A DNA stretch of 64,000 bases from Ignavibacteriales bacterium (GTDB lineage: Bacteria > Bacteroidota > Ignavibacteria > UBA10030), in assembly GCA_026390575.1 (NCBI GenBank), contig JAPLFR010000015.1, positions 295,101 through 359,100 on the forward strand, given 5' to 3'. The notes beneath the pieces were generated by a model. The model did not search any database and was not told the DNA's origin. It saw nothing but the letters and a program-made list of their open reading frames with translations. This document shows positions 1 through 64,000 of this stretch, one piece after another (within the stretch, counting starts at the first letter, position 1; every line of letters starts with the position of its first letter). The translations under genes and the position numbers were made by a program.

Positions 1-146
1 TCCTTTTGCAGAACACGGCCGAGCAAATCACCATGGAGTAAATCATTGTGATAGATTTTTTCGCTATCGTAGTTATACTCAACAATTTTATCCTGGCATC
101 CAAATGAACATACGATAACTGCAAGGTAAACGAAGAGCCGTTTCAT
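1..146 (-). CDS. Putative lipoprotein, 5' part only
   Basis: Reading leftward from an ATG at 146, an open frame runs off the left edge of the window (48 codons visible). It begins MKRLFVYLAVIVCSFGC, a lysine/arginine start, a hydrophobic stretch and a cysteine at residue 17 in a lipobox-like SFGC setting, so it is probably a lipid-anchored exported protein. A good ribosome binding site (AGGAGA) lies about 8 bases before the ATG. The mature part seen so far is polar and matches no family I recognise. Function unknown; that it is a real gene is likely from the signal peptide plus ribosome binding site. Confidence 0.7.
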   Translation of the reverse strand, partial: MKRLFVYLAVIVCSFGCQDKIVEYNYDSEKIYHNDLLHGDLLGRVLQK

Positions 147-709
147 GGCTTTCTCTCCTTTGTTGATCGTGAATTTGATTTCTGCGGGAAATTTTCTGAC
201 GGTATTGTACTCAATCCTATACCGAAGGTCAACTTCTCTCGTCAAAGAATTATTCCTACGTATATAAAACGATTAATGAACCTTCTACACCTATTACGGC
301 GTTCATAATTCAAATTCAACAAGTAAAAAGAGCCCGCTGCTGCTTCCTTCTGTAAATACAAAGCAAGACACCTGTAATAAAATCGGGCTAAATACGGCAT
401 TGGTATGATAACAGTAATAGACGTAACAGAGTATGCACGATTTATTAAAGGATTTCGCGAAGCGAAAGTACGATAAAGTGAATTTTGCATCGAGTCAGCC
501 AATAAAAAAAAATGCTAAAAATCTGTTCTCAATGTTGGAACATTGGGAACCCATGCTGCGTCTACCATCATTCGTGCATTTGACTTCTCTGCAATGGTTC
601 ATGCGGAAGTCCGTTACGAATTTGTAAATCAGTGCTTGGAAATGTGGTTCATTTTTCATAAAATTGTTCCGCTCTGAAAGGCGAACATTCACTAACTTGT
701 AAGAAACCT
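147..709. other. Intergenic region with possible decayed ORF
   Basis: A divergent spacer of about 560 bases between the leftward lipoprotein gene and the rightward ABC operon, so promoters for both should lie here; I could not assign them. A 64-codon frame (433-627) has no convincing ribosome binding site. After an A-rich run near 503-512 another frame stays open for 53 codons (519-677), which could reflect a small frameshifted relic, but neither stretch resembles a family I know. I do not call a gene. Confidence 0.4.
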
Positions 710-1657
710 ATGGCTATTGCAGTTCGAAATTTGACAAAACTCTACGGCACCGAAAAAGCGGTGAACGATATTTCGTTCGATGTGAAAACAGGCGAAATTC
801 TTGGCTTTCTTGGTCCCAATGGTGCCGGCAAAACCACGACGATGAAAATCATCACCTGTTACATGCCGCCTACATCCGGTAAGGTTGAAGTGGAAGGTTT
901 GGATATCGCCGAACATTCGTTTGACGTGCGGAAAAAAATCGGGTACCTGCCTGAGATGAATCCACTCTACTTTGATATGAATGTTGTGGAATATTTAGAC
1001 TACTCCGCACGCCTGCATGGATTGAAAGATGCTCTGTTGAGAAGCCGGTTGAAGGAAATGATCGATGTGTGCGGCATTGCCGATGTGAGGCACAAAGACA
1101 TCGGCGAGTTGTCGAAAGGATTTCGCCAGCGTGTGGGACTTGCGCAGGCGATGATTCACGATCCCGAGGTGCTCATTCTTGATGAGCCGACCAGCGGTCT
1201 TGACCCGAATCAAATTGTGGAGATACGTAATCTTATCCGCCAGCTTGGCCGCGCAAAAACAGTTGTGCTTTCCACGCATATACTTTCAGAAGTACAGGCA
1301 ACCTGCGACCGCGTCATCATCATTAATGAAGGAACAATCGTTGCCGATGGGACGCTGGAGCAATTGCAGCAAGATTTCCGCGGCTCCGAAAAGATTTCAT
1401 TGGAATTAAAAGCCAACACGACAAATGCAATGACGGCGATGTATCCAAAGTTCAAAGAAATCTTGCATGTAGAGTCGGTAGAGTATGTCGGGCAGGAAGG
1501 CGATGTGCACAAGTTCTCCATTCTCACAGAAAAAGGATTTGACATTCGCGAACAAATTTTCAGGCGTGCAGTATCTGAAGGATGGGTATTGATGGAAATG
1601 TCGCGTAAGGCGACGAGTCTGGAAGAAGTCTTCCATAAACTAACGACTTCAGAGTAG
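710..1657 (+). CDS. ABC transporter ATP-binding protein (GldA-like)
   Basis: ATPase subunit of an ABC-2 type exporter, 315 aa. Walker A GPNGAGKT is at residues 35-42, the signature LSKGFRQ at 134-140, Walker B LILDEP at 155-160 and the switch histidine in LSTHIL at 190. The C-terminal ~95 residues form the extra domain usual for this subfamily. The next three genes encode a permease, a GldG-like protein and a DUF4340 protein, the arrangement known for gliding-motility-type GldA/GldF/GldG systems in Bacteroidota. ATP hydrolysis is certain by motif; the substrate is unknown, and a role in gliding is not implied since such operons also occur in non-gliding species. Confidence 0.9.
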   Translation: MAIAVRNLTKLYGTEKAVNDISFDVKTGEILGFLGPNGAGKTTTMKIITCYMPPTSGKVEVEGLDIAEHSFDVRKKIGYLPEMNPLYFDMNVVEYLDYSARLHGLKDALLRSRLKEMIDVCGIADVRHKDIGELSKGFRQRVGLAQAMIHDPEVLILDEPTSGLDPNQIVEIRNLIRQLGRAKTVVLSTHILSEVQATCDRVIIINEGTIVADGTLEQLQQDFRGSEKISLELKANTTNAMTAMYPKFKEILHVESVEYVGQEGDVHKFSILTEKGFDIREQIFRRAVSEGWVLMEMSRKATSLEEVFHKLTTSE

Positions 1658-1803
1658 TTGAGTATAAAGTATCTGAGGTGTCAGGAGTGGAGCAAGCAGC
1701 CGGCAATATACAGCGAAGAGTGATCAGTGACTAATGAAGAGTGAAAAAATTATCAGCGAAATTAGTAATCTGCGTTCAATCTGTGTAATCTGGGAAATCA
1801 TTT

Positions 1804-2553
1804 ATGAAATTTGACATCAAAGAATTACCAACGCATCTCGGCAAGCTTTCCAATGTGGGAACAATCTTTAAAAAAGAATTGCGTTCCTATTTCAACTCGG
1901 CAGTAGCATATGTCGTCATTGTCGTGTTCCTCGCCATTGTCGGCTGGATGTACACGAGCAGCATGTTTCTTATCAACGTGGCATCGCTCCGCATGATGTT
2001 TGAATTGATCCCGCTTGTATTTCTGTTTGTGGTTCCTGCGGTAACCATGCGCCTCCTGGCGGAGGAAAAAAAGGCTGGCACCATCGAATTGCTGACAACC
2101 AAACCGCTGCACGATTGGGAAATAGTTGCAGGTAAGTTTCTTGCTGCATGGGCGCTCATCGGTTTTGCACTTCTCCCTACGCTCATCTATTATATCACGG
2201 TCGTCTTTCTCGGCGACATCGACAACGGCCCTGTTATTGGCGGCTACCTTGGCTTACTATTTATGGCGGGTGTCTATGTGGCGATCGGTCTGCTGGCTTC
2301 GAGTTTAACGGAGAATCAAATAGTTGCGTTCATTGTCGGTCTGCTGCTGATGTTTGTATTCTATATGATGGATAAGGTGCTCATTTTCGTACCGGATTTT
2401 ATGACAAGCGTGGTCGAATATCTTGGTATTGATTTTCACTTTTCCAATATTGCACGCGGCGTCATCGACTCGCGGGATATTGTGTACTTCGGCTCCGTGC
2501 TCGGCTTCACGCTCTATCTTTCAGTGATCTCTCTAGAACGAAGAAAGTGGTGA
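1804..2553 (+). CDS. ABC-2 type permease (GldF-like)
   Basis: Membrane subunit partnering the upstream ATPase, 249 aa. It shows about six hydrophobic segments, beginning with a cytoplasmic N-terminus ending in KKELRSYFNS, then AYVVIVVFLAIVGWMY. The segment RLLAEEKKAGTIELLTTKP is the cytoplasmic coupling-type motif typical of ABC-2/GldF permeases (LxEEKxxGTxExLxTxP). Family members are about 240 aa, so it looks complete. The 146-base spacer before it holds only low-complexity, non-coding sequence. Confident as a permease; the transported molecule is unknown. Confidence 0.88.
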   Translation: MKFDIKELPTHLGKLSNVGTIFKKELRSYFNSAVAYVVIVVFLAIVGWMYTSSMFLINVASLRMMFELIPLVFLFVVPAVTMRLLAEEKKAGTIELLTTKPLHDWEIVAGKFLAAWALIGFALLPTLIYYITVVFLGDIDNGPVIGGYLGLLFMAGVYVAIGLLASSLTENQIVAFIVGLLLMFVFYMMDKVLIFVPDFMTSVVEYLGIDFHFSNIARGVIDSRDIVYFGSVLGFTLYLSVISLERRKW

Positions 2554-2652
2554 AGGGAATGTTCTATCGTGTAATGTTCGATGGTCGATGTGAGAAATAT
2601 GTATTTCCAGAATTATTGACTTTTTCATTTTGAATTTATCCATTTTGCATTG

Positions 2653-4221
2653 ATGACTATGAATACAAAAAAAGCTCAAACTATGTTCCGGGTGTTGTTG
2701 GTGTTAGGCATCCTCATTCTCTTGAATTTCATTTCTGTGCGGCTGTTCAGCCGGTTAGATCTCACGAAGGCAGGCGTTTATACGCTCTCGGATGCGAGCA
2801 AAAATCTTGTGCGCAATCTTGATGATCGTATTACAGTGAAAGCGTACTTCACAGAAGATTTGCCGTCTCCGTACAATAATAACAGGCGGCAAGTGCTCGA
2901 CATTTTGAATGAGTACAAAGCATACGCCAAAGGCAATCTGCATTTTGAGTTCATCAATCCGGAAGGAGAGAAAAATGAACGCGAAGCGCAGCAAGCAGGT
3001 ATTCCTCCGGTCGAAGTGCAGATCGTGAAGGAAGATAAATTTGAAGTGAAGCGCGCGTTCCTCGGTCTCGTTCTGATGTACGAAGACAAAAAGGAATTAC
3101 TGCCGGTTGTGCAAAATCTTGGTTCGTTGGAATATGACATCAGCGCTGCCATCAAACGTCTGACGATGCAAGCGAAGAAGCGCATCGGCTATACTATCGG
3201 ACATCAAGAACCGGAACTGAAGAGCATGCAAAAAGCAAATCAAGAGGTGAGCGCGCAATACGAAGTGGTCCCAGTTGACCTCAGTTCAAACACCGCAACG
3301 GTTCCCCAGGATTTAGCAGCACTGCTGGTTATTGCACCGCAGACAAAATTTTCAGACACAGCAAAATATCAAATCGATCAATATCTCATGCGCGGCGGTA
3401 AGGTCGCGTTCCTGCTGAACAAAGTGAATGCGTCGCTCCAGCAGCGTTACACGCAGCCGGTTGAGCTTGGGCTGGAAGATATGCTGGAGAATTACGGCAT
3501 CCGTATCAACAGTGATTTAGTCCGTGATGCTCAGTGCGCCAATGTGACCGTGATGCAGCAGCAGGGACAGTTTCAGATGCAGAGTCAGATTCCATTCCCC
3601 TATCTGCCGAATGTAGCAAATGTGGATCGCTCAAATCCTATTGTCAAAGATTTGCAGGGATTGATTCTTTACTTTGTAAGTTCGCTCGACACAAGTTTGG
3701 CGGTGAACAAAGGATTGAAGGCGGAAGTGCTCTTGCGTTCCTCCAAACATAGCGGCAGACAAACAGGTTTCTTGATGATTGATCCGCTCCATCGTTATAC
3801 ACAGGATGAGTTGTCAGAATCAAATATTCCCATGGCAGCAGTCGTGAGCGGATCATTCAAGAGTTATTTCTCCGCGAAAGGCGGAGCGAGCAGCACCCTT
3901 GTTCCGCAAGCGACGAAGAGTCCGGAAACGCGTATCGTGGTAGTAGGTGATGGCGATTTCATGAGGGATGACTTCGCGAGCAGCCGCGGCAATCTGACGT
4001 TCTTTATCAACATCATAGATTATCTTGCAGATGATGCCGGCTTGATTACGATTCGTTCAAAGAATGTTGCACAGCCTCCCCTTGAGCAAATTTCAGATGG
4101 AACAAAAAAACTGTTGAAGTATGGCGACTTGCTTGTACCGCCATTACTCGTTATCGCGTATGGTTTATTGCGGTGGAGACGGCGTGTGGCACTGAAACGT
4201 TCCTTTGAAGCTCAGGTATAG
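2653..4221 (+). CDS. GldG-like ABC transporter auxiliary protein
   Basis: About 522 aa, anchored by an N-terminal membrane segment (RVLLVLGILILLNFISVRLF) and a C-terminal one (LLVPPLLVIAYGLLRWRRR), with a large extracytoplasmic domain between. The segment following the first helix (RLDLTKAGVYTLSDASKNLV, then a YFTEDLPSP motif) matches the GldG/ABC_transp_aux family, which partners GldA and GldF. Possible starts are TTG 2650, ATG 2653 and ATG 2659; no strong ribosome binding site decides between them. Role in the complex is inferred from family and gene order; the biochemical function of GldG is not established. Confidence 0.85.
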   Translation: MTMNTKKAQTMFRVLLVLGILILLNFISVRLFSRLDLTKAGVYTLSDASKNLVRNLDDRITVKAYFTEDLPSPYNNNRRQVLDILNEYKAYAKGNLHFEFINPEGEKNEREAQQAGIPPVEVQIVKEDKFEVKRAFLGLVLMYEDKKELLPVVQNLGSLEYDISAAIKRLTMQAKKRIGYTIGHQEPELKSMQKANQEVSAQYEVVPVDLSSNTATVPQDLAALLVIAPQTKFSDTAKYQIDQYLMRGGKVAFLLNKVNASLQQRYTQPVELGLEDMLENYGIRINSDLVRDAQCANVTVMQQQGQFQMQSQIPFPYLPNVANVDRSNPIVKDLQGLILYFVSSLDTSLAVNKGLKAEVLLRSSKHSGRQTGFLMIDPLHRYTQDELSESNIPMAAVVSGSFKSYFSAKGGASSTLVPQATKSPETRIVVVGDGDFMRDDFASSRGNLTFFINIIDYLADDAGLITIRSKNVAQPPLEQISDGTKKLLKYGDLLVPPLLVIAYGLLRWRRRVALKRSFEAQV

Positions 4222-4256
4222 ACTTGAGATTTGAAAAGTGTAGAAGGTAGATTAAA

Positions 4257-5147
4257 ATGAAAAAGAACATATATATTCTCGTCGGCCTATTCGTTTGCCT
4301 CTTCATCATCGCATATCTTGTTCTGCAAAAACCCGGAGAACGCAGCGCAGATTCAGCCAGCACGGGACTGCTGTTCACGGTTGATTCACTTTTGGTGGAT
4401 AAAGTTGAAATTAAGACGTCAGCTTCTGCCCTTGTGCTGGAAAAGCGCGGTGCCGAGTGGTTTGTTGCTCAACCGATTAATTATAAAGCCGATCAAGCAA
4501 ATATCGGCCAACTCATTCACCAGATAAAAAATCTTGAGGTGAAAAGTATTATTTCCAATAAACCGGAAAAGCAATCCGTATTTCAAGTTGATCAAACCGG
4601 AACGCAAGTGACACTGTACGAAAAAGGTATTGAGAAGGCGGCGTTCATTCTCGGTAAGATGGCTGCAAGTTATTCAGAATCGTACGCGCGCAAACTGAAC
4701 TCTAACGATGTATTCCTCGTTGAAGGTGCATCGAGTTATATGTTCAATCGTCAGGTAAAAGATTGGCGCGATAAAACGATCTTGACAACACCGAAAGAAA
4801 ACATTAAGGAAATACGGTACCAGTACGGTGACACGGCATTTACCATAACGTTGAGTGACAGTGCATGGTTTGCCGGAAAAGATAAGGCACAGCAGTCTGT
4901 GGTAGAAGGTATTGTCTCTTCGCTCTCCCATCTTCAAGCGGATGATTTTATTGACAGCACTGTGTCGCCAAAAGTGACGGCAATGATAGCGTATGCTGGA
5001 GTTCAACTTCGCTTCTCGTTCGACAAAGCATTAAACAAGTATTACATTCAATCTTCTAATTCACCGCAATGGTTCGTGTTGGAACAATGGAAAGCAAGCC
5101 AAATTTTAAAACGGAAGAAGGAAATTGTAGAATCAAATAAAAAGTAG
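4257..5147 (+). CDS. DUF4340 domain protein
   Basis: 296 aa with one N-terminal membrane anchor (IYILVGLFVCLFIIAYLVL) and a soluble extracytoplasmic part. Paired repeats of the type DSLLVDKVEIKTSASALVLEKRGAEW, followed later by VTLYEKGIEKAAFILGK, are characteristic of DUF4340 proteins, which very often end GldA/F/G-type operons. It starts 36 bases after the GldG-like gene and precedes a terminator, so it is the last operon gene. The molecular function of the family is unknown; it probably acts with the ABC complex at the cytoplasmic membrane. Confidence 0.8.
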   Translation: MKKNIYILVGLFVCLFIIAYLVLQKPGERSADSASTGLLFTVDSLLVDKVEIKTSASALVLEKRGAEWFVAQPINYKADQANIGQLIHQIKNLEVKSIISNKPEKQSVFQVDQTGTQVTLYEKGIEKAAFILGKMAASYSESYARKLNSNDVFLVEGASSYMFNRQVKDWRDKTILTTPKENIKEIRYQYGDTAFTITLSDSAWFAGKDKAQQSVVEGIVSSLSHLQADDFIDSTVSPKVTAMIAYAGVQLRFSFDKALNKYYIQSSNSPQWFVLEQWKASQILKRKKEIVESNKK

Positions 5148-5230
5148 AAAGTAACAAGGTATGAGGTAAAGGTACAGATGACAGAATACCCAGAGCGGAC
5201 AGCGGAAGAGAATAAGCAGACCAAAATGAA

Positions 5231-5264
5231 AAAGCCCTTCGATAAGGAGGGCTTTCTGATTTTT
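5231..5264 (+). terminator. Rho-independent terminator of the Gld-like operon
   Basis: Inverted repeat AAAGCCC (5231-5237) / GGGCTTT (5249-5255) with an 11-base loop, followed after CTGA by a run of T. It sits 80 bases after the DUF4340 gene and before the next operon. Confidence 0.75.
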
Positions 5265-5362
5265 GTTTCACCTGCACAATTCCTTGCTTGCGGAGGCATT
5301 TTTGATTACTTTTTTAATTAGCAACAGTTCCTATCATCTTAAAATCAAAGGTTACGAGAACT

Positions 5363-7357
5363 ATGACGCATAAACTCATTTTCGGAATCAGCCTGATTCC
5401 TATTCTCTTGTTGTTTGGATGCGGGGCATCGAATCCAACAATTGCCACCATTGGCGATGAAAAACTCACACTGAACTACTTTGAAGATAACTATGCCAAA
5501 AACAACGGCGGCTGGGACACGAGCACTGTCTCAACGAAAGAAGACCGGGAACGGTTTCTTGACTTGCTTGTCAATTTCAAGCTAAAAGTAAAAGAAGCAT
5601 ATGCTCAGGGGCTTGAGAAAGATTCTGCTGTTATTAGTGAAATGGAAACCTATAACACTTCTGTGGCTCAGTCTTATATGATTGAGAAAGAAATTATAGA
5701 CCAGGGTGTGCGGCGAATGTATGACAAGAAAAAAGATGAGGTGCGCGCCAGTCATATAATCTTTCGCCTTAAACCTAATGCAAAGCCTGATGACACACTA
5801 ATGGCATATATACGCGCAAAGAATGTTATCGAACAAATCCCAACTGTCCCTTTTGATTCGCTTGCAATTCGATATTCGGAAGATCCAACCGTGAAAACCA
5901 ATTACGGTGACGTAGGGTTCTTTTCCGGCGGCAAAATGGTGCCGGAGTTCGAAGATGCGTGTTATTCAATGATGCCTGGTGAGTATACTAAAACTCCGGT
6001 TCGAACACAGTACGGGTATCATGTCATTAAAGTAACGGGTCGCCAGCCGAACTCCGGTTCGGTGCGCATCACTCATCTCCTTGTGCGTTTTAATCAAGGG
6101 TTGACGGATACCGCCGCAGTACGTGATACCGTTTGGATGATCTACCGCAAACTTAAAAGCGGGGCAAGTTTTATAGATATGTTACACAAGTACAGCCAGG
6201 ATCCGCGAAGCGTACCCAACCAGGGCGACATCGGTTTCTATGAACGCGGTCGGGTTCCGCAAAATGTTGCAGATGTATTTTTTAAGTTAAATGTCGATTC
6301 AATTTCCGAACCGATCCGTTTCAACTACGGGTATCACATTTTCAAATGTACAGAGAAAAAGGGATTACCATCGTTTGCGGATATGCAAAATGACTTGAAG
6401 GAACAGTACAAACAATTACGGTACCAATACGATTACGATAACTATGTGCGGAGATTGAAAGCGCAGTACCATGTGAGTATTGATTCTTCGGTCGCACGCA
6501 AACTAATTTCATCGTTGGATACAACCAAGCTATCCGGCAATGAAGGATGGAAAGATACACTTTCACTCGAAATTTTGAAAATGACACTTATCCACAGCAC
6601 AGAACGTTCGTTCACGGTAAATGATTTTGCAGACAAGGTTCTCGCGACGAACGATTTCAAGAGCTATGTGTTAACGCCTGATAATATTTGGCTGCTCACG
6701 AATAAAATGCTTGATATTGTGGCGCTCGATGAACATGCACGGCATGCCGTGGACAAATATCCGTTGCTGGCAAATCTTCTTAAGGACTATAAAGAAGGAA
6801 TTCTTCTCTATCGTATTGAACAAGACGAAGTATGGAAGAAAGTGATGGTGAATGATTCACTGCTGAAAGAATATTACAATGCGCATAAAGAAGAATATCG
6901 CTGGCCGGAACGTGTCAACTTTGCCGAAATATATACTGTATCGGATAGCTTAGCAAAGGCGGCATACTGGAAGGTGCAGTATGGTGAAAACTTTCTGGAT
7001 GTCGCGCAAGAATACACAAATCGTACAGGGTATCAGGAGAAAAAAGGTGTGTGGGGCTTTCAGCCCTTTGCAGCAAACGATTTATCGCGTAAAGCCTCAA
7101 CAATGGCCATGGACAGCGTGTCCGAACCATTTAGATATAAATCGGGCTGGTCAATTGTTAAAACGCTTGCCATAGACAGCGCGCATGTGAAGAGTTTTGA
7201 AGATGCAACACCGGAAGTTGCAAGCGGGTATCAAGAAGCAGCGTCCAAACAGCGCGAACAGGATTGGACCGTTGCTCTCAAGAAAAAGTTTCCGGTGACC
7301 ATTAATAAAGAAGCATTGTCAGAAGCGTTTAAAAGGAAACGGGTTGAATCCCAATAA
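5363..7357 (+). CDS. PpiC-type peptidyl-prolyl isomerase lipoprotein
   Basis: 664 aa. The signal peptide ends in LLLFGC with the lipidation cysteine at residue 20, so it is probably anchored in an envelope membrane facing the periplasm. Two parvulin (rotamase) domains follow a SurA-like N-terminal helical region: one starts near VRASHIIFRL (about 127) with the YGDVGFFSGGKMVPEF core, the other near VRITHLLVRF (about 233) with QGDIGFYERGRVP. A further rotamase-like segment near the end (KKGVWGFQPF) is degenerate. The family folds outer-membrane and secreted proteins. It heads a run of three related genes (the next overlaps it by 14 bases), indicating an operon for envelope protein maturation. 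Confidence 0.88.
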   Translation: MTHKLIFGISLIPILLLFGCGASNPTIATIGDEKLTLNYFEDNYAKNNGGWDTSTVSTKEDRERFLDLLVNFKLKVKEAYAQGLEKDSAVISEMETYNTSVAQSYMIEKEIIDQGVRRMYDKKKDEVRASHIIFRLKPNAKPDDTLMAYIRAKNVIEQIPTVPFDSLAIRYSEDPTVKTNYGDVGFFSGGKMVPEFEDACYSMMPGEYTKTPVRTQYGYHVIKVTGRQPNSGSVRITHLLVRFNQGLTDTAAVRDTVWMIYRKLKSGASFIDMLHKYSQDPRSVPNQGDIGFYERGRVPQNVADVFFKLNVDSISEPIRFNYGYHIFKCTEKKGLPSFADMQNDLKEQYKQLRYQYDYDNYVRRLKAQYHVSIDSSVARKLISSLDTTKLSGNEGWKDTLSLEILKMTLIHSTERSFTVNDFADKVLATNDFKSYVLTPDNIWLLTNKMLDIVALDEHARHAVDKYPLLANLLKDYKEGILLYRIEQDEVWKKVMVNDSLLKEYYNAHKEEYRWPERVNFAEIYTVSDSLAKAAYWKVQYGENFLDVAQEYTNRTGYQEKKGVWGFQPFAANDLSRKASTMAMDSVSEPFRYKSGWSIVKTLAIDSAHVKSFEDATPEVASGYQEAASKQREQDWTVALKKKFPVTINKEALSEAFKRKRVESQ

Positions 7358-8192
7358 GTATCTTTTCACTGTTCTTCTTGCTCTCACGGCGATCGGTTGT
7401 TCCAAGAATGAACCGGATAAAACACCTGTCGCCAGCATCGACAAGCAAACGCTGGCCTTAGAAGAAATCCGTGCACATATTGATACAACGCGTGAGCCAT
7501 CGCAAGCACAAATTCAGCAGTACATACAACGGTGGCTCACAGAAGAATCGCTGTATCGTGAGGCGATAGATCGCGGTCTCGATCGTACGGAGGAGATGAA
7601 TCAAAAAGTAGAGGATGTGCGGAGACAATTGGCAATCAATGCACTCTTAGAGAAAGAAGTGTACTCCCAGCAGACATCGAATTTTACTATGCAGGATGTT
7701 CGTCAATATTATGACGCACATAGTAAAGAATTTAACGTTATGCACGACATGGCATTAGTCAGCTTTGCACTTTTTAAGAACCGAGATGCTGCAACACAAT
7801 TTCGCAATCTTGTGCTGAAAGGAACGCAATGGAATTCTGCAATCAATCAACATGCGCAATCGGTCGTACTGCGTGTAGATTCATCGTACCGGACTGAAGC
7901 AACGCTGATACCGGCAGAGTTATGGCGCGTCGCATCAAAATCGACAAACCGCGAGCTTTCGTTTCCCATAAGCACTGATAATGGTTATTATATTATTGTT
8001 GTATGGAAATTTATCAAGCAAGGACAGACAGCAGATGTACCATTCGTAGAACAAGAAATCCGCGGACGGCTGACTGTAGAACGGCGGCGGCAGATGTATG
8101 ATCAACTCGTTCAGAACCTTCGCTCAAAACATGCAATTCAAGTATTTATCAACTTGGCATCCGATTCAGGAAAGGCAAAAACAGAAGAATAG
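7344..8192 (+). CDS. SurA-like periplasmic chaperone lipoprotein, degenerate rotamase
   Basis: 282 aa; start TTG at 7344, overlapping the previous gene by 14 bases, with AAAGGAAA just before it. The lipobox TAIGC gives a lipid-anchored protein (cysteine 19). Residues 40-130 are helical and resemble the SurA N-terminal chaperone region. A parvulin-like segment follows (DVRQYYDAHSKEFNVMHD and later ELSFPISTDNGYYIIVVWKF), but the usual GGDLGW core is not recognisable, so isomerase activity is doubtful and a pure chaperone role is more likely. Position between two clear PPIase genes supports a joint envelope-folding function. Confidence 0.78.
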   Translation: MNPNKYLFTVLLALTAIGCSKNEPDKTPVASIDKQTLALEEIRAHIDTTREPSQAQIQQYIQRWLTEESLYREAIDRGLDRTEEMNQKVEDVRRQLAINALLEKEVYSQQTSNFTMQDVRQYYDAHSKEFNVMHDMALVSFALFKNRDAATQFRNLVLKGTQWNSAINQHAQSVVLRVDSSYRTEATLIPAELWRVASKSTNRELSFPISTDNGYYIIVVWKFIKQGQTADVPFVEQEIRGRLTVERRRQMYDQLVQNLRSKHAIQVFINLASDSGKAKTEE

Positions 8193-8200
8193 GAAAACGT

Positions 8201-9475
8201 ATGAAGCAAGTTTGCAAATTCTTAGTGTCTCTTTCTCTCCTGATTCCTGCTATTCTGCCGGCTCAAACACTGGTCGATCGGATTGTAGCGGTTGTAGACA
8301 AAGAGATTATTACCGAATCGGAGTTGAACGAGCGCGTTACATTCCTTGCAGTGCAAAATCGTATGGATCCGAACCAACCCGGGTTGCGCATGCAAGTGCT
8401 CGAAGGATTGGTTTCAGATAAACTCGTTCTTGCCCAAGCGTTGATTGATAGTATCGAAGTGACAGAAGACGAAGTAACGCGTGCGCTTGATCAGCAGATA
8501 GCAAACTTCGTCCGGCAGGTTGGGTCCGAACAGCGTGTAGAGCAGATGTACGGGAAATCCATCGCCCGCATAAAACGTGAGTATCGAACCGAAATTAAAA
8601 ACCAGCTTCTGGTACAGAAGATTCGCCAGCAGCGCGAAGCCGCATTATCGGTAACGCCCCGCGAAGTAGAAGATTTTTTTGTATCGTTTAAAGATAGTTT
8701 ACCGCAGGTTCCGGAAGAATTCGAATTGAGCCATATTTACATTGTACCGAAACCTGACACGGCGGTAGAAGCAAAAACGCGGCAGGTTATGCAATCTATT
8801 CTTGACAGTATAAAAGCAGGCGGAGATTTTGCAGACTTTGCTAAACGATATTCAACGGACCCGGGTTCTGCCGCGAGCGGCGGCGACCTCGGCTGGGAAA
8901 AACGCGGAGTATTTGTTCGTGAATTTGAAGAAACTGCGTTTGCGATGAAGGAAGGCGATGTTTCGCGCATTGTGAAAACCCAATTTGGGTTTCACATCAT
9001 CCAATTGCTCGGCAGGCGCGGTGAATCGGTACATGCACGCCATATTCTTATGAAGATCGATAAGGGGCCCGCAAGTGATTCTGCGGCAGTCGACACACTA
9101 CGGGCTGTTCGGCAGCAAGCGCTCAATGGCAAATCATTTGCAGAATTAGCGAGCAAATATTCTGAGGATGAGGACACGAAAACCATCGGCGGCGATTTAG
9201 GTACACTGACCGCTGACCAGCTCCAACCGGATTTTGCCGGACAAATTAAAGAAATGAATGCAGGAGAAATCAGTGAACCGCTTCGTACGGTGGTAGGATC
9301 CTCGTACGGCTTCCATATTGTTTGGATGCGTAAACGAACGGCACCGCATGCGATTAATTTGCAGGACGACTTCAAGCGCATCCAACAGCTGGCGCTCTAC
9401 ATGAAGCGCAATAAACAAAATGCAGAATGGATCGATGAACTGAAGAAAACTATTTATGTCGATATCCGTCTCTGA
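8201..9475 (+). CDS. surA: SurA-type periplasmic chaperone/peptidyl-prolyl isomerase
   Basis: 424 aa, near the usual SurA length. A cleavable signal peptide (LLIPAILPAQ) precedes the SurA N-terminal signature LVDRIVAVVDKEIITESEL. Two parvulin domains follow: ELSHIYIVPK with the SGGDLGWEKRG core, and VHARHILMKI with TIGGDLGTL. A short C-terminal helix completes the SurA layout. It acts in the periplasm on unfolded outer-membrane proteins. It follows the preceding lipoprotein gene by 8 bases and is the last of the three folding genes. This is the copy that best fits true SurA; the symbol is by similarity only. Confidence 0.88.
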   Translation: MKQVCKFLVSLSLLIPAILPAQTLVDRIVAVVDKEIITESELNERVTFLAVQNRMDPNQPGLRMQVLEGLVSDKLVLAQALIDSIEVTEDEVTRALDQQIANFVRQVGSEQRVEQMYGKSIARIKREYRTEIKNQLLVQKIRQQREAALSVTPREVEDFFVSFKDSLPQVPEEFELSHIYIVPKPDTAVEAKTRQVMQSILDSIKAGGDFADFAKRYSTDPGSAASGGDLGWEKRGVFVREFEETAFAMKEGDVSRIVKTQFGFHIIQLLGRRGESVHARHILMKIDKGPASDSAAVDTLRAVRQQALNGKSFAELASKYSEDEDTKTIGGDLGTLTADQLQPDFAGQIKEMNAGEISEPLRTVVGSSYGFHIVWMRKRTAPHAINLQDDFKRIQQLALYMKRNKQNAEWIDELKKTIYVDIRL

Positions 9476-9513
9476 TCTGCAGTGCACATACAATAGGAAA
9501 TAGTGGTGAACAT

Positions 9514-10518
9514 GTGGCAACGAAAATAAAACCAGCTGACGATGTTGGATCTATCAAACGGCTCACAAAGGCGTACGCAGACCTGCGGACAGAAATCGGC
9601 AAAGTGATTGTCGGTCAAGACACAATCATTGAGCATCTCTTTATCACACTCCTCTCTCGCGGGCATTGCCTGCTCATCGGCGTACCGGGGTTAGCGAAAA
9701 CACTTCTCATTAAAACGTTGGCACAGGCGCTGGAATTAAAATTCAGCCGTATTCAATTCACACCCGATTTAATGCCGAGCGATATAACCGGGACGGAAAT
9801 TATTGAAGAGAATGTTTCCACCAGGACAAAGGCATTTAAATTTATCCATGGACCGGTGTTTGCAAACATTATTCTTGCCGATGAAATCAACCGCACACCG
9901 CCAAAGACACAAGCCGCTCTGTTAGAAGCAATGCAGGAACATCACGTAACGGCTGCCGGAGAAATGTACGTGCTGGATGAACCGTTTTTCGTTCTCGCCA
10001 CGCAAAATCCGATTGAACAAGAAGGAACGTACCCGTTGCCTGAAGCCCAGCTCGATCGGTTTATGCTCAATCTCTGGCTGGACTATCCGTCGTTTGCGGA
10101 AGAAGTTCAAATTGTTAAAACGACAACAAGCAGATATGATGCGTCGGTAGATCACGTTCTTTCTGCCGGCGATATCGTTGAGTTTCAAAATCTTGTGCGC
10201 GGTGTGCCGGTTGCAGACAACGTCATTCAATTTGCCGTTCGGTTAGCAGACCGCACGCGGCCATCCTCGTCAGAGGCACCTGCATACATTAAAAATTGGA
10301 TTCGATGGGGTGCCGGTCCGCGCGCATCGCAATATTTAATTCTTGGCGCTAAATCGCGCGCAATTCTTCATGGACGTTTCACACCAGACATCGAAGATGT
10401 CAAAGCGATTGCCGGACCCGTGCTGCGTCATCGTCTTGTGACAAGTTTCAATGCAGAGGCAGAAGGTGTTTCGGCAATCCAGATTGTAGAAAAATTAGTT
10501 CAAGATGCAAAGTCTTAA
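9514..10518 (+). CDS. MoxR family AAA+ ATPase
   Basis: 334 aa. Walker A GVPGLAKT is at residues 56-63, Walker B IILADE near 119-124, followed by INRTPPKTQAALLEAMQEH and the sensor region ATQNPIEQEGTYPLPEAQLDRF, all diagnostic of MoxR. These are cytoplasmic chaperone-like ATPases that work with VWA-domain proteins. Start is GTG at 9514; the overlapping ATG at 9512 closes after five codons. A VWA membrane protein lies at 14814, separated by two protease genes; the DUF58 gene that often joins MoxR and VWA is not present. Substrate unknown. Confidence 0.92.
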   Translation: MATKIKPADDVGSIKRLTKAYADLRTEIGKVIVGQDTIIEHLFITLLSRGHCLLIGVPGLAKTLLIKTLAQALELKFSRIQFTPDLMPSDITGTEIIEENVSTRTKAFKFIHGPVFANIILADEINRTPPKTQAALLEAMQEHHVTAAGEMYVLDEPFFVLATQNPIEQEGTYPLPEAQLDRFMLNLWLDYPSFAEEVQIVKTTTSRYDASVDHVLSAGDIVEFQNLVRGVPVADNVIQFAVRLADRTRPSSSEAPAYIKNWIRWGAGPRASQYLILGAKSRAILHGRFTPDIEDVKAIAGPVLRHRLVTSFNAEAEGVSAIQIVEKLVQDAKS

Positions 10519-10530
10519 CTGAAGAGTTGA

Positions 10531-12681
10531 TTGCGAAACAAAGTGAAAACACAGATAAAAAATCAAATGCAGATAGCATTCTGTGTGATACTGTTGCTTT
10601 CAGATGTTGCTGGTGCACAGTCCTCTTCTTTGCAGCGCACGTGGGTGTTCTTCCGCGATAAAGGAGCAATCAATCTTCAATCAGCCACTCCCGCTCTTCT
10701 TGGTATCTCCGAACGGGCACTCAAGCGCCGGGCAAAAGTGATTTCTCCACATCGTCTTATTGACCAACTTGATCTCCCCGTTGCGCAAGAATATCTGAAC
10801 CAGCTCCGTACGCTTGGTGTTACTGTTCACAGTCTATCGCGTTGGTTGAATGCTGCCTCAGTCGAAGCAGCACCGTCACAGGTATCTCTTCTAAGAGCTC
10901 AACCATTTGTTGCATCGGTCATGCAGGTTATGGTGCAGAAGCGTTCGAACCCGGAAACGAATTACGAGCAGCAGCCATTCCAGAAGACAAATGTCGATGG
11001 AATAAACTATGGTCCTTCGCTTACCCAGCATACACGGTCAAAAGTTGTTGATGTCCATGCACTCGGAATTAATGGTACGGGTGTTCTGCTTGGTATGGAC
11101 GATGATGGTTTTAATTACCACACCACACATGCTGCATTGAAAAATCTTCCTGTTGTAGCTGAGTATGATTTTGTCCAACGCGACAGCAATACTTCAATCG
11201 CGCCAGGAGAATTTTCCAGTCAAGGAAATCACGGAGAGGCAACCCTTTCGATCGCGGCAGGCTTTCAAAACGGAAACATGATCGGTGCTGCCTATGGTGT
11301 TTCTGTTCTTCTCGCAAAAACGGAAATCGACAGCGTCGAAATTACACTCGAAGAAGATAATTACGTCGAAGCCCTCGAGTGGATGGAACGTCTCGGCGTC
11401 GATATCATTTCAACATCGCTCGGCTATGATGATTTTGATCCAGCTGGAATTTATAATGCCGGTGATATTGTCTATCAGATGAAGGATGGGCGTACGGGTA
11501 CAACATCTCTTGCCGGATTAATCGCGGCGCGTAAAGGAGTTCTGTTATTGTCGGCGATGGGAAATGAAGGTTGGACGAAAACCGATACAATTATCCAGCG
11601 CAATATCAATGGTACTGTTGTTAAAATTGTATGGGGTTCCAAACCCGGAACTGGATCGATTTTGACTCCAGCGGATGCAGACAGCATTGTATCGGTGGGA
11701 GCGACCGATGCGTCTGGTATGCTGACAAGCTTTAGTTCGACCGGTCCCACTGCCGATGGCCGCATAAAACCGGAGGTAGTAAATCAAGGCTCGTCCGTCT
11801 ATTTTGCAAGCGGATCAACGAACGCTATTTCTGTCGGAGCCGGCACTTCCTTTTCTACACCATTAACCGCAGGTGCAGCTGCGCTTGTTCTTTCTGCCCA
11901 TCCGGATTTGACGCCGATGCAAGTGCGGGAAGCGCTCATGAACACTGCACAACGAGATATTATGAATGATAGTAGAATTGGTTCGCTCTCATATCCAAAT
12001 AATTACTATGGTTCGGGATATGTCAATGCGCTTGATGCCGTTTTATATTGGGGACTGGTTTTTAGTAATCGTCCAACGATCACTGCAAATGATACCGCAT
12101 ATATTGTTTCAACAAAAATTAAATCAAAGACATCACTCATAGCGGACTCTTTGTTTTTATTTTATAAGAAAGCATCAGCAGGAACATACCAACGTGTTGC
12201 GCTGAGAGCAACCGGAACTACCGATGAATATGACGCTTTTGTGATGAAGGCAGAGATCGATTCGACCTCGATAGGATATTTTTCTGCGCGGGATAATTCT
12301 GGATCGACTCGAAAAAATCCATTTGACGCTCCTGATGAATTATTTAGTCTAAATCCCAAAAACGATACATCAAAGGTCGTATCGCAAACACCGAATGGTA
12401 TTCCCTCAAAATATGTTCTCCGTAATTTTCCGAATCCTTTTAATCCTTCCACAACACTTCTTGTTGATATGCCGAATAGCGAAGAAGCGGAGATTGCGGT
12501 GTTTAATATTATGGGGCAATTGATAAGGACACTTTTCCGCGGTGTTCTCCAATCAGGAACCCAGCAGTACCGGTGGAATGGAGTCGATGAACGCGGCATG
12601 TCGGTAGCAGCAGGAATGTATATCGCGCGCTTGAAAACGAAATCAAACATACTTTCAACAAAATTGATTTTGTTGAAGTAA
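10531..12681 (+). CDS. Subtilisin-family (S8) serine protease with T9SS sorting domain
   Basis: 716 aa. An N-terminal signal peptide (ends near DVAGAQ) is followed by a propeptide-like region containing LGISERALKRRAK and a peptidase S8 domain. Catalytic residues can be read as Asp191 (GMDDDGF), His234 (NHGEAT) and Ser440 (GTSFSTP), with oxyanion Asn345. The last ~85 residues (NFPNPFNPSTT, later GMYIARLKT and a terminal KLILLK) form a type A T9SS C-terminal sorting domain, so the enzyme is exported to the surface or released. Start TTG 10531 is chosen because it supplies the basic N-region; ATG 10567 would give a signal peptide without it. It is a paralogue of the next gene. Confidence 0.9.
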   Translation: MRNKVKTQIKNQMQIAFCVILLLSDVAGAQSSSLQRTWVFFRDKGAINLQSATPALLGISERALKRRAKVISPHRLIDQLDLPVAQEYLNQLRTLGVTVHSLSRWLNAASVEAAPSQVSLLRAQPFVASVMQVMVQKRSNPETNYEQQPFQKTNVDGINYGPSLTQHTRSKVVDVHALGINGTGVLLGMDDDGFNYHTTHAALKNLPVVAEYDFVQRDSNTSIAPGEFSSQGNHGEATLSIAAGFQNGNMIGAAYGVSVLLAKTEIDSVEITLEEDNYVEALEWMERLGVDIISTSLGYDDFDPAGIYNAGDIVYQMKDGRTGTTSLAGLIAARKGVLLLSAMGNEGWTKTDTIIQRNINGTVVKIVWGSKPGTGSILTPADADSIVSVGATDASGMLTSFSSTGPTADGRIKPEVVNQGSSVYFASGSTNAISVGAGTSFSTPLTAGAAALVLSAHPDLTPMQVREALMNTAQRDIMNDSRIGSLSYPNNYYGSGYVNALDAVLYWGLVFSNRPTITANDTAYIVSTKIKSKTSLIADSLFLFYKKASAGTYQRVALRATGTTDEYDAFVMKAEIDSTSIGYFSARDNSGSTRKNPFDAPDELFSLNPKNDTSKVVSQTPNGIPSKYVLRNFPNPFNPSTTLLVDMPNSEEAEIAVFNIMGQLIRTLFRGVLQSGTQQYRWNGVDERGMSVAAGMYIARLKTKSNILSTKLILLK

Positions 12682-12689
12682 TAAATCCG

Positions 12690-14804
12690 ATGATCTCTTC
12701 CCAGCACATCAGGATTGCAATTATGACTGTCTCGCTTTTATTCTGTCATGGAGAAGCGCAGATAAATCAAACCAGGTCATATTGGATTATTCTCCGGACG
12801 CCGAAGTCACCAATGTCGAATTTGCAATCCCAAAAGACTGCCCAATCATTAGGTATTACAGAACGTGCGCTCAATCGGCGCGCGAAATCTCTTCCTCCTG
12901 TTAGGCTGATTGATGAACTTGATGTTCCAATTTCGGAAGCTGTCCTATCTCAAATCAAACAAACGGGAGTCAAGATACGAACAGTATCACGATGGTTGAA
13001 CGCTGTGTCGGTCGAAGCGTCACTGCAGCAATGCCAAATGCTCAATGCCTTGCCTGTGGTTTCTCAAATAGAACACGTGGTGCAATTTCAACACTTACAA
13101 CCGCTGCCATCATCAATGCCGCTGCTCCCCCTTGAGAAATTATCGGGAGTACAGAGAATAAACTATGGGTCATCAGCAACACAACTCACCAATATGAAAG
13201 CTGTTGATCTTCATGCTCTTGGTGTAAATGGTACTGGTGTTCTTATCGGTATGCTGGATGATGGATTCAATAATTACAGATTGCATGCGGCATTAAAAAA
13301 CGTACAAGTGATTGCGACACATGACTTTATTCATAACATCGATGATGTTTCGCTCCAACCATGGGAAGTCACGACAAGTCCAGGTCAAGGAGATCACGGT
13401 GCAGGCACGTTGTCCGCTATCGGCGGATTTGATAACGGGCATATGATAGGTGCTGCGTTCGGTGCTGCGTTTCTTCTTGCAAAGACTGAAATGGACAGTA
13501 GCGGAACCACGGCCGATTTCAACAGCGAAGAAGATACGTACATAGCGGCTCTCGAATGGGCAGAACGTCTTGGTGCTGATATTACATCGTCTTCCCTCGG
13601 GTATAAGAAGTTCGTATCAACGCCGACCTATACAAATACCGATATGAACGGAAGAACAACAAAAGTTGCTCGGGCTGCAGTGATTGCAGCACGAAAAGGT
13701 GTGCTCGTTGTTACAGCAATGGGAAATTCAGGATATATCAGTGGATATAGTAACCAGTCGCAACGGGCAGATACGACACTCGAATCTCCTGCCGACGCTG
13801 ACAGTATCATCTCGGTAGGTGCAACATCATCGGATGGTGAACTTGCGGTGTTCAGCGGATGTGGCCCGACTGCTGATGGCCGAATCAAACCGGAACTCGT
13901 TGCACAAGGCATGGGAGTGTATTGGGCTGACGGGTCAACCACGACTGGGTATTATTATGCTTCAGGTACTTCTTGTGCGACGCCATTAATTGCCGGTGCA
14001 GCGGCGTTAATACTTTCTGCTCATCCCCAAATGACGAATATGCAAGTGCGGGATGCGTTGATGAGAACGACAAGTCAGAGAAAAGATGGGACATCTGAAA
14101 CTGCCACGTATCCAAATAATTATTACGGCAGTGGTTTTGTGGATGTGAATGCTGCTGCATTGTCCTTGGGCCCGGTATTCAGCAACAGACCAATGGTGAC
14201 GAAAACCGATTCTTCCTATCAAATCACTATTTGGATCAAACAGAATGGTTCTGTTCGTATGGATTCTGTCTTCCTCTATTTCAAACAACCATGGGACGCA
14301 ACGTTCAAACTTGCAAAGTTCATTCCGGCAACAAGTAATGACGAGTATTTCATGACACTTCCTTTCACTGAACTGAATTCTACAGCTGTCGGATATGTCA
14401 CCGCACGGGATCAATCAGGTGTTACTTGGAGGGCGCCATCGGGTGCTCCAACCGATTATTTTTCTCTTGAGCCGACACCAGATAGTTTGATCGAAAGATT
14501 TCCTATTCCAAATGGAGAAGTAGTACCTACTCAGTACAAACTTTATCAGAATTATCCCAATCCATTTAACAGTTCCACTCTCATTATGTTTGAAGTACCT
14601 GAACCAACGAATGTAGAATTGGAAGTCTTTAATCTTCTTGGTCAGCGTGTTAAAAATATTTTTCAAGGTGCAGTAAGTACACAAGGAACGAAACATTGGG
14701 ATGGAACAGATAATGATGGACGCCAAGTTGCATCTGGAATATATTTTGCTCGCCTGAAAACACCGAACGCGATACGTTCGATCAAAATATTGTATCTCAA
14801 GTAA
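12690..14804 (+). CDS. Second S8 serine protease with T9SS sorting domain
   Basis: 704 aa, tandem paralogue of the preceding protease with the same layout: signal peptide ending near GEAQ, propeptide (LGITERALNRRAK), S8 domain with Asp190 (GMLDDGF), His236 (DHGAGT), Asn346 and Ser428 (GTSCATP), then a T9SS sorting domain (NYPNPFNSST, GIYFARLKT, terminal KILYLK). It starts 8 bases after its paralogue, so the two are co-transcribed. The two have diverged clearly outside the motifs, suggesting an old duplication and perhaps different substrates. Surface or extracellular proteolysis is the likely role. Confidence 0.9.
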   Translation: MISSQHIRIAIMTVSLLFCHGEAQINQTRSYWIILRTPKSPMSNLQSQKTAQSLGITERALNRRAKSLPPVRLIDELDVPISEAVLSQIKQTGVKIRTVSRWLNAVSVEASLQQCQMLNALPVVSQIEHVVQFQHLQPLPSSMPLLPLEKLSGVQRINYGSSATQLTNMKAVDLHALGVNGTGVLIGMLDDGFNNYRLHAALKNVQVIATHDFIHNIDDVSLQPWEVTTSPGQGDHGAGTLSAIGGFDNGHMIGAAFGAAFLLAKTEMDSSGTTADFNSEEDTYIAALEWAERLGADITSSSLGYKKFVSTPTYTNTDMNGRTTKVARAAVIAARKGVLVVTAMGNSGYISGYSNQSQRADTTLESPADADSIISVGATSSDGELAVFSGCGPTADGRIKPELVAQGMGVYWADGSTTTGYYYASGTSCATPLIAGAAALILSAHPQMTNMQVRDALMRTTSQRKDGTSETATYPNNYYGSGFVDVNAAALSLGPVFSNRPMVTKTDSSYQITIWIKQNGSVRMDSVFLYFKQPWDATFKLAKFIPATSNDEYFMTLPFTELNSTAVGYVTARDQSGVTWRAPSGAPTDYFSLEPTPDSLIERFPIPNGEVVPTQYKLYQNYPNPFNSSTLIMFEVPEPTNVELEVFNLLGQRVKNIFQGAVSTQGTKHWDGTDNDGRQVASGIYFARLKTPNAIRSIKILYLK

Positions 14805-14813
14805 GTACTGCAA

Positions 14814-16979
14814 ATGCCGGAGCTTCATCTTTCCATTCTCTTCCGTTTTGTTTTACTTCTGCTTGCCGCTGTGTGTTCCATTCTGTTGTCGTTATTTGTG
14901 TATCGTAGTACGGTGCCGCCTGTCTCATCTGCAAAACGGTACGGTCTCATTTCTCTCCGTAGTATCGGATTGTTTTTATTATTTCTTCTTCTTGGCGAGC
15001 CGCTGCTTTCACTCGTTACTCGTTCTGTCGATAAGCCCATTGTTGCGATACTGGTGGATAATTCTCAGAGCATGGCAATAACAGACCGTACAGGGCGGCG
15101 TGATGAAACAGTAAAATCAATTCTAGGGTATGATGTTTGGAAACACATCAGCCAAGATGGAAGATTGATATATTCGCTCTTCGATGTAAAAGCCAGAAGT
15201 CTCGCAGCTATTACCGATGATTCGTTGACATTTAAAGGTGAAGGGACCGATATAGCTGAAGCCTTGAAATCGAAAAAACAGACTTCTGTATCATCCAACC
15301 TGCAAGCCGTTGTGTTAATCACAGATGGCAATTCAACCATTGGGATGAATCCATTGTATGAAGCAGAAGCATTGGGTGTGCCGGTGTTCACCGTTGGTGT
15401 TGGCGATACAATCGAGCAGAGAGATCTTCTCATCCGAAAAACGCTGACGAATGAGATTACATACGCTGGAATCAAATTACCTGTCAATGTAACGGTGCAC
15501 AGCTCTGGATTCGGCGGCGAGCGAGTGCAGGTATCACTTCGTGACGGTGCAACACTGCTTGATGAGAAGTCGTTGACATTAGAAAGTGGTACACGTGATT
15601 ATCTTGTTCCGCTCTCGTTCATAACGGAAAAAGAGGGGATGCAGAAATTTACGGCAGAGGTTTCGAGTCTTCCGGGAGAACTCACGCCGCAAAATAATCG
15701 TATGAATTTCTTCGTCAAGGTTTTAAAGAACAAGTTGCGCGTGGCATTGATTGCCGGTGCACCAAGTCAGGATGAAGCGTTTATCCGGCGTGCAATGGCG
15801 AGTGACAAGAATGTCGAACTCATGCCGTTCATTGAGGAGAACGATGGACAATTTCATGAAAACACTTTGAATGCCGAAGCGCTGAAAACGGTTGATTGTA
15901 TTGTGCTTGTTGGATTCCCGACAGAGCACAGTCTTCCGCGCAGTTTGCAAGCGATTTTAGATGCTGCGGATGCAGGGAAACCGTTTTTCATACTCTTGAG
16001 CAGAACAATTGAACTTGGAAAACTGCACACACTGGATCCGCTCTTACCGTTTAGTGTAGAAAGCGCTATAAGCAATGAGCTTCAAATCTTTGCCGCGATT
16101 CCAGAAACGCAGCGGAATAACCCGATCCTGAAAATTGGCAATACTATCAACACCGTTGGGTTCTGGTCCAAACTTCCACCTGTGTTCCGCCAACAAGGGA
16201 ACTTCCGTTCGAAGATCGAATCGGAGGTGCTTGCCACTGTTCGATTACAATCGATGCCGCTGACTGACCCATTTATTGTAGTAAGGAATGTGAACAAAAG
16301 GAAATCTCTCGCAGTGCTCGGGTATGGTGTATGGCGTTGGAACATGTTGTCAGATGCTGGAAGCGGAGCAGAACTGATGCTTGAGCATTTTATCAGCAAC
16401 GCAATTCGCTGGTTGACAACACAGGAAGATTCGCGCAGGATTCGAGTGCAATCATCAAAGCATAGTTACACAACGCAGGATGCGGTTGAGTTCATGGCTC
16501 AAGTGTATGATGACAATTTTCAGCCGCTGGATGAAGCTCAGATAGAAGTGCGCGTCAGGCATGAAAGTGAGACAAGTTCGATAGTATTGGACGCACTTGG
16601 CAGCGGTCAATATCAGGGTGCGTTTGAATCTTTGCAGGAAGGCGAATATAAATTTACAGCAACAGTGATGGTGAACGGGGCGGCAATTGGCAGTGATCAA
16701 GGCACATTCTCTGTCGGCGGTCAAAACGCAGAATTTCTTGAGACACGAATGAATAAACCATTGCTTCAACAGATTGCCGCACAGACAGGCGGACGGTATT
16801 ACGAGAGCAATAATTTAGGGTCGCTTGATCATGATGTGACAACGATGCCAAATTTCAAATCGCATGATGTAAGCAAGTCGGCAGAAATTGAAATCTGGAA
16901 TTCCCGATGGATGCTTGCACTTGTTATCTTAGTCTTTGCGCTCGAATGGTTTTTGAGAAAACGGAATGGAATGTTATGA
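14814..16979 (+). CDS. Membrane-anchored VWA-domain protein
   Basis: 721 aa. Two N-terminal membrane helices (about residues 8-28 and 42-62), then a von Willebrand A fold whose metal site motif DxSxS is seen in ILVDNSQSMA and whose later strand is VVLITDGNS; a long extracytoplasmic region follows, and a final helix (WMLALVILVFALEWFL) lies near the C-terminus. This layout matches the BatA/CglB-like membrane proteins encoded beside MoxR ATPases. It begins 9 bases after the second protease gene, so the MoxR gene, both proteases and this gene look like one transcription unit. Function is inferred from the MoxR-VWA pairing; the partner protein is unknown. Confidence 0.8.
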   Translation: MPELHLSILFRFVLLLLAAVCSILLSLFVYRSTVPPVSSAKRYGLISLRSIGLFLLFLLLGEPLLSLVTRSVDKPIVAILVDNSQSMAITDRTGRRDETVKSILGYDVWKHISQDGRLIYSLFDVKARSLAAITDDSLTFKGEGTDIAEALKSKKQTSVSSNLQAVVLITDGNSTIGMNPLYEAEALGVPVFTVGVGDTIEQRDLLIRKTLTNEITYAGIKLPVNVTVHSSGFGGERVQVSLRDGATLLDEKSLTLESGTRDYLVPLSFITEKEGMQKFTAEVSSLPGELTPQNNRMNFFVKVLKNKLRVALIAGAPSQDEAFIRRAMASDKNVELMPFIEENDGQFHENTLNAEALKTVDCIVLVGFPTEHSLPRSLQAILDAADAGKPFFILLSRTIELGKLHTLDPLLPFSVESAISNELQIFAAIPETQRNNPILKIGNTINTVGFWSKLPPVFRQQGNFRSKIESEVLATVRLQSMPLTDPFIVVRNVNKRKSLAVLGYGVWRWNMLSDAGSGAELMLEHFISNAIRWLTTQEDSRRIRVQSSKHSYTTQDAVEFMAQVYDDNFQPLDEAQIEVRVRHESETSSIVLDALGSGQYQGAFESLQEGEYKFTATVMVNGAAIGSDQGTFSVGGQNAEFLETRMNKPLLQQIAAQTGGRYYESNNLGSLDHDVTTMPNFKSHDVSKSAEIEIWNSRWMLALVILVFALEWFLRKRNGML

Positions 16980-17025
16980 GAGAGAGAATACCTCAGAACG
17001 CAAAAATGCAATTATCGTTTACTTC

Positions 17026-18267
17026 ATGAATATTTCGGTCTTTACGCTTGCAGTGGTTTTTGTTCTTATCGCAATTCGGCAAATTGGAAACATCCGGCTT
17101 CAGATCTGGCAAGTAATGACGTTGGGATCTGGAATAGTGCTTCTTACCGGACAGATTGCTCCATTCGACGCTCTCCGTGCGATGAACTTTGACGTGATGA
17201 TTTTTTTGTTTGGAATGTTTATTATCGGACAGGCGCTGGAAGAAAGCGGATATCTCGCGCATGCGGCGTACAAATATTTCAAACGAGCGCACTCTGTTGA
17301 TTCTCTCATACTGTTTATTATATTTGGTTTCGGCGGTGCTTCCGCTCTTCTCATGAACGATACACTTGCCATCATCGGAACACCAGTGGTGCTTCTCCTT
17401 GCCCGAAAACATGAAATGTCGCCGAAACTTCTGCTGTTGGCGCTTGCGTTCTCTGTCACGATCGGAAGTGTTGTAAGCCCAATCGGTAATCCGCAAAACC
17501 TGCTTATTGCGCTCAACGGAAAAATTGGTGATCCGTTTGGTACGTTTTTCCGATGGCTGTTCATTCCTACAGTTCTTAACTTATGTATTGCGTATATCTT
17601 GCTCAAGCTTTTCTACAGAAGCGACTTTCATGATGTACCGCTCAAATATTCGCAGGAACCGATTCGGAATCAAGAACTTGCGTTTCTATCAAAATTTTCA
17701 TTTCAAATTGTTGCAATGTTGATTGCACTGAAAATACTGTCAGTCGTTCTTCGATTCGACATTGAATTTCGCTTAACCTACATCGCACTGGCTTCTGCAT
17801 TGCCAATTCTCATAGGAAGTAAGCAGCGGTGGATCATCATGAGAAAGATTGATTGGCATACGCTACTATTTTTCGCATCGATGTTTGTGCTGATGGATTC
17901 GGTTTGGAAATCTGGATTCTTTCAACATATTCTTGCAGAAAGCAAACAAGACGTTACCTCGACAGGGATGATATTAAGCGTAAGCATTGTGTTCAGCCAG
18001 CTCATTTCGAACGTGCCCCTGGTGGCACTATATCAGCCAATGCTCATACATGCAGGTACAATGACAAAGGGGTTCATGGCGCTGGCAGCAGGCAGTACAA
18101 TTGCTGGTAATCTTTTTATTCTTGGCGCGGCAAGTAATATAATAATTATTCAAAATGCCGAAAAGAAATCTCACCATACAATTACATTCTGGGATTTTGC
18201 AAAAATCGGTATTCCATTGACCATGCTGAATACTGCAGTATACTGGCTGTTTCTATCCGTACTCTGA
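17026..18267 (+). CDS. SLC13/ArsB-NhaD superfamily permease
   Basis: About 413 aa from ATG 17026 (an upstream in-frame ATG at 16966 would overlap the VWA gene and add a polar tail). It contains some ten to eleven hydrophobic segments. The two re-entrant motifs of the ion transporter superfamily are visible: GGASALLMNDTLAIIGTPV and, later, SQLISNVPLVALYQP, together with SVVSPIGNPQNLL, the conserved SPIGNPQN sodium/anion loop. Such proteins are Na+/H+ antiporters, arsenite exporters or dicarboxylate/sulfate carriers; I cannot choose from sequence alone. No arsenic or sulfate genes are adjacent. Confidence 0.82.
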   Translation: MNISVFTLAVVFVLIAIRQIGNIRLQIWQVMTLGSGIVLLTGQIAPFDALRAMNFDVMIFLFGMFIIGQALEESGYLAHAAYKYFKRAHSVDSLILFIIFGFGGASALLMNDTLAIIGTPVVLLLARKHEMSPKLLLLALAFSVTIGSVVSPIGNPQNLLIALNGKIGDPFGTFFRWLFIPTVLNLCIAYILLKLFYRSDFHDVPLKYSQEPIRNQELAFLSKFSFQIVAMLIALKILSVVLRFDIEFRLTYIALASALPILIGSKQRWIIMRKIDWHTLLFFASMFVLMDSVWKSGFFQHILAESKQDVTSTGMILSVSIVFSQLISNVPLVALYQPMLIHAGTMTKGFMALAAGSTIAGNLFILGAASNIIIIQNAEKKSHHTITFWDFAKIGIPLTMLNTAVYWLFLSVL

Positions 18268-18292
18268 ATTCGTCTTTTGAGGAGAAGAACAC

Positions 18293-18315
18293 GTGCCGTC
18301 GTACGGACTTTTTCC
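18293..18315 (+). terminator. Weak possible terminator
   Basis: CCGT-CGT-ACGG short hairpin followed by AC and five T. The stem is only four pairs, so this is a tentative call supported by its place just after the permease gene. Confidence 0.3.
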
Positions 18316-18362
18316 TATATTGTGTACTATGTAAGTGAACGATTAAGCGAAAAAGGGAATTC

Positions 18363-18956
18363 ATGAATCAGGTATGCTCTGTGGGATTGCTCTGCGGGAT
18401 TATTATTTTATTTCCGATTGGTCAAGTACAATCACAAATCACTACTGAAATAAACGCGGGGTCTTCGCTCTATTTTGACAATCTGAACTCTCAACCCGTT
18501 CGTCAGCACCATCCATGGTGGGTAAATCTCGGCGCTGGCCCGGCTTTAGTTGGCAAAACTTTTGCGATGAATGGCGGTATGGTATACTGTTATCAATTTG
18601 ACCGAAGCATTATGAGTGCACGAATGCTTGGCGTGACAAATAATAATCCAACCGTGCAAAAGGTTGATCAGTCATATACAATCTACAAAATGGCAGACTA
18701 TGGAATTCTTTACGGACCCATTTGGCAAATGGATTACGGTTATGTCTCTGTTGGTGCCGGCCTTGGATTGGTGCGCGCAGCATACGAGACTCAAACCGAT
18801 ATTACGACGAATACAAGCATCAGTGTACCGGTTGAAGCGCAATGGTTCTGGCGTTTCACTGCGTACGCCGGACTTGGTGTGTATACGTATGCAAGCTTAA
18901 ATTTTGAAAAGCAGTTCTATGGCGTGATGGTGTGCGCTCAACTCGGAGCTTGGTGA
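18363..18956 (+). CDS. Predicted small outer-membrane protein, unknown function
   Basis: 197 aa with a clear signal peptide (MNQVCSVGLLCGIIILFPIG, cleavage near VQSQ). The mature part alternates hydrophobic and polar residues with many aromatic and glycine positions (WWVNLGAGPALVGKTF, YGYVSVGAGLGLVRAAY, FTAYAGLGVYTYASLNF), a pattern typical of an eight-stranded outer-membrane beta barrel. No family recognised. The next gene is LptD-like, so an envelope role is plausible, but nothing specific can be claimed. Confidence 0.7.
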   Translation: MNQVCSVGLLCGIIILFPIGQVQSQITTEINAGSSLYFDNLNSQPVRQHHPWWVNLGAGPALVGKTFAMNGGMVYCYQFDRSIMSARMLGVTNNNPTVQKVDQSYTIYKMADYGILYGPIWQMDYGYVSVGAGLGLVRAAYETQTDITTNTSISVPVEAQWFWRFTAYAGLGVYTYASLNFEKQFYGVMVCAQLGAW

Positions 18957-19068
18957 ATGGCGATAGCCATCATAGTTATCAATCATCTCTGTTGATGAAG
19001 AATACGATGCAACCAACGATACACCATCCAATGCACTTCTCTGCATTTTTTTCTATCTTAATTTTACT

Positions 19069-21621
19069 ATGACTCGGGTTCATTCATTATTATTCTTTCT
19101 TATTCTTCTTGTTGTTGAACAGGCACACGCTCAAAAAGTGTCAGCCGATACAATGAAGATACAGACGTCTGTTCAAGACACTACAAAACGTAGTGCAAGC
19201 GCAGGCGTTGACACTGTTATAAATTATTCCGCGAAAGATTCTATTATTTATTCTCTCCGTACGCGTTATATGAATTTGTTCGGTAAGAGCGAGATGCAGT
19301 ACCAAACTACCGGTTTGAAGGCTGAACGTGTGAACGTGAATTGGGATAATGCTACTCTGATTGCACATGGTGTACCGGATACGGCGAAAGCCGATTCTGT
19401 CATTGGCAAGCCGATTATGCGCGATGGCGGTGAAGAGTACAAAGGCGATCAAGTGAAATATAATTTCCGCACGCGGAAAGGAAAGATTACTATTGGCAAC
19501 ACGCAGATGGATAATGGGTACTACGTCGGTGATCAGATTAAAAAAGTTGACCCCGACGTACTTTGTGTCGCAGACGGCATTTATACTACGTGCGATTTAA
19601 AAAATCCTCATTTTTATTTTGGCAGTCCAAAGATGAAAGTATTTGTGCGTGATAAAGTTGTGGCGGAGCCCATATATTTATATGTTGCTGATGTTCCCGT
19701 CTTTGCTTTACCATTCGGAGTTTTCCCGGCGCACGGCGGACGGTCGTCCGGTTTAATCGCCCCGGCATACGGCAACGACAATCGGTTTGGATGGTACCTA
19801 AGCCATTTAGGATATTATTGGGCTGCCAGCGATTATTGGGATCTGGCAACGATATTCGATCTCTACTCGCGGGGACGATGGCAAAATCAAACAAACATAC
19901 GCTATGCACTTCGGTACAAATTTGGCGGCAGTATCACAGCCCGGATCACAAGCTCTCCAGAGGGCGAACCCAGCGATCCAGGCTACAGCAAAACGCGCGA
20001 GTATTATGTCAATATTACACACGGCCAGCAAATTACTCCGTCATCAAATCTCAGTGTGAATTTCACTTTTATGGACGGAAACTTTTTCAAGAACAATAGC
20101 TTCAATCTCAGTGAAATTCTTCAGCAGAATATGTACTCGTATGCCGCCTATTCAAAGAGCTGGGAATCTTCTAACAGATGGTTATCGATCAACCTGTCGC
20201 GTGATCAAAACCTGGTTACTGATGAGACCGGCGAAGTTCTTCCCTCGATTGCTTTTACTCAAGGAACGGTCTTTCCATTTCGCAAGAAAACGAAAACACG
20301 CGGACTTTCAACGATGCCAGAAGCCGATTTGAGTTTTGTCGAGCTTTTAGGATTTAATTACAGTGCAAACTTTAACAATACTCTTCATAAAAGCCCATCA
20401 ACAATTTCAGCCAAGCTGGATACAACACAAGTGGGGCTCAGCTCCATGAACGATTTTACCAATACTCACACGCAAGCACTCTCCCAAAGTTTTTCGCTGA
20501 GTATATCTCCCAAGCTCGGCTATTTTACGGTGTCGCCTTCTTTCTCGATGAGTGATACGAGGACGTGGACGCAGACAACGACGCCGGCAATCGACACGGG
20601 CGACAGTCTGCGTGTCTATAACAGCACTCGGGATCGGATTATTAATGGAAACCTCAACACCGGTGTTAATGTGAGCACACGATTCTTTGGGATGTTCCAG
20701 CCGAATATGTTTGGTGTTACAGCGTTCCGCCAGACGGTGACGCCAACATTCGGTTTGTTTTATAATAAGCAAATCTACGGCGACAACATGCAGAAGTATT
20801 CGATGACCGGTTCCTTCGGTGTCGGAAACAACTTCGAGATGAAATATCAAAAGAACGACAGCGCGAAAACAGAAGATAAAATCCAATTATTAAATATTAG
20901 CGGAGGTGTGAGTTATAATTTTGCAGCGGACTCAATGAATTTCACCGATGTCAATATTAACTACCGAACAGATATTGGACAGTACCTCGGCATTAGTGGA
21001 AGTGCAAATTATAATCTCTATGCCTTTGATCCGTCAGCCAACAACGGACATGGCGCTCGCGTGAACAAGTTTCTTTTGAAAGAACAAGGCAGGTTCGGCG
21101 ACTTAACAGCCTTCTCGCTCAGCTTATCCACATCATTTAAGGGTGATAAGAAGCAGAAGCCAAGTGAGGCAGGTATTCCGGATAAAGTAAAGCAAGAACA
21201 GGCGGCGGCATCAGGCGAGGGATCAACACAGCCAAGTCAGAAAAAGATATACTATTCCATTTATGACAGGGAAGATGCCGATTTCAGCATTCCTTGGAAT
21301 GTCACACTCGGTTACAACTTTTCACAATCGCAGCCAGATCCGAATTACTATTCTCGCACTTCCCAACTGAGTGCAAGTCTTTCGTTTAATCTTACAGAGA
21401 AGTGGCAGATTTCTACGAGCGGCTGGTACAATTTTGTCGCGAAACAGCATTACTTTTCATCTGTCAGCGTCACACGAGATCTCCATTGCTGGACAATGTC
21501 TTTTTCATGGTTCCCGATGGGAACACTTGAAGGGTACAGATTTGAATTGAAAGTGAAAGCACCGCAGCTTCAGGATTTAAAAGTAACGAAACAAAACAGT
21601 AATCGCGGTACTTTTCAATGA
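19069..21621 (+). CDS. lptD: LptD-like LPS assembly outer-membrane protein
   Basis: 850 aa. After the signal peptide (ending VEQAHAQ) comes an OstA/LptA-like jellyroll region (about 50-210; segments such as MYLFGKSEMQYQ-type repeats and GDQVKYNFRTRKGKIT), then the LptD barrel signature PVFALPFGVFPAHGGRSSG with GLIAPAYGNDNRFGWYLSHLGYYWA. The remainder alternates as outer-membrane beta strands, ending in a short basic tail. The family inserts lipopolysaccharide into the outer leaflet with LptE. This form, common in Bacteroidota/Chlorobi, lacks an obvious disulfide pattern. Symbol is by family; no other lpt genes are adjacent. Confidence 0.82.
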   Translation: MTRVHSLLFFLILLVVEQAHAQKVSADTMKIQTSVQDTTKRSASAGVDTVINYSAKDSIIYSLRTRYMNLFGKSEMQYQTTGLKAERVNVNWDNATLIAHGVPDTAKADSVIGKPIMRDGGEEYKGDQVKYNFRTRKGKITIGNTQMDNGYYVGDQIKKVDPDVLCVADGIYTTCDLKNPHFYFGSPKMKVFVRDKVVAEPIYLYVADVPVFALPFGVFPAHGGRSSGLIAPAYGNDNRFGWYLSHLGYYWAASDYWDLATIFDLYSRGRWQNQTNIRYALRYKFGGSITARITSSPEGEPSDPGYSKTREYYVNITHGQQITPSSNLSVNFTFMDGNFFKNNSFNLSEILQQNMYSYAAYSKSWESSNRWLSINLSRDQNLVTDETGEVLPSIAFTQGTVFPFRKKTKTRGLSTMPEADLSFVELLGFNYSANFNNTLHKSPSTISAKLDTTQVGLSSMNDFTNTHTQALSQSFSLSISPKLGYFTVSPSFSMSDTRTWTQTTTPAIDTGDSLRVYNSTRDRIINGNLNTGVNVSTRFFGMFQPNMFGVTAFRQTVTPTFGLFYNKQIYGDNMQKYSMTGSFGVGNNFEMKYQKNDSAKTEDKIQLLNISGGVSYNFAADSMNFTDVNINYRTDIGQYLGISGSANYNLYAFDPSANNGHGARVNKFLLKEQGRFGDLTAFSLSLSTSFKGDKKQKPSEAGIPDKVKQEQAAASGEGSTQPSQKKIYYSIYDREDADFSIPWNVTLGYNFSQSQPDPNYYSRTSQLSASLSFNLTEKWQISTSGWYNFVAKQHYFSSVSVTRDLHCWTMSFSWFPMGTLEGYRFELKVKAPQLQDLKVTKQNSNRGTFQ

Positions 21622-21707
21622 TATAAAGATTCATTGTGTTAGCGGAACGGGGATCCCCGCATCGTAAAAAAATAATCTTAAGAAAATTATTTCTTGCAAT
21701 AAACAAC

Positions 21708-21740
21708 ATGCCCGTTAGAGAATATCCTGCGGGCATTTGT
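21708..21740. terminator. Bidirectional terminator between lptD and clpX
   Basis: Inverted repeat ATGCCCG (21708-21714) / CGGGCAT (21730-21736) with T-rich sequence on the right and A-rich (T-rich on the other strand) on the left, between two convergent genes. A separate perfect palindrome CGGGGATCCCCG lies at 21648-21659 and may add to the end of the lptD transcript. Confidence 0.65.
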
Positions 21741-21786
21741 TTGACTCACTGATAACGTACTGGAAGATTTCGAGAGCCTATTATTG

Positions 21787-23046
21787 TTATGCAGATTTCC
21801 GCTCTTCGTATAAATATACCGGATCCTTCGCTTTGACGATTGTATCTTTGGTGATGATGCACTTTGAGACATTTTCTCGAGAGGGTAAGTGATACATGAC
21901 ATCGAGCATCACCGATTCGATGATGGAACGAAGAGCGCGAGCGCCTGTACCGCGTTCCATCGCTTTATCGACCACGGACTTGAGAGCATTTTCTTCTATT
22001 TCTAACTCTACACCTTCCAGCGCAAAAAGTTTTTGGTACTGCTTCACAATGGCGTTACGCGGTTGAGTAAGAATATTGAGAAGCGCCGCCTCGTCAAGCG
22101 GATCAAGTGTAGCGGTGATAGGTAAGCGGCCTACAAATTCTGGAATAAGTCCGTACTTGAGCAAATCGCCCGGTTCTACCTGTTGCAGTAATTTTTCCCG
22201 CGACCTGCTTTTTTTACCTTTCAAATCGGCACCAAACCCGACAGGATTTTGACTGATGCGATGCTCGATAATTTTTTCTAATCCGTCAAACGCACCGCCG
22301 CAAATAAAAAGAATATTTTTTGTATTGATGTTGATAAGACTCTGTTCGGGATGCTTGCGTCCGCCTTTCGGTGGAACGCCCGCAATGGTGCCTTCAAGAA
22401 TCTTCAGCAGCGCTTGCTGTACGCCTTCGCCGGAGACATCGCGCGTGATAGACGCGCTGTCGCCTTTGCGTGCAATCTTATCTATCTCGTCGATATAAAC
22501 GATGCCGCGTTCGGCTTTCTCAACATTGTAATCAGAGTTCTGCAGGAGGTAGACAAGAATCGTTTCAACATCATCCCCTACATAGCCGGCTTCCGTCAGT
22601 GTTGTCGCATCCGCGATGGCGAATGGTACATCAAGAATACGGGCAAGTGTTTGTGCCAGCAGAGTCTTGCCGGTTCCGGTCGGGCCTACAAGCAAAATGT
22701 TGCTCTTCTCGATTTCCACTTCATCAAGATTTGCCATCTGATCGCTGGCGTCGATTCGTTTGTAATGATTGTACACGGCAACTGCAAGCGTGCGCTTGGC
22801 TAAATCCTGACCTACCACAAATTCGTCGAGTGCCTTCTTGATATCAACAGGTGTCAGCGAACGACGGAAGCCAAACCGCCGAGCATTAATTGCCGCCATA
22901 TTATTTTTGATGATATCAACGGAACTGGCAACACAGAGATCGCAGATGTAGACATCCGGTCCCGCGATGATGCTGTTGACCTCTTCTGGAGTGCGTCCGC
23001 AAAAGGAACACGCTATTTTTTCGCCCTGCCTAGGTTTTTGTGCCAT
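21787..23046 (-). CDS. clpX: ATP-dependent Clp protease ATP-binding subunit ClpX
   Basis: 419 aa, full length for ClpX. The N-terminal zinc-binding domain has Cys13, Cys16, Cys35 and Cys38 (CSFC and CDLC). The AAA+ core shows Walker A GPTGTGKT at 121-128, Walker [12 protein letters not shown] and [10 protein letters not shown] (the IGF-loop region follows as GFGADLKGK). The C-terminal ClpB-D2-like lid includes [13 protein letters not shown]. ClpX unfolds tagged substrates and feeds them to ClpP, encoded immediately upstream in the same direction. Located in the tig-clpP-clpX order standard for many bacteria. Confidence 0.97.
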
Positions 23047-23087
23047 ATAATTTTCGGCTTCGTACCACTGCCGTATTAGGTGAACGA

Positions 23088-23714
23088 TTATTTCTCTTTC
23101 TTTATTTCAGCCGTCCGCTTCACAAGGATATTGTCGATTATTCCGTATTCTTTCGCTTCACTGGCGGCTAAGTAATAGTCACGATCTGTATCTTTTTCAA
23201 TATCAGCCAATGGACGTTCTGTATGTACGGCAAGAATTTCATTTATACGCTTTTTCGTTTTAAGAATTTCCTCTGCCTGAATGCTGATATCCGATGCAGT
23301 ACCTTGCACGCCTCCCCACGGTTGATGAATCATCACCCGTGCGTTGGGCAGCGCCGTACGTTTTCCTTTCATTCCGCCTGCCAACAGCACAGCCGCCATA
23401 CTTGCCGCCATGCCGATACAAATTGTGGAAACATCTGGTCGAATATACTGCATCGTATCATAAATGGCAAGTCCGGCGGACACACTCCCGCCAGGACTGT
23501 TGATGTACAGATGGATATCCTTATCCGGATCATCCGATTCAAGAAATAACAGTTGGGCAATTGTCAAACTGGCAACTGTGTCATCGATGGGAGTACCGAG
23601 AAATACAATGCGTTCTTTTAAGAGCCGCGAAAAAATGTCGAACGACCGCTCACCGCGGCCGGTTTGTTCCACGACAATTGGAACGAGTTGATTATAAATT
23701 TCCGGATAGTTCAT
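23088..23714 (-). CDS. clpP: ATP-dependent Clp protease proteolytic subunit ClpP
   Basis: 208 aa, the normal ClpP length. The serine protease triad is Ser105 ([11 protein letters not shown]), His130 (VMIHQPWGG) and Asp179 (DTDRDYY, by alignment in my head with E. coli ClpP). The gene lies between tig and clpX on the minus strand with spacers of 23 and 41 bases, so it is probably co-transcribed with them. It forms the tetradecameric proteolytic chamber that works with ClpX. Confidence 0.97.
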
Positions 23715-23737
23715 AATGAATTCTTCCTTCTGCTTGC

Positions 23738-25003
23738 TTATACTTTTTCTGGAACTTCCTTGATCTTCGCGGACTCCACAAGAAGTTTTAATAATTTATC
23801 GCCGATCAACCGGTCTTTGATTTGCTCGGAAGATTTGTAATAGTTGATAAGGCGATCTTTTGGAATTTTAATTTTGGCCGATTCCTCTTCTGCCAGCTTT
23901 TCTAAATCTTCATCTGAAACAGCAACGTTCTCTGTCTTGATTAATTCTTCACGCAAGAGAGCCCATTTTGCTTGATAGATTGCGTATGCGCGGTTCTCTT
24001 CTTTAAACTTATCTTCGTTAAATTCGGATGGCAGGCGTTTATCCGGATATTCATTCTTGACTTCTTCCAACAATCCTTCCAACACGCTACGAATGAGCGA
24101 TTCCGGCACCTGGAACTCATGACGACGGATGATTTCCGCTGTCAGCGAATTGATGACTTGCCGCTCGCTTTTTTCTTTCCAGTAAGTGATAATCTCTTCT
24201 CTGATATTCGTGCGCAATGTCTCGACTGTCGTGAATTTGTTTTTCGTGACTTTGGCGACAAAAGCATCGTCTAAAGTCGGTAACGTTACCTTTTCTATTT
24301 TCTTGACGATGATTTGCGTGTTGACGGTATGTGTATGTTCATCATGTTTGTGCTCAAACTGCACAGAGTACTCGCCGTTTTTCTTGGCGTCTTTTAATGC
24401 ATCCTTAAACGGTTGTTCAAGCTGGTCGTCGGCGAGATAAAAACGAATATTTTCACTCTTCATACCAATCAGCGGTGCTCCCGTTTCATCCAAGTCCTGC
24501 AAAGTAACTGTGACGATGTGTTCTGGAGAAGCGACGGCTTCTACTTCTTCCAGTGTTGCATTGGCTCGCTGGAGGCGGACGAGTTCTTTTCCCACTTCAT
24601 CCTTTGTGATCGTGTGAACGATCTTTTCTACTTCAATGCCCTTGTAATCTTTGATCGTAATCTGAGGCCGGACGTCGAATTGGATTTTACATCGAAAGCT
24701 TTCACCATGTTTGTAATCCATATCAACAAGGATGGGTTCGCCGATTGGTTTTAACTCTTTCTCTTTCACAGCCTGCCGATAAAATTCCGTTGCAATTTCA
24801 TGAAGAGAATCATTCTCTATGAGATCACCGTACAATTTCTTGACTATATCAATCGGCGCTTTGCCTTTTCGGAATCCGCGAATTTCAATCTTCTTGCGAT
24901 ATTCCAAATATGCTTTGTTGAAATGAGGTGCGAGGTCTTCCGGTGTAGCTGTAATTTCCGCCGCACGCAAGACATCTGACAACGACTCAACAGTAACTTC
25001 CAC
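23738..25003 (-). CDS. tig: Trigger factor (ribosome-associated chaperone)
   Basis: 421 aa, close to the usual 430. The N-terminal ribosome-binding domain carries the signature region [16 protein letters not shown] (the GFRKGKAP loop). A central FKBP-like domain and a helical C-terminal chaperone domain follow. In this copy the FKBP part is weakly conserved, as is common in Bacteroidota. It heads the tig-clpP-clpX block, directly downstream of a tRNA-Leu gene on the same strand. Confidence 0.93.
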
Positions 25004-25036
25004 GTCCGACTTCCTTTACATACTGATATGAATCCG

Positions 25037-25118
25037 TAGGCACGGAGGGACTTGAACCCACACGGATTGCTCCACTAGCTCCTAAGGCTAGCGCGTCTGC
25101 CAGTTTCGCCACGTGCCC
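25037..25118 (-). tRNA. tRNA-Leu (anticodon UAG)
   Basis: 82-nt class II tRNA. The acceptor stem GGGCACG pairs with CGTGCCT (one terminal G-U), the D-arm has TGGCGAAACTGGCAGACGC, and the anticodon stem CTAGC/GCTAG encloses loop CTTAGGA with anticodon TAG (complement at 25082-25084). A long variable arm GGA-GCAA-TCC and the T loop TTCAAGT follow. The T stem GTGGG/CCCTC contains one U-U mismatch. The 3' CCA is not encoded. It reads codon CUA and possibly other CUN codons. Confidence 0.95.
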
Positions 25119-25206
25119 GTTGCGAAAAATGCCCAATACGCTGGACGTTCTTCAAAACGCTTGAAATTGGGCGTTTATAAATATAAGAACCGATTGAGTG
25201 AAAAGC

Positions 25207-25235
25207 AAAAAGGGATTCATTATGAATCCCTTTTT
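25207..25235 (-). terminator. Strong terminator hairpin
   Basis: Perfect inverted repeat AAAAAGGGATTCA / TGAATCCCTTTTT (13 pairs, 3-base loop) that ends in T runs on both strands. It lies 25 bases after the TPR protein gene on the minus strand and upstream of the tRNA, so it should stop that transcript. Confidence 0.85.
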
Positions 25236-25259
25236 GTATCACACCTCCAAAATTAAGAA

Positions 25260-27173
25260 CTACTTGCCGGTTCGCTGAAGGTCATTGAGTTTTGTGAGGA
25301 AATCGACCGCCTCTTGTTTCGTGGGATCGAGACCAATAGCGTTGTTAAAATACTCACGCGCCTTCTGGTAATTTTTCACATCTTGGTGCGCTTTACCCAG
25401 TAAAATATTGGTTTTATAACTCTTCGGATTCAGTGCAAGCGCATGTTCAAAACTTTGAATAGCACGTGCTGGATCAGCGTCACCGAGATAAGCAATGCCA
25501 AGGTCAAAATTGATTTCCCAATAATCATTTCCTTTTGCGATTGCTGTTGTCAGAAAACTTATAATTTCTTTGAAGTTGCTTTGCCTCATGTAAAGATTAT
25601 AACTCTCGCGATAGGCGCTCAAGTAGAGTGTATCAATCTGATATGCTCGTTGGTAAGAATAAATGGCGCGAATTGGCTCACCGGTGCGAGTGTAGTACTT
25701 CCCAACAGTGAAATGCCCATAGGCAAAGTTAGGTGCGATGAGTGTGACTTGTCGGTATTTATCCAGGGCATTCTGAAGATCTTTTGCTCTTTCAAATTGC
25801 GCCGCTTCGTCGAGCATTTTCATCACCTCTTGGGAAATGTTCTGTTCGCGGTTGGCAATAACCACCCGCATCATATCAAATCGGCTATTGATCTCCGGTT
25901 CAAAGCATATACGGAAGATGCGGAAAATTTCTTCCTTCGCGCTGGTGAAATTGCCGTAGTAATAATCATTCACCGCCTTCAGCATGGAATAGTAGGGCAA
26001 TGAAAAAGAAACTGTGTCTTTTTTCAAATTCGGAAGAAAATCAATCTGGAAGATAGGAAGATGTGTCTGGTATCGTTCATTACAAATTCGTATGAATGTT
26101 TCATATGATTCTGTGATATTATATTTCGCCAGCCGTGCCTGAAGATCCTCTGGAATTTTTACTTTCAAATCTGTAGCAACAGTGTCGGCAAAGTTGAGCG
26201 ATGAAAATGCTGATGCCAACGCTTCGATCATTGCAGCGTACAGGTAGCCGTTTTTACTCGTCGACGATCCTTCGATAATCCATCGCACGTTTTGATCGTC
26301 CAGCACACGTTGAAGTGAATCGCGAATTTCCGCGATTCGAGAAATTGCATTTCGGCATTGATCTAAAATTGGCGCCACCGTTGGATCGAGTGAACCAATA
26401 TTCCACTCTGTCCGCGGTAAAGAATCGAGAAGGAATTTGAATGAGGGCTTGAAACCATCGACCTGCGCAATCCGTGACTTCAAATCCAATTGTGCATTTG
26501 TGGCAACTGAATTAAACGACGTCGAGGTCTCGGTGCAGAGTCCATCGAAACATTTCGTACGCTTATTTTTTGATTCATCATATTGAGGAAAGATCTGCAG
26601 ATTGTTGTTGCTTAAAATTTGTTCAAAGATTCCAATCGCCGGTTTGTATTGTTTTGCTGATGCGGCAGCCTCAGCCTGCATAGAGAGATTCGTTATCAGT
26701 GTATAGCCGGGCCAAAGCTCGGTCGGAACTTTAAATTCTGCTTGACTCATCGCTTCATCAACAGGACATTGAAAAAGAAAGAGCTGATTCAGTTTTACTG
26801 TCTTTGGAAATCCGATAAGGATTGAAATTTTATCTCCTGTGATTAACTCTCCCTTCCATGCAATAAGTATTTTATTCTCGTTCTGATAAATGTTCACCTT
26901 GGCAAGTTGATCTTTTACAAAATCCTGATCGAGTTGCCAATCTTCTACGGGCGTTACTAGAAAGTAGAAATACTGTCCGCTGTTCACGTTGTCACTGGTG
27001 AGAGGCTGCTGCCGGCTCTCGTTTGATAAATCTATCCTTACGGTGCGTGGTCCGCCCATCCCCAAGAAACCGGACTTTTCTTTTATCTTCAATTGAACAG
27101 ATGGAACTTGTGCATTGAGAAGTGCTGCAATACAAAAGAGACCAGTGAGCAAGTAGAAGAACCTGGTATTCAT
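25260..27173 (-). CDS. Exported TPR-repeat protein
   Basis: About 637 aa from ATG 27173, chosen because it starts a good signal peptide (FFYLLTGLFCIAALLNAQ); an in-frame start at 27263 would add 30 residues without signal character. The middle is an unrecognised domain rich in helices. The last ~170 residues contain tetratricopeptide repeats, for example NFAYGHFTVGKYYTRTGEPI, NDYWEINFDLGIAYLGDADPARA and SYKTNILLGKAHQDVKNYQKA. It is probably periplasmic or surface-associated and protein-binding. Function unknown; no functional neighbour. Confidence 0.8.
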   Translation of the reverse strand: MNTRFFYLLTGLFCIAALLNAQVPSVQLKIKEKSGFLGMGGPRTVRIDLSNESRQQPLTSDNVNSGQYFYFLVTPVEDWQLDQDFVKDQLAKVNIYQNENKILIAWKGELITGDKISILIGFPKTVKLNQLFLFQCPVDEAMSQAEFKVPTELWPGYTLITNLSMQAEAAASAKQYKPAIGIFEQILSNNNLQIFPQYDESKNKRTKCFDGLCTETSTSFNSVATNAQLDLKSRIAQVDGFKPSFKFLLDSLPRTEWNIGSLDPTVAPILDQCRNAISRIAEIRDSLQRVLDDQNVRWIIEGSSTSKNGYLYAAMIEALASAFSSLNFADTVATDLKVKIPEDLQARLAKYNITESYETFIRICNERYQTHLPIFQIDFLPNLKKDTVSFSLPYYSMLKAVNDYYYGNFTSAKEEIFRIFRICFEPEINSRFDMMRVVIANREQNISQEVMKMLDEAAQFERAKDLQNALDKYRQVTLIAPNFAYGHFTVGKYYTRTGEPIRAIYSYQRAYQIDTLYLSAYRESYNLYMRQSNFKEIISFLTTAIAKGNDYWEINFDLGIAYLGDADPARAIQSFEHALALNPKSYKTNILLGKAHQDVKNYQKAREYFNNAIGLDPTKQEAVDFLTKLNDLQRTGK

Positions 27174-27332
27174 TTGAAACCTCGGGCAGTCTAAGTGAAT
27201 AGAAAAATCTAAACTCTTACGAAAAGAATATAGAAAAACAGAACTGTAGATGCAACGATTCAAATGGTTAACTCCTTGAATTCCTCCACATTTTTAGGTA
27301 CATATAAAATACGTGGAGAAAACGATTTATGC

Positions 27333-27356
27333 CCGTCCCGCCTTGTTGCGGGACGG
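27333..27356. other. GC-rich perfect hairpin
   Basis: CCGTCCCGC (27333-27341) / GCGGGACGG (27348-27356) with a CTTGTT loop, located between divergent genes and just before the ribosome-binding region of the next gene. It lacks a T tract, so it is not an obvious terminator. Similar CCCG/CGGG hairpins occur at 30086 and 39508. Confidence 0.6.
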
Positions 27357-27379
27357 ATTGTATTTGAAAGGGCGCTTCA

Positions 27380-28054
27380 TTGGATTCTCTCTACATATTA
27401 CCGATTCTTTTATTTTCCATCGTTGTGCACGAGGTAGCACACGGCTGGATGGCACTGCATCTTGGTGATTCTACTGCGCGTGATTCCGGTAGATTGACGC
27501 TCAATCCAATTCCCCACATTGACCCGATTGGTTCCATCGCTATTCCGCTCCTTTCATATCTCGCTGCTGGTTCTGTCTTTATTGCGTGGGCAAAACCGGT
27601 ACCGATCAATCCGGCAAACTTCCGCAATTTTCGCCGCGATGACATCTTGGTATCTACTATTGGGCCGTTTTCCAACTTGCTCGTGGCGTTTTGTTGCGCA
27701 GTATTATACATCCTTTCGGAACGCTTTTTCGGCCCGTTAGAACTGATTGAAAATAGTTTTCAACGTGAAATTGCATCGTTTTTGATTCATATGTTTGCGG
27801 CTGGAATTACATTAAATATTTTTCTGGCGGTTTTTAATTTAATTCCAGTGCCGCCGCTTGACGGTTCGCATGTTTTGTCAGCGATACTGCCGGCTGAAAT
27901 AGGCGAACGGTATCGGCAAATAGGATTCTTCGGAATACTTCTTGTTATTATGTTGATGCGGTTAGATCCGTTTCGGAATTTTATTCTCACGGTCGTCATG
28001 ACAGTGCGTATTCCGTATGAAATTTTTATCAACAAATTTTTATTCACAATTTAA
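27380..28054 (+). CDS. Site-2 protease family (M50) zinc metalloprotease
   Basis: 224 aa membrane protein starting at TTG 27380. The zinc motif HExxH is HEVAH at residues 17-21 in the first helix, and the third-ligand motif is NLIPVPPLDGSHVL (NPxDG type) near residue 155. About five to six membrane segments are visible. This compact form, without a PDZ domain, is the widespread S2P/M50 homologue group of unknown substrate. It cleaves peptide bonds within or next to the membrane in characterised relatives. It is followed 42 bases later by lysA, with no evident functional link. Confidence 0.87.
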   Translation: MDSLYILPILLFSIVVHEVAHGWMALHLGDSTARDSGRLTLNPIPHIDPIGSIAIPLLSYLAAGSVFIAWAKPVPINPANFRNFRRDDILVSTIGPFSNLLVAFCCAVLYILSERFFGPLELIENSFQREIASFLIHMFAAGITLNIFLAVFNLIPVPPLDGSHVLSAILPAEIGERYRQIGFFGILLVIMLMRLDPFRNFILTVVMTVRIPYEIFINKFLFTI

Positions 28055-28096
28055 GTTGTTGACACTCGATGATCCAGTGAAGATTGAACTTGACAC

Positions 28097-29365
28097 ATGA
28101 AGTACATCGCCTATAAAGAAAATATCCTCTATTGTGAAGATATTCCGTTGAGTGAATTGGCAGAAGAGTACGGCACGCCGCTGTATGTGTACAGTAAGAA
28201 CCAACTTATAGAAAAATATCGTTCTCTCAAGAGCGCGATGGGGGACATCAGCCACCACGTGTGCTATGCACTGAAGGCAAACGCCAACCATCATATTTTA
28301 CAATTACTTGTCAAGGAAGGTGCCGGGGCGGATGTAGTCTCTGCGGGTGAGTTGTATCTGGCGTTAAAAGCCGGATTTTCTCCAGACAAGATTGTTTTTG
28401 CAGGTGTTGGGAAGCGAGAAGATGAAATCGAATTTGCGTTACAACAGAATATATTTTCTTTCAATGTTGAGTCGGTGTCTGAACTGCACACCATTTCACG
28501 TGTAGCGCTTCGGATGGGAAAGAAAGCCCGCATCTCATTGCGCATTAATCCAGATATTGACGCACAAAGTCATCCGTATATCACGACAGGTTTGCAATCG
28601 TCGAAGTTCGGCATTGAAGCATCAAAGGCGATAGAAGTGTACACGTATGCCGCAACGTTGTCATCCTTGGAATTGGTCGGCATTCACACGCATATCGGTT
28701 CACAAATCACGAAAGTGGAACCGTTTGTCGCAACAGCAAACTATATTGTCGGGTTGATCGGGAAACTGCGTGAGACTGGTATCAACCTTACGCACATTGA
28801 TTTCGGCGGCGGTTTTGGCGTTCAATACATCAATGCCGTTTCACATGAGGCGCTCCCACAAGAGGAAACATCGAACAACAATGTGCCAACCCCGGCGGAA
28901 TTTCTTGTGGCAGTGCTGCCCATTCTGCAAACAACGGGCTGTTCTCTCTGGATTGAACCAGGCCGTTCAATTATTGCTGATGCCGGCGTTTTGATCACGC
29001 GCATCATTTCCATTAAAGAAAATACGAATAAGAAATTTGTTATTGTTGATGGCGGCATGAATGATTTACTGAGACCCAGCCTCTATCAAGCGTACCATCA
29101 AATTGTTCCTCTGTCCATCAATACATACGAAACCGAAAAGGTGGACGTTGTAGGTCCGATCTGTGAAAGCACCGATTTTTTTGCCCGGGATCGATTGCTC
29201 GCGAAAAGCAATGCCGAGGATTATCTTGCGGTACTTACCACTGGCGCATATGGTTTTACGTTAAGCTCTAATTACAATGGCCGGCTGCGTCCGGCAGAAA
29301 TTCTTGTGAATGGAGACCGTGTTCGCGTCATCCGTCCTCGGCAGTTGATGGGAGAGTTGGAATAA
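28097..29365 (+). CDS. lysA: Diaminopimelate decarboxylase
   Basis: 422 aa, normal length. The pyridoxal-phosphate lysine is Lys60 in CYALKANAN. Further family motifs are SSKFGIEAS, GIHTHIGSQI, DFGGGFGVQY, EPGRSIIADAG and GPICESTDFFA. It removes CO2 from meso-diaminopimelate to make lysine, the last step of the DAP pathway. The fold is alanine-racemase-like barrel followed by a beta domain. No other lysine genes are adjacent. Confidence 0.96.
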   Translation: MKYIAYKENILYCEDIPLSELAEEYGTPLYVYSKNQLIEKYRSLKSAMGDISHHVCYALKANANHHILQLLVKEGAGADVVSAGELYLALKAGFSPDKIVFAGVGKREDEIEFALQQNIFSFNVESVSELHTISRVALRMGKKARISLRINPDIDAQSHPYITTGLQSSKFGIEASKAIEVYTYAATLSSLELVGIHTHIGSQITKVEPFVATANYIVGLIGKLRETGINLTHIDFGGGFGVQYINAVSHEALPQEETSNNNVPTPAEFLVAVLPILQTTGCSLWIEPGRSIIADAGVLITRIISIKENTNKKFVIVDGGMNDLLRPSLYQAYHQIVPLSINTYETEKVDVVGPICESTDFFARDRLLAKSNAEDYLAVLTTGAYGFTLSSNYNGRLRPAEILVNGDRVRVIRPRQLMGELE

Positions 29366-29402
29366 TCGTTATTGTAACACGAGAATTATTCCGTTTGTTT
29401 TT
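29359..29402 (+). terminator. Terminator after lysA
   Basis: GGAATAAT (29359-29366, overlapping the stop codon) pairs with ATTATTCC (29385-29392), followed by GTTTGTTTTT. The loop is long (18 bases), so confidence is moderate. Confidence 0.55.
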
Positions 29403-29583
29403 AGCGATACGTGTTTCCGCCCGTGAGTCCAAAAACGAGAAAGCATAACCTGCAGAAATTAAATTCTATGCTGTTGAAGTAGTTACTATCATTATCGTTC
29501 TTCATGCCAGCAACTGTGACACACAAAACTGCTCATTCTGTTTTGAGTTGTTCATAACTCTTTCTTACTTTGTTTATACGATC

Positions 29584-30069
29584 ATGAACACCATGCCCAA
29601 AAATAATCTCGTCAGAATGATGCAGCTTGCAGAAGATTTTTTCGCGACAAAAAAAGATCCCTCGCAAATTTCTATCGATAGAAAAGTTATGCTCAGGCTC
29701 AAAAGAATTCATCCGAATACGATGACAGAGAAGAGCACAAGCAAGGGACCGATTGCCTGGATTCTGGTCATTCCAACGACGCATACATTGATGGAACAAT
29801 TTATTACGAGCAAAATAACCGAACGGGAATTGTTAAAAAAAAATCCTTTACGAGTAAAGTATGATTCCATATACTTATGCTCGGCACTCGTTCTGCCGGA
29901 GTATCGTGGCAGGGGATTGGCAAAAAGCTTGATGATCAAAGCAATTAAGTCCATTCAGAAGGAGCATCCCATTACTTGTCTTTTTTATTGGGCATTGAGT
30001 AATGAAGGAAAGAAGTTAGCCGCCTCCGTTGCTAAAGAATTTTCCTTGCCGCTTTACGAGCGAATCTAA
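29584..30069 (+). CDS. GNAT family N-acetyltransferase
   Basis: About 161 aa from ATG 29584; an earlier in-frame start at 29548 is less likely. The acetyl-CoA binding motif A is visible in ALVLPEYRGRGLAKSLM (Q/RxxGxG/A pattern RGRGLA), preceded by the beta strand IYLCSALVL and followed by FYWALSNEGKKLA. Substrate unknown: the family acetylates antibiotics, protein N-termini, polyamines and many metabolites. It stands alone, flanked by a terminator on each side. Confidence 0.75.
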   Translation: MNTMPKNNLVRMMQLAEDFFATKKDPSQISIDRKVMLRLKRIHPNTMTEKSTSKGPIAWILVIPTTHTLMEQFITSKITERELLKKNPLRVKYDSIYLCSALVLPEYRGRGLAKSLMIKAIKSIQKEHPITCLFYWALSNEGKKLAASVAKEFSLPLYERI

Positions 30070-30085
30070 AGTAACGGGCTATGTT

Positions 30086-30128
30086 GGATTCCCATCCCAG
30101 CTTGTCGGGAGTATCGGGAATCTATCTT
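30086..30128 (+). terminator. Terminator-like hairpin after the acetyltransferase gene
   Basis: GATTCCC (30087-30093) pairs with GGGAATC (30116-30122), with an inner TCCC/GGGA helix, followed by TATCTTTTA. It belongs to the CCCG/CGGG-cored hairpins seen elsewhere in the window. Confidence 0.55.
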
Positions 30129-30588
30129 TTAAATAATGGATTATGTGAAAAGAGCCCGCTACGGAATTTGAATGTTACTTCTGTTATAGTACATATTTTT
30201 ACCAGTTGAACAAGCTTTGTCGAAGTGAATGTCATTTAAAAAAGATCTGCAATCTTAGATGCAAGAAAACAAACATATTGCCAACAAGGAATTATTTTGA
30301 CAGATCAAGAGTAATTATGAAAAGGCGTTAATATTTTCGGAAAACATTTTATCGATTTTAATAATGAGTATACTGAAGGTGAAACATTCGGAAGAATTTA
30401 TTCCACCTAAACGACTTCTTGTCAATGTTGTGGGATCCGAGATACAGATTTGCAAGCCAGATTCAAACGATAACCGAGCAACATAGAAATATATTTACCA
30501 GTAGTATATGTTGCTATTATTCCATATATACATATTATAATCAGCAGTGATCATCCAAAAATTATTGTATTTATCGAAATTATATCTC
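30129..30588. other. AT-rich intergenic region with possible gene relic
   Basis: About 460 bases without a clear gene. A 40-codon frame at 30364-30486 begins MSILKVKHSEEFIPPKR; the FIPPKRL stretch is faintly reminiscent of the start of some class I methyltransferases, but the rest does not continue like one and no ribosome binding site precedes it. The promoter of the GH30 gene should lie near the right end, which is very AT-rich (around 30500-30545). Confidence 0.35.
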
Positions 30589-32025
30589 ATGAAAACGAAC
30601 TCCAGATATGTATTGCAATCTCTTTATTTTTTCTTGAGTATAACAACGTTGCTCTCTTGCAGTGCAGATTCTAGTAATTCTGTGAAAAACAACCCTCCCC
30701 CCGCCTCATCGACAGAATTCTGGCTCACCAATCCGGATAAATCCGTATTGTTTCAAAAACAAAATGATGGCCAAACCATCACCGCGAGTACTTTTGCAAC
30801 TATCGAAGTGGATGAAACCCAGACATTTCAAACGGTCGAAGGCTTCGGATGTGCGCTTACCGGTGGAAGTGCAACCCTTCTTCACCACATGGACGATGCC
30901 TCAAGAGATGCGTTGTTGAGGGAGTTATTTGCGACTGATGGCAACAACATCGGTATTAGTTACCTGCGTATCAGCATTGGCGCTTCAGATCTCAGCGATC
31001 ATGTTTTTTCTTATAACGATCTTTCCACCGGACAAACCGATACAACAATGGCGCATTTCAGCCTTGATCCTGAACGCACCGATCTAATTCCGGTGTTGAA
31101 GCAGATTCTCGCGATCAATCCCGACATCAAAATTCTTGGATCACCGTGGTCGGCACCAACATGGATGAAGACGAATAACAATTCCATCGGCGGAAGTCTG
31201 AAGCCGCAATATTACAGCGCCTATGCTCAGTATTTTGTAAAATATATTCAGGGAATGAAAGCAGAAGGAATTCGGATCGATGCGATTACAATTCAGAATG
31301 AGCCGCTCTACGGGGGAAACAATCCCAGTATGCTTATGTCGGCGGCAGAGCAAGCGACGTTCATCAAAAATAATCTAGGTCCTGCATTCGCGGCAAACAC
31401 TATCGATACAAAAATTATCATCTATGATCACAATGCCGATCGTACGGATTACCCAATCGCAATCCTGAACGATCTTAATGCGAGAAAATATGTGGATGGC
31501 TCGGCATTTCATTTGTATGGAGGAAGCATTACGGATCTTTCCACGGTGCATAACGCGCACCCTGACAAAAATCTATATTTCACCGAACAATGGATCGGCG
31601 CCCCCGGCAACTTTGCCAGTAACCTGAGTTGGCACATCAAAACGTTGACGATCGGTGGAACACGCAACTGGTGCCGCACTGTGCTGGAGTGGAATCTCGC
31701 ATCCGATTTAAATCTGCAGCCACATACGAATGGCGGGTGTACGCAATGTCTTGGTGCGATCACCATCGTCGGCAGTGCCGTTATTCGCAATCCTGCGTAT
31801 TACATTATTGCTCACGCATCAAAATTTGTCCGTCCGGGTTCCGTACGAATTGCTTCGACAATTCCGGATGGATTACAGAACGTTGCATTCAAAACTCCAG
31901 AAGGGAAAAATGTTCTGATCGTTTTGAACGACAACCAAATTCCTCAGGCGTTTAAGATCCTCACAGGCACTAAAACAATAACCTCGTACTTATCCGGCGG
32001 AGCGGTAGGAACGTACGTGTGGTAG
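30589..32025 (+). CDS. Glycoside hydrolase family 30 lipoprotein
   Basis: About 478 aa from ATG 30589. The lipobox LLSC puts a lipidated cysteine at residue 24. The GH30 catalytic barrel shows FQTVEGFGCALTGGSA, SPWSAPTWMKTN, the acid/base Glu238 in ITIQNEP and the nucleophile Glu333 in LYFTEQWIG. A C-terminal beta domain (NVAFKTPEGKNVLIVLND) closes the sequence, as in the family. Characterised relatives are glucosylceramidases, beta-1,6-glucanases and xylanases; the exact substrate cannot be read here. It starts a 8-kb cluster of four glycosidases. Confidence 0.92.
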   Translation: MKTNSRYVLQSLYFFLSITTLLSCSADSSNSVKNNPPPASSTEFWLTNPDKSVLFQKQNDGQTITASTFATIEVDETQTFQTVEGFGCALTGGSATLLHHMDDASRDALLRELFATDGNNIGISYLRISIGASDLSDHVFSYNDLSTGQTDTTMAHFSLDPERTDLIPVLKQILAINPDIKILGSPWSAPTWMKTNNNSIGGSLKPQYYSAYAQYFVKYIQGMKAEGIRIDAITIQNEPLYGGNNPSMLMSAAEQATFIKNNLGPAFAANTIDTKIIIYDHNADRTDYPIAILNDLNARKYVDGSAFHLYGGSITDLSTVHNAHPDKNLYFTEQWIGAPGNFASNLSWHIKTLTIGGTRNWCRTVLEWNLASDLNLQPHTNGGCTQCLGAITIVGSAVIRNPAYYIIAHASKFVRPGSVRIASTIPDGLQNVAFKTPEGKNVLIVLNDNQIPQAFKILTGTKTITSYLSGGAVGTYVW

Positions 32026-32564
32026 ATTTTTAGCCACTTGCAAAAAAAATCTGATTCAGAATAGCAGGACAGGTAGTAGTTCTTTTTGTCCAAAGTGTTA
32101 AAGTCAAAAAGTATTTCTGAAGTGTTATTGTGAACAAGCTGAGTACACACTCAGAATATTGCTTATTAAACTATCAATTTTGTATAACGTCAATTGCCAT
32201 ACCTCTCAATACCGTATCCCAACCCGGAACTTAACAAGAGTGTCATTATAAAGATCGGGATCAGCGATGCCGGTTCTTTCCATCCTATGAGGATTGCAAC
32301 TGGAAGTATTGTTAAAAAGGAAATGAAGATTCATTTAAGGATACTATTTATTTCGTGTATTACAGTGGATATAAAAAAACCATTGACGACTCACATTGTG
32401 AAGGCAGAGATTCTCATCCCAAATAAAATTTTTGAGAATCATTGGAGTGGTACTATTAATAGTGGATATTGTTCATTATTTAAATAATTATCTCGATTAT
32501 CGGGAATAATTCTTATACTAGGTCTGGAACATATTCTTACAGCCCAAAACGAATCGTCTTTTAA
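32026..32564. other. Intergenic region with a doubtful 97-codon frame
   Basis: A TTG-started frame (32194-32487) opens with YLSIPYPNPELNKSV, which recalls the PNPF start of a T9SS sorting domain, but the remaining residues lack the expected GxYxxRL end. There is no good ribosome binding site. It may be a decayed sorting-domain tail of a lost exported protein. I see no RNA gene or strong terminator here. Confidence 0.35.
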
Positions 32565-33119
32565 ATGCGAAGCCATATATTAATAAATGATGAGGAATTG
32601 TTTCAACGCATCAAGAGTAATGATGCGCAGGCGTTAAAAATTCTATTCGAAAGACATTATTCTGCATTATGTCACTTCGCGTGCAAATTTGTTAAGAATG
32701 CAACTCTTGCTGAAGAAGCTGTTTCGGATGTGTTTCTCAATATATGGCTCAAGAAGGAAAAGATTGAATTATCAACCAACCTGAAAATGTACCTGTACAC
32801 TGCAGTGAAGAACCAATCGTTAAACTATCTCAAGAAAAACAAAATTCATTTAGAGGGCATCGAAACTGTCGTTAAGGAAAATATAACATCCGATTTGCGT
32901 GCAGACAAATTCATTGTCTACGAAGAATCGAAAAATGCCATTGACAATTTACTTCAACAACTGCCGGAGAAAAGACGAATTATTTTCAGTATGAATCGCT
33001 TCGATGGTTTGAGCTATAAAGAAATTGCAGAGATTCTCTCAATTTCCATCCATACCGTACAAAACCAAATGGTAGCTGCCGTCAAATTTTTAATAGATCA
33101 AAAACCGCGTTATCAATAA
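32565..33119 (+). CDS. ECF-type RNA polymerase sigma-70 factor
   Basis: 184 aa. Region 2 is seen in LKILFERHYSALCHFACKFV and AEEAVSDVFLNIWLKKE, and region 4 with its helix-turn-helix in FDGLSYKEIAEILSISIHTVQNQM. This matches the Bacteroidota extracytoplasmic-function sigma family that usually controls TonB-receptor/polysaccharide loci together with a FecR anti-sigma factor. No FecR gene follows, and no SusC/SusD pair is nearby. It probably directs transcription of the flanking glycoside hydrolase genes; that link is inferred from position only. Confidence 0.92.
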   Translation: MRSHILINDEELFQRIKSNDAQALKILFERHYSALCHFACKFVKNATLAEEAVSDVFLNIWLKKEKIELSTNLKMYLYTAVKNQSLNYLKKNKIHLEGIETVVKENITSDLRADKFIVYEESKNAIDNLLQQLPEKRRIIFSMNRFDGLSYKEIAEILSISIHTVQNQMVAAVKFLIDQKPRYQ

Positions 33120-33489
33120 CCGCACATCAAGCTCATGCTATCATTGCTTTAATAATGTACTCTTCGACAGCTTCTGATAAAATGATTCTGAATGAAACAG
33201 ATGTTGTTCTCTCTAAAAGTAGCCTGGTACTTCACGGGAAATATGATTTTCTATTTCATGCGGTCCGTTTGGAAACAAAAAAAGACAAAGAGTGCGTACA
33301 ATGATACAATACGCTGAAATATATATGAGGTAAAGGTATCGCTCATTATATTGGGGGGACATTGAAATTTTCGAGTGATTAAAAGAGGTGGATAATTAGA
33401 CCCATGAAATATGGTTTTATTGGCAAGATCTTTGTTTATTACGGTGCGAAAAATGCCTTTCATCTCTCATTCTCAAACGTGGAGCTGTG
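33120..33489. other. Intergenic region
   Basis: About 370 bases between the sigma factor and the first GH5 gene. No ORF with coding character, no FecR remnant and no hairpin of note. A possible target of the ECF sigma factor would be expected near its right end, but no consensus is known for comparison. Confidence 0.4.
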
Positions 33490-34578
33490 ATGAAGAAAAA
33501 TATTCTAATTCTATCTATGATCACTGCATTGATGCTTTCGATCAACATTGCCGGTGCGCAACACGACAAGAAGCAAAAGAATCTATTTGATTGGATCAAT
33601 AATTCTGATCCGGAACATCAACCTGTCAACAATCCGAATGCAAAAAAACTCCCTCTGATAAAAGTAAAAGGGAACAAATTTGTCAATTCTCTGGGAGATA
33701 CCATGCTCTTTCGAGGAGTGGCAATTGCCGATCCGGATAAGATCGAACAGGAGGGACAGTGGAATAAAAATTTGTTTGTTAAGGCAAAAGAGTTCGGGGC
33801 AACACTGATTCGTCTTCCCGTCCATCCTGTTTCATGGCGTATGCGCACACCTGTAAAATATCTTCAACTTCTTGACCAGGCGGTTGCTTGGAGCACGGAA
33901 CTTGGAATGTATGTCATCATCGATTGGCATTGTATCGGCAACCTCGGGATGGAATTGTTCCAAAATCCGGAATACATCACCACGCGTCAGGAGACCTACG
34001 AATTTTGGCGCACCATCGCCCTGCATTTCAAAGGCAATAACACGGTAGCATTCTACGAACTGTTCAATGAACCGACACTCTTTCATGGACAGCTCGGCAG
34101 TATGTCGTGGAGTGAATGGAAAAAGATCAATGAGAATATGATTCACCTTATTCGCGCCTATGACGATGAACGGATTCCGCTCGTTGCTGGTTTTGATTGG
34201 GCGTATGATCTTACACCGCTTCATATAGAACCCATCGACGCAGAGGGTATTGGATATGTCACACATCCGTATCCCTATAAAAGAAGTAAGCCGTACGTTC
34301 CAAAATGGGAAGAGGATTTTGGATTTGCAGCAGAACGTTATCCGGTGATTGCGACAGAATTTAGCTTCGGCCTTGGCAATCTTGGTATCGCCGATAATGG
34401 TGAATATGGGAAAGAAATTATTTTTTATCTCGAAGGCAAAGGAATGAGCTGGGTGTGCTGGGTCTTTGATCCGTTGTGGACGCCAAATTTATTGCAATCG
34501 TGGGATACATTCAAGTTGACCGAAAGCGGAAAATTTTTCGAGCAGGCACTTTCTAAAAATATCGAGGCGAAGAAATAA
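33490..34578 (+). CDS. Glycoside hydrolase family 5, exported
   Basis: About 362 aa from ATG 33490 with a signal peptide ending AGAQ. The GH5 barrel shows the acid/base Glu194 in LFNEP and the nucleophile Glu290 in VIATEFSFG, plus RLPVHPVSW, IIDWHCIG and HPYPYKR motifs. Members hydrolyse beta-1,4 links in cellulose, mannan or related glucans; the subfamily is not assigned. It ends 2 bases before the GH2 gene, so the two are co-transcribed. Confidence 0.9.
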   Translation: MKKNILILSMITALMLSINIAGAQHDKKQKNLFDWINNSDPEHQPVNNPNAKKLPLIKVKGNKFVNSLGDTMLFRGVAIADPDKIEQEGQWNKNLFVKAKEFGATLIRLPVHPVSWRMRTPVKYLQLLDQAVAWSTELGMYVIIDWHCIGNLGMELFQNPEYITTRQETYEFWRTIALHFKGNNTVAFYELFNEPTLFHGQLGSMSWSEWKKINENMIHLIRAYDDERIPLVAGFDWAYDLTPLHIEPIDAEGIGYVTHPYPYKRSKPYVPKWEEDFGFAAERYPVIATEFSFGLGNLGIADNGEYGKEIIFYLEGKGMSWVCWVFDPLWTPNLLQSWDTFKLTESGKFFEQALSKNIEAKK

Positions 34579-34580
34579 AA

Positions 34581-37526
34581 ATGTTTCTTGAGCTTTGCAA
34601 AAATTGTTTTTCGCACCTCCTTCACTTTTCATTGAAATGCATGTTCATAGTTCTCATTTCAACGCTTTCGTTTCTTATGGCGCAGCAGAAATCTGTTCCA
34701 TCGAATGCAGGAGGAGTACGCGACCGGCTGCTCATGGATTTTGGATGGCGATTCGCGTTTGGACATGCATATGATGTCAAGAAAGACTTCAATTATAATA
34801 CCGGATATTTTTCTTATGTCACAAAAACAGGTTTTGGAGATGGAGCAGCGGCGAGGGGTTTTGACGATCGTGCATGGCGATTGCTGAATCTTCCGCACGA
34901 TTGGGCCGTGGAACTTCCCTTCGATGCAAAAGCAAGTTCCAGCCATGGATTCAAAACGGTTGGTCGTAATTATCCGGAGACAAGTATCGGTTGGTATCGA
35001 AAAACGTTTTCCATCCCGGCATCTGACCTTGGGAAACGGATCGGTATCGAATTTGATGGAGTTTATCGTAACTCCGTGGTGTGGCTCAATGGATTCTATC
35101 TGGGCGAGGAACATAGCGGATATAACGGATTTCGGTATGATATTACCGACTATGTGAACTATGGCGGTGAAAATGTCGTTGCAGTGCGCGTTGATGCAAC
35201 GATGGAAGAAGGATGGTTTTATGAAGGAGCGGGAATCTATCGTCACGTCTGGTTGGAAAAAACAGCTCCGCTCCACATAGCACCGCATGGTATTTTTGTA
35301 TCGTCGGAGGTTAAAAAATATTCTGCCGAGATAACAGCCCGTGCATTGATCACAAATGATGGATCCCAAAAAGCACAATGTACTATAGAGCAGATTATTG
35401 TAGATAACAACGGTTCAGCCATAGTGCATGGAACGAAGAAACATATTGTTGCAGGACCCGGCGAGACAAACGAATATTCAACCCTCATCCAACTTCCACA
35501 TCCTCATTTGTGGTCGATTGAGACACCGTATCTTTACTCGCTTATTACTTCTGTGTATTCAGCAGATTCTCTTGTTGACCAATGCAAGACAATATTTGGT
35601 GTGCGCACGCTTCGGTTTGACTCGAAGGAAGGTTTTTTCTTAAATGGGAAACATATTCTCCTGAAAGGCACGAATAACCATCAGGATCATGCCGGAGTGG
35701 GTACTGCAATCCCAGATGCACTTCAGGAGTTTCGTATCAAGCGGTTGAAGGAGATGGGAGCGAACGCGTACCGCTGTTCTCACAACCCCCCGACACCTGA
35801 ACTTTTAGATGCATGCGACCGGCTCGGTATGCTGGTCATCGATGAGAATCGTTTGATGGGAACAAACGCTGAGCATCTCGATCTGTTGAAACGAATGATT
35901 ATGCGAGATAGAAATCATCCAAGTGTGTTTATCTGGTCAATCGGAAATGAAGAATGGGCTATTGAAGGGAATACAACCGGTGCGCGCATTGCTTCTACGA
36001 TGCAAGCGTTTGTACGGAAGATCGATCCGACACGCCGCGTCACGTATGCACACAGCGGTTGGGGAGAACACGGCATCTCCACCGTCCAGGATGTTATGGG
36101 ATTCAATTACATTTTTAATGGGGATATTGACAAGCAACATGAACGCTTTCCTCATCAGCCGAGCATGGGTACGGAGGAAACGACATCAAGAAGTACACGA
36201 GGAGTGTATATTGATGATTCACTGCATGCACATTTAGCGCCTGTTGATAGAAAGCCACCGGGGCATGGTGTTGAAGAAGGACTAAAATTCTATGCCGCGC
36301 GTCCTTTTCTCTCTGGATTGTTTTTCTGGACGGGTTTTGATTACCGCGGTGAACCTCATCCATACGGATGGCCTCAGGTGAGTTCGCAGTCTGGTATTCT
36401 TGATCTTTGCGGTTTTCCGAAAGACATGTTTTACTTTCTCAAATCATGGTGGACAGACGAACCGGTGCTGCACATTGTTCCTCATTGGAATTGGAATGGG
36501 AAAGAAGGAGATACGATACAAGTCTGGGCATATAGCAGTTGTGAAGAAGTGGAACTCTTTCTCAATGCAAGAAGTTTGGGACGCAAGCTCATGCAGAAGA
36601 ACTCCCACCTTGAATGGCCGGTTGTTTACGAACCGGGAATCCTTCGTGCACGGGGATATAAGAACGGGAAAGATGTTGTTACAGATCAAATCGCCACAAC
36701 AAAAGAACCGGCACAAATCAAAATGAACCCTGATCGTTCGACGGTGAAAGCTGATGGCGAAGATATTTCCGTTGTTACGATACAAGTGAATGATTCAGAA
36801 GGACGAATAGTACCGACAGCATGCAATGAGATACTCTTTCAACTCTCCGGGCCGGGACGGATTATCGGTGCCGGTAATGGTGATCCATCTTCTCATGAGC
36901 CTGATACATACGTTGAACATGTTTTTCAGATTCCCATTGCAGATCTCAAAGCAAAAACTATCGATAAAAAGGATCACTATGGAGAAACAGATTGGGAATG
37001 CAACGATTCCGCTTGGGCGTCGGCTTTGGGTGAGCAGGGTGAATATAATATACAAGCAGTTGACTCAATGAAAGCTGTTATTATTCGCGGGAATTTCTTG
37101 CTGAAGACAGTCACAGATGAAACCACGATTTCACTCTGGCCGAAAAGTCTTGGCGAAGAACAATCCATATATTTGAACGGTCATCTCGTTGCGAAGAATA
37201 TGAAACGTGATGATCTAGTGCAGGAATATAAACTCGATCATGCAATACTGCGCAATGGGAAAAATATCTATGCTGCCGTTGCGGTTCCATTGAAAAAAAG
37301 ATTTCAGTACGACAACCTGAATACCGATCCCGGAATTATTCAAGTTTCTCAGCCGCCGCAAGCATGGAAGCGTAAAGTCTTTAATGGTTTGGCACAGGTG
37401 ATTGTGCAGTCGACAAAAGAAGCCGGTGAAATTGTTATGACAGCTTCATCCGACGGTTTATCGCAAGGCGATCTGAGAATTCAAACTCACCGTGTGGAGT
37501 GTCGTCCGGCAGTACCTGCCAAATGA
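34581..37526 (+). CDS. Glycoside hydrolase family 2 (beta-galactosidase-like)
   Basis: 981 aa. Signal peptide near the N-terminus (FIVLISTLSFLMAQQ). Domains in order: sugar-binding jellyroll (RDRLLMDFGWRFAFGHA, GWYRKTFSIP), Ig-like domain, TIM barrel with RLKEMGANAYRCSHNPPTPE, acid/base Glu457 in SIGNEEW and nucleophile Glu532 in GTEET, then DUF4982-like and Ig-like C-terminal domains (about 640-800), and an unusual extra domain (about 800-981) with a jellyroll-like carbohydrate-binding look. Most such GH2 enzymes act on beta-galactosides or related glycosides; some are mannosidases or glucuronidases. Lies within the glycosidase cluster. Confidence 0.9.
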   Translation: MFLELCKNCFSHLLHFSLKCMFIVLISTLSFLMAQQKSVPSNAGGVRDRLLMDFGWRFAFGHAYDVKKDFNYNTGYFSYVTKTGFGDGAAARGFDDRAWRLLNLPHDWAVELPFDAKASSSHGFKTVGRNYPETSIGWYRKTFSIPASDLGKRIGIEFDGVYRNSVVWLNGFYLGEEHSGYNGFRYDITDYVNYGGENVVAVRVDATMEEGWFYEGAGIYRHVWLEKTAPLHIAPHGIFVSSEVKKYSAEITARALITNDGSQKAQCTIEQIIVDNNGSAIVHGTKKHIVAGPGETNEYSTLIQLPHPHLWSIETPYLYSLITSVYSADSLVDQCKTIFGVRTLRFDSKEGFFLNGKHILLKGTNNHQDHAGVGTAIPDALQEFRIKRLKEMGANAYRCSHNPPTPELLDACDRLGMLVIDENRLMGTNAEHLDLLKRMIMRDRNHPSVFIWSIGNEEWAIEGNTTGARIASTMQAFVRKIDPTRRVTYAHSGWGEHGISTVQDVMGFNYIFNGDIDKQHERFPHQPSMGTEETTSRSTRGVYIDDSLHAHLAPVDRKPPGHGVEEGLKFYAARPFLSGLFFWTGFDYRGEPHPYGWPQVSSQSGILDLCGFPKDMFYFLKSWWTDEPVLHIVPHWNWNGKEGDTIQVWAYSSCEEVELFLNARSLGRKLMQKNSHLEWPVVYEPGILRARGYKNGKDVVTDQIATTKEPAQIKMNPDRSTVKADGEDISVVTIQVNDSEGRIVPTACNEILFQLSGPGRIIGAGNGDPSSHEPDTYVEHVFQIPIADLKAKTIDKKDHYGETDWECNDSAWASALGEQGEYNIQAVDSMKAVIIRGNFLLKTVTDETTISLWPKSLGEEQSIYLNGHLVAKNMKRDDLVQEYKLDHAILRNGKNIYAAVAVPLKKRFQYDNLNTDPGIIQVSQPPQAWKRKVFNGLAQVIVQSTKEAGEIVMTASSDGLSQGDLRIQTHRVECRPAVPAK

Positions 37527-37595
37527 GCCAAGAGATGGATAATGAAAGATCGTGCGATAGTAATTTCGCAACATGAACAAGTAAATGAATGATCA

Positions 37596-38654
37596 ATGAG
37601 AGTTCGTTGCATGAACGATAGTGCAAGCATGATATCACTGTTTATGATGGTGGCGGTGATGAGCTTTTATTCGAAAGCGCAAGATGTTGTTACGCTGCAA
37701 ACCGATAAAGGAAAACAAACGGTCGTCGATTATTTTGGTGTCGTTCATGTTAAAGGAAATAGGATTGTCGATAAAAATGATAATCCTGTTGCACTTCATG
37801 GGATGAGTTTGTTCTGGAGTCAATGGGGAGGCCGGTTCTACAATGCAGATTGTATTCGGTGGCTGCGGGATGATTGGAAGTGTACAATTCTAAGAGCCGT
37901 CTGCGGTATTCAATCAGATGGGTACCTTGCGAATCCGGAAAAAGAATTCTCAAAAGTAACAACAGTGATTGATGCATGTATAAACCTCGGGATATATGTC
38001 GTTGTTGATTGGCATGATCATAGCGCGGAAAATCATCTGCAGCAAGCGAAAGGATTTTTCCGCAGAATTGCACAAAAATATGGAAGCGCTCCAAATATTA
38101 TCTACGAAATATATAATGAACCACTCAAAGTATCATGGAATGACGTTGTCAAACCATATGCGGAAGAAGTAATTAAGATTATTCGTCAATATGATTCTGC
38201 TCATCTCATTATTGTGGGATCACCGCATTGGTCGCAGGATGTCGATGTTGCTGCAGATCAGCCGATTATCGACATGAATATTGCCTATGCATTTCATTTT
38301 TATAGCAGCGATCGATGGCACAAACAAAATTTAAGGGACAAGGTGGTAGCTGCATTACAAAAAGGAGCACCGATAGTTATCACTGAATACGGTATAAGTG
38401 AAGCTAATGGAAACGGTACAATCGATACTGCGGAAACAACAAAATGGTTCTCATTTATTGATCAGTATAAGTTAAGCACTTGCAATTGGTCGGTCATAGA
38501 TAAAAACGAGACTTCTGCTGCGTTCGTCCCGGGTGTTCATCCAAATGGATCGTGGGAAAATTCTGACTTGAGTGTTTCCGGGAAAATGATCCGGAGTCGG
38601 ATTCGTAGTCTCAATAATCCGCTTTTCGAAGTCATTCATTCTTTCGCTAAATAA
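37596..38654 (+). CDS. Glycoside hydrolase family 5, endoglucanase-like (GH5_2-like)
   Basis: 352 aa, signal peptide ending YSKAQ (ATG 37611 is an alternative start). The barrel shows HGMSLFWSQWGG, VVVDWHDH, acid/base Glu175 in IYNEP, the nucleophile Glu264 in VITEYG, and the conserved tail WSVIDKNETSAAF, which is characteristic of GH5 subfamily 2 endoglucanases. It therefore most likely cuts beta-1,4-glucan chains. It follows the GH2 gene by 69 bases. Confidence 0.9.
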   Translation: MRVRCMNDSASMISLFMMVAVMSFYSKAQDVVTLQTDKGKQTVVDYFGVVHVKGNRIVDKNDNPVALHGMSLFWSQWGGRFYNADCIRWLRDDWKCTILRAVCGIQSDGYLANPEKEFSKVTTVIDACINLGIYVVVDWHDHSAENHLQQAKGFFRRIAQKYGSAPNIIYEIYNEPLKVSWNDVVKPYAEEVIKIIRQYDSAHLIIVGSPHWSQDVDVAADQPIIDMNIAYAFHFYSSDRWHKQNLRDKVVAALQKGAPIVITEYGISEANGNGTIDTAETTKWFSFIDQYKLSTCNWSVIDKNETSAAFVPGVHPNGSWENSDLSVSGKMIRSRIRSLNNPLFEVIHSFAK

Positions 38655-38845
38655 TGTATTCATTAAATGCATCCTGATTTCTCGGAAAAATCCATATTTA
38701 TAGACCGGATTGATTGTTGATAAAGGTAATTCCGTGCTGTGTCATCTTGACTGTGTATGGTAAATTGTTCCACTCCTTCAAGAAACCGTTGAAGCTTTTT
38801 ACGCAGAAAACGAGGGTAATGTAAACACTATTCGATCTTGCCCGG

Positions 38846-38872
38846 TTGGTACAATACTTGGGATAGTATAAT
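38846..38872 (+). promoter_or_regulatory. Possible promoter of the first pilin-like gene
   Basis: TTGGTACAATACTTGG (38846-38861) resembles a sigma-54 -24/-12 element (TTGGNAC-N5-TTGC) with GG instead of GC at -12. The overlapping stretch ending TATAAT (38867-38872) could instead serve a vegetative sigma factor. The start codon lies about 78-90 bases downstream. Either reading is tentative. Confidence 0.35.
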
Positions 38873-38949
38873 CGTTGAACAAAGAAACGAATAATTAACC
38901 TAATTAATTTAATTAACTTTATAATCAACATTTTATTGGAGGATTTATC

Positions 38950-39348
38950 ATGGGACAACAACAATTATTACTCATCATCCTTGGCGTTATCATCGTTGGT
39001 ATCGCAATTGCCGTAGGATTGAGCCTATTCAGCGCGCAAAGTGTTCAGTCGAATCACGATGCAATTATCAATGATTTAAACAATATTGCCGCAAACGCAT
39101 ATCAACACTATATTCGTCCTGCCTCTATGGGTGGTGGCGCAAACTCTTACGATGGTACAGGCGCCGCTGGTGCCGCTGCGTATTCAATACCAACCAGAAT
39201 GCAGACTAACGAAAATGGAACATACACAGTAAAGAATACAGCAACCGCGTGTACTATTACAGGTAAATCAAGTTCAGTAACTGGTGCAGATGTCACAGCG
39301 ACAGTAGATAACCAAGGACATGTTGGAATAAAAGCTACTGGTTGGTAA
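38950..39348 (+). CDS. Pilin-like small exported protein, copy 1
   Basis: 132 aa, preceded by an excellent ribosome binding site (GGAGGA). It starts MGQQQLLLIILGVIIVGIAI, a hydrophobic helix beginning right after a Gly2, reminiscent of a type IV pilin N-terminal helix but with almost no leader and no Glu at +5. A soluble domain follows with AYQHYIRPASMGGG, a TNENGTY strand and CTITGKSS, then a glycine-rich turn. It is a close paralogue of the next gene (39642). Family uncharacterised to my knowledge. A surface filament or pseudopilin is a guess; secretion of some kind is likely. Confidence 0.75.
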   Translation: MGQQQLLLIILGVIIVGIAIAVGLSLFSAQSVQSNHDAIINDLNNIAANAYQHYIRPASMGGGANSYDGTGAAGAAAYSIPTRMQTNENGTYTVKNTATACTITGKSSSVTGADVTATVDNQGHVGIKATGW

Positions 39349-39386
39349 GCTATAATTCTGATTATAGAACAGTCGTTTTTCAATAT

Positions 39387-39427
39387 ATCCCAACCATCTT
39401 TTTGCAAGTGGTTGGGATTTATTTTTA
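39387..39427 (+). terminator. Terminator after pilin-like copy 1
   Basis: ATCCCAACCA (39387-39396) pairs perfectly with TGGTTGGGAT (39409-39418), followed by TTATTTTTAG. The 10-pair stem and T-rich tail indicate that copy 1 is transcribed alone. Confidence 0.85.
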
Positions 39428-39507
39428 GAAGTTAAAAAAGTTGAACCATACAGTAATTTGGTTGTCGACAATAACATATTTTAAAAACAGATTAAGCAGT
39501 CAAGCTG

Positions 39508-39524
39508 TCCCGATTCTATCGGGA
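39508..39524. other. Short perfect hairpin
   Basis: TCCCGAT-TCT-ATCGGGA, a 7-pair stem with a 3-base loop and no T tract, between the two pilin-like genes. Belongs to the CCCG/CGGG hairpin set. Confidence 0.5.
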
Positions 39525-39641
39525 TCAGCATATAGGTGCAAGACATTAGATAGGTTCCGATCCCGTTAGACTATTGCCTACTGTGATGGAACGACAATAT
39601 ATTTTTGATATGGCTTATAGCAATTCACTAGAGAATTTATC

Positions 39642-40055
39642 ATGGGACAACAACAGTTATTGCTAATCATACTTGGATTGGCCCTTATTGGAATTGCACT
39701 GGCTGTTGGATTGAGTTTGTTTAGCGCAAACAGCATTGAGTCGAACAAAGATGCAATCATCCATGATGTTCTTAATATTTTTGCGGCAAGCGCATATCAA
39801 CACTATCTTCGTCCTGCGTCCATGGGAGGCGGTTCATACGCTTATGATAATAGTAAGGGCGGTGTCGCATATACGATACCGGCGTTATTGACGACTAATG
39901 AAAATGGCATATACAAGGCTGTCACTACACCAACTACCTGTACTATTACAGGTAAATCTACTTCCTATCCAGGCAATTCAGTTTCTTTAACAATCGGCGT
40001 TGATGGTAAACCTGTGGCTCCCGGTTGGGTTATTGTTGGTCCAGACTTCAATTAA
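39642..40055 (+). CDS. Pilin-like small exported protein, copy 2
   Basis: 137 aa. It begins MGQQQLLLIILGLALIGIAL and shares with copy 1 the helix end GLSLFSA, the block AYQHYLRPASMGGG, the TNENG strand and CTITGKS, so the two form a recent-looking duplication with a diverged C-terminus (VAPGWVIVGPDF). The first helix lies directly after Gly2, with no basic leader. A weaker ribosome binding site (AGAGAA) precedes it. Glycosyltransferase genes follow, consistent with a surface role, but nothing proves one. Confidence 0.75.
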   Translation: MGQQQLLLIILGLALIGIALAVGLSLFSANSIESNKDAIIHDVLNIFAASAYQHYLRPASMGGGSYAYDNSKGGVAYTIPALLTTNENGIYKAVTTPTTCTITGKSTSYPGNSVSLTIGVDGKPVAPGWVIVGPDFN

Positions 40056-40279
40056 GTTTCAAGCCAGACTATGGCAAAGTTGTTTCGTATATATTCCTTA
40101 TCATCCAGATAAGAAATTGGGGATAATTTTTTTTGTTCTGTGCGTCAAAGAACCGTCTTTTATCTGTTTTACTTATTCATACGTGTATTTTTCTTTTTTG
40201 GCTATCCCGCACAATGCCGTTACCCGCATAATGAGGGGAAACACTTTTTCTTTTAAAAACTTTATTGTATATATCTCTT

Positions 40280-40996
40280 GTGAAACCAAAATCCAAAGTT
40301 ATTGTCGTCTTACCAGCCTATCAGGCCGAAAAAACATTAGAACTCACTGTTCGCGATATTCCGCTCTCTGTCGTCGATGAAATTATTCTCGTCGACGATA
40401 TGAGTAATGATCATACAGTGGAGATCGCACGGAAATTTAATCTCATTATCGAGCAGCACACAAAAAATCTAGGCTATGGTGCAAATCAAAAAACATGCTA
40501 CCAATTAGCCCTTCGTCGAAATGCAGATATCGTTGTTATGCTTCACCCTGATTATCAATATGATCCGAAGCTCATCCCTTATTTTGTCGACTTTATCCAA
40601 AACGGCTATTTCGACGTTATGCTTGGCACTCGCATACGTACAAGAAAGGAATCCTTAGCCGGAGGAATGCCGCGCTATAAGTACTTCTCAAACCGACTCT
40701 TGACACTTTTTGAAAATATCATAACCGGACAAAATCTTTCTGAATGGCATACGGGCATGAGAGCCTACAGCCGTCAAGTATTGGAATCAATCGATTATTT
40801 GAAAAATTCAGATGATTTTGTTTTCGATAGCCAGGTATTATTTCAAATTGTGGAGCACGGTTTTCGCATGGGAGAGATTCCTGTACCTGTTCGGTATTTT
40901 CCAGAAGCTTCCAGCATTAATTTCTTTCGTAGTATGCGATATGGAATCGGAACCGTTGGAACCGCATTAAAATACTTACTCAGAAGAATATTTTAA
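40280..40996 (+). CDS. Family 2 glycosyltransferase
   Basis: About 238 aa from GTG 40280 (TTG 40265 would add five residues). The GT2 fold is read from VIVVLPAYQAEKTLELTV, DEIILVDDMSNDHTVEIA and the metal-binding region VVMLHPDYQYDP; the acceptor loop region has GGMPRYKYFSNRLLTLFENI. This resembles dolichol/undecaprenyl-phosphate sugar transferases (DPM1-like), which transfer a sugar to a lipid carrier. No C-terminal membrane segments. It may supply lipid-linked sugars to the neighbouring membrane transferases. Confidence 0.88.
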   Translation: MKPKSKVIVVLPAYQAEKTLELTVRDIPLSVVDEIILVDDMSNDHTVEIARKFNLIIEQHTKNLGYGANQKTCYQLALRRNADIVVMLHPDYQYDPKLIPYFVDFIQNGYFDVMLGTRIRTRKESLAGGMPRYKYFSNRLLTLFENIITGQNLSEWHTGMRAYSRQVLESIDYLKNSDDFVFDSQVLFQIVEHGFRMGEIPVPVRYFPEASSINFFRSMRYGIGTVGTALKYLLRRIF

Positions 40997-41190
40997 TTTC
41001 TCATATTTTATCACTCCCATCTCAACGAAGTCAAAATGAATCCAGGGTCAGACTATCACATTGTTTTGGGGGAATGGCAAAGGCTTTTGAGGGTGATTGA
41101 GTTTTGTGGTCTCACGATGAAATGAAGAGAATGGATAATTCGCTGAGTAATTTCAGATAATTGAATTGTAAAGCACTGGCAGCATTCAAT

Positions 41191-42804
41191 ATGAAATCGA
41201 AAACACTCAATATTTATCTTCCTTTACTCTTTCTCTTTTTCATTGTTCTTTCCACAATTATTCTGCGAATGCGATTACTTGATGTTCCCCTCGAGCGCGA
41301 TGAAGGCGAATATGCCTATATAGGTCAACTTATTCTCGATGGGACCCCACCTTACTCCGAAGCGTACAATATGAAATTCCCCGGCATCTACTTTTTCTAT
41401 GCGGGAATATTATGGCTTTTTGGTGAGACACATACGGCTATCCATTTTTGTCTGCTCATTGTCAATGTATTATCGATTATACTTCTTTACATTTTTGCGC
41501 GCACAGCGTATGATGATTGGGTTGCAGCGGCTGCAGCTGGTGCTTTTGCGTTATTGAGTATGAGCTACCACGTTCAAGGATTTTGGGCAAACGCAGAACA
41601 TTTTATTTTGCCTTTCATCATAGGTGCAAATCTTCTATTACTTGTGGGACTACGGAAGAACCGAATAGATTATATTTTATTCGGTGCTCTTCTGTTTGGT
41701 TGTGCTGCTCTTGTGAAACAACACGGCGCATTTTTTGGTCTCCTTGGATTTGCGGCATTGCTTATTTCATTGTGGCAAAACAAAGCACTCGATAAAAACC
41801 AATACTGGAAGTACCTTGTGGTTTATTTTTCGGGAGTTATTATTCCATTGCTCTTATGCTTTTTCTATCTCGCGTATGCAGGAGTTTTTCATAATTTCTA
41901 TCTTTGGACATTTGCCTACGCCAAGGAGTACACTTCGCTTGTACCAACGACGTATATTACATACTATTTTTTTTCATCCTTTCTCCCTCTTTGGCAACAC
42001 ACAACACTCATTTGGATAATAGCCGGTATTGGACTTATAGCTTTATTTATTTACGTTCCCGACAAACAATCGTATCTGATCGTTATGGGAATGATCATTG
42101 CGAGTATCATTGCTCTTTCCGTAGGCTTTTATTTCAGGCCGCATTATTTCATTTTAATACTGCCAGCCGTAGCCCTGCTCTTTGGAATTGGAGTTCGTTT
42201 CATTTTCCGTGTTTTTTCACCTGCCTCGTCATTCATCATACGCTATTTCCCACCCATTTTTATTGTTACAATAGCAATTCTTGGCACCCTTGCTGCCCAT
42301 TGGGATGTTCTTGTTCAATTTTCACCTGCTCAAGTGACCACGACACGGTATGGTCAAAATCCATTCCTTTATTCTTCTATGATCGGAGAACTTATAAAGG
42401 AAAAAACATCAAAAGACGATCGAATAGCAATTATCGGAAGCGAGCCGCAGTTCTTATTCTATTCTCAGCGCCGGTCGGTGACATCGTTTATTTATACATA
42501 CGCTCTTGTCGAAGACCAACCTTTTGCTGAACAATTTCGCTCTGAAATGATCCGTCAAGTCGAATCAGCAACTCCTAAACTTCTTATCTTTCCACAAGTC
42601 ATACCCGAATGGTATACAATATCGAATGGAGAAAAGGAAATAAATAGATGGTTCTATAATTTTGCGAAGTTACATTACACCCAGGTTGCTCGTTTTGAAT
42701 ATTCCAGTAGTGAGGACACAATACTCGTTACAGATCCAACGCTTATAACAAAGAAACCAACACATTTGTTTTGGATCTCGATTTACGAACTACAAAAAGA
42801 TTGA
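41191..42804 (+). CDS. Membrane glycosyltransferase (GT-C fold, ArnT/PMT-like)
   Basis: About 537 aa from ATG 41191. Some eleven hydrophobic segments start with YLPLLFLFFIVLSTIILRM. The first extracytoplasmic loop has the catalytic acidic pair in LERDEGEYAYIGQLI, typical for GT-C enzymes that take sugars from a polyprenyl phosphate donor. The C-terminal ~150 residues form a soluble domain. It likely glycosylates a lipid or protein on the outer face of the membrane. Donor and acceptor unknown. Confidence 0.85.
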   Translation: MKSKTLNIYLPLLFLFFIVLSTIILRMRLLDVPLERDEGEYAYIGQLILDGTPPYSEAYNMKFPGIYFFYAGILWLFGETHTAIHFCLLIVNVLSIILLYIFARTAYDDWVAAAAAGAFALLSMSYHVQGFWANAEHFILPFIIGANLLLLVGLRKNRIDYILFGALLFGCAALVKQHGAFFGLLGFAALLISLWQNKALDKNQYWKYLVVYFSGVIIPLLLCFFYLAYAGVFHNFYLWTFAYAKEYTSLVPTTYITYYFFSSFLPLWQHTTLIWIIAGIGLIALFIYVPDKQSYLIVMGMIIASIIALSVGFYFRPHYFILILPAVALLFGIGVRFIFRVFSPASSFIIRYFPPIFIVTIAILGTLAAHWDVLVQFSPAQVTTTRYGQNPFLYSSMIGELIKEKTSKDDRIAIIGSEPQFLFYSQRRSVTSFIYTYALVEDQPFAEQFRSEMIRQVESATPKLLIFPQVIPEWYTISNGEKEINRWFYNFAKLHYTQVARFEYSSSEDTILVTDPTLITKKPTHLFWISIYELQKD

Positions 42805-42898
42805 ATAAGCTTTTATTCTATCTTCATGGTAATTCGAAAGAACATAAATATCCTTTATCATACATTCCTACACTTCTCGATGCCTCATGCTTTAACAG

Positions 42899-44404
42899 TT
42901 ACGGTATTCTTTCATATATGATCACGCGATCTTCTTCTGTTGCTGTTCGGTACAAATGTTCTTGAGGGTCTTCTCGATTCTCATACGGAGTGTCAGGTGC
43001 ATCGATAATAAGTTTACGATATTTTGACAAAGATAGTTTGGCAGAAAGATATTCTGCAACCATTTCATCTTTTTCACAAATGGCGTGTTTTCTGAAAATC
43101 ACCCAACGAGCATGGCTGGCCTTCTCCAAATTTTCTCCGGTCAACCCTCCGATAACATGCAAACCAGTATACCACTTGATGGGCATATCGCCATAGGTAA
43201 TCGCAACAGTATCAGAGGGTTGTGCATGGTGACGTAAATGGCCGACCAATCCCTCCATAGGTCCCTTGAAATCATGAGTGAGTTCAAAATAATAATTTAA
43301 CATTGGTTGATGTAAAAAGAATAGAACCAAACCAATACTTCCCACAACGGGATGTACTTGAAATCCTAGTTCGATAATTTCAGCAACCGCTATGGCACAC
43401 AGAGGTAAGACAGGTGCGAGATATCTAAAAAACGAATTCGGAGCCGTAAGAGAAAGAATACATACTAGCATTGCCGCATATAAAAAATAAAAAGTCATGT
43501 ATACCATCGTAGTACTTAAAAAAGTATATGTACTCTTTCTATGCCAAATCACTATGACCAATAGAAAAATTATGAAATAGAGAGGAATGACATACATTTC
43601 CAATTGAACGATAAAATCAAAAAAGAATCTTTTAATGAAAAAGGGATTAAAAAGAAATTGACTGTAACGCGATTGGTATGATATTTCAGAGGTATAGCAT
43701 ATCCATGGTAAGACAAAACAGAGAACACCGACCATGGGAACCACCATGCGTTTGAAATATTCCTTTCCTATGAGAGTTACATGAATCAACACGGTTGCGA
43801 GAAAGATAGCGCCATAGATCATCTGGATGTGAAAAAGAATGACTGTAGAAGAGACCAGAAGGAGCCTTGCATATTTTTTAGACTTCAGGAATAAAAAATA
43901 TGTCAATATACATCCCATCGAAAAGAAAGCTACCATACTGTAATAACGACATTGGCGGGACAAAAGCAGGAAAGGAACCATCAGCATCAATATACCGGCG
44001 GCTATGAGTGATGCCCGTATTCCCTTTCCCGTTGAGCGGACCGTCCAGAAACATAAGAGTACTGTTCCTATGCCAAAGAGGGCATCCGGCAAGCGAGCTG
44101 CAAAATCTGATTGACCGAATAATTGAAAGAAGGCGGCATGGATATAAAACGGTATCCATGGATGCCATTTATAAACACCTCCGGTACCGCTTTCCGCACC
44201 TAATTCTTGCGAGAAAGAATTTTTGTCATCATGGCAATACGGGATTCCACTGGTAAGTATGGATCTGGATATTAATGCCGTCTGAGCTTCGTCCTGCCAA
44301 AGGAAATGTCTGCCAAGGTTAGGTAAAAAAACAAACGCTGATACAATAAGAATTAATAAAGGTACAAAATAATTTATTGTATATTTTTTCCAGTCAGGTA
44401 TCAT
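42899..44404 (-). CDS. Membrane glycosyltransferase (GT-C fold, family 39-like)
   Basis: 501 aa, convergent with the previous gene. It begins with a membrane helix (FVPLLILIVSAFVFLP) and the acidic motif LWQDEAQTALISRSIL in the first outer loop, as in ArnT and protein O-mannosyltransferase relatives. About ten membrane segments are followed by a soluble C-terminal domain of ~130 residues. Like the neighbouring 537-aa protein, it should use a polyprenyl-phosphate sugar; the two are not close copies. Start ATG 44404. Confidence 0.85.
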   Translation of the reverse strand: MIPDWKKYTINYFVPLLILIVSAFVFLPNLGRHFLWQDEAQTALISRSILTSGIPYCHDDKNSFSQELGAESGTGGVYKWHPWIPFYIHAAFFQLFGQSDFAARLPDALFGIGTVLLCFWTVRSTGKGIRASLIAAGILMLMVPFLLLSRQCRYYSMVAFFSMGCILTYFLFLKSKKYARLLLVSSTVILFHIQMIYGAIFLATVLIHVTLIGKEYFKRMVVPMVGVLCFVLPWICYTSEISYQSRYSQFLFNPFFIKRFFFDFIVQLEMYVIPLYFIIFLLVIVIWHRKSTYTFLSTTMVYMTFYFLYAAMLVCILSLTAPNSFFRYLAPVLPLCAIAVAEIIELGFQVHPVVGSIGLVLFFLHQPMLNYYFELTHDFKGPMEGLVGHLRHHAQPSDTVAITYGDMPIKWYTGLHVIGGLTGENLEKASHARWVIFRKHAICEKDEMVAEYLSAKLSLSKYRKLIIDAPDTPYENREDPQEHLYRTATEEDRVIIYERIP

Positions 44405-44615
44405 ATCGCTTTAGTGTGATAGAAGATATTAAGGTAAATAAAGAAAGTATACAAGTGGGAAGGGAAAAGGTTTCCGCATAGCAATGTTGCCTACCATTGT
44501 CTCTTTTTTTTATCCTTAAGTACATCCCTTCGTCATTTGGAACTATCTCTCCCCGGTATCGTCTATAGAATTGAACTCACTGAGATTCGACAATTTAATA
44601 CAAGGAAAGGCAGCC

Positions 44616-45602
44616 ATGAAAACAACGATACAAATGATATGGTGTCTTGCGATAGTGCTCTTCCTGTCAATAGGTACGATATTGAGTGCAGGCGGAAAAC
44701 TTACGGGTGAGACCCACAAGAAAGAGAAGACAAAAAGCACCGGGTGGATTGGAGTTACGATTCAGGATGTGAATGAAAAAACTGCACAAAAAGCAAAGCT
44801 CGACTCCGCAGAAGGTGTCCTTGTGAAAGACGTTATTAAAGACAGCCCTGCCGATTCAGCTGGTATTCAGGAAGGTGATATTGTGGTAGAGTATAATGGC
44901 AAAAAACTGTTTGACGCAGATGAATTAGTAAAAATAGTTCACCGAACTTTGCCGGGAACGAAAGTTGATATTGTTATTATCCGTGATAGTCAAAAGAAAA
45001 CACTTACATTGACGGTCGGCAGTGAAAAAGTATCAAAACATCAAATGTTCGGGGGTATGCCCAATATACCGGATATGCGCGTATTTTTCGGTAATAATAT
45101 CCTTGGATTGCAGCTTCTTACGCTCAATGAGCAACTCGGCGGGTATTTCGGTGTACCGAATAACGAAGGAGTGTTGGTAGAGAAAGTAGAACGCGAAAGT
45201 ACTGCCGAGAAAGCTGGCTTCAAGGCGGGTGATATTATTATCCGGATTGGTACGAAAACAATAGATGCAGTGGAGAAAGTTCAAAGGGAACTTCGTAAAT
45301 ATGATGAAGGTGATAAAGTAGACTTTGAGGTTATGCGAAAGGGTGTGAAGAAAGTATTAAGCGTCGAAATGGAGGAAGATCAAATTGTTCCCCATAAATT
45401 CTTTTTCCAAAAACCACACATGCGGATGTTCCGGACGGATCCATGCGATGAAGCGGAAATGCATTTGGATATGGATGACCTTCGGCCTCATTTGGATCAA
45501 GTACAAATCGATCTGAGAGAGTCGCTCAAGGACATTAATAAAATACCCTTAAGATTCAGAAATATGAACTGCGGTTGTTATTATCACTGTCTCGATTTGT
45601 AA
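44616..45602 (+). CDS. Exported protein with two PDZ domains and a Cys-rich tail
   Basis: About 328 aa from ATG 44616 (ribosome binding site GGAAAG). Signal peptide LFLSIGTILSAG. Two PDZ domains: one with GWIGVTIQDV, GVLVKDVIKDSPADSAGIQEGD (about 45-130), the other with GVLVEKVERESTAEKAGFKAGD (about 190-265). These match the PDZ repeats of HtrA/DegP proteases, but no trypsin domain is encoded before them. The C-terminus is acidic and ends with a NCGCYYHCLDL tail holding three cysteines. Likely a periplasmic scaffold or adaptor, function unknown. Confidence 0.8.
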   Translation: MKTTIQMIWCLAIVLFLSIGTILSAGGKLTGETHKKEKTKSTGWIGVTIQDVNEKTAQKAKLDSAEGVLVKDVIKDSPADSAGIQEGDIVVEYNGKKLFDADELVKIVHRTLPGTKVDIVIIRDSQKKTLTLTVGSEKVSKHQMFGGMPNIPDMRVFFGNNILGLQLLTLNEQLGGYFGVPNNEGVLVEKVERESTAEKAGFKAGDIIIRIGTKTIDAVEKVQRELRKYDEGDKVDFEVMRKGVKKVLSVEMEEDQIVPHKFFFQKPHMRMFRTDPCDEAEMHLDMDDLRPHLDQVQIDLRESLKDINKIPLRFRNMNCGCYYHCLDL

Positions 45603-45641
45603 AATCATAATCACCTTATTATATATTTAACCGTCATAATA

Positions 45642-45676
45642 ATCCGGTAAACCAATCATGGTTGCCGGATTTTTTA
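45642..45676 (+). terminator. Terminator after the PDZ gene
   Basis: ATCCGG(T)AACC / GGTT(G)CCGGAT hairpin (45642-45670) followed directly by TTTTTTATT. Strong and correctly placed. Confidence 0.85.
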
Positions 45677-45951
45677 TTGTCCATCAGGTGTTGTTTCAAT
45701 CAATAAACCCAGACGTGATTTTTTAAACGAGAGTTCTCAATATACTATAAAACGGTCGAAAGGAACGAAGAACCCTGACATGAATATTAGAGGAAGGTTA
45801 CTTCTCCGTTGATGAAATAATACGAGAGAAAATCTTCCACGAAACCGCGTTGCATTAATTGGTGGCAGCGTGATTGCTCTCTTGAGGTTTGAAAACTCCT
45901 GAATTATCCATACATTTTTACAGAATGAGGATTTACGAGGGGAATGACATA
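45677..45951. other. Intergenic region with short coding-like fragments
   Basis: The stretch around 45790-45865 has short frames with a protein-like look (for example EEGYFSVDEIIREKIFHE) ending quickly in a stop; it may be a gene relic. No ribosome binding site. Nothing else seen in this spacer. Confidence 0.3.
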
Positions 45952-46188
45952 ATGAATTATTTCTCAAAAGGTGATAGAATGAAATTAAAAATTATTCTGC
46001 TTTTAGGAATCCTTGTAATTCTCTTGCCGGATGCATTGAAAGCACAGTATAATGATCCGGGCTCAATGAGCTTCATTTTTCAATTCTTATTAATCATATT
46101 CGCATTTATTGTCTTTTATTTTCAAAAGATCCGTTTATTTATTGTTCGAGTTTGGAATAAACTTTTTGGGAAAGATATTCCCAAATGA
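45952..46188 (+). CDS. Small membrane protein of unknown function
   Basis: About 78 aa from ATG 45952, preceded by GAGGGGAA at a good distance. It has a signal-like first helix (IILLLGILVILLPDALKAQ) and a second hydrophobic segment (FIFQFLLIIFAFIVFYF), then a short basic tail. The stop codon overlaps the start of the methyltransferase gene (ATGA-type coupling), so it is translationally linked to it. It may help anchor or couple the next protein to the membrane. Confidence 0.65.
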   Translation: MNYFSKGDRMKLKIILLLGILVILLPDALKAQYNDPGSMSFIFQFLLIIFAFIVFYFQKIRLFIVRVWNKLFGKDIPK

Positions 46189-47570
46189 ATGGTCTTAAAA
46201 AAAATCCCGCTTCATTTCGAGACATTGATGGATTTATTTTTGAATTCGAGGGTTCAATCTATCGAGCTATCAACGAGTGTTATATAGCTGCCTACACGAA
46301 AGTAATTTCAAGCGGCTTGTATGAGAAGCTCGTTAAAGAAGAATTGCTTATACCCCATATGGAGGAAAAGGGATTTCCTATTACCATTCCCAATCATCCT
46401 CTCATCATAAAACCGTTTCAAGTAAAACATATAAGCTATCCGTATGAATGGTCGTATGAGCAGTTGAGGGACGCAGCGCTCTCCATATTAAGAATTCAAG
46501 AAATCTCGCTTTCATATGGATTCAGCCTCAAGGATGCTACTCCATTTAATATCCAATTTGTGCATGGAAAACCTCAGCTCATCGATACGTTGTCTTTTTT
46601 TCTTGACGATAAAAATATCTGGGTTGCGTACAAACAGTTTTGTGAAAGTTTCCTTGCCCCTCTAGCGCTAATGGCATTTATAGATCATGATATCGGACGA
46701 ATTGGGCGAGAATATCATAATGGAATGCCGCTTCCTTTGGCAAGCACCATGCTGCCGTGCCGAACATGGCTGAGACCATCCTTGTTTGTTCATCTCCATC
46801 TACATGCCAGGTCTCAAAGATCCGATAAAGCAAACCCCGTTGCAGGGAGTGTCTCAAATCCAGCCAATCAAGCACGATTGATATTCAGTCTTCAAAATGC
46901 CGTCCGTTCGCTTCCGAAGAGTAAATCATTTTTGAATTGGACAAGTTATTACTCTGGCGATTGTGTACATCCTCTCTACCTGAAAAATAAAATTGAAATT
47001 ATGGAAAAAGCATTGGCCGAGATCAAACCGCAGGCAGTAGTTGATGTCGGTTCTAACACAGGGATATTTTCAAAAATTGCATCTGCGCATTCAGAAATAG
47101 TAATCGCACTTGATCGTGATCCTTCTTCGATTGAGTTTTTATACAGTCTGACGAAAAAAGAGAAGATTACCAATCTCATACCCTTAGTAATAGACATTCT
47201 CAATCCTTCACCTTCTCTGGGATGGATGAGTTGTGAAAGGAGTTCGTTCTTAGAGAGAATAAATCCTGATGTCATTCTCATGTTAGGAATTTCCCATCAT
47301 TTATTAGGGCAGGCGAATATTACATTTCCCATGCTCACAGATCTCTGTGCAAAAACCACGAAATATGTATTTTATGAGTTCATTCCAGATACTGATGCTA
47401 AATTTGAAGAACTCTTTCGTTCACGTGTGAATCAATTTAGCTGGTATACCCAGGAAGAATTGTTGAAAGTATTCGCAAATCTATTTACTGTTAAAAACAG
47501 ATGGAAAGTTGAACCGACCGATCGTATGATTTATCTCTTTGAAAAAAAAGATGTCGGTAAAGATGAGTAG
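46185..47570 (+). CDS. Fusion of kinase-like domain and SAM-dependent methyltransferase
   Basis: 461 aa. The C-terminal half is a class I methyltransferase: motif I VDVGSNTGIFSKIA near residue 285, acidic strand end LDRDPSSIEF, and later strands (INPDVILMLGISHHLLG). The N-terminal half shows LKDATPFNIQF (K116, N122) and, after 12 residues, LIDTLSF (D134), resembling the catalytic loop and DFG-like pair of aminoglycoside-phosphotransferase/kinase-fold proteins, with the expected HxD replaced by KD. Related proteins occur in polysaccharide loci (NoeA-like). It overlaps the previous and next genes. Confidence 0.72.
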   Translation: MNGLKKNPASFRDIDGFIFEFEGSIYRAINECYIAAYTKVISSGLYEKLVKEELLIPHMEEKGFPITIPNHPLIIKPFQVKHISYPYEWSYEQLRDAALSILRIQEISLSYGFSLKDATPFNIQFVHGKPQLIDTLSFFLDDKNIWVAYKQFCESFLAPLALMAFIDHDIGRIGREYHNGMPLPLASTMLPCRTWLRPSLFVHLHLHARSQRSDKANPVAGSVSNPANQARLIFSLQNAVRSLPKSKSFLNWTSYYSGDCVHPLYLKNKIEIMEKALAEIKPQAVVDVGSNTGIFSKIASAHSEIVIALDRDPSSIEFLYSLTKKEKITNLIPLVIDILNPSPSLGWMSCERSSFLERINPDVILMLGISHHLLGQANITFPMLTDLCAKTTKYVFYEFIPDTDAKFEELFRSRVNQFSWYTQEELLKVFANLFTVKNRWKVEPTDRMIYLFEKKDVGKDE

Positions 47571-49080
47571 CGCCGGTTTCCTTAAAAAAACACTGCGTTG
47601 GGTATGGCCAAGTCTTTTCGTCATAGTCCTCTCTTGTATCCGAAAAAGTGTTCTTGCATTATTGCCCTTTGAACAGATGCAGGAAGGATTGCTTCTGTAT
47701 GCCGGATACTTATTGTTCATGATCCCGGCAGGCATTCTTCTTTCAAGATTAAAATTGTTCGATGACGAATCAAAAGTAGCGTTGATACTCATCTGTGTTA
47801 CCTATATCTTTTTCGAGTATTCGGCAATATTCGCAACATGGGAACAATTTGCTAAACGATGGGTGATGCTGCATCTGTATAACGCGCAGCATACAATGTT
47901 TATTGTAACAATGGCTTTTTGCACCGTTGGAATGATGTGGGTTCTGGGAATAATGAATCAGAAGGCAAAGAATCTCAAGATCCTGCTCTTTACGACGTTC
48001 GTTCTTTCCGTTGTTCCGTTTATCGATGTACTGCAATCGCCAAAGTATAAATTCGATTCTGATCTATTCGATATTCATCAATCAAATACTGCTGTGAACC
48101 AAACAGCAATTCCGCAACGAATATTTTGGATCATACTCGATGAATATCCAAGCTCATTAGTATTGGATGAAGTATGGGGATATAAAGATACGACATTCCG
48201 GAGCGGACTCGAATCACTTGGGTTTACCGTGTACGACTCATGTATCTCGAATTACAATTATACACCGTTTAGTATTGCAGCAACAACGTATGGTGCGATG
48301 CTGCCAATAAACGGGCACCAAAGTCTCACTGTCCAACAATGGTTCTTATTGGGACAAAGGATAAGACAATCGCCGGTCTTGACCTTCTTTCGAGAGCAAG
48401 GGTACGAAACTCATATTCTCTCATTTACGGGTGCTGCTATTAAAAAATTATTTTATGCGGATCGAGGAGAAATAGTTACATATAGCGGAGAAATTGTTAG
48501 TTCGAGTGCTCTGGGCGCATTGCTTTCCCAATTTGGCAATCAGCATGCCACGTCTCTAGGATTTTATAACTGGGAAATTGTTAACAGGCTGTATGCTTTT
48601 ATGAACCCTAATCCAAAAAATGATCAGCGAATCTTTGTCTATGCTCATTTAATTATGCCTCATGGTCCATATCTGCCATTGGAACAAAAATCCTCCCAGA
48701 ACAAAGAACAGTATTTCGAACTTGAAGATGATCAAGCCTTCTTGTCTCAAGTAAAATATACTGACAGCACCGTCCTCGATTTATTGCATAAGGGTCTCGA
48801 TGGTTTGTCTCCTCATCAAAGGTCGAACACCCTGGTGATACTTCAAGCAGATCATGGGCCGAGATATTTGCAGAAGGGCGGAACAGATCTCCGACGGAGG
48901 TCGTCCTTCGGGATATTGAATGCCGTGCTTTGGCCCAAATATTCAAAGGGAAAGTTCTATAATGGCATGAGTTCTGTGAATACGTTCCGAATATTGTTTC
49001 GTGATTTGTGGGGGATCGATCTCAGCATGGTAAAAGATAGCTCTGCAAATGTATGTCCACTTATTAAAACAGAAGATTGA
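47551..49080 (+). CDS. Membrane alkaline-phosphatase-superfamily protein (sulfatase-like)
   Basis: About 509 aa, start ATG 47551 or 47563, overlapping the previous gene's end. The first ~150 residues hold about four membrane helices. The soluble domain has the superfamily metal-site pattern IFWIILDEYPSS and, much later, LQADHGPRYL, with a likely nucleophile in IAATTYG. This resembles sulfatase/phosphoethanolamine or glycerol-phosphate transferases that modify surface glycans or lipids. Substrate unknown. Overlap with the kinase-like/methyltransferase gene indicates joint action on a surface molecule. Confidence 0.72.
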   Translation: MSVKMSSAGFLKKTLRWVWPSLFVIVLSCIRKSVLALLPFEQMQEGLLLYAGYLLFMIPAGILLSRLKLFDDESKVALILICVTYIFFEYSAIFATWEQFAKRWVMLHLYNAQHTMFIVTMAFCTVGMMWVLGIMNQKAKNLKILLFTTFVLSVVPFIDVLQSPKYKFDSDLFDIHQSNTAVNQTAIPQRIFWIILDEYPSSLVLDEVWGYKDTTFRSGLESLGFTVYDSCISNYNYTPFSIAATTYGAMLPINGHQSLTVQQWFLLGQRIRQSPVLTFFREQGYETHILSFTGAAIKKLFYADRGEIVTYSGEIVSSSALGALLSQFGNQHATSLGFYNWEIVNRLYAFMNPNPKNDQRIFVYAHLIMPHGPYLPLEQKSSQNKEQYFELEDDQAFLSQVKYTDSTVLDLLHKGLDGLSPHQRSNTLVILQADHGPRYLQKGGTDLRRRSSFGILNAVLWPKYSKGKFYNGMSSVNTFRILFRDLWGIDLSMVKDSSANVCPLIKTED

Positions 49081-49113
49081 AGGATCGTAACTGCAAAAAT
49101 CATAAATAAATAA

Positions 49114-49242
49114 TCAGTCATTTATACGATGTATGTGGAATTAAAGAAACAATATGAACTTGGTAAGATCGAAGAAATTCGGACCGCTCCCATTATTCAT
49201 GGTATGGATTATGTCCGTCCGACTGTAAAGAAGGAACAATGA
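49114..49242 (+). pseudogene. Remnant of Wzz/GumC-type chain-length determinant
   Basis: A 42-codon frame ends at 49242; it includes YTMYVELKKQYELGKIEE and then PIIHGMDYVRP. In Wzz/GumC/exopolysaccharide chain-length proteins the conserved C-terminal coiled region reads YxxLxQQYELAKIEE...TPxIxVLDxAxPP, which this clearly echoes. The frame has a stop just upstream, lacks the rest of the protein and the closing membrane helix, and has no ribosome binding site. It is a truncated relic that suggests the region once held a polysaccharide export locus. Confidence 0.65.
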
Positions 49243-49532
49243 AAGAAAGGAATTATTGTCCTCGTATCGTGATGCAGAAATGTGTCGAGAGATGGACGAA
49301 TCTAAACTCGAAATAGATCAAGTATAACGAAAGCTTAAGAGATCGACCGGGAATTATAAAAGCGGGTATACTGTTTACACTACCAATGTCCAAACAGGTG
49401 AAATTGTAGTTTATTTATTTTACATCATCTTCGTGAAAAATGCCAGGCGTGCCAGAAGCGGACGCCGGATTTCTTTTGTTTGCCAGGCACCTTGCCAATC
49501 ATCGAACCTTGACGTACCTTGCATTGTGAACT
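49243..49532. promoter_or_regulatory. Spacer before the sensor kinase with repeated TGCCAGGC
   Basis: TGCCAGGC occurs twice exactly 40 bases apart (49441 and 49481); the first copy is followed by GTGCCAG and the second by ACCTTGCCA, giving two partly similar GGC/GCC-rich elements 45-92 bases before the kinase gene. They may be binding sites for a regulator. No sigma-54 consensus or terminator was found in this spacer, and no coding sequence beyond the chain-length relic. Confidence 0.35.
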
Positions 49533-50948
49533 ATGTCTGAAGCGTCTTTTCTTTTCTCTCAATATGGGCGTGTTGTTGATTTGCTGCCCGAGATGGTGCT
49601 CATCCTGGATGATGAAAACAGGATTCTCGATGCCAACAAAACTGCCGCCGACAAACTAGGAGTGGTTGTTCGACCCTCGCATCCGAAATATATCTTCGAT
49701 ATACTCCCGGAAGATAAACGGAATAGTTTTAGAGGCCTGCTTCCGTTTGCCGACCAACTGAATTTGGAAACTCAATTTCGTAATCGTGACGGATCGATCA
49801 TCGATGTCACGGGAACAGTCCGCGTGCTGCATTCGGGCCAAACGAAGTACTGGGTTCTAGTGATGCGCGATGTAACAGAAGAAAAGCGGAAAGAACTTGA
49901 TTTGCTGCGTTTCTCTAACGTCATCCACAATACCATTAACCCCATTCAGATTAGCGATGCAAATGGAACAATGATTTATGTCAATCCAGCTTTTGAAAAA
50001 GTGACTGGTTATAACAATACAGAATTGATTGGGAAGAACCCAAATATTTTAAACAGCAGTAAGCACAGCAAAGAATTTTGGTCTGGAGTGTGGAAGCACA
50101 TTATTTCTGGTAAAGTCTGGGTAGGGAAGATCGAAAACCGACGGAAAGATGGGAGTCCGTTTTTCACAGAGCTTGTCATTTCGCCGATCGTCGATTCCCA
50201 GGGCAAGATCGTGGGATATCTTGGCGCGCATCGTGACATCACGGAACAAATTATTTTGGAGCAACAGCTTGTCCGTTCACAGCGCTTGGAAAGTATCGGT
50301 ACACTCGCAGCAGGTATTGCGCACGAAGTCGGCAACCCGCTCACTGCTATTTCATCACTCGTGCAAGTTATTCAACGTACGAGCACGGATGAATTTGCCA
50401 AAGAGAAATTAGAGCTCATCAACAGTCAAGTGAACCGTATTACCCGCATCATACGCGAACTAGTGGATTTCTCGCGTCCCTCTACACACGTGGTGAAGCC
50501 GACGAATATCAATCGAATTGTTAAAGAAGCGCTGAATATCGTTCAGTACGGAAAAAAAGTAAAGGATATTACCTTCGCACTCGATTTGGATGAACACCTT
50601 CCGGAGATTGCCGCAGTGCCAGATCAAATCGTTCAGGTCTTTATCAACATTTTAATGAACGCCGTGGATTCGTTGGATGAACGCCGCGGTACGATCACTG
50701 TACATAGCCGTAAAAATGAACATGCGGTTGAAGTGATCGTGCATGACACAGGAAAAGGAATTGAATCTTCAGCATTGGAAAAAATCTTCGAACCGTTTTA
50801 CACAACAAAAACTACCGGCCAAGGCACAGGGCTGGGGTTGTGGGTGAGTTATGGTATCGTTAAAAGTTTTGGCGGCGATGTGTTTGTTGAAAGTATTCCC
50901 GAAAAGGGGAGCACCTTCACCGTCTCGTTTCCTTGGAAAGGTGTCTAA
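49533..50948 (+). CDS. PAS-domain sensor histidine kinase (NtrB-like)
   Basis: 471 aa, no membrane helices, so cytoplasmic. Two PAS domains (about 10-115 and 125-245, the second with YVNPAFEKVTGY and the PAC segment GYLGAHRDITEQ). Phospho-acceptor His264 lies in GIAHEVGNPLTAIS. The ATPase has N-box NILMNAVDS, G1 DTGKGI and G2 GQGTGLGL. It stops one base into the next gene (TAATG overlap), which encodes a sigma-54 activator, so the pair is a cognate two-component system. The signal (redox, energy or H2-related) is unknown. Confidence 0.93.
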   Translation: MSEASFLFSQYGRVVDLLPEMVLILDDENRILDANKTAADKLGVVVRPSHPKYIFDILPEDKRNSFRGLLPFADQLNLETQFRNRDGSIIDVTGTVRVLHSGQTKYWVLVMRDVTEEKRKELDLLRFSNVIHNTINPIQISDANGTMIYVNPAFEKVTGYNNTELIGKNPNILNSSKHSKEFWSGVWKHIISGKVWVGKIENRRKDGSPFFTELVISPIVDSQGKIVGYLGAHRDITEQIILEQQLVRSQRLESIGTLAAGIAHEVGNPLTAISSLVQVIQRTSTDEFAKEKLELINSQVNRITRIIRELVDFSRPSTHVVKPTNINRIVKEALNIVQYGKKVKDITFALDLDEHLPEIAAVPDQIVQVFINILMNAVDSLDERRGTITVHSRKNEHAVEVIVHDTGKGIESSALEKIFEPFYTTKTTGQGTGLGLWVSYGIVKSFGGDVFVESIPEKGSTFTVSFPWKGV

Positions 50949-52309
50949 TGGCGCAACGCATATTAGTGGTTGATGACGAACAAATTATCCGTGAATCCCT
51001 CTCCTTCATCTTAAAGAAAGAAGGATATAACGTTGAAGAAGCAGTCAACGGTAAAGACGCACTCACAAAGCACGAAGCAAATCCATTCGATATCATTATT
51101 ACTGATATTGAAATGCCTGAAATGAAAGGAGTGGATTTGCTGAAACAAATTCGCCAGCGGACGCCGCAGACATTGGTTGTGATTATTACGGCATTTGGAT
51201 CTGTCGAAACGGCGGTGCTGGCACTGCGCGAAGGTGCCGCGGATTATATTTTGAAGCCGATTAACTTTGATGATCTGCTCTACCGTGTGAAGAAGCTTTG
51301 CGATTACCATGCGCTGACTATTGAAAACTCCCTCCTACGCCAAGAACTTCAGCGTACCTATGATTTCGATCAAATTATAGGGCAAAGTACGCCGATGAAA
51401 AAAATCTTTGAAGTAATTAAACGAGTTGCGCACAGTGAAGGTACTGTGTTGATCACCGGTAAAAGCGGTACAGGAAAAGAAATTGTTGCACGCGCAATTC
51501 ACTACAATAGTCCGCGTCGTGAAAAAAGGTTTCTGCCTATCAATTGCGGAGCCATTGTTGACACACTGTTTGAAAGCGAACTCTTCGGACACAAAAAAGG
51601 ATCATTCACAGGTGCAACAGTAGACAAAGAGGGATTGTTAAAAGTTGCGGAAGGCGGTACCGTCTTTCTTGATGAAGTAAGTGAAATTCCAATTCAACTT
51701 CAGGTGAAATTATTACGTGCGCTTGAGCAAAGAGAAATTACACCTGTTGGTATGACGGAACCGATCAAAATCGATGTTCGCATTATTGCTGCGACGAACC
51801 GGGACCTGCGCAAAGAGGTGGAGAATGGTAAATTCCGCGACGATCTTTATTATCGTCTCAATGTTGTTGAAATCGATTTGCCTTCACTCAAGGAACGTCC
51901 TGATGATGTTCCAATTCTCGCGCAGCATTTTCTTGATGCATTCAAGAAACAAATGAGCAAACCAATTCAGGGATTCGCCAACGAAGCGATGCGTGCCTTG
52001 CTCCAATACCAATGGAAAGGCGAAGTACGCGAATTGGAAAATGTCGTCGAGCGCGCCGTCATCTTTTGCGATGAAGACTTCGTCAGACTTGAACATCTTC
52101 CGGAATATATGCGACCTGCAGAAGACATTCCGTCTGTTTCTACCGGTCATGGGACACTTAAGGATGCTGTGAGAAGTTTTGAAAGGCAGTTCATTCAACA
52201 AACGCTTTCGGCTTGCGGGCAGAACAAGGAAACAGCCGCTAAAGTTCTGGGTGTGAGTCTTTCTTCGCTCTATCGCAAAATAGAAGAGCTGCAAATACCG
52301 TCGCACTGA
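50948..52309 (+). CDS. Sigma-54-dependent response regulator (NtrC family)
   Basis: About 453 aa from ATG 50948. Receiver domain with phospho-acceptor Asp53 ([10 protein letters not shown]) and Lys103; AAA+ domain with Walker A GKSGTGKE (171-178), the sigma-54 contact loop GSFTGA (218-223; alanine-for-serine change from the usual GAFTGA) and [10 protein letters not shown]-terminal Fis-type helix-turn-helix with [17 protein letters not shown]. Activates sigma-54 promoters on phosphorylation by the overlapping kinase. A consensus promoter lies 175 bases downstream. Confidence 0.93.
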
Positions 52310-52483
52310 AGAGAATTGCCATTTTTTCTTAAAACTGTCCGGATGAGCACTGATGCAAATCTTCTGATTTGTAAGAAATCCGTCTAAAGCTATTTCCCAA
52401 AATCTGCAAATTCAATTGAAACAGAGGGGCATGCCTCACTCAATCAACCTTAATTTGTCAAGACATGGTACCTTAGTAATTAC

Positions 52484-52498
52484 TGGCACATTCCTTGC
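52484..52498 (+). promoter_or_regulatory. Sigma-54 promoter (-24/-12) for the hydrogenase operon
   Basis: TGGCAC-ATTCC-TTGC matches the sigma-54 consensus TGGCAC-N5-TTGC exactly at both conserved blocks. Transcription should begin near 52509-52511, before the small gene at 52546. A GGCATGCC palindrome at 52428-52435 inside AGGGGCATGCCTC is a possible upstream activator site about 50 bases away. The preceding gene encodes a sigma-54 activator, which strengthens the call. Confidence 0.85.
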
Positions 52499-52545
52499 GG
52501 AATATATTGTGAGAATAATTATCAATATTTGCAGAAGAGATATAC

Positions 52546-52734
52546 ATGAAGTTACGATGGTGGCTTGTTGGAATCGTTGCCGTTGCCGCAGGCGGTATGT
52601 TTATGATCAAACATATCGTAGACAACAAAAAGACGTTTCTCCCTTTCGTTGATAATACCAATGAAAAAAGTTTCGGCACGTTTCCACATGAAATGCTTGA
52701 AACTGATTTCGACGACACAGATTATTTAGCGTAA
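52546..52734 (+). CDS. Small single-helix membrane protein
   Basis: 62 aa. Basic start MKLRWW, one membrane helix (LVGIVAVAAGGMFMI) then an acidic C-terminus (HEMLETDFDDTDYLA). It is the first gene behind the sigma-54 promoter; AGAAGAG lies 8-14 bases before the ATG. No recognised family. It might anchor or regulate the hydrogenase or the lone receiver protein that follows; this is inference from position only. Confidence 0.7.
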   Translation: MKLRWWLVGIVAVAAGGMFMIKHIVDNKKTFLPFVDNTNEKSFGTFPHEMLETDFDDTDYLA

Positions 52735-52774
52735 CTCCGTTCAGCAGGGGCATCGGACAAAAGAAAACTTCACC

Positions 52775-53197
52775 ATGTCCAATCAGGTCGGCATAATTTC
52801 GCATGATCAAGCGCAGGCGGCATCACGTGCTACCGTCTCACGGAAGCGTGTGCTCGTTTTTAGTCCGGATGCAGATTTGGCAAGGTTTCTTCTACTCAAT
52901 CTCGAAGACCAGTTTCAGATTGTACGCGAACACCGGCTGGAACAATTTGAACAAGCGGTCAAAGAAATTTTACCAGATTTAATCTTGATTGATCTCTATA
53001 CATTTTCTGCCGATATCATCAAACAACTTGATATTGTACGCCGAATGGCAAGCACAATCCCAATCATTGCCTTGCGTGCTTATATGTCTCTTGCACCTGA
53101 GATGAACAAATCAATTGACGATCTTACAGATGCAGTTTTTTATAAACCGGTTGATGTAGAACTTATTACACAAGCGATTGAGGATTTATTGAAATAA
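52775..53197 (+). CDS. Stand-alone receiver-domain protein
   Basis: 140 aa: an N-terminal ~20 polar residues, then a CheY-like receiver with VLVFSPDADLARFLL, the likely phospho-acceptor Asp in LILIDLYTF, and the conserved Lys-Pro in FYKPVDVE. There is no output domain. It is 40 bases after the small membrane protein and before the hydrogenase genes, within the presumed sigma-54 operon. The acidic pocket is partly changed (SPD in place of DD), so phosphorylation is uncertain. It may relay signals from the nearby kinase. Confidence 0.78.
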   Translation: MSNQVGIISHDQAQAASRATVSRKRVLVFSPDADLARFLLLNLEDQFQIVREHRLEQFEQAVKEILPDLILIDLYTFSADIIKQLDIVRRMASTIPIIALRAYMSLAPEMNKSIDDLTDAVFYKPVDVELITQAIEDLLK

Positions 53198-53316
53198 GAC
53201 GCTCTGAGGTATTGTATATTCCCATCTGACGATTGAATAAGTAATAGGCTTTTAAGACAACGGTATTTACAGTTATTTGTTTTGCATTCTCACAAAGCAA
53301 TCTTGTAGGTATCCAC

Positions 53317-54444
53317 TTGAAGACTTTTATTCTTGAACGCAGCGAACTTGACCGCCTGGTCGAAACTCTCAAACGCCGTGGCTATAAGGTCATCGGGCCC
53401 ACCGTGCACGACAGTGCAATCATTTACGACGAGTTGACACATCCTAACGATCTTCCTATCGGCTGGACGGATGAACAAACAAACGGCATGTATCGATTGA
53501 AGAAACGGGATGATGCCGCAGTGTTTGGCTGGACGGTTGGTCCGCAGTCATGGAAGAAATTTCTTTTCCCGCCAATTCAAAAAATCTTTGCAACCCACAA
53601 AAGTAATAAAGGACTTGATCTTCCCAACTCGAAAAAACAACCATCGCAAGAACCGGCGCCGACAAAATACGCTTTTTTTGGTGTTCGCCCCTGCGATTTA
53701 AGCGCCATTACTCTTCAAGATAAAGTATTCCTCAGCGGACCTTTTATCGATCCTGTCTATGAGCGAAAACGGGCCGGTAATTTTATTGTATCAGTAAATT
53801 GCGGACAAGCAGGAGGAACATGTTTCTGTGCGTCGATGGGCACGGGACCTAAAGCCGCAGCCGGATTTGATCTTGCATTGACTGAAATCCTAAACGACAA
53901 GCGTCATTACTTTATCGTGGAAGTAGGTACAGAGCTGGGTGCAGATGTTCTCAAGAGCGTGAAGTATATAAAAGCAACCGATGAAAATATTACGACGGTC
54001 AACGAAGTCAGCGAAAAGACCTCAAAACAAATGGGACGGCAGCTTGACACAGTCGATCTGAAAAATATTCTTTATCAAAATTCCGAACACCCACGCTGGG
54101 AACGAACCGCTGCGCGGTGCCTTACGTGCGCCAACTGTACCATGGTTTGTCCAACCTGTTTCTGCGCCACGGTGGAAGATGTGACGGATCTTGCAGGCAA
54201 GCAAGCAGATCGTATGCGAAAATGGGATTCTTGCTTCACGCTCGACTTTTCATACATTCACGGTGGAAGCGTGCGCGCTTCTGCAAAAGCACGCTACCGG
54301 CAATGGATGACGCATAAACTGGCATCATGGGTGGATCAGTTCGGTACATTTGGCTGCGTTGGGTGCGGACGCTGTATTACATGGTGTCCAGTTGGCATCG
54401 ATATCACTGAGGAAGCACGCGCCATTCGTGAAAATCAAACTTGA
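53317..54444 (+). CDS. hydB: Group 3b hydrogenase, beta subunit (4Fe-4S electron-transfer)
   Basis: 375 aa, start TTG 53317. The C-terminal third carries two iron-sulfur motifs: Cys268, 271, 274, 278 ([11 protein letters not shown], with extra Cys281 and Cys283) and Cys347, 350, 353, 357 ([11 protein letters not shown]). The N-terminal region is like the beta subunit of sulfhydrogenases and anaerobic sulfite reductase AsrA. It passes electrons between the flavin gamma subunit and the hydrogenase pair. Genes for gamma, delta and alpha follow. Symbol after the Pyrococcus HydBGDA names, by similarity. Confidence 0.88.
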
Positions 54445-54473
54445 TGAGTTATGTTAATTAAAGGAAAAGTGCT

Positions 54474-54935
54474 ATGGAAGACCTAAAGAATATTCTTGCA
54501 GAACATCCGTTCTTCAAAGGACTCAATGAAGAATATTTCGCGCTCATCGTTGGCTGCGCATCCAATATGCGCGTCGATGCCGGCAAGATGATTCACCGCG
54601 AAGGTGAAGAAGCGAATCACTTCTATCTTATCCGATCGGGAAAAGTCACGCTCCAAATTATGACGCCAAATAAAGGTCCGGTTATCATCGAGACATTAGA
54701 AGAAGGCGACATTCTTGGCTGGTCGTGGCTTGTACCGCCTTATACCTGGCACTTTGATGCGAGAGCGTTGGCTCTTACACGCATGATTGCCCTCGATGGA
54801 AAATGTTTACGCAACAAGTGCGAGGACGATCATCACCTTGGGTACGAATTGCTCAAACGCTTCGCTGATATTATGATGAAACAACTTGAATCCACACGCT
54901 TACAACTTCTGGACGTTTATGGCGACCGATCCTGA
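54474..54935 (+). CDS. Cyclic-nucleotide-binding-domain protein without output domain
   Basis: 153 aa. A single CNBD/Crp-like beta roll: [37 protein letters not shown] and the phosphate-binding cassette region [24 protein letters not shown]. There is no helix-turn-helix. It lies between the beta and gamma hydrogenase genes and overlaps the latter, so it is made with the enzyme. Homologous placement is common in group 3b operons; it may be a regulatory or scaffold subunit responding to a small molecule. Which ligand is unknown. Confidence 0.85.
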
Positions 54936-55788
54936 ACTACTATCGCTCAAAGTAGATTACAAGCGGAATCCAATGCTTCCTTGGCCGTTTCAAATCCGGC
55001 GAGTGAAACATGAAACGGAAGATACATTCACCGTTGAATTACAACCTCTGGGCGCCCTGGAAGAGTTTTCGTTTCAGCCAGGACAGTTCAATATGGTGTA
55101 TGTGTATGGTGTCGGTGAAATTCCGATTTCTATTAGCGGAGATCCGGCTAATCCACGTATGCTTGTGCATACAACACGAGCAGTCGGTACCGTGACGAAA
55201 GCAATGGACAAAATGCGGCGTGGAGATATTTTAGGCATTCGCGGTCCGTATGGAACGCCATGGCCTGTAGATCAAGCAAACGGATTGGATGTCGTTTTCG
55301 TTGCCGGCGGTATAGGACTTGCTCCGCTGCGGCCAACGCTGTATGAGGTTGTTGCACACCGTGAGCGGTATGGGAAAGTCGTACTATTATATGGGACACG
55401 CACGCCCTTAGATGTCCTTTTCCGGCAGGAATTAGAAAATTGGCGTGCACGCTTTGATTTGGAAATTTACGTTACGGTTGATCGAGCAATGAGCGGATGG
55501 CGCGGCAATGTTGGCGTAGTAACAAATCTTATCTCGCGGGCGCCATTCGATCCGCGCAATACAATGGCATTCGTCTGCGGTCCGGAGATTATGATGCGAT
55601 TTACCGCGATGGAACTGCATAAGCGCGGTGTCGATAACGAGCACATTTTTGTTTCGATGGAGCGTAATATGAAATGTGCCATCGGCTTGTGCGGACATTG
55701 CCAGTTTGGATCATTCTTTGTCTGTAAAGATGGCCCTGTCTTTCAGTATAGTAAAATCAAAGATATGCTGGTGAAATGGGAAATTTAA
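54919..55788 (+). CDS. hydG: Group 3b hydrogenase, gamma subunit (FAD/NAD(P)-binding)
   Basis: About 289 aa from ATG 54919, overlapping the CNBD gene by 17 bases. Ferredoxin-NADP-reductase-like fold: FAD part [19 protein letters not shown], glycine-rich nucleotide site [17 protein letters not shown], and [12 protein letters not shown]. Near the end [17 protein letters not shown] gives four cysteines for a 2Fe-2S cluster. It moves electrons between NAD(P)H and the beta subunit. Also similar to sulfite reductase AsrB and dihydroorotate dehydrogenase electron-transfer subunits. Confidence 0.9.
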
Positions 55789-55804
55789 TATAAAGAGCTC
55801 GAAG

Positions 55805-56620
55805 ATGCCTGCTAAGAACACGAAGGTTCCGAAGATGGCTGCAAAGAAGCCCCGTAAGCCAAAACTTGCTGTATGGAAATTTTCTTCATGCGATGGGTGT
55901 CAATTAAGTCTGCTCGATTGCGAAGACGAACTGCTCGCCATTACCGAGCATGTCGAGATTGCGAACTTCCCCGAAGCGTCGCGTGCAGTCACGAAAGGTC
56001 CATACGACATTTCACTGGTGGAGGGTTCCATCACCACACCACACGATGCTGAACGTATCCACCAAGTACGGCGCCAGTCGAAAGTTCTCATTACGATCGG
56101 AGCATGCGCAACAGCTGGGGGCATTCAAGCGCTTCGTAACTTCAAGGATGTGAAACAATTTATCATAGCGGTCTATGCCAATCCGAAGTACATCGAGACG
56201 CTGAATAAATCGACGCCAATTGCCGACCATGTTTTTGTAGATTTCGAGTTGCGCGGCTGCCCGATCAACAAGCATCAATTGGTGGAGGTCATCAACGCAT
56301 ATCTCAACGGCCGCAAACCAAACACTCCGGCGTACGCTGTGTGTCTCGAATGTAAGCGGCGCTTCATCACCTGTGGGTTAGTTGCTCATGGCCCAACGTG
56401 TCTTGGTCCGGTAACTCAGGCTGGATGTAACGCCTTATGTCCGTCATACTCGCGCGGCTGCTTTGGCTGCTTTGGCCCGAAGGAAACGCCGAACACGTCT
56501 GCACTCAGCGCATACTGGAATTCACTCGGTGTTAAGGATGATGAACTCGTACGTTTGTTCCGTGGATTCAATGCTTACGCTGAAGCATTCCGAAGAGAGA
56601 GCGAAGCACATGAAAAGTAA
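55805..56620 (+). CDS. hydD: Group 3b [NiFe]-hydrogenase small subunit (delta)
   Basis: 271 aa with no twin-arginine signal, so cytoplasmic. The proximal cluster motif is [14 protein letters not shown] (Cys29, Cys32) with [14 protein letters not shown]; the C-terminal cluster cysteines are in [11 protein letters not shown] and [15 protein letters not shown] lysine-rich N-terminal tail of ~20 residues precedes the fold. It carries the iron-sulfur relay from the NiFe centre. The last 11 bases overlap the large subunit gene. Confidence 0.92.
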
Positions 56621-57929
56621 GACGATAAAAGTTGATTACCTTGCCCGAGTGGAGGGCGAAGGCGGATTGTTAATAAAAGTGAGCGGTAGCAAAGTGAGCG
56701 ACGTCAAGTTCAATATCTTTGAGCCGCCGCGCTTCTTCGAAGCATTTCTTCGAGGCAGGCATTACAGCGAAGCGCCGGATATTACTGCGCGCATCTGTGG
56801 TATTTGTCCGGTTGCGTACCAAATGAGTTCCGTTCATGCGATGGAAAATGCTTTTGGTGTTACTGTAGATGGGCAGCTTCGTGCGCTCCGACGATTGCTC
56901 TATTGCGGTGAATGGATTGAAAGTCACGCGCTTCACATTTTCATGCTGCATGCGCCGGACTTTCTTGGTTATGCCGATGCAATCCAGATGGCAAAAGATC
57001 ACAGCCCTGTTGTTCAAATGGCGTTAAAGACAAAGAAGATCGGCAACGACATCGTCAACCTTGTCGGCGGAAGGGAAATCCATCCGATCAACGTTCGCGT
57101 TGGCGGCTTCTACAAATTACCAACAAAGCTGGAACTTGAAACATTAACCGAGCGATTAAAGTGGGCGGTTGATTCATCCATCCAGACCGTGAAATTTGTT
57201 GCCAAGCTGTCATTTCCAGATTTTGAGCGTGCGTACGAATATGTTGCACTGCGTCATGAACGAGAGTATCCGTTGAATGAAGGGCGGCTTTGTTCCAATA
57301 AGGGGTTGAACATCGAGATTCATGAATATGAAAACTATTTTATGGAAGAGCACGTCTCGCACTCTAACGCGCTTCACTCCATTTTGAAAGAACGCGGTGC
57401 ATACTTCGTTGGACCGATGGCTCGTTATAATTTGAACTTCGATAAGCTCACTCCCGCTGCGCAAGATGCCGCCAAGTCTGCAGGTATTGGAAAGGGAACG
57501 AATAACCCGTTCAAGAGCATCATTGTGCGGTCCGTGGAGATGCTCTACGCATGTGAAGAAGCGTTGCGTATTATGAAAGAGTATGAAATGCCAGAGAAAG
57601 CGGCAGTGGATATTCAACCGAAACTCGGAACAGGCTATGGATGTACCGAAGCACCGCGCGGTATTCTCTATCACCGATATCGGTTGGATGAGCGGGGAAT
57701 TATTCTCGATGCGAAAATCGTTCCGCCGACATCGCAAAACCAGAAAACTATCGAACAGGATTTACGCGAATTCGTACCGCCGCGCCTGCATCTTTCGCAA
57801 GAAAAACTTACCTGGCAATGTGAGCAAGCGATCCGGAATTATGATCCGTGCATTTCGTGCGCAACCCACTTCCTCAAACTTGAGATCGAAGACGAACAAC
57901 ACCGAGAACTCCGAGGCGAATTCGATTGA
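56610..57929 (+). CDS. hydA: Group 3b [NiFe]-hydrogenase large subunit (alpha)
   Basis: About 439 aa from ATG 56610; earlier in-frame starts lie inside the small-subunit gene and add non-hydrogenase sequence. The Ni-Fe site motifs are RICGICPV (Cys63, Cys66) and DPCISCATH (Cys414, Cys417, His420). A 19-residue extension follows the His, as expected for a precursor trimmed by the maturation protease encoded at 58500. N-terminal [12 protein letters not shown] is typical of the family. Makes or consumes H2 with NADP(H). Confidence 0.95.
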
Positions 57930-58011
57930 ACAAAACACCGTTGCAAATTTTTCTTTTCTTCCGACATACAAGCGACATGGATTCATTCACCAATAACGCA
58001 GGAGGTGGCAA

Positions 58012-58500
58012 ATGGCGAAGCTTGGCGATGTGACTGATTACTTGAAGCACAACAGCGTGCAGTATGAAGTGATTGAACACGCTCCGGCATTTTCTGCACA
58101 CGAGGTTGCCGTTGTATCGCACGTACCGGAAAAAGATTTGGCAAAAACTCTTGTTGTGAACTCTGATGGCAAGTACTGCATGGTTGTGATGCCGGCCGAT
58201 CACCGATTGAGTGATCATTTATTGAATGATGTGTTAAAGGGGAAACATATACATCTTGCATCCGAAGAAGATTTGCAGCAACTTTTCCCGGATTGCGAAG
58301 TTGGTGCAATGCCGCCGTTCGGAAATCTCTACGCGTTGCCGGTGTATGTTGCTACAACACTGGCTAACGACGATGTAATTGTCTTCAATGCATGCTCGCA
58401 TACGAGATCTATCCGGCTCAAGATGTACGATTACTTGCGATTAGTGAAACCCATAGTTGCAGAATTCTCGCAATCACGGTTCGAAATTAAAGAACCATAA
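58012..58500 (+). CDS. YbaK/ProX-type aminoacyl-tRNA deacylase family protein
   Basis: 162 aa with a strong ribosome binding site (GGAGGTGG). The YbaK fold is read from YEVIEHAPAFSAHEVA, DLAKTLVVNSDGKYCMVVMP and AMPPFGNLYALPVYVA. Free-standing YbaK-like proteins hydrolyse mischarged tRNAs, but this copy sits inside the hydrogenase operon and its stop codon overlaps the protease gene start, so its task here may be different. Similar genes often accompany such operons. Role unknown. Confidence 0.8.
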   Translation: MAKLGDVTDYLKHNSVQYEVIEHAPAFSAHEVAVVSHVPEKDLAKTLVVNSDGKYCMVVMPADHRLSDHLLNDVLKGKHIHLASEEDLQQLFPDCEVGAMPPFGNLYALPVYVATTLANDDVIVFNACSHTRSIRLKMYDYLRLVKPIVAEFSQSRFEIKEP

Positions 58501-59006
58501 TGACAGAAAAACCTTCTGAAGGTTTTCGAGTGTTTGTTCAGGACAACATTCAGAAGATTCTCGTGGTTGGAATAGGAAACGAGTATCGCAGTGATGATGG
58601 CGTCGGATTGGTGATAGCTCGGAGGATTCGCGAGAAAAAGATTCCGTCAGTGAGTGTAAAAGAAGAATCGGGTGAAGGCGCTGCGCTGATGGAGGCGTGG
58701 CAAGGACGTGAAAATGTAATTTTGGTTGATGCAGTTTCGTCAGGCGCAATACCCGGTACAATTTTCAGAATAGATGCAATAAAAGAGAAAACACCGATAA
58801 AGTTCTTTCATTATTCAACCCATGCATTTAGTGTTTCGGAAGCAATCGAACTGGCACGTGAGATGAATGTCCTGCCTCCAAAGTTAGTAGTTTACGGAAT
58901 TGAAGGAACTAACTTTGCCGCAGGAACAACCATTTCGTTTCATGTTCAGCAGGCTGCCTATAAAATTGTCGAATACATCGTAAAAGACATGCAATTACTC
59001 CGATAA
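58500..59006 (+). CDS. [NiFe]-hydrogenase maturation protease
   Basis: 168 aa. Starts on the last base of the previous gene's stop codon. Motifs of the HyaD/HycI family: VVGIGNEYRSDDGVGLVIA (metal-binding Glu and Asp), VDAVSSGAIPGTI, and STHAFSVSEAIELA with the ligand His. It removes the C-terminal tail of the large subunit after nickel insertion. It fits the 19-residue tail of the alpha subunit two genes upstream. Last gene of the hydrogenase unit. Confidence 0.92.
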   Translation: MTEKPSEGFRVFVQDNIQKILVVGIGNEYRSDDGVGLVIARRIREKKIPSVSVKEESGEGAALMEAWQGRENVILVDAVSSGAIPGTIFRIDAIKEKTPIKFFHYSTHAFSVSEAIELAREMNVLPPKLVVYGIEGTNFAAGTTISFHVQQAAYKIVEYIVKDMQLLR

Positions 59007-59430
59007 TACTGTCCGTTGCCATTGTTTACGATTTGTCATTGAACACCCTCGTAGTACTACAAACAAGAATATAATTCTCATTGATGCAGTTTTTTGATTT
59101 GTTCATCAAAGTTTATAGAATAACTGATGAATATCTATTAACAATAATAGCGGTATATGTATATATACTTTACACTTTTTACGGCAGTGACATCCTAAAA
59201 ATTGGCACGCGTAATGTTACCCTCTCTTCACTCCTTAAAAAAAATGATGGTATTTATGATAGTATCGTTTTATTTTTTTTAACATCCATATTAAACTCGA
59301 ACTGTATCTCGCAAAGTTGATTGTCCGAAACATAAGTGTGATTTGAACGCGCAAGATAAAAATGTGTTCATAATGCTTCTTCATACCCTGTACGACAAAT
59401 CGGAACATTATTCCTATTAAGGAGGAATGA
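59007..59430. other. AT-rich spacer before the hdr operon
   Basis: About 420 bases. A 79-codon frame (59081-59320) with a hydrophobic start has no ribosome binding site and poor coding look; I do not call it. TTGGCACGCGTAATGT at 59202-59217 matches the -24 half of a sigma-54 promoter perfectly but has GT where -12 needs GC. The promoter of the Hdr/Mvh genes must lie in this spacer. No terminator seen after the protease gene. Confidence 0.4.
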
Positions 59431-60075
59431 ATGCAACTCCCCGCTCAACCATCAATCCGCCAGGACGAAGCACCCCAGAAAATAGAAAAAATGAAACACG
59501 TCGTTCGGCGGATTAAATTTGAATCTGAACTCGATCTCGAGTTCGGCGAACGCGTGGCTAAAAAAGCGTACGGCCAGAAACTTCTCAGCTGTATTCAATG
59601 CGGCACATGCAGTGCCACTTGTCCGCTTGCGCATTATATGGATTATACGCCGCGGAAGATTATCGCTATGACCCGCGAAGGATTTAAGGAAGAAGTTCTC
59701 AACTCACTGACGATCTGGCTTTGTGCATCCTGTTACTCTTGTTACGTCCAATGTCCCCGACAAATTCATATCACTGATGTGATGTATGCACTCAAACGCG
59801 AAGCAATTCAAATGGGCTTTCATCCAAAGCGCCTGGCGATTCCGATTCTTGCACAGGAATTTTACAAGCGAGTTTTAAAAGATGGCCGGAACACGGAAAG
59901 CTGGCTGCTCATCAGTCTCTATTTACGTACGAATCCATTCAAAATGTTGAAAGAATCTATTCTTGGCTTGAAACTTTTTCTGCGGGGTCGTCTCACAATC
60001 GGCAAAGAACATGTCAAACGGCGCGATCAAATCCATGCTATCCTTGGACATGAAAAAGGAGGGCAGCCATCATGA
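59431..60075 (+). CDS. hdrC: Heterodisulfide reductase subunit C-like protein
   Basis: 214 aa with a very good ribosome binding site (AAGGAGGAA). Two 4Fe-4S motifs: Cys54, 57, 60, 64 (CIQCGTCSATCP) and Cys98, 101, 104, 108 (CASCYSCYVQCP). The rest is helical. It passes electrons from HdrA to HdrB. The stop codon overlaps the HdrB start by 4 bases. Members also occur outside methanogens in sulfate reducers and acetogens, where they work with other disulfide-like acceptors. Confidence 0.9.
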   Translation: MQLPAQPSIRQDEAPQKIEKMKHVVRRIKFESELDLEFGERVAKKAYGQKLLSCIQCGTCSATCPLAHYMDYTPRKIIAMTREGFKEEVLNSLTIWLCASCYSCYVQCPRQIHITDVMYALKREAIQMGFHPKRLAIPILAQEFYKRVLKDGRNTESWLLISLYLRTNPFKMLKESILGLKLFLRGRLTIGKEHVKRRDQIHAILGHEKGGQPS

Positions 60076-60974
60076 AATATCTTAGTTTTCCCGGTTGCTC
60101 GCTGCGAAGTACTGGACGCGCATACGAAGAATCTATGATTGCTGTTGCCAAAGCGCTGGAAATTCAGTACGAAGAATTGAAAGATTGGAACTGCTGCGGT
60201 GCTACATCGTATGTTTCTATTGATGAAATGGATGCATTTGCACTTGCTGCACGCAACCTGGCGCTTGCTGAATTGCAGTCTCCAGAAGGTACAATCAATT
60301 TGGTTGCACCTTGCAGTGCATGTTACCTTGTTCTCTCAAAAACTGAACGTTACCTCGAAGACTATCCAGATGTCAGTGCGAACGTGAATGCAAAGCTGAA
60401 TAAAGCTGGACTTCACTACAATGGCCGCGTAGATGTACGTCATCCCTTGGATATACTGGTGAATGATTATGGTATCGAAAATATTGCAAAGCGTGTTAAA
60501 TATCCGTTAAAAGGTTTAAAGGTTGCATGTTATTATGGCTGCCAAGTCGTACGGCCTTTTGCTAAGTTTGATCACTCACATTATCCTGTTACGATGGATA
60601 AGCTAGTGCAGGCGCTTGGTGCAGAGCCGGTCGATTGGCCGTTGAAAACAAGATGTTGCGGCGGCAGCCTCACTGGCACAACTCAAGAAGCAGGTTTGCG
60701 TTTGAACCGCCTGCTTCTCAAAGAAGCTCAGAAACGCGGCGCCGACATCATGCTGACCTGCTGTCCGCTCTGCCAGCACAATTTAGAATGCTATCAGGAA
60801 CGTATTGATCGCATCTATAAAGAAAAAATTGATTTGCCGGTAGCATATTTTACGCAGCTTATTGGTGTCGCGCTCGGTTTGTCGGAAAAGGAACTTGGAA
60901 TGCAGCGGCTCTTCAAGAAGCCGTCGCTGGAGCATATCACACATCCGAAAGGAGAAATGGCCAATGCATGGTAA
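60072..60974 (+). CDS. hdrB: Heterodisulfide reductase subunit B-like protein
   Basis: 300 aa with two CCG (cysteine-rich) domains: WNCCGATSYVS ... CSACY and CYYGCQ ... RCCGGSLTGT ... CCPLCQHN. These bind noncubane [4Fe-4S] clusters that reduce a disulfide or similar in HdrB. Both domains have complete cysteine sets, so the enzyme should be active. Final residues overlap the HdrA start. The physiological acceptor in a non-methanogen is unknown. Confidence 0.9.
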   Translation: MKYLSFPGCSLRSTGRAYEESMIAVAKALEIQYEELKDWNCCGATSYVSIDEMDAFALAARNLALAELQSPEGTINLVAPCSACYLVLSKTERYLEDYPDVSANVNAKLNKAGLHYNGRVDVRHPLDILVNDYGIENIAKRVKYPLKGLKVACYYGCQVVRPFAKFDHSHYPVTMDKLVQALGAEPVDWPLKTRCCGGSLTGTTQEAGLRLNRLLLKEAQKRGADIMLTCCPLCQHNLECYQERIDRIYKEKIDLPVAYFTQLIGVALGLSEKELGMQRLFKKPSLEHITHPKGEMANAW

Positions 60975-62976
60975 TGGACATAATGAACCGATGCGTATCG
61001 GATTCTACGTTTGTCATTGCGGACACAACATCGCCACCATCGTGGATGTGAAAACAGTTGCTGAGTATGTGAAGACACTGCCCGGTGTTACTATTTCGCG
61101 TGAGTACAAATATATGTGCTCCGATCCTGGACAGGAACTCATCCAGAAGGATATTAAAGAACATTCGCTTAACCGAATTATAGTGGCGTCATGTTCGCCG
61201 CTCTTGCATGAGCACACCTTCCGTACGGCAGTGGAAAAAGGCGGTCTTAATCCTTATTACTTTCAGATGGTGAATATCCGCGAGAATGTTTCGTGGGTTC
61301 ACACCGATACTCAAGCAGCGACGGAAAAAGCGAAAGACCTTGCTCGCGCAGCAGTGCAGCGCGTGTTTCATCACAAAGCTCTGGAAACGAAGCATGTAAA
61401 GATTCATCCTGATGTGCTTGTTGTTGGCGGTGGTATTGCTGGGATTCATGCGTCACTCACACTTGCAAACGCCGGCAAGAAAGTGTATCTCGTGGAAAGA
61501 CAGCCAACGATCGGCGGACATATGGCAATGTTCGATAAAACATTTCCAACACTTGACTGTGCTGCCTGCATTCTTACGCCGAAAATGTCGCAGGTGAAAA
61601 ATCATCCCAATATTACATTGTGGACTTATTCAGAAGTGTCAAACGTCGATGGTTATGTCGGCAACTATAAAATTGCAATCAAGCGGAAGCCGCGCTATAT
61701 CAATGAAGAATTGTGTGTCGGCTGTATGGATTGTATTGAGAAGTGTGTGTACAAAGAAGGCAAGACGCCTGACGAATTCAATGTGGGATTGAGTAAGCGG
61801 AAACCGATCTACATTCCATTCCCGCAGGCAACTCCGCAAATTGTGGTGATCGATCGGGAAACCTGCATTGAATTTAAATCCGGCCGATGCAAGAAGACCT
61901 GTATAGAAGCATGCGATCGGAAAGCGATAGACTTTAAGCAGAAAGAAGAGACTAAAGAAATTGAAGTTGGTACTATTATTCTTGCGACGGGCTATCACAC
62001 GTTTGATGCGAAACGCATCCCATTCTATGGATATGGGAAATATCCAAATGTCTATACATCGCTGGAAGTGGAACGACTTGTCAATGCATCTGGTCCTACT
62101 GGCGGTGATTTGATTCTTCGTGATGGCCGCCATCCGAAAACAGTCGGCATCATTCATTGCGTTGGCTCGCGGGACAAGAACACGAACCGTTGGTGTTCCC
62201 GTACCTGCTGCATGTATTCACTGAAGCTTGCACATCTGCTGAAAGAGCATACCGACGCAGAAGTCTACAATTTCTATATCGACATTCGAGCGGCAGGAAA
62301 ATCATACGAAGAATTTTACGACAAACTTCTCGATGAAAATGTTCATTTTATTCGCGGACGTGTAGCTGAAGTGTCCGACTGGGCGGTGCGTCCGTCGGAA
62401 GAAGGGAAGCTTATCATCCGTGCAGAAGACACGATGATCGGCATTGTGCGCCGCGTACCGGTGGATATGGTCGTACTTGCCGTTGGAATGGAACCCCAAG
62501 CAGATTCGCAAGATGTGCGGCGGATGTTCAATATTTCTTGTTCAACAGAAGGATTCTTCCTCGAACGTCATCCAAAACTTGCACCTGTAGATACTTTTAC
62601 AGACGGTATTTTTATCGCCGGTGCTTGCCAGGGACCGAAAGACATTCCCGATAGTGTTGCACAGGCAGGTGCAGCTGCTGCCCAAGCGCTCACGCTTATC
62701 GATACCGGTGAGATCGAACTGGAGCCGAATACAGCTTTTGTTGTGCAAGAAGAATGTTCAGGCTGCCGTACGTGTCTCACGATATGCCCATACAATGCTA
62801 TCTCTCGCGACGAAGCAAAGCAAAAGGCATTCATCAATGAAGCACTCTGTAAAGGTTGCGGCACATGCGTTGCGGCATGTCCATCCGGCTCGATCAAACA
62901 GAATTTGTTTGAAGATGAAATGATCTTCAGTGAGATTGACGGCTTATTGAAAATGGAACAGAGCGCATGCTGTTGA
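60964..62976 (+). CDS. hdrA: Heterodisulfide reductase subunit A-like flavoprotein
   Basis: About 670 aa from ATG 60964 with GAAAGGAGAAA before it; the longer frame upstream lies in the HdrB gene. Features in order: N-terminal CxCG (YVCHCG), FAD motif GGGIAGIHASLTLANAGK near 155, the Cys motif LDCAACILTPKM (199, 202), an inserted ferredoxin (CVGCMDCIEKCVYKE), GCK-type cysteines in RCKKTCIEACDRKA, and a C-terminal pair of ferredoxin motifs (CSGCRTCLTICP and CKGCGTCVAACP). It is the flavin centre for electron bifurcation in Hdr/Mvh complexes. Confidence 0.93.
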   Translation: MHGNGHNEPMRIGFYVCHCGHNIATIVDVKTVAEYVKTLPGVTISREYKYMCSDPGQELIQKDIKEHSLNRIIVASCSPLLHEHTFRTAVEKGGLNPYYFQMVNIRENVSWVHTDTQAATEKAKDLARAAVQRVFHHKALETKHVKIHPDVLVVGGGIAGIHASLTLANAGKKVYLVERQPTIGGHMAMFDKTFPTLDCAACILTPKMSQVKNHPNITLWTYSEVSNVDGYVGNYKIAIKRKPRYINEELCVGCMDCIEKCVYKEGKTPDEFNVGLSKRKPIYIPFPQATPQIVVIDRETCIEFKSGRCKKTCIEACDRKAIDFKQKEETKEIEVGTIILATGYHTFDAKRIPFYGYGKYPNVYTSLEVERLVNASGPTGGDLILRDGRHPKTVGIIHCVGSRDKNTNRWCSRTCCMYSLKLAHLLKEHTDAEVYNFYIDIRAAGKSYEEFYDKLLDENVHFIRGRVAEVSDWAVRPSEEGKLIIRAEDTMIGIVRRVPVDMVVLAVGMEPQADSQDVRRMFNISCSTEGFFLERHPKLAPVDTFTDGIFIAGACQGPKDIPDSVAQAGAAAAQALTLIDTGEIELEPNTAFVVQEECSGCRTCLTICPYNAISRDEAKQKAFINEALCKGCGTCVAACPSGSIKQNLFEDEMIFSEIDGLLKMEQSACC

Positions 62977-63001
62977 ATGTGAACCTGGAGAAGAAAATAC
63001 T

Positions 63002-63517
63002 ATGTCAACAATAATAGAACAAGAAGAAAATTCAAACGGATGGGAACCGCATATTGTTGCTTTTTTCTGCAACTGGTGCACATACACTGCGGCAGACCTT
63101 GCTGGAGTCTCGCGTCTTCGATATGCACCCAATGCTCGAATTATTCGCGTGATGTGTTCCGGACGCATTGATCCGCAATTCATTCTTGATGCTTTTTCCA
63201 AAGGTGCGGATGGTGTTCTCATCGGCGGATGTCACCCCGGGGATTGTCATTATATGGAAGGCAATTATAAGGCGCTTCGCCGTATGCGGCTTCTCAAACG
63301 AATGCTGAAAGATATGGGAATTGAAGAAAAACGGTTTCGTCTTGAGTGGATATCTGCTTCTGAAGGCGAGCGTGTCAAAACAGTCATCAATGAAATGACA
63401 GAGCAAGTGCGCAGACTCGGCCCGCTCGGATTACCGAAGAAATTTGCGGAATGGGATAAAGAAATGGAGACACTTGAACAAGAAGTTCAGGGAAAGGAGG
63501 AAGCAGTCCATGCCTGA
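63002..63517 (+). CDS. mvhD: MvhD-like hydrogenase iron-sulfur subunit
   Basis: 171 aa. Begins with VAFFCNWCTYTAADLAG; further conserved cysteines are in VMCSGRIDP and GCHPGDCHYMEGN, the 2Fe-2S pattern of MvhD. It links the hydrogenase to HdrA. Ribosome binding site GGAGAAG. It overlaps the start of the next gene by 8 bases. Together with the hdr genes it indicates a group 3c module. Confidence 0.92.
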   Translation: MSTIIEQEENSNGWEPHIVAFFCNWCTYTAADLAGVSRLRYAPNARIIRVMCSGRIDPQFILDAFSKGADGVLIGGCHPGDCHYMEGNYKALRRMRLLKRMLKDMGIEEKRFRLEWISASEGERVKTVINEMTEQVRRLGPLGLPKKFAEWDKEMETLEQEVQGKEEAVHA

Positions 63518-64000
63518 TAAACCGAAAGTGGCTTTCTACTGGTGTGCTTCCTGCGGCGGCTGCGAGGAATCAGTTGTTGACCTCGCCGAAAACATTCTGG
63601 ATGTAGTTGCGGCAGTGGATATTGTGATGTGGCCTGTTGCTATGGATTTCAAGAAAAAAGATGTTGAAGCGATGGCTGATGGTTCGATCTTGGTCTCGAT
63701 GGTCAATGGAGCTATACGGACATCGGAGCAGGAAGAGATGGCGAAGCTCATGCGGAAGAAAAGCAAGCTTATCATCGCCTATGGTTCATGCGCGCATATG
63801 GGAGGTATTCCAGGACTCGCCAATCAATTTCAGCGTGAAGAAATTCTCAAATACGTATATGAAGAATCACCTTCAACGGTGAACAAGGAGAAAACACGTC
63901 CGGAAGTGAAATTTGGAACAAACGGCAGTTCCGTTACATTGCCAACATTCTTTAATATTGTACGTGCGCTTGATCAGGTCATCGATGTCGATTATTATTT
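63510..64000 (+). CDS. mvhG: MvhG-like [NiFe]-hydrogenase small subunit, 3' part missing
   Basis: A frame starting at ATG 63510 (good ribosome binding site AAAGGAGG inside mvhD) runs off the right edge, 163 codons visible. It begins VAFYWCASCGGCEESVVDLAE with Cys12, Cys15 and Cys18, then ILVSMVNGAIRTSEQEEMAKLMR and IIAYGSCAHMGGIPGLANQF, all typical of the cytoplasmic small subunit of F420-non-reducing (group 3c) hydrogenases. The catalytic large subunit (MvhA) is expected just beyond the window. Confidence 0.9.
   Translation, partial: MPDKPKVAFYWCASCGGCEESVVDLAENILDVVAAVDIVMWPVAMDFKKKDVEAMADGSILVSMVNGAIRTSEQEEMAKLMRKKSKLIIAYGSCAHMGGIPGLANQFQREEILKYVYEESPSTVNKEKTRPEVKFGTNGSSVTLPTFFNIVRALDQVIDVDYY

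What the first reader, a model, noticed from the sequence alone, without database searches (positions are those of the whole stretch)
38950..40055. Tandem pilin-like proteins with a two-residue leader
Two adjacent genes encode ~135-aa proteins that begin MGQQQLLLIILG and run straight into a hydrophobic helix. Gly2 sits where a prepilin peptidase would cut a type IV prepilin, but there is no basic leader and no Glu at +5. Both keep a conserved AYQHY-RPASMGGG block, a TNENG strand and CTITGKS, so they form a family. I know of no characterised member. The first gene has its own strong terminator, so the two may be expressed at different levels, as for a major and minor filament subunit. Filament assembly is inference; glycosyltransferase genes follow, which would suit a glycosylated surface appendage.
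Basis: partly seen in the sequence, partly recalled or inferred. Interest (0 to 1): 0.68.

Follow-up and report, generated by a model that had tools for sequence, protein, structure and literature searches.

The report
Leaderless type IV pilins, no prepilin peptidase
Two neighbouring genes encode pilus building blocks made without the cleavable leader that known bacterial type IV pilins carry; their relatives head a complete pilus-machine gene cluster in many Ignavibacteria and related bacteria whose genomes mostly lack a detectable leader-cutting enzyme, which points to a pilus that skips a step thought to be universal.

Summary
In detail: two tandem genes (132 and 137 aa, about 60% identical) start MGQQQLLLIILG and run straight into a hydrophobic helix. 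The family is large (129 of 395 sampled genomes of the phylum), has no Pfam or NCBIfam model, and no paper in the searched library mentions MGQQQ. It is a type IV pilin: the predicted structure (pLDDT 96) is a 54-residue helix plus a four-stranded sheet, and the 22 best solved matches are all type IV pilins. Elsewhere the gene heads an operon pilC-pilB-(I/J/K minor pilins)-pilT-pilMN-pilO-secretin; 128 of 129 genomes with the family have PilC. Major and minor pilins alike begin at or near the mature position: in 171 of 176 members no upstream start exists. A prepilin peptidase is undetectable in 114 of those 129 genomes, the window's own included; the other 15 also carry a second, canonical PilC. 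A 2013 paper on Melioribacter roseus found pilB, C, T and Q but neither pilA nor pilD; this family is probably the missing pilA. Filaments themselves remain unshown.

The parts
38950..39348 (+). Leaderless type IV pilin, copy 1 (132 aa, MGQQQLLLIILGVIIVGIAIAVG...)
   Evidence: ORF; AlphaFold2 pLDDT 96 with helix 2-55 and four strands; the 22 highest structural matches are all type IV pilins
39642..40055 (+). Leaderless type IV pilin, copy 2 (137 aa)
   Evidence: ORF; 59-62% identical to copy 1; family profile E 5.6e-35
38938..38942 (+). Shine-Dalgarno sequence GGAGG, 7 nt before the ATG of copy 1
   Evidence: read; an SD core precedes 126 of 176 members against about 9% in random stretches
39387..39429 (+). 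Stem-loop (39387-39418) and U-rich tail: likely intrinsic terminator between the two pilin genes
   Evidence: RNA fold of 39340-39445, MFE -24 kcal/mol, z -2.44; not listed by the simple terminator scan
40265..40996 (+). GT2 glycosyltransferase (polyprenol-phosphate sugar synthase-like); candidate partner in pilin glycosylation
   Evidence: Pfam PF00535 E 4e-19; homologues beside detached pilin genes in other genomes, none near pilC-linked ones
41161..42804 (+). PMT_2-type (GT-C) glycosyltransferase; candidate pilin O-glycosyltransferase
   Evidence: Pfam PF13231 E 1e-12; homologues beside detached pilin genes in L066, L067, L089, L096

Best explanation
The two genes encode major-type subunits of a type IV filament (type IV pilus family) whose subunits are translated already in mature form. 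Shown by sequence: there is no leader in the pilin or, with few exceptions, in the I-, J- and K-type minor pilins; the machine is PilC, PilB, a PilT-like ATPase, a PilM-like (probably PilM+PilN) protein, a PilO-like protein and a secretin; in most of these genomes no prepilin peptidase is detectable. Inferred: the subunit inserts in the cytoplasmic membrane with its N-terminus inside; methionine aminopeptidase removes Met1 (Gly2 is an ideal substrate), leaving GQQQLLL...; PilB and PilC pull it out of the membrane and polymerise it through its 54-residue helix, and the filament leaves through the secretin, with retraction by the PilT-like ATPase. In this genome the pilin pair is detached from the machine operon (contigs C11 and C10) and sits beside two glycosyltransferase genes that may decorate the pilin.
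For: Fold: pLDDT 96, helix 2-55 plus four strands. Ranks 1-22 in the structural second look are all type IV pilins, best PilV Z 10.5 (85 aligned, 1.7 A), full-length PAK pilin Z 8.9 with model 4-132 on pilin 1-134; first non-pilin Z 5.9. Operon: in 33 of 56 contigs with enough sequence, pilC follows on the same strand within 3.5 kb, often within 70-350 bp, then pilB, minor pilins, pilT, pilMN, pilO, secretin (Pfam and NCBIfam). Profile: 128 of 129 genomes with the family have T2SSF, Fisher p 5e-59. Minor pilin J folds like GspJ/XcpW/TTHA1219, Z 10.0-12.7 in ten entries, next pilin 6.3, first non-pilin 3.8; model residue 2 falls on residue 1 of mature XcpJ, and the invariant Asp6 becomes residue 5 once Met is removed. 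No leader: for the pilin, for I/J/K. No peptidase. Positive control: canonical systems of the same phylum, partly in the same genomes, show typical prepilins (KEDG|FTLAELL) in 9 of 15 loci; 0 were found in 1.57 Mb of loci with this family. PilC of these loci forms one group apart from 14 canonical PilC of the phylum, support 100/100. Independent: PMC3534657 reports pilT, pilQ, pilB and pilC but no pilA or pilD in Melioribacter roseus; Melioribacteraceae contig L087 has the whole operon headed by two such pilins.
Against: No filament has been seen and no N-terminus sequenced. A peptidase of another family cannot be excluded by profile searches, and A24 profiles do miss some divergent members: several Cytophagales-like genomes with canonical PilC show none, as do two genomes of this family that also hold a canonical PilC (G046, G175). 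The major pilin has no acidic residue at +5. In the window itself no machine gene lies nearby. Foldseek alone gave only weak E-values. The 20 fetched operon regions were chosen partly because pilC and pilin hits lay close together; the contigs are the less biased set.
Confidence: 0.84

Rival explanations
1. It is an ordinary type IV pilin cut after Gly2 by an unrecognised or highly divergent prepilin peptidase encoded elsewhere in the genome.
For: Gly2 precedes the hydrophobic stretch, as Gly(-1) does in prepilins; archaeal class III signals also have G|Q (general knowledge); A24 profiles miss some Cytophagales-like genomes.
Against: The leader would be two residues; known leaders have 6-26 (PMC4471445). 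No A24 in the own genome at E up to 10. The phylum-tuned profile recovers A24 in 5 further canonical genomes but not in genomes that have only this family. The conserved operon has no unexplained membrane peptidase gene. Minor pilins J and K start at or within a few residues of the mature position, so there is no common site to cut.
Confidence: 0.1
2. The machine is a type II secretion system and the protein is a GspG-like pseudopilin of a short periplasmic endopilus rather than a surface pilus. This rival concerns function only; it is compatible with the absence of leader and peptidase.
For: Minor subunits I/J/K resemble GspI/J/K and J folds like GspJ; NCBIfam scores for PilC and the secretin are nearly equal for T2SS and T4P models.
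Against: A PilT/PilU-family ATPase is in the operon (E 3e-92), a mark of retractable type IVa pili; PilB is nearest to type IVa PilB; the best structural matches of the major subunit are T4a pilins; several pilin paralogues per genome are common.
Confidence: 0.25
3. The proteins are membrane or secreted proteins that never polymerise; the pilin fold is a relic.
For: The genome also has two polytopic proteins that carry the same ectodomain on extra transmembrane helices, so the domain can serve without extraction. No filament has been shown.
Against: The helix is the most conserved part, as expected if it is the assembly interface; presence follows the PilC/PilB machine in 128 of 129 genomes and the gene heads the operon.
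Confidence: 0.06

Closest known systems
Type IVa pilins (PAK PilA, Thermus PilA4, Neisseria PilV) and the T4aP machine
   Same: Fold, long N-terminal helix, PilB/PilC/PilT/PilM/PilO/secretin machine, minor pilins
   Different: No leader, no Glu5 in the major subunit, no detectable prepilin peptidase, no Pfam match; PilC with an N-terminal extension forms its own group
Type II secretion pseudopilins GspI/GspJ/GspK
   Same: The operon's minor pilins: J has the GspJ/XcpW fold (Z 10.0-11.6; the related Thermus TTHA1219 12.7); I and K are named by sequence features only
   Different: Made without a leader; start codon at or near the mature N-terminus; acidic residue 5 is Asp in J
Mitochondrial T2SS of eukaryotes (miT2SS)
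   Same: A type IV filament-family machine without prepilin peptidase (PMC10128026)
   Different: There GspG carries a long N-terminal targeting sequence thought to be cut by another protease, and the minor pseudopilins are lost
Akkermansia Amuc_1098-1102 pilus-like cluster
   Same: Weak NCBIfam matches of the PilM-like protein to Amuc_1101 and of the secretin to Amuc_1098
   Different: Different phylum; weak scores; its pilin was not compared here

Membership tests
Type IV pilin (type IV filament superfamily subunit) | Pilin fold: long N-terminal helix packed on an antiparallel sheet | tested here: met
   pLDDT 96 model; top 22 structural matches all type IV pilins, Z up to 10.5
Type IV pilin (type IV filament superfamily subunit) | Class III signal peptide: 6-26 residue hydrophilic leader ending in Gly | tested here: not met
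   No upstream start in 171 of 176 members; definition from PMC4471445
Type IV pilin (type IV filament superfamily subunit) | Glu at +5 of the mature protein | tested here: not met
   No charged residue in positions 1-24 of any of 176 members; the operon's J subunit does have Asp there
Type IV filament machine | Assembly ATPase and polytopic platform protein encoded with the pilin | tested here: met
   PilC and PilB downstream; 128 of 129 genomes have T2SSF
Type IV filament machine | Prepilin peptidase (Peptidase_A24) | tested here: not met
   Own genome: none; 114 of 129 genomes of the family: none by Pfam; sensitivity limits stated in the report
Type IV filament machine | Secretin in diderms | tested here: met
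   PF00263 in the operon and in the own genome
Type IVa pilus | PilT-type retraction ATPase | tested here: met
   TIGR01420 pilT_fam E 3e-92, 309 bits, just under the curated cut-off of 319
Type IVa pilus | Extracellular filament | not testable with these tools
   needs microscopy

The most novel reading that the evidence does not exclude
A whole branch of the type IV filament superfamily has dispensed with prepilin processing: start codons of the major and minor pilins moved to the maturation site, so subunits are born mature (Met removed at most by methionine aminopeptidase), and prepilin peptidase was lost from most genomes that carry the system.
Probability: 0.75. Interest if true: 0.88.

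Novelty: new variant of a known kind. Interest (0 to 1): 0.8.

Why it matters
Prepilin peptidase and a cleavable leader are treated as universal and defining in type IV filaments, and pilins are searched for by that signal (PMC4471445). [quoted passage not shown] It also gives a natural test system for what the leader, Glu5 and N-methylation actually do.

Tried and rejected
Pfam and NCBIfam scans of the pilins: no family. PDB sequence search: only Geobacter geopilin at E 0.065, a hint and no more. Foldseek alone: no E under 0.001 for either model, although pilins are among the top rows for the first. Missed upstream start codons as an explanation for the absent leader: rejected. A divergent A24 missed by Pfam: tested with a 20-sequence phylum profile; hits in genomes that have only this family are weak (E 1e-5 or worse), many of them in ORFs of about 1000 aa, taken as chance. 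Canonical prepilins hidden in these loci: none. Standard Sec signal peptide cut by signal peptidase I: unlikely, because there is no basic n-region, the hydrophobic helix is continuous with the pilin helix, and there is no conserved A-x-A site (sequence reading, not a tool test). Literature searches for peptidase-less pili, for MGQQQ and for Ignavibacteria pili found no description of this family.

Full report
Observation. The hydrophobic N-terminal part is far more conserved than the rest (87% against 45% mean majority residue over 88 aligned sequences). A stem-loop with a U-rich tail follows gene 1 (39387-39418; z -2.4); the simple scan did not list it, probably because of the bulge.

Family. 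Neither protein matches a Pfam or NCBIfam model. The genome (3.82 Mb, 99.9% complete) holds a third, unlinked copy (L003). A profile of the three finds the family in 129 of 395 genomes and 72 of 170 genera of the phylum, often in two or more copies. In named records it occurs in Ignavibacteria, Melioribacteraceae, Kryptoniota, Balneolia and KSB1.

No leader. In 176 distinct members the upstream in-frame stop is a median of 4 codons away, only 5 have any upstream in-frame start, and 126 have a Shine-Dalgarno core at the right distance against about 9% of random stretches. No member has a charged residue in positions 1-24. The members were found by their MGQQQ start, so that start is a selection criterion; the upstream result is not.

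Fold. With 88 aligned sequences AlphaFold2 gives pLDDT 96: helix 2-55 and strands 90-96, 101-107, 114-119, 125-130, the type IV pilin architecture. Foldseek scores are weak, but in the structural second look ranks 1-22 are all type IV pilins or their fusions (PilV Z 10.5, PAK full length Z 8.9, Thermus PilA4 Z 8.7), and the first unrelated chain has Z 5.9.

Operon. In many genomes the pilin gene or genes are followed by pilC, pilB, in part of them minor pilins, pilT, a PilM-like ~510-aa protein, a PilO-like ~295-aa protein and a secretin. In the set fetched by protein similarity alone, 33 of 56 contigs with enough downstream sequence have pilC on the same strand within 3.5 kb. Identities: T2SSF, T2SSE and secretin by Pfam; pilT_fam E 3e-92, PilB type_IV_pilB E 1e-122; nearest solved PilB are Geobacter PilB entries, best E 5.5e-86. 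The PilM- and PilO-like labels rest on position, size and a weak NCBIfam match (Amuc_1101, E 1e-4) and are inference. Over the same 395 genomes 128 of 129 carriers have T2SSF (p 5e-59; related genomes are not independent, so the p-value overstates).

Minor pilins. Three further families in the operon, named here I, J and K, also start at or a few residues before the hydrophobic helix. J (15 sequences, pLDDT 86) matches GspJ/XcpW/EpsJ and Thermus TTHA1219 in ten entries with Z 10.0-12.7, then the PilB minor pilin of Streptococcus sanguinis 6.3, then 3.8; in the pseudopilus model 9a1f the alignment runs from model residue 2 to mature residue 1. The invariant Asp of J is residue 6 in 12 of 15 sequences, that is residue 5 after removal of Met, the place of Glu5. 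In J the second residue is mostly Ser, Thr, Ala or Gly, and in the major pilin always Gly: substrates of methionine aminopeptidase by general knowledge. In I it is mostly Asn, where Met is probably kept.

No prepilin peptidase. Peptidase_A24 is absent from the own genome by Pfam and by a phylum-tuned profile at E up to 10. In the phylum it is found in 51 genomes, all with T2SSF; only 15 of the 129 carriers have it. In 12 of these 15 it lies within about 30 kb of a second, higher-scoring canonical ~375-aa PilC on the same contig (positions). Canonical loci of the phylum, several from genomes that also carry this family, contain classical prepilins such as KEDG|FTLAELL in 9 of 15 regions, against none in 1.57 Mb of loci with this family. 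The tuned profile rescued divergent A24 in five genomes with canonical PilC but in none that has only this family. Limits: some Cytophagales-like genomes with canonical PilC and two carriers with a canonical PilC (G046, G175) still show no A24, so the profile has false negatives; a non-homologous peptidase cannot be excluded. PilC of these operons forms one group apart from 14 canonical PilC of the phylum (100/100; long branches, root unknown); the own genome's C11 PilC lies inside it, next to those with an adjacent pilin.

The window's case. No machine gene lies in the window. The own machine is on contigs C11 (pilC, pilB, pilT, pilMN start; L045) and C10 (pilMN end, pilO, secretin; L188), apparently one operon cut by an assembly gap. 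The window's pair is detached. Homologues of its GT2 and PMT_2-type neighbours sit beside detached pilin genes in L066, L067, L082, L089, L096, L101 and L131, in both orientations, and beside 0 of 39 pilC-linked pilins (5 of 19 detached loci with room on both sides; Fisher p 0.0025). This resembles the pilin-glycosyltransferase pairs known from Pseudomonas and Acinetobacter (general knowledge); glycosylation is inference.

Literature. Berry and Pelicic (PMC4471445) define the subunits by a 6-26 aa leader and list prepilin peptidase among the conserved proteins. Denise et al. (PMC6668835) note MSH loci without the peptidase gene, explained by sharing with other systems. Mitochondrial T2SS lacks GspO (PMC10128026). 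The Melioribacter roseus paper (PMC3534657) reports pilT, pilQ, pilB and pilC but no pilA and no pilD. No held paper found describes this family; most subscription journals and preprints were not searched.

Verdict. Type IV pilins by fold, operon and profile; they fail two defining sequence features (leader, Glu5), and the machine fails one (peptidase). They therefore work like type IV pilins and are best described as a processing-free variant of the filament superfamily, not as standard prepilins. Polymerisation, surface location and N-terminal state are untested.

Noticed in passing
L004:1465-2259 and L005:1051-1833 (own genome, contigs C16 and C10): Two 260-264 aa polytopic membrane proteins carry the ectodomain of this pilin family behind extra transmembrane helices, each between a ~219-aa and a ~142-aa membrane protein; similar proteins occur in relatives. 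They could hardly be extracted as filament subunits; role unknown.
   Followed up: partly
L043:4358-9465 (own genome, contig C2): A second pilC-pilB cluster of the same branch, with leaderless I-, J- and K-like minor pilins but no MGQQQ pilin next to it.
   Followed up: partly
window 40265-42804; L066, L067, L082, L089, L096, L101, L131: GT2 and PMT_2-type glycosyltransferase genes lie beside detached pilin genes in several genomes in both orientations, suggesting a dedicated pilin glycosylation pair.
   Followed up: partly
L103, L131: Contigs labelled Deltaproteobacteria (JAJZQA010000274.1) and Patescibacteria (JAHISB010000030.1) carry this Ignavibacteria-type pilin; probably binning errors.
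   Followed up: no
L055-L058 (cluster 13, 159-171 aa): A protein family that by eye looks like a cyclic-nucleotide-binding (CRP-like) domain is encoded inside the pil operon after pilB in Balneolia-like genomes.
   Followed up: no

Follow-up and report, generated by a model that had tools for sequence, protein, structure and literature searches.

What do three overlapping genes achieve together when they join a small membrane protein and a kinase-like/methyltransferase fusion to a membrane enzyme of the alkaline phosphatase (ALP) superfamily? These genes lie on one strand of the 64,000-nucleotide stretch of Ignavibacteriales DNA analysed here (the window). The original prediction had read them as a combined phosphate and methyl modification of a surface glycan or lipid, and had matched them to no described pathway. 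The first part of this reading is supported by a His-His pair as in WbdD and by invariant kinase residues. The second part did not hold, as the proteins fall into the NoeA/NoeB and Lani_1194 family, and a kinase combined with a phosphate-methyltransferase has been described in E. coli O9a, namely WbdD. On balance, the trio appears best explained as a NoeA/NoeB-type module for envelope modification, composed of a WbdD-like methyl-phosphate glycan enzyme with reversed domain order, a Thr-type ALP phosphotransferase and a bitopic adaptor.

Organization of the locus

The open reading frame listing of the window confirmed all three overlapping genes on the + strand. The first encodes a small membrane protein of 69 aa (45979..46188, +), for which the ATG at 45979, with AGGTGA just 5' of it, is more likely to be the start than 45952. 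Its stop codon (46186-46188) shares the letters ATGA with the start codon at 46185 of the second gene, which encodes the 461-aa fusion protein (46185..47570, +). The third open reading frame overlaps the end of the second (47570) and extends to 49080; ATG 47551 or 47563 is a more likely start than TTG 47539, and the feature is given as 47551..49080 (+). Glycosyltransferase-type genes precede the trio in the window, namely a GT2 gene (40265-40996) and two PMT_2-type genes. Within their own genome (3.82 Mb), the 461-aa protein and the ALP protein have one match each. In addition, a scan of genome contigs found one relative, L009, the nearest named one in this analysis; this fen-derived Ignavibacteriae MAG encodes a homologue of the 461-aa protein with 77% identity over residues 1-458.

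Membership in the NoeA and Lani_1194 family

The host-range genes noeA and noeB reportedly go back to the work of Ardourel et al. in 1995, and no reaction had been assigned to them. As judged by homology, the 461-aa protein is almost certainly a member of the published family of kinase-methyltransferases represented by S. meliloti NoeA and by "Lani_1194", a predicted kinase-methyltransferase of Legionella. In a tblastn search of plasmids, S. meliloti NoeA was 29.3% identical to it over 97%, with both halves covered. The same search with the 461-aa protein matched 65 records, 57 of them from Sinorhizobium and three from Rhizobium, with one each from Singulisphaera, a deltaproteobacterium, Gemmatirosa, Ensifer and Novosphingobium. 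The family profile, of which this protein is itself a row, scored it at 670 bits (hmmsearch).

The S. meliloti operon runs nodL, a 71-aa hypothetical open reading frame, noeA and noeB, so that, counting the unnamed 71-aa frame, it repeats the three genes of the window in the same order. NoeB, like the window enzyme, belongs to the ALP superfamily (Pfam Sulfatase, 40.9 bits). The two loci differ in that nodL adjoins the S. meliloti genes whereas the window trio lacks it, and in the motif of the small protein, which reads AHA-YLDPGTGS in S. meliloti and a degenerate YNDPGSMS in the window. The unnamed frame 5' of noeA is thus a likely third component of the noeA/noeB system.

Lani_1194/NoeA has been described as a family combining a kinase-like part with a methyltransferase, with about two thousand homologues, 94% of them fused; among 816 neighbourhoods, Lani_1193 was present in 65% and Lani_1195 in 38%, and an ALP fold is predicted for both Lani_1195 and NoeB (PMC9758233). 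The window protein carries the same kinase signature, in which the beta-3 Lys is replaced by Arg (K72 to R) and the Asp, Asn and Asp (D166, N171 and D184) are kept. Its neighbourhood is likewise of the Lani_1194 type, as the small-protein gene and a gene for an ALP-fold enzyme adjoin the NoeA homologue.

Literature searches turned up no published interpretation of NoeA as a WbdD-type enzyme. A single paper was found to name both NoeA and WbdD (PMC9758233), and its available text contains neither "phosphate" nor "H132"; in it, WbdD is compared with a different family, Lcin_0519. Elsewhere, noeA and noeB are called host-range genes or hypothesised modifiers of Nod factors (PMC4053727, PMC9048898, PMC10945364, PMC3899959). 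Text matches to "noeA" in PMC2247475 were set aside, as they refer to Medicago noeana and not to the gene.

Distribution and linkage of the trio

Forty-five loci from several phyla were examined, 26 in a first set that includes the window itself and 19 in a second set. Two of them belong to closely related rhizobia (L014, L034), and the two contigs of a split genome (G002; L030, L031) were counted as one locus. The counts leave out L013, which repeats L014; L001-L009 and L015, which repeat the window or loci also available in a longer version; L038-L043, which repeat L035 and L037; the pattern matches L045-L056; and L057-L076, which are covered more fully by L077-L095 and L029. The NoeA homologue has a patchy distribution, being present in 6 of 61 relatives, in 13 of 395 genomes of the phylum and, with the divergent G274 query, in 20 of 249 genomes of one family.

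A small membrane protein, usually with a Y-x-DPG motif, is encoded within about 2 kb of the NoeA homologue at 42 of the 45 loci; it is absent near NoeA at G274 and G537 (L077), and none was found at G002, which has the gene divided over two contigs. At 40 of the 45, the homologue adjoins an ALP gene. None lies beside it at G091, G274, G537 and G478 (L080), and L035 stops at the contig end. Both partners occur together at 39 loci, and the linkage of the trio extends across phyla. The arrangement is ALP, NoeA, small protein at Smac51, and at G300 the NoeA homologue is flanked on both sides by ALP genes.

Furthermore, the motif Y-[ILMV]-D-P-G-x-G-x, where x is mostly Ser or Thr, was turned into a degenerate DNA pattern and sought in the 395 genomes of the phylum. 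This pattern occurred 12 times and the reversed pattern 0 times; seven of the 12 occurrences belong to small membrane proteins encoded close to a NoeA homologue, and the remaining five do not belong to proteins of this kind. Chance linkage is ruled out by this search, and the linkage of the trio is far beyond chance. A search of literature text for the letters DPGTGS found nothing related.

The kinase-like half

The 461-aa protein comprises a kinase-like domain (about residues 10-250) and a methyltransferase domain (about 262-457). AlphaFold modelled the whole protein, from five sequences, with a pLDDT of 71.7 and a pTM of 0.61, and residues 1-250 alone with values of 73.8 and 0.77. For the latter model, each of the best 50 VIA rows was a kinase or kinase-homology domain (Z 11.3 to 9.9 over 186-221 residues), and the same was true of the leading Foldseek rows, RNase L among them. 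As modelled, the N-terminal 250 residues form a two-lobed kinase fold, in agreement with the resemblance first noticed in the sequence. The catalytic motif on which that resemblance had been based, KDATPFN...LID with Asp117, Asn122 and Asp134 (46533..46586, +), is present, and these residues are invariant, together with Arg27, in 25/25 and 19/19 sequences (44/44), the most divergent row included.

The original prediction had suggested that this half may be inactive, with KD standing in place of HxD. In its full form, this alternative makes the kinase half a pseudokinase, able only to bind nucleotide or acceptor, and the methyltransferase half an ordinary O- or N-methyltransferase of sugars, with glycans or lipochitooligosaccharides as its substrates. 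It agrees with the missing HxD histidine, with the Arg at the usual beta-3 Lys site, with the RNase L kinase-homology domains that head the kinase rows, and with the lack of an ion-pair Glu, which the authors of PMC9758233 did not find. However, a dead kinase is disfavoured because Arg27, Asp117, Asn122 and Asp134 are all invariant, and its deduction from the missing histidine is not supported. The WbdD counterpart of the HxD site is Asp350-Asp351, and loss of the histidine would by itself be no argument for inactivity. The kinase halves of NoeA and WbdD gave no significant match to each other (hhalign E 0.3; -2.8 bits). Considering both halves of the protein, the pseudokinase alternative is judged rather unlikely.

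The methyltransferase half and its relation to WbdD

For the METHYLTRANSFERASE half, the best PDB match of the family profile was WbdD (1.5e-5 with the whole profile). When the methyltransferase part of the profile was compared with 177,635 PDB sequences, WbdD was again the best match at 1.5e-6, followed by the next protein at 5.1e-4. The methyltransferase assignment made from the sequence is supported. WbdD adds a phosphate to an O-antigen sugar and goes on to methylate this phosphate. Its H132A, H133A and R203A variants still phosphorylate and show no methylation, and H132, H133 and R203 are held by the authors to confer the use of a phosphate nucleophile (PMC3482155).

Using the WbdD sequence of E. 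coli HS, it was found that His132-His133 align with His371-His372 of the window protein (47295..47300, +; HMMER local alignment E 1.5e-6) and Asp82 with Asp310, in hhalign as well as in four further alignments. His371, His372 and Arg447 were invariant in 44/44 sequences checked. Arg447 (47523..47525, +) is a candidate equivalent of WbdD Arg203, with which it pairs in hhalign and three MAFFT modes, whereas hmmalign leaves Arg203 unaligned. Taken alone, this pairing is weakly suggestive, because shuffled WbdD tails often put an Arg on the column (54/150 and 126/300 in the MAFFT controls); the fuller pattern R-x-[LIVM]-Y, with Arg, a hydrophobic residue at 449 and Tyr450, arose in 12/300. The corresponding hmmalign control (0/200) is uninformative, since the real Arg203 is likewise left unaligned by that program. 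WbdD Tyr16, which is also needed for methylation, has no counterpart column in these alignments.

NoeA and WbdD of E. coli O9a share a kinase or kinase-like part, a class I methyltransferase and a His-His pair that is essential in WbdD. They differ in that WbdD places the methyltransferase first, the kinase second and then a coiled coil, whereas the order is reversed in NoeA and its 461 aa contain no coiled-coil extension; NoeA also has additional ALP and small-protein partners. On the side of an ordinary methyltransferase stands the structural comparison, in which the Nod-factor N-methyltransferase NodS came first. A methylphosphate capping enzyme tied with it (Z 16.8 vs 17.7) and many other methyltransferases followed, so that structure does not discriminate. 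WbdD was not among the best 50 VIA rows for either model (whole protein or residues 1-250), which does not exclude it. By contrast, the sequence profile clearly prefers WbdD, and the central enzyme probably methylates phosphate.

The ALP-superfamily partner

Formylglycine (type I) sulfatases carry the nucleophile signature Cys/Ser-x-Pro-x-Arg. The third protein of the window passes the Pfam Sulfatase model (30.6 bits, cut-off 25), which confirms the predicted membrane enzyme of the ALP superfamily. The label "sulfatase-like" is apt at the level of the superfamily only. In the alignment of 25 partner enzymes, the first metal Asp and a later Asp are present in 25/25 and a His in 23/25, while the nucleophile position holds Thr in 23 and Ser in two, the window enzyme having Thr together with the metal-site Asp/His/Asp-His. 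None of the 25 has an Arg at +4 from this position, the formylglycine signature is absent, and an arylsulfatase or type I sulfatase was ruled out. Because the nucleophile position is Thr or Ser and the +4 Arg is lacking, the enzyme is probably a phosphotransferase or phosphodiesterase. Among PDB matches of the ALP profile, sulfatases lead (4.2e-7) and the lipoteichoic acid primase and synthase rank lower, and the two classes, sulfatases and phosphotransferases, are not separated. LtaS/EptA-type phosphotransferases combine a membrane domain with a Thr nucleophile and metal-site Asp/His; the Thr, Asp and His columns are conserved in the partner enzymes, but the PDB profile matches are weak and unspecific.

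These features would also suit an arrangement in which the small protein joins the ALP enzyme in an independent periplasmic unit that transfers phosphoglycerol or phosphoethanolamine, with NoeA as a regulator or as the maker of a separate modification. The lipoteichoic acid enzymes among the profile matches, the prevailing Thr nucleophile position and the two or three ALP genes that stand in tandem at some loci are all in keeping with this. Nevertheless, the strict small-protein motif occurs only near NoeA in 395 genomes, and overlap and gene order are kept across phyla; a separate unit is accordingly considered improbable.

The small membrane protein

The window protein consists of a signal-peptide-like segment ending in LKAQ, the degenerate motif YNDPGSMS, one transmembrane helix and a basic tail. 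A membrane protein had thus been correctly predicted, but not its two helices: the first is better read as signal-peptide-like, because several homologues lack it. An AxA-type site directly precedes the motif Tyr in 7 of 23 extracted small proteins, and others start only a few residues before it (L036, M-YLDPGSWS). In these homologues, the motif is followed by a single hydrophobic helix and then by a tail containing 4 to 9 Lys/Arg. The Novosphingobium protein carries a still more degenerate motif, YLDAASAS. No Pfam or NCBIfam model scored above cut-off for the window protein or for the 71-aa protein of S. meliloti. By the positive-inside rule, the arrangement suggests a Y-x-DPG motif outside and a basic tail inside, and the protein may possibly be a bitopic membrane adaptor, a role proposed here only tentatively.

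Proposed reaction sequence

From homology, folds, conserved catalytic residues and linkage, which form the observed basis of the module, we infer the following chemistry. In the cytoplasm, the kinase half would phosphorylate a sugar, or another headgroup, of a membrane-linked glycan or glycolipid, and the methyltransferase half would then methylate that phosphate in the manner of WbdD. After export, the ALP enzyme would use its Thr to transfer or hydrolyse a phosphodiester of the same molecule on the periplasmic side, while the small protein, whose N-terminus with Y-x-DPG would face outward and whose basic tail would face inward, would keep both enzymes at one membrane site. The WbdD-type His-His pair thereby offers a concrete and testable reaction for noeA/noeB, in which a phosphate and then a methyl phosphate would be placed on a glycan. 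To our knowledge, no methyl phosphate is known on S. meliloti Nod factors.

Genomic context and target of the modification

Several NoeA homologues lie among polysaccharide genes. For instance, the divergent homologue of G274 is located directly 3' of genes for an ABC-2 permease and a Wzt_C-domain ATPase (Wzm/Wzt), the same place that wbdD occupies after wzm and wzt in E. coli HS. Both G274 and G537, whose divergent homologues have neither partner gene, place them in polysaccharide clusters, and the G537 gene overlaps the end of a putative polysaccharide flippase gene, as read from the sequence. The Novosphingobium homologue is found near polysaccharide-export and mannose-nucleotide genes, and other NoeA loci have a Wzz-like gene, glycosyltransferases or mannose-nucleotide genes nearby.

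This context bears on whether the target could instead be a protein or a secreted signal, such as a Nod factor in rhizobia or a host-directed target in Legionella. Such a target would agree with the host-range nodulation genes noeA and noeB and their hypothesised Nod-factor role (PMC9048898, PMC4053727), and with the Legionella homologues being predicted effectors (PMC9758233). However, to judge from the records, most loci come from organisms that are neither symbionts nor pathogens, and several lie in polysaccharide clusters, one behind Wzm/Wzt, which makes this target very unlikely. An envelope glycan is therefore retained as the preferred target.

A more specific version of the envelope-modification reading can also be drawn. 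In this version, the trio would be a three-part envelope system in its own right: NoeA would form a methyl-phosphodiester in the cytoplasm on a carrier or glycan linked to the membrane, the small Y-x-DPG protein would couple this step to the outside and the ALP enzyme would transfer the methyl-phosphoryl group in the periplasm, and a surface-conversion cassette of several phyla and phages would account for the nodulation role of noeA/noeB. This version, taken as a whole, is unlikely.

A phage collection gave no match. Three of the 45 loci are virus-type contigs, and four scans of viral contigs returned the same three. Two of these contigs also encode a Zot/pI-like ATPase. On the third, the module lies directly 3' of tail-fibre genes and 5' of a gene whose product weakly matches a GtrB-like protein of O-antigen conversion, and the presence of the module on virus-type contigs suggests its use as a surface-conversion cassette.

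ALP gene number and carriage of the module on virus-type contigs

The number of genes for the NoeB-type partner, a membrane enzyme of the alkaline phosphatase superfamily (ALP), was found to vary among the compared loci. In a relative of the window (locus L032, G003:C113), a second ALP gene is present, and a second NoeA copy, reduced to a broken fragment with an internal stop, is located between the two ALP copies. At three further loci (L089, L091 and L093), a single NoeA gene is followed by three ALP genes in tandem, an arrangement which suggests that the substrates of the ALP partner have diversified.

The module was also found on virus-type contigs. At L037 (5687-9526; L039 represents the same contig), phage tail and tail-fibre genes lie directly 5' of the trio, and genes for an FkbM-like methyltransferase and for a protein that weakly matches GtrB-like O-antigen-conversion proteins come after it; this region is possibly a phage surface-conversion cassette. 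Two IMG/VR contigs represent filamentous-phage-like carriers of the NoeA module. Each encodes a Zot/M13 pI-like ATPase, alongside the small protein and NoeA on L035 (5829-7302), and alongside these two genes plus the ALP gene on L036 (2582-5533). The whole NoeA model was matched by BFVD entry A0A481Z196, a predicted protein of Mimivirus LCMiAC01 (E 1.4e-18, 478 columns).

Genomic neighbourhood

At locus L029 (5657-8364), a Wzt with the Wzt_C carbohydrate-binding domain is directly followed by a divergent NoeA homologue lacking the partners. In the window, a protein that has two PDZ domains but no recognised protease domain is encoded just 5' of the trio (44571-45602). Farther upstream (30547-38654), a glycoside hydrolase cluster (GH30, GH2 and GH5/cellulase), which also includes a gene for an ECF sigma factor, may constitute a glycan-use locus.
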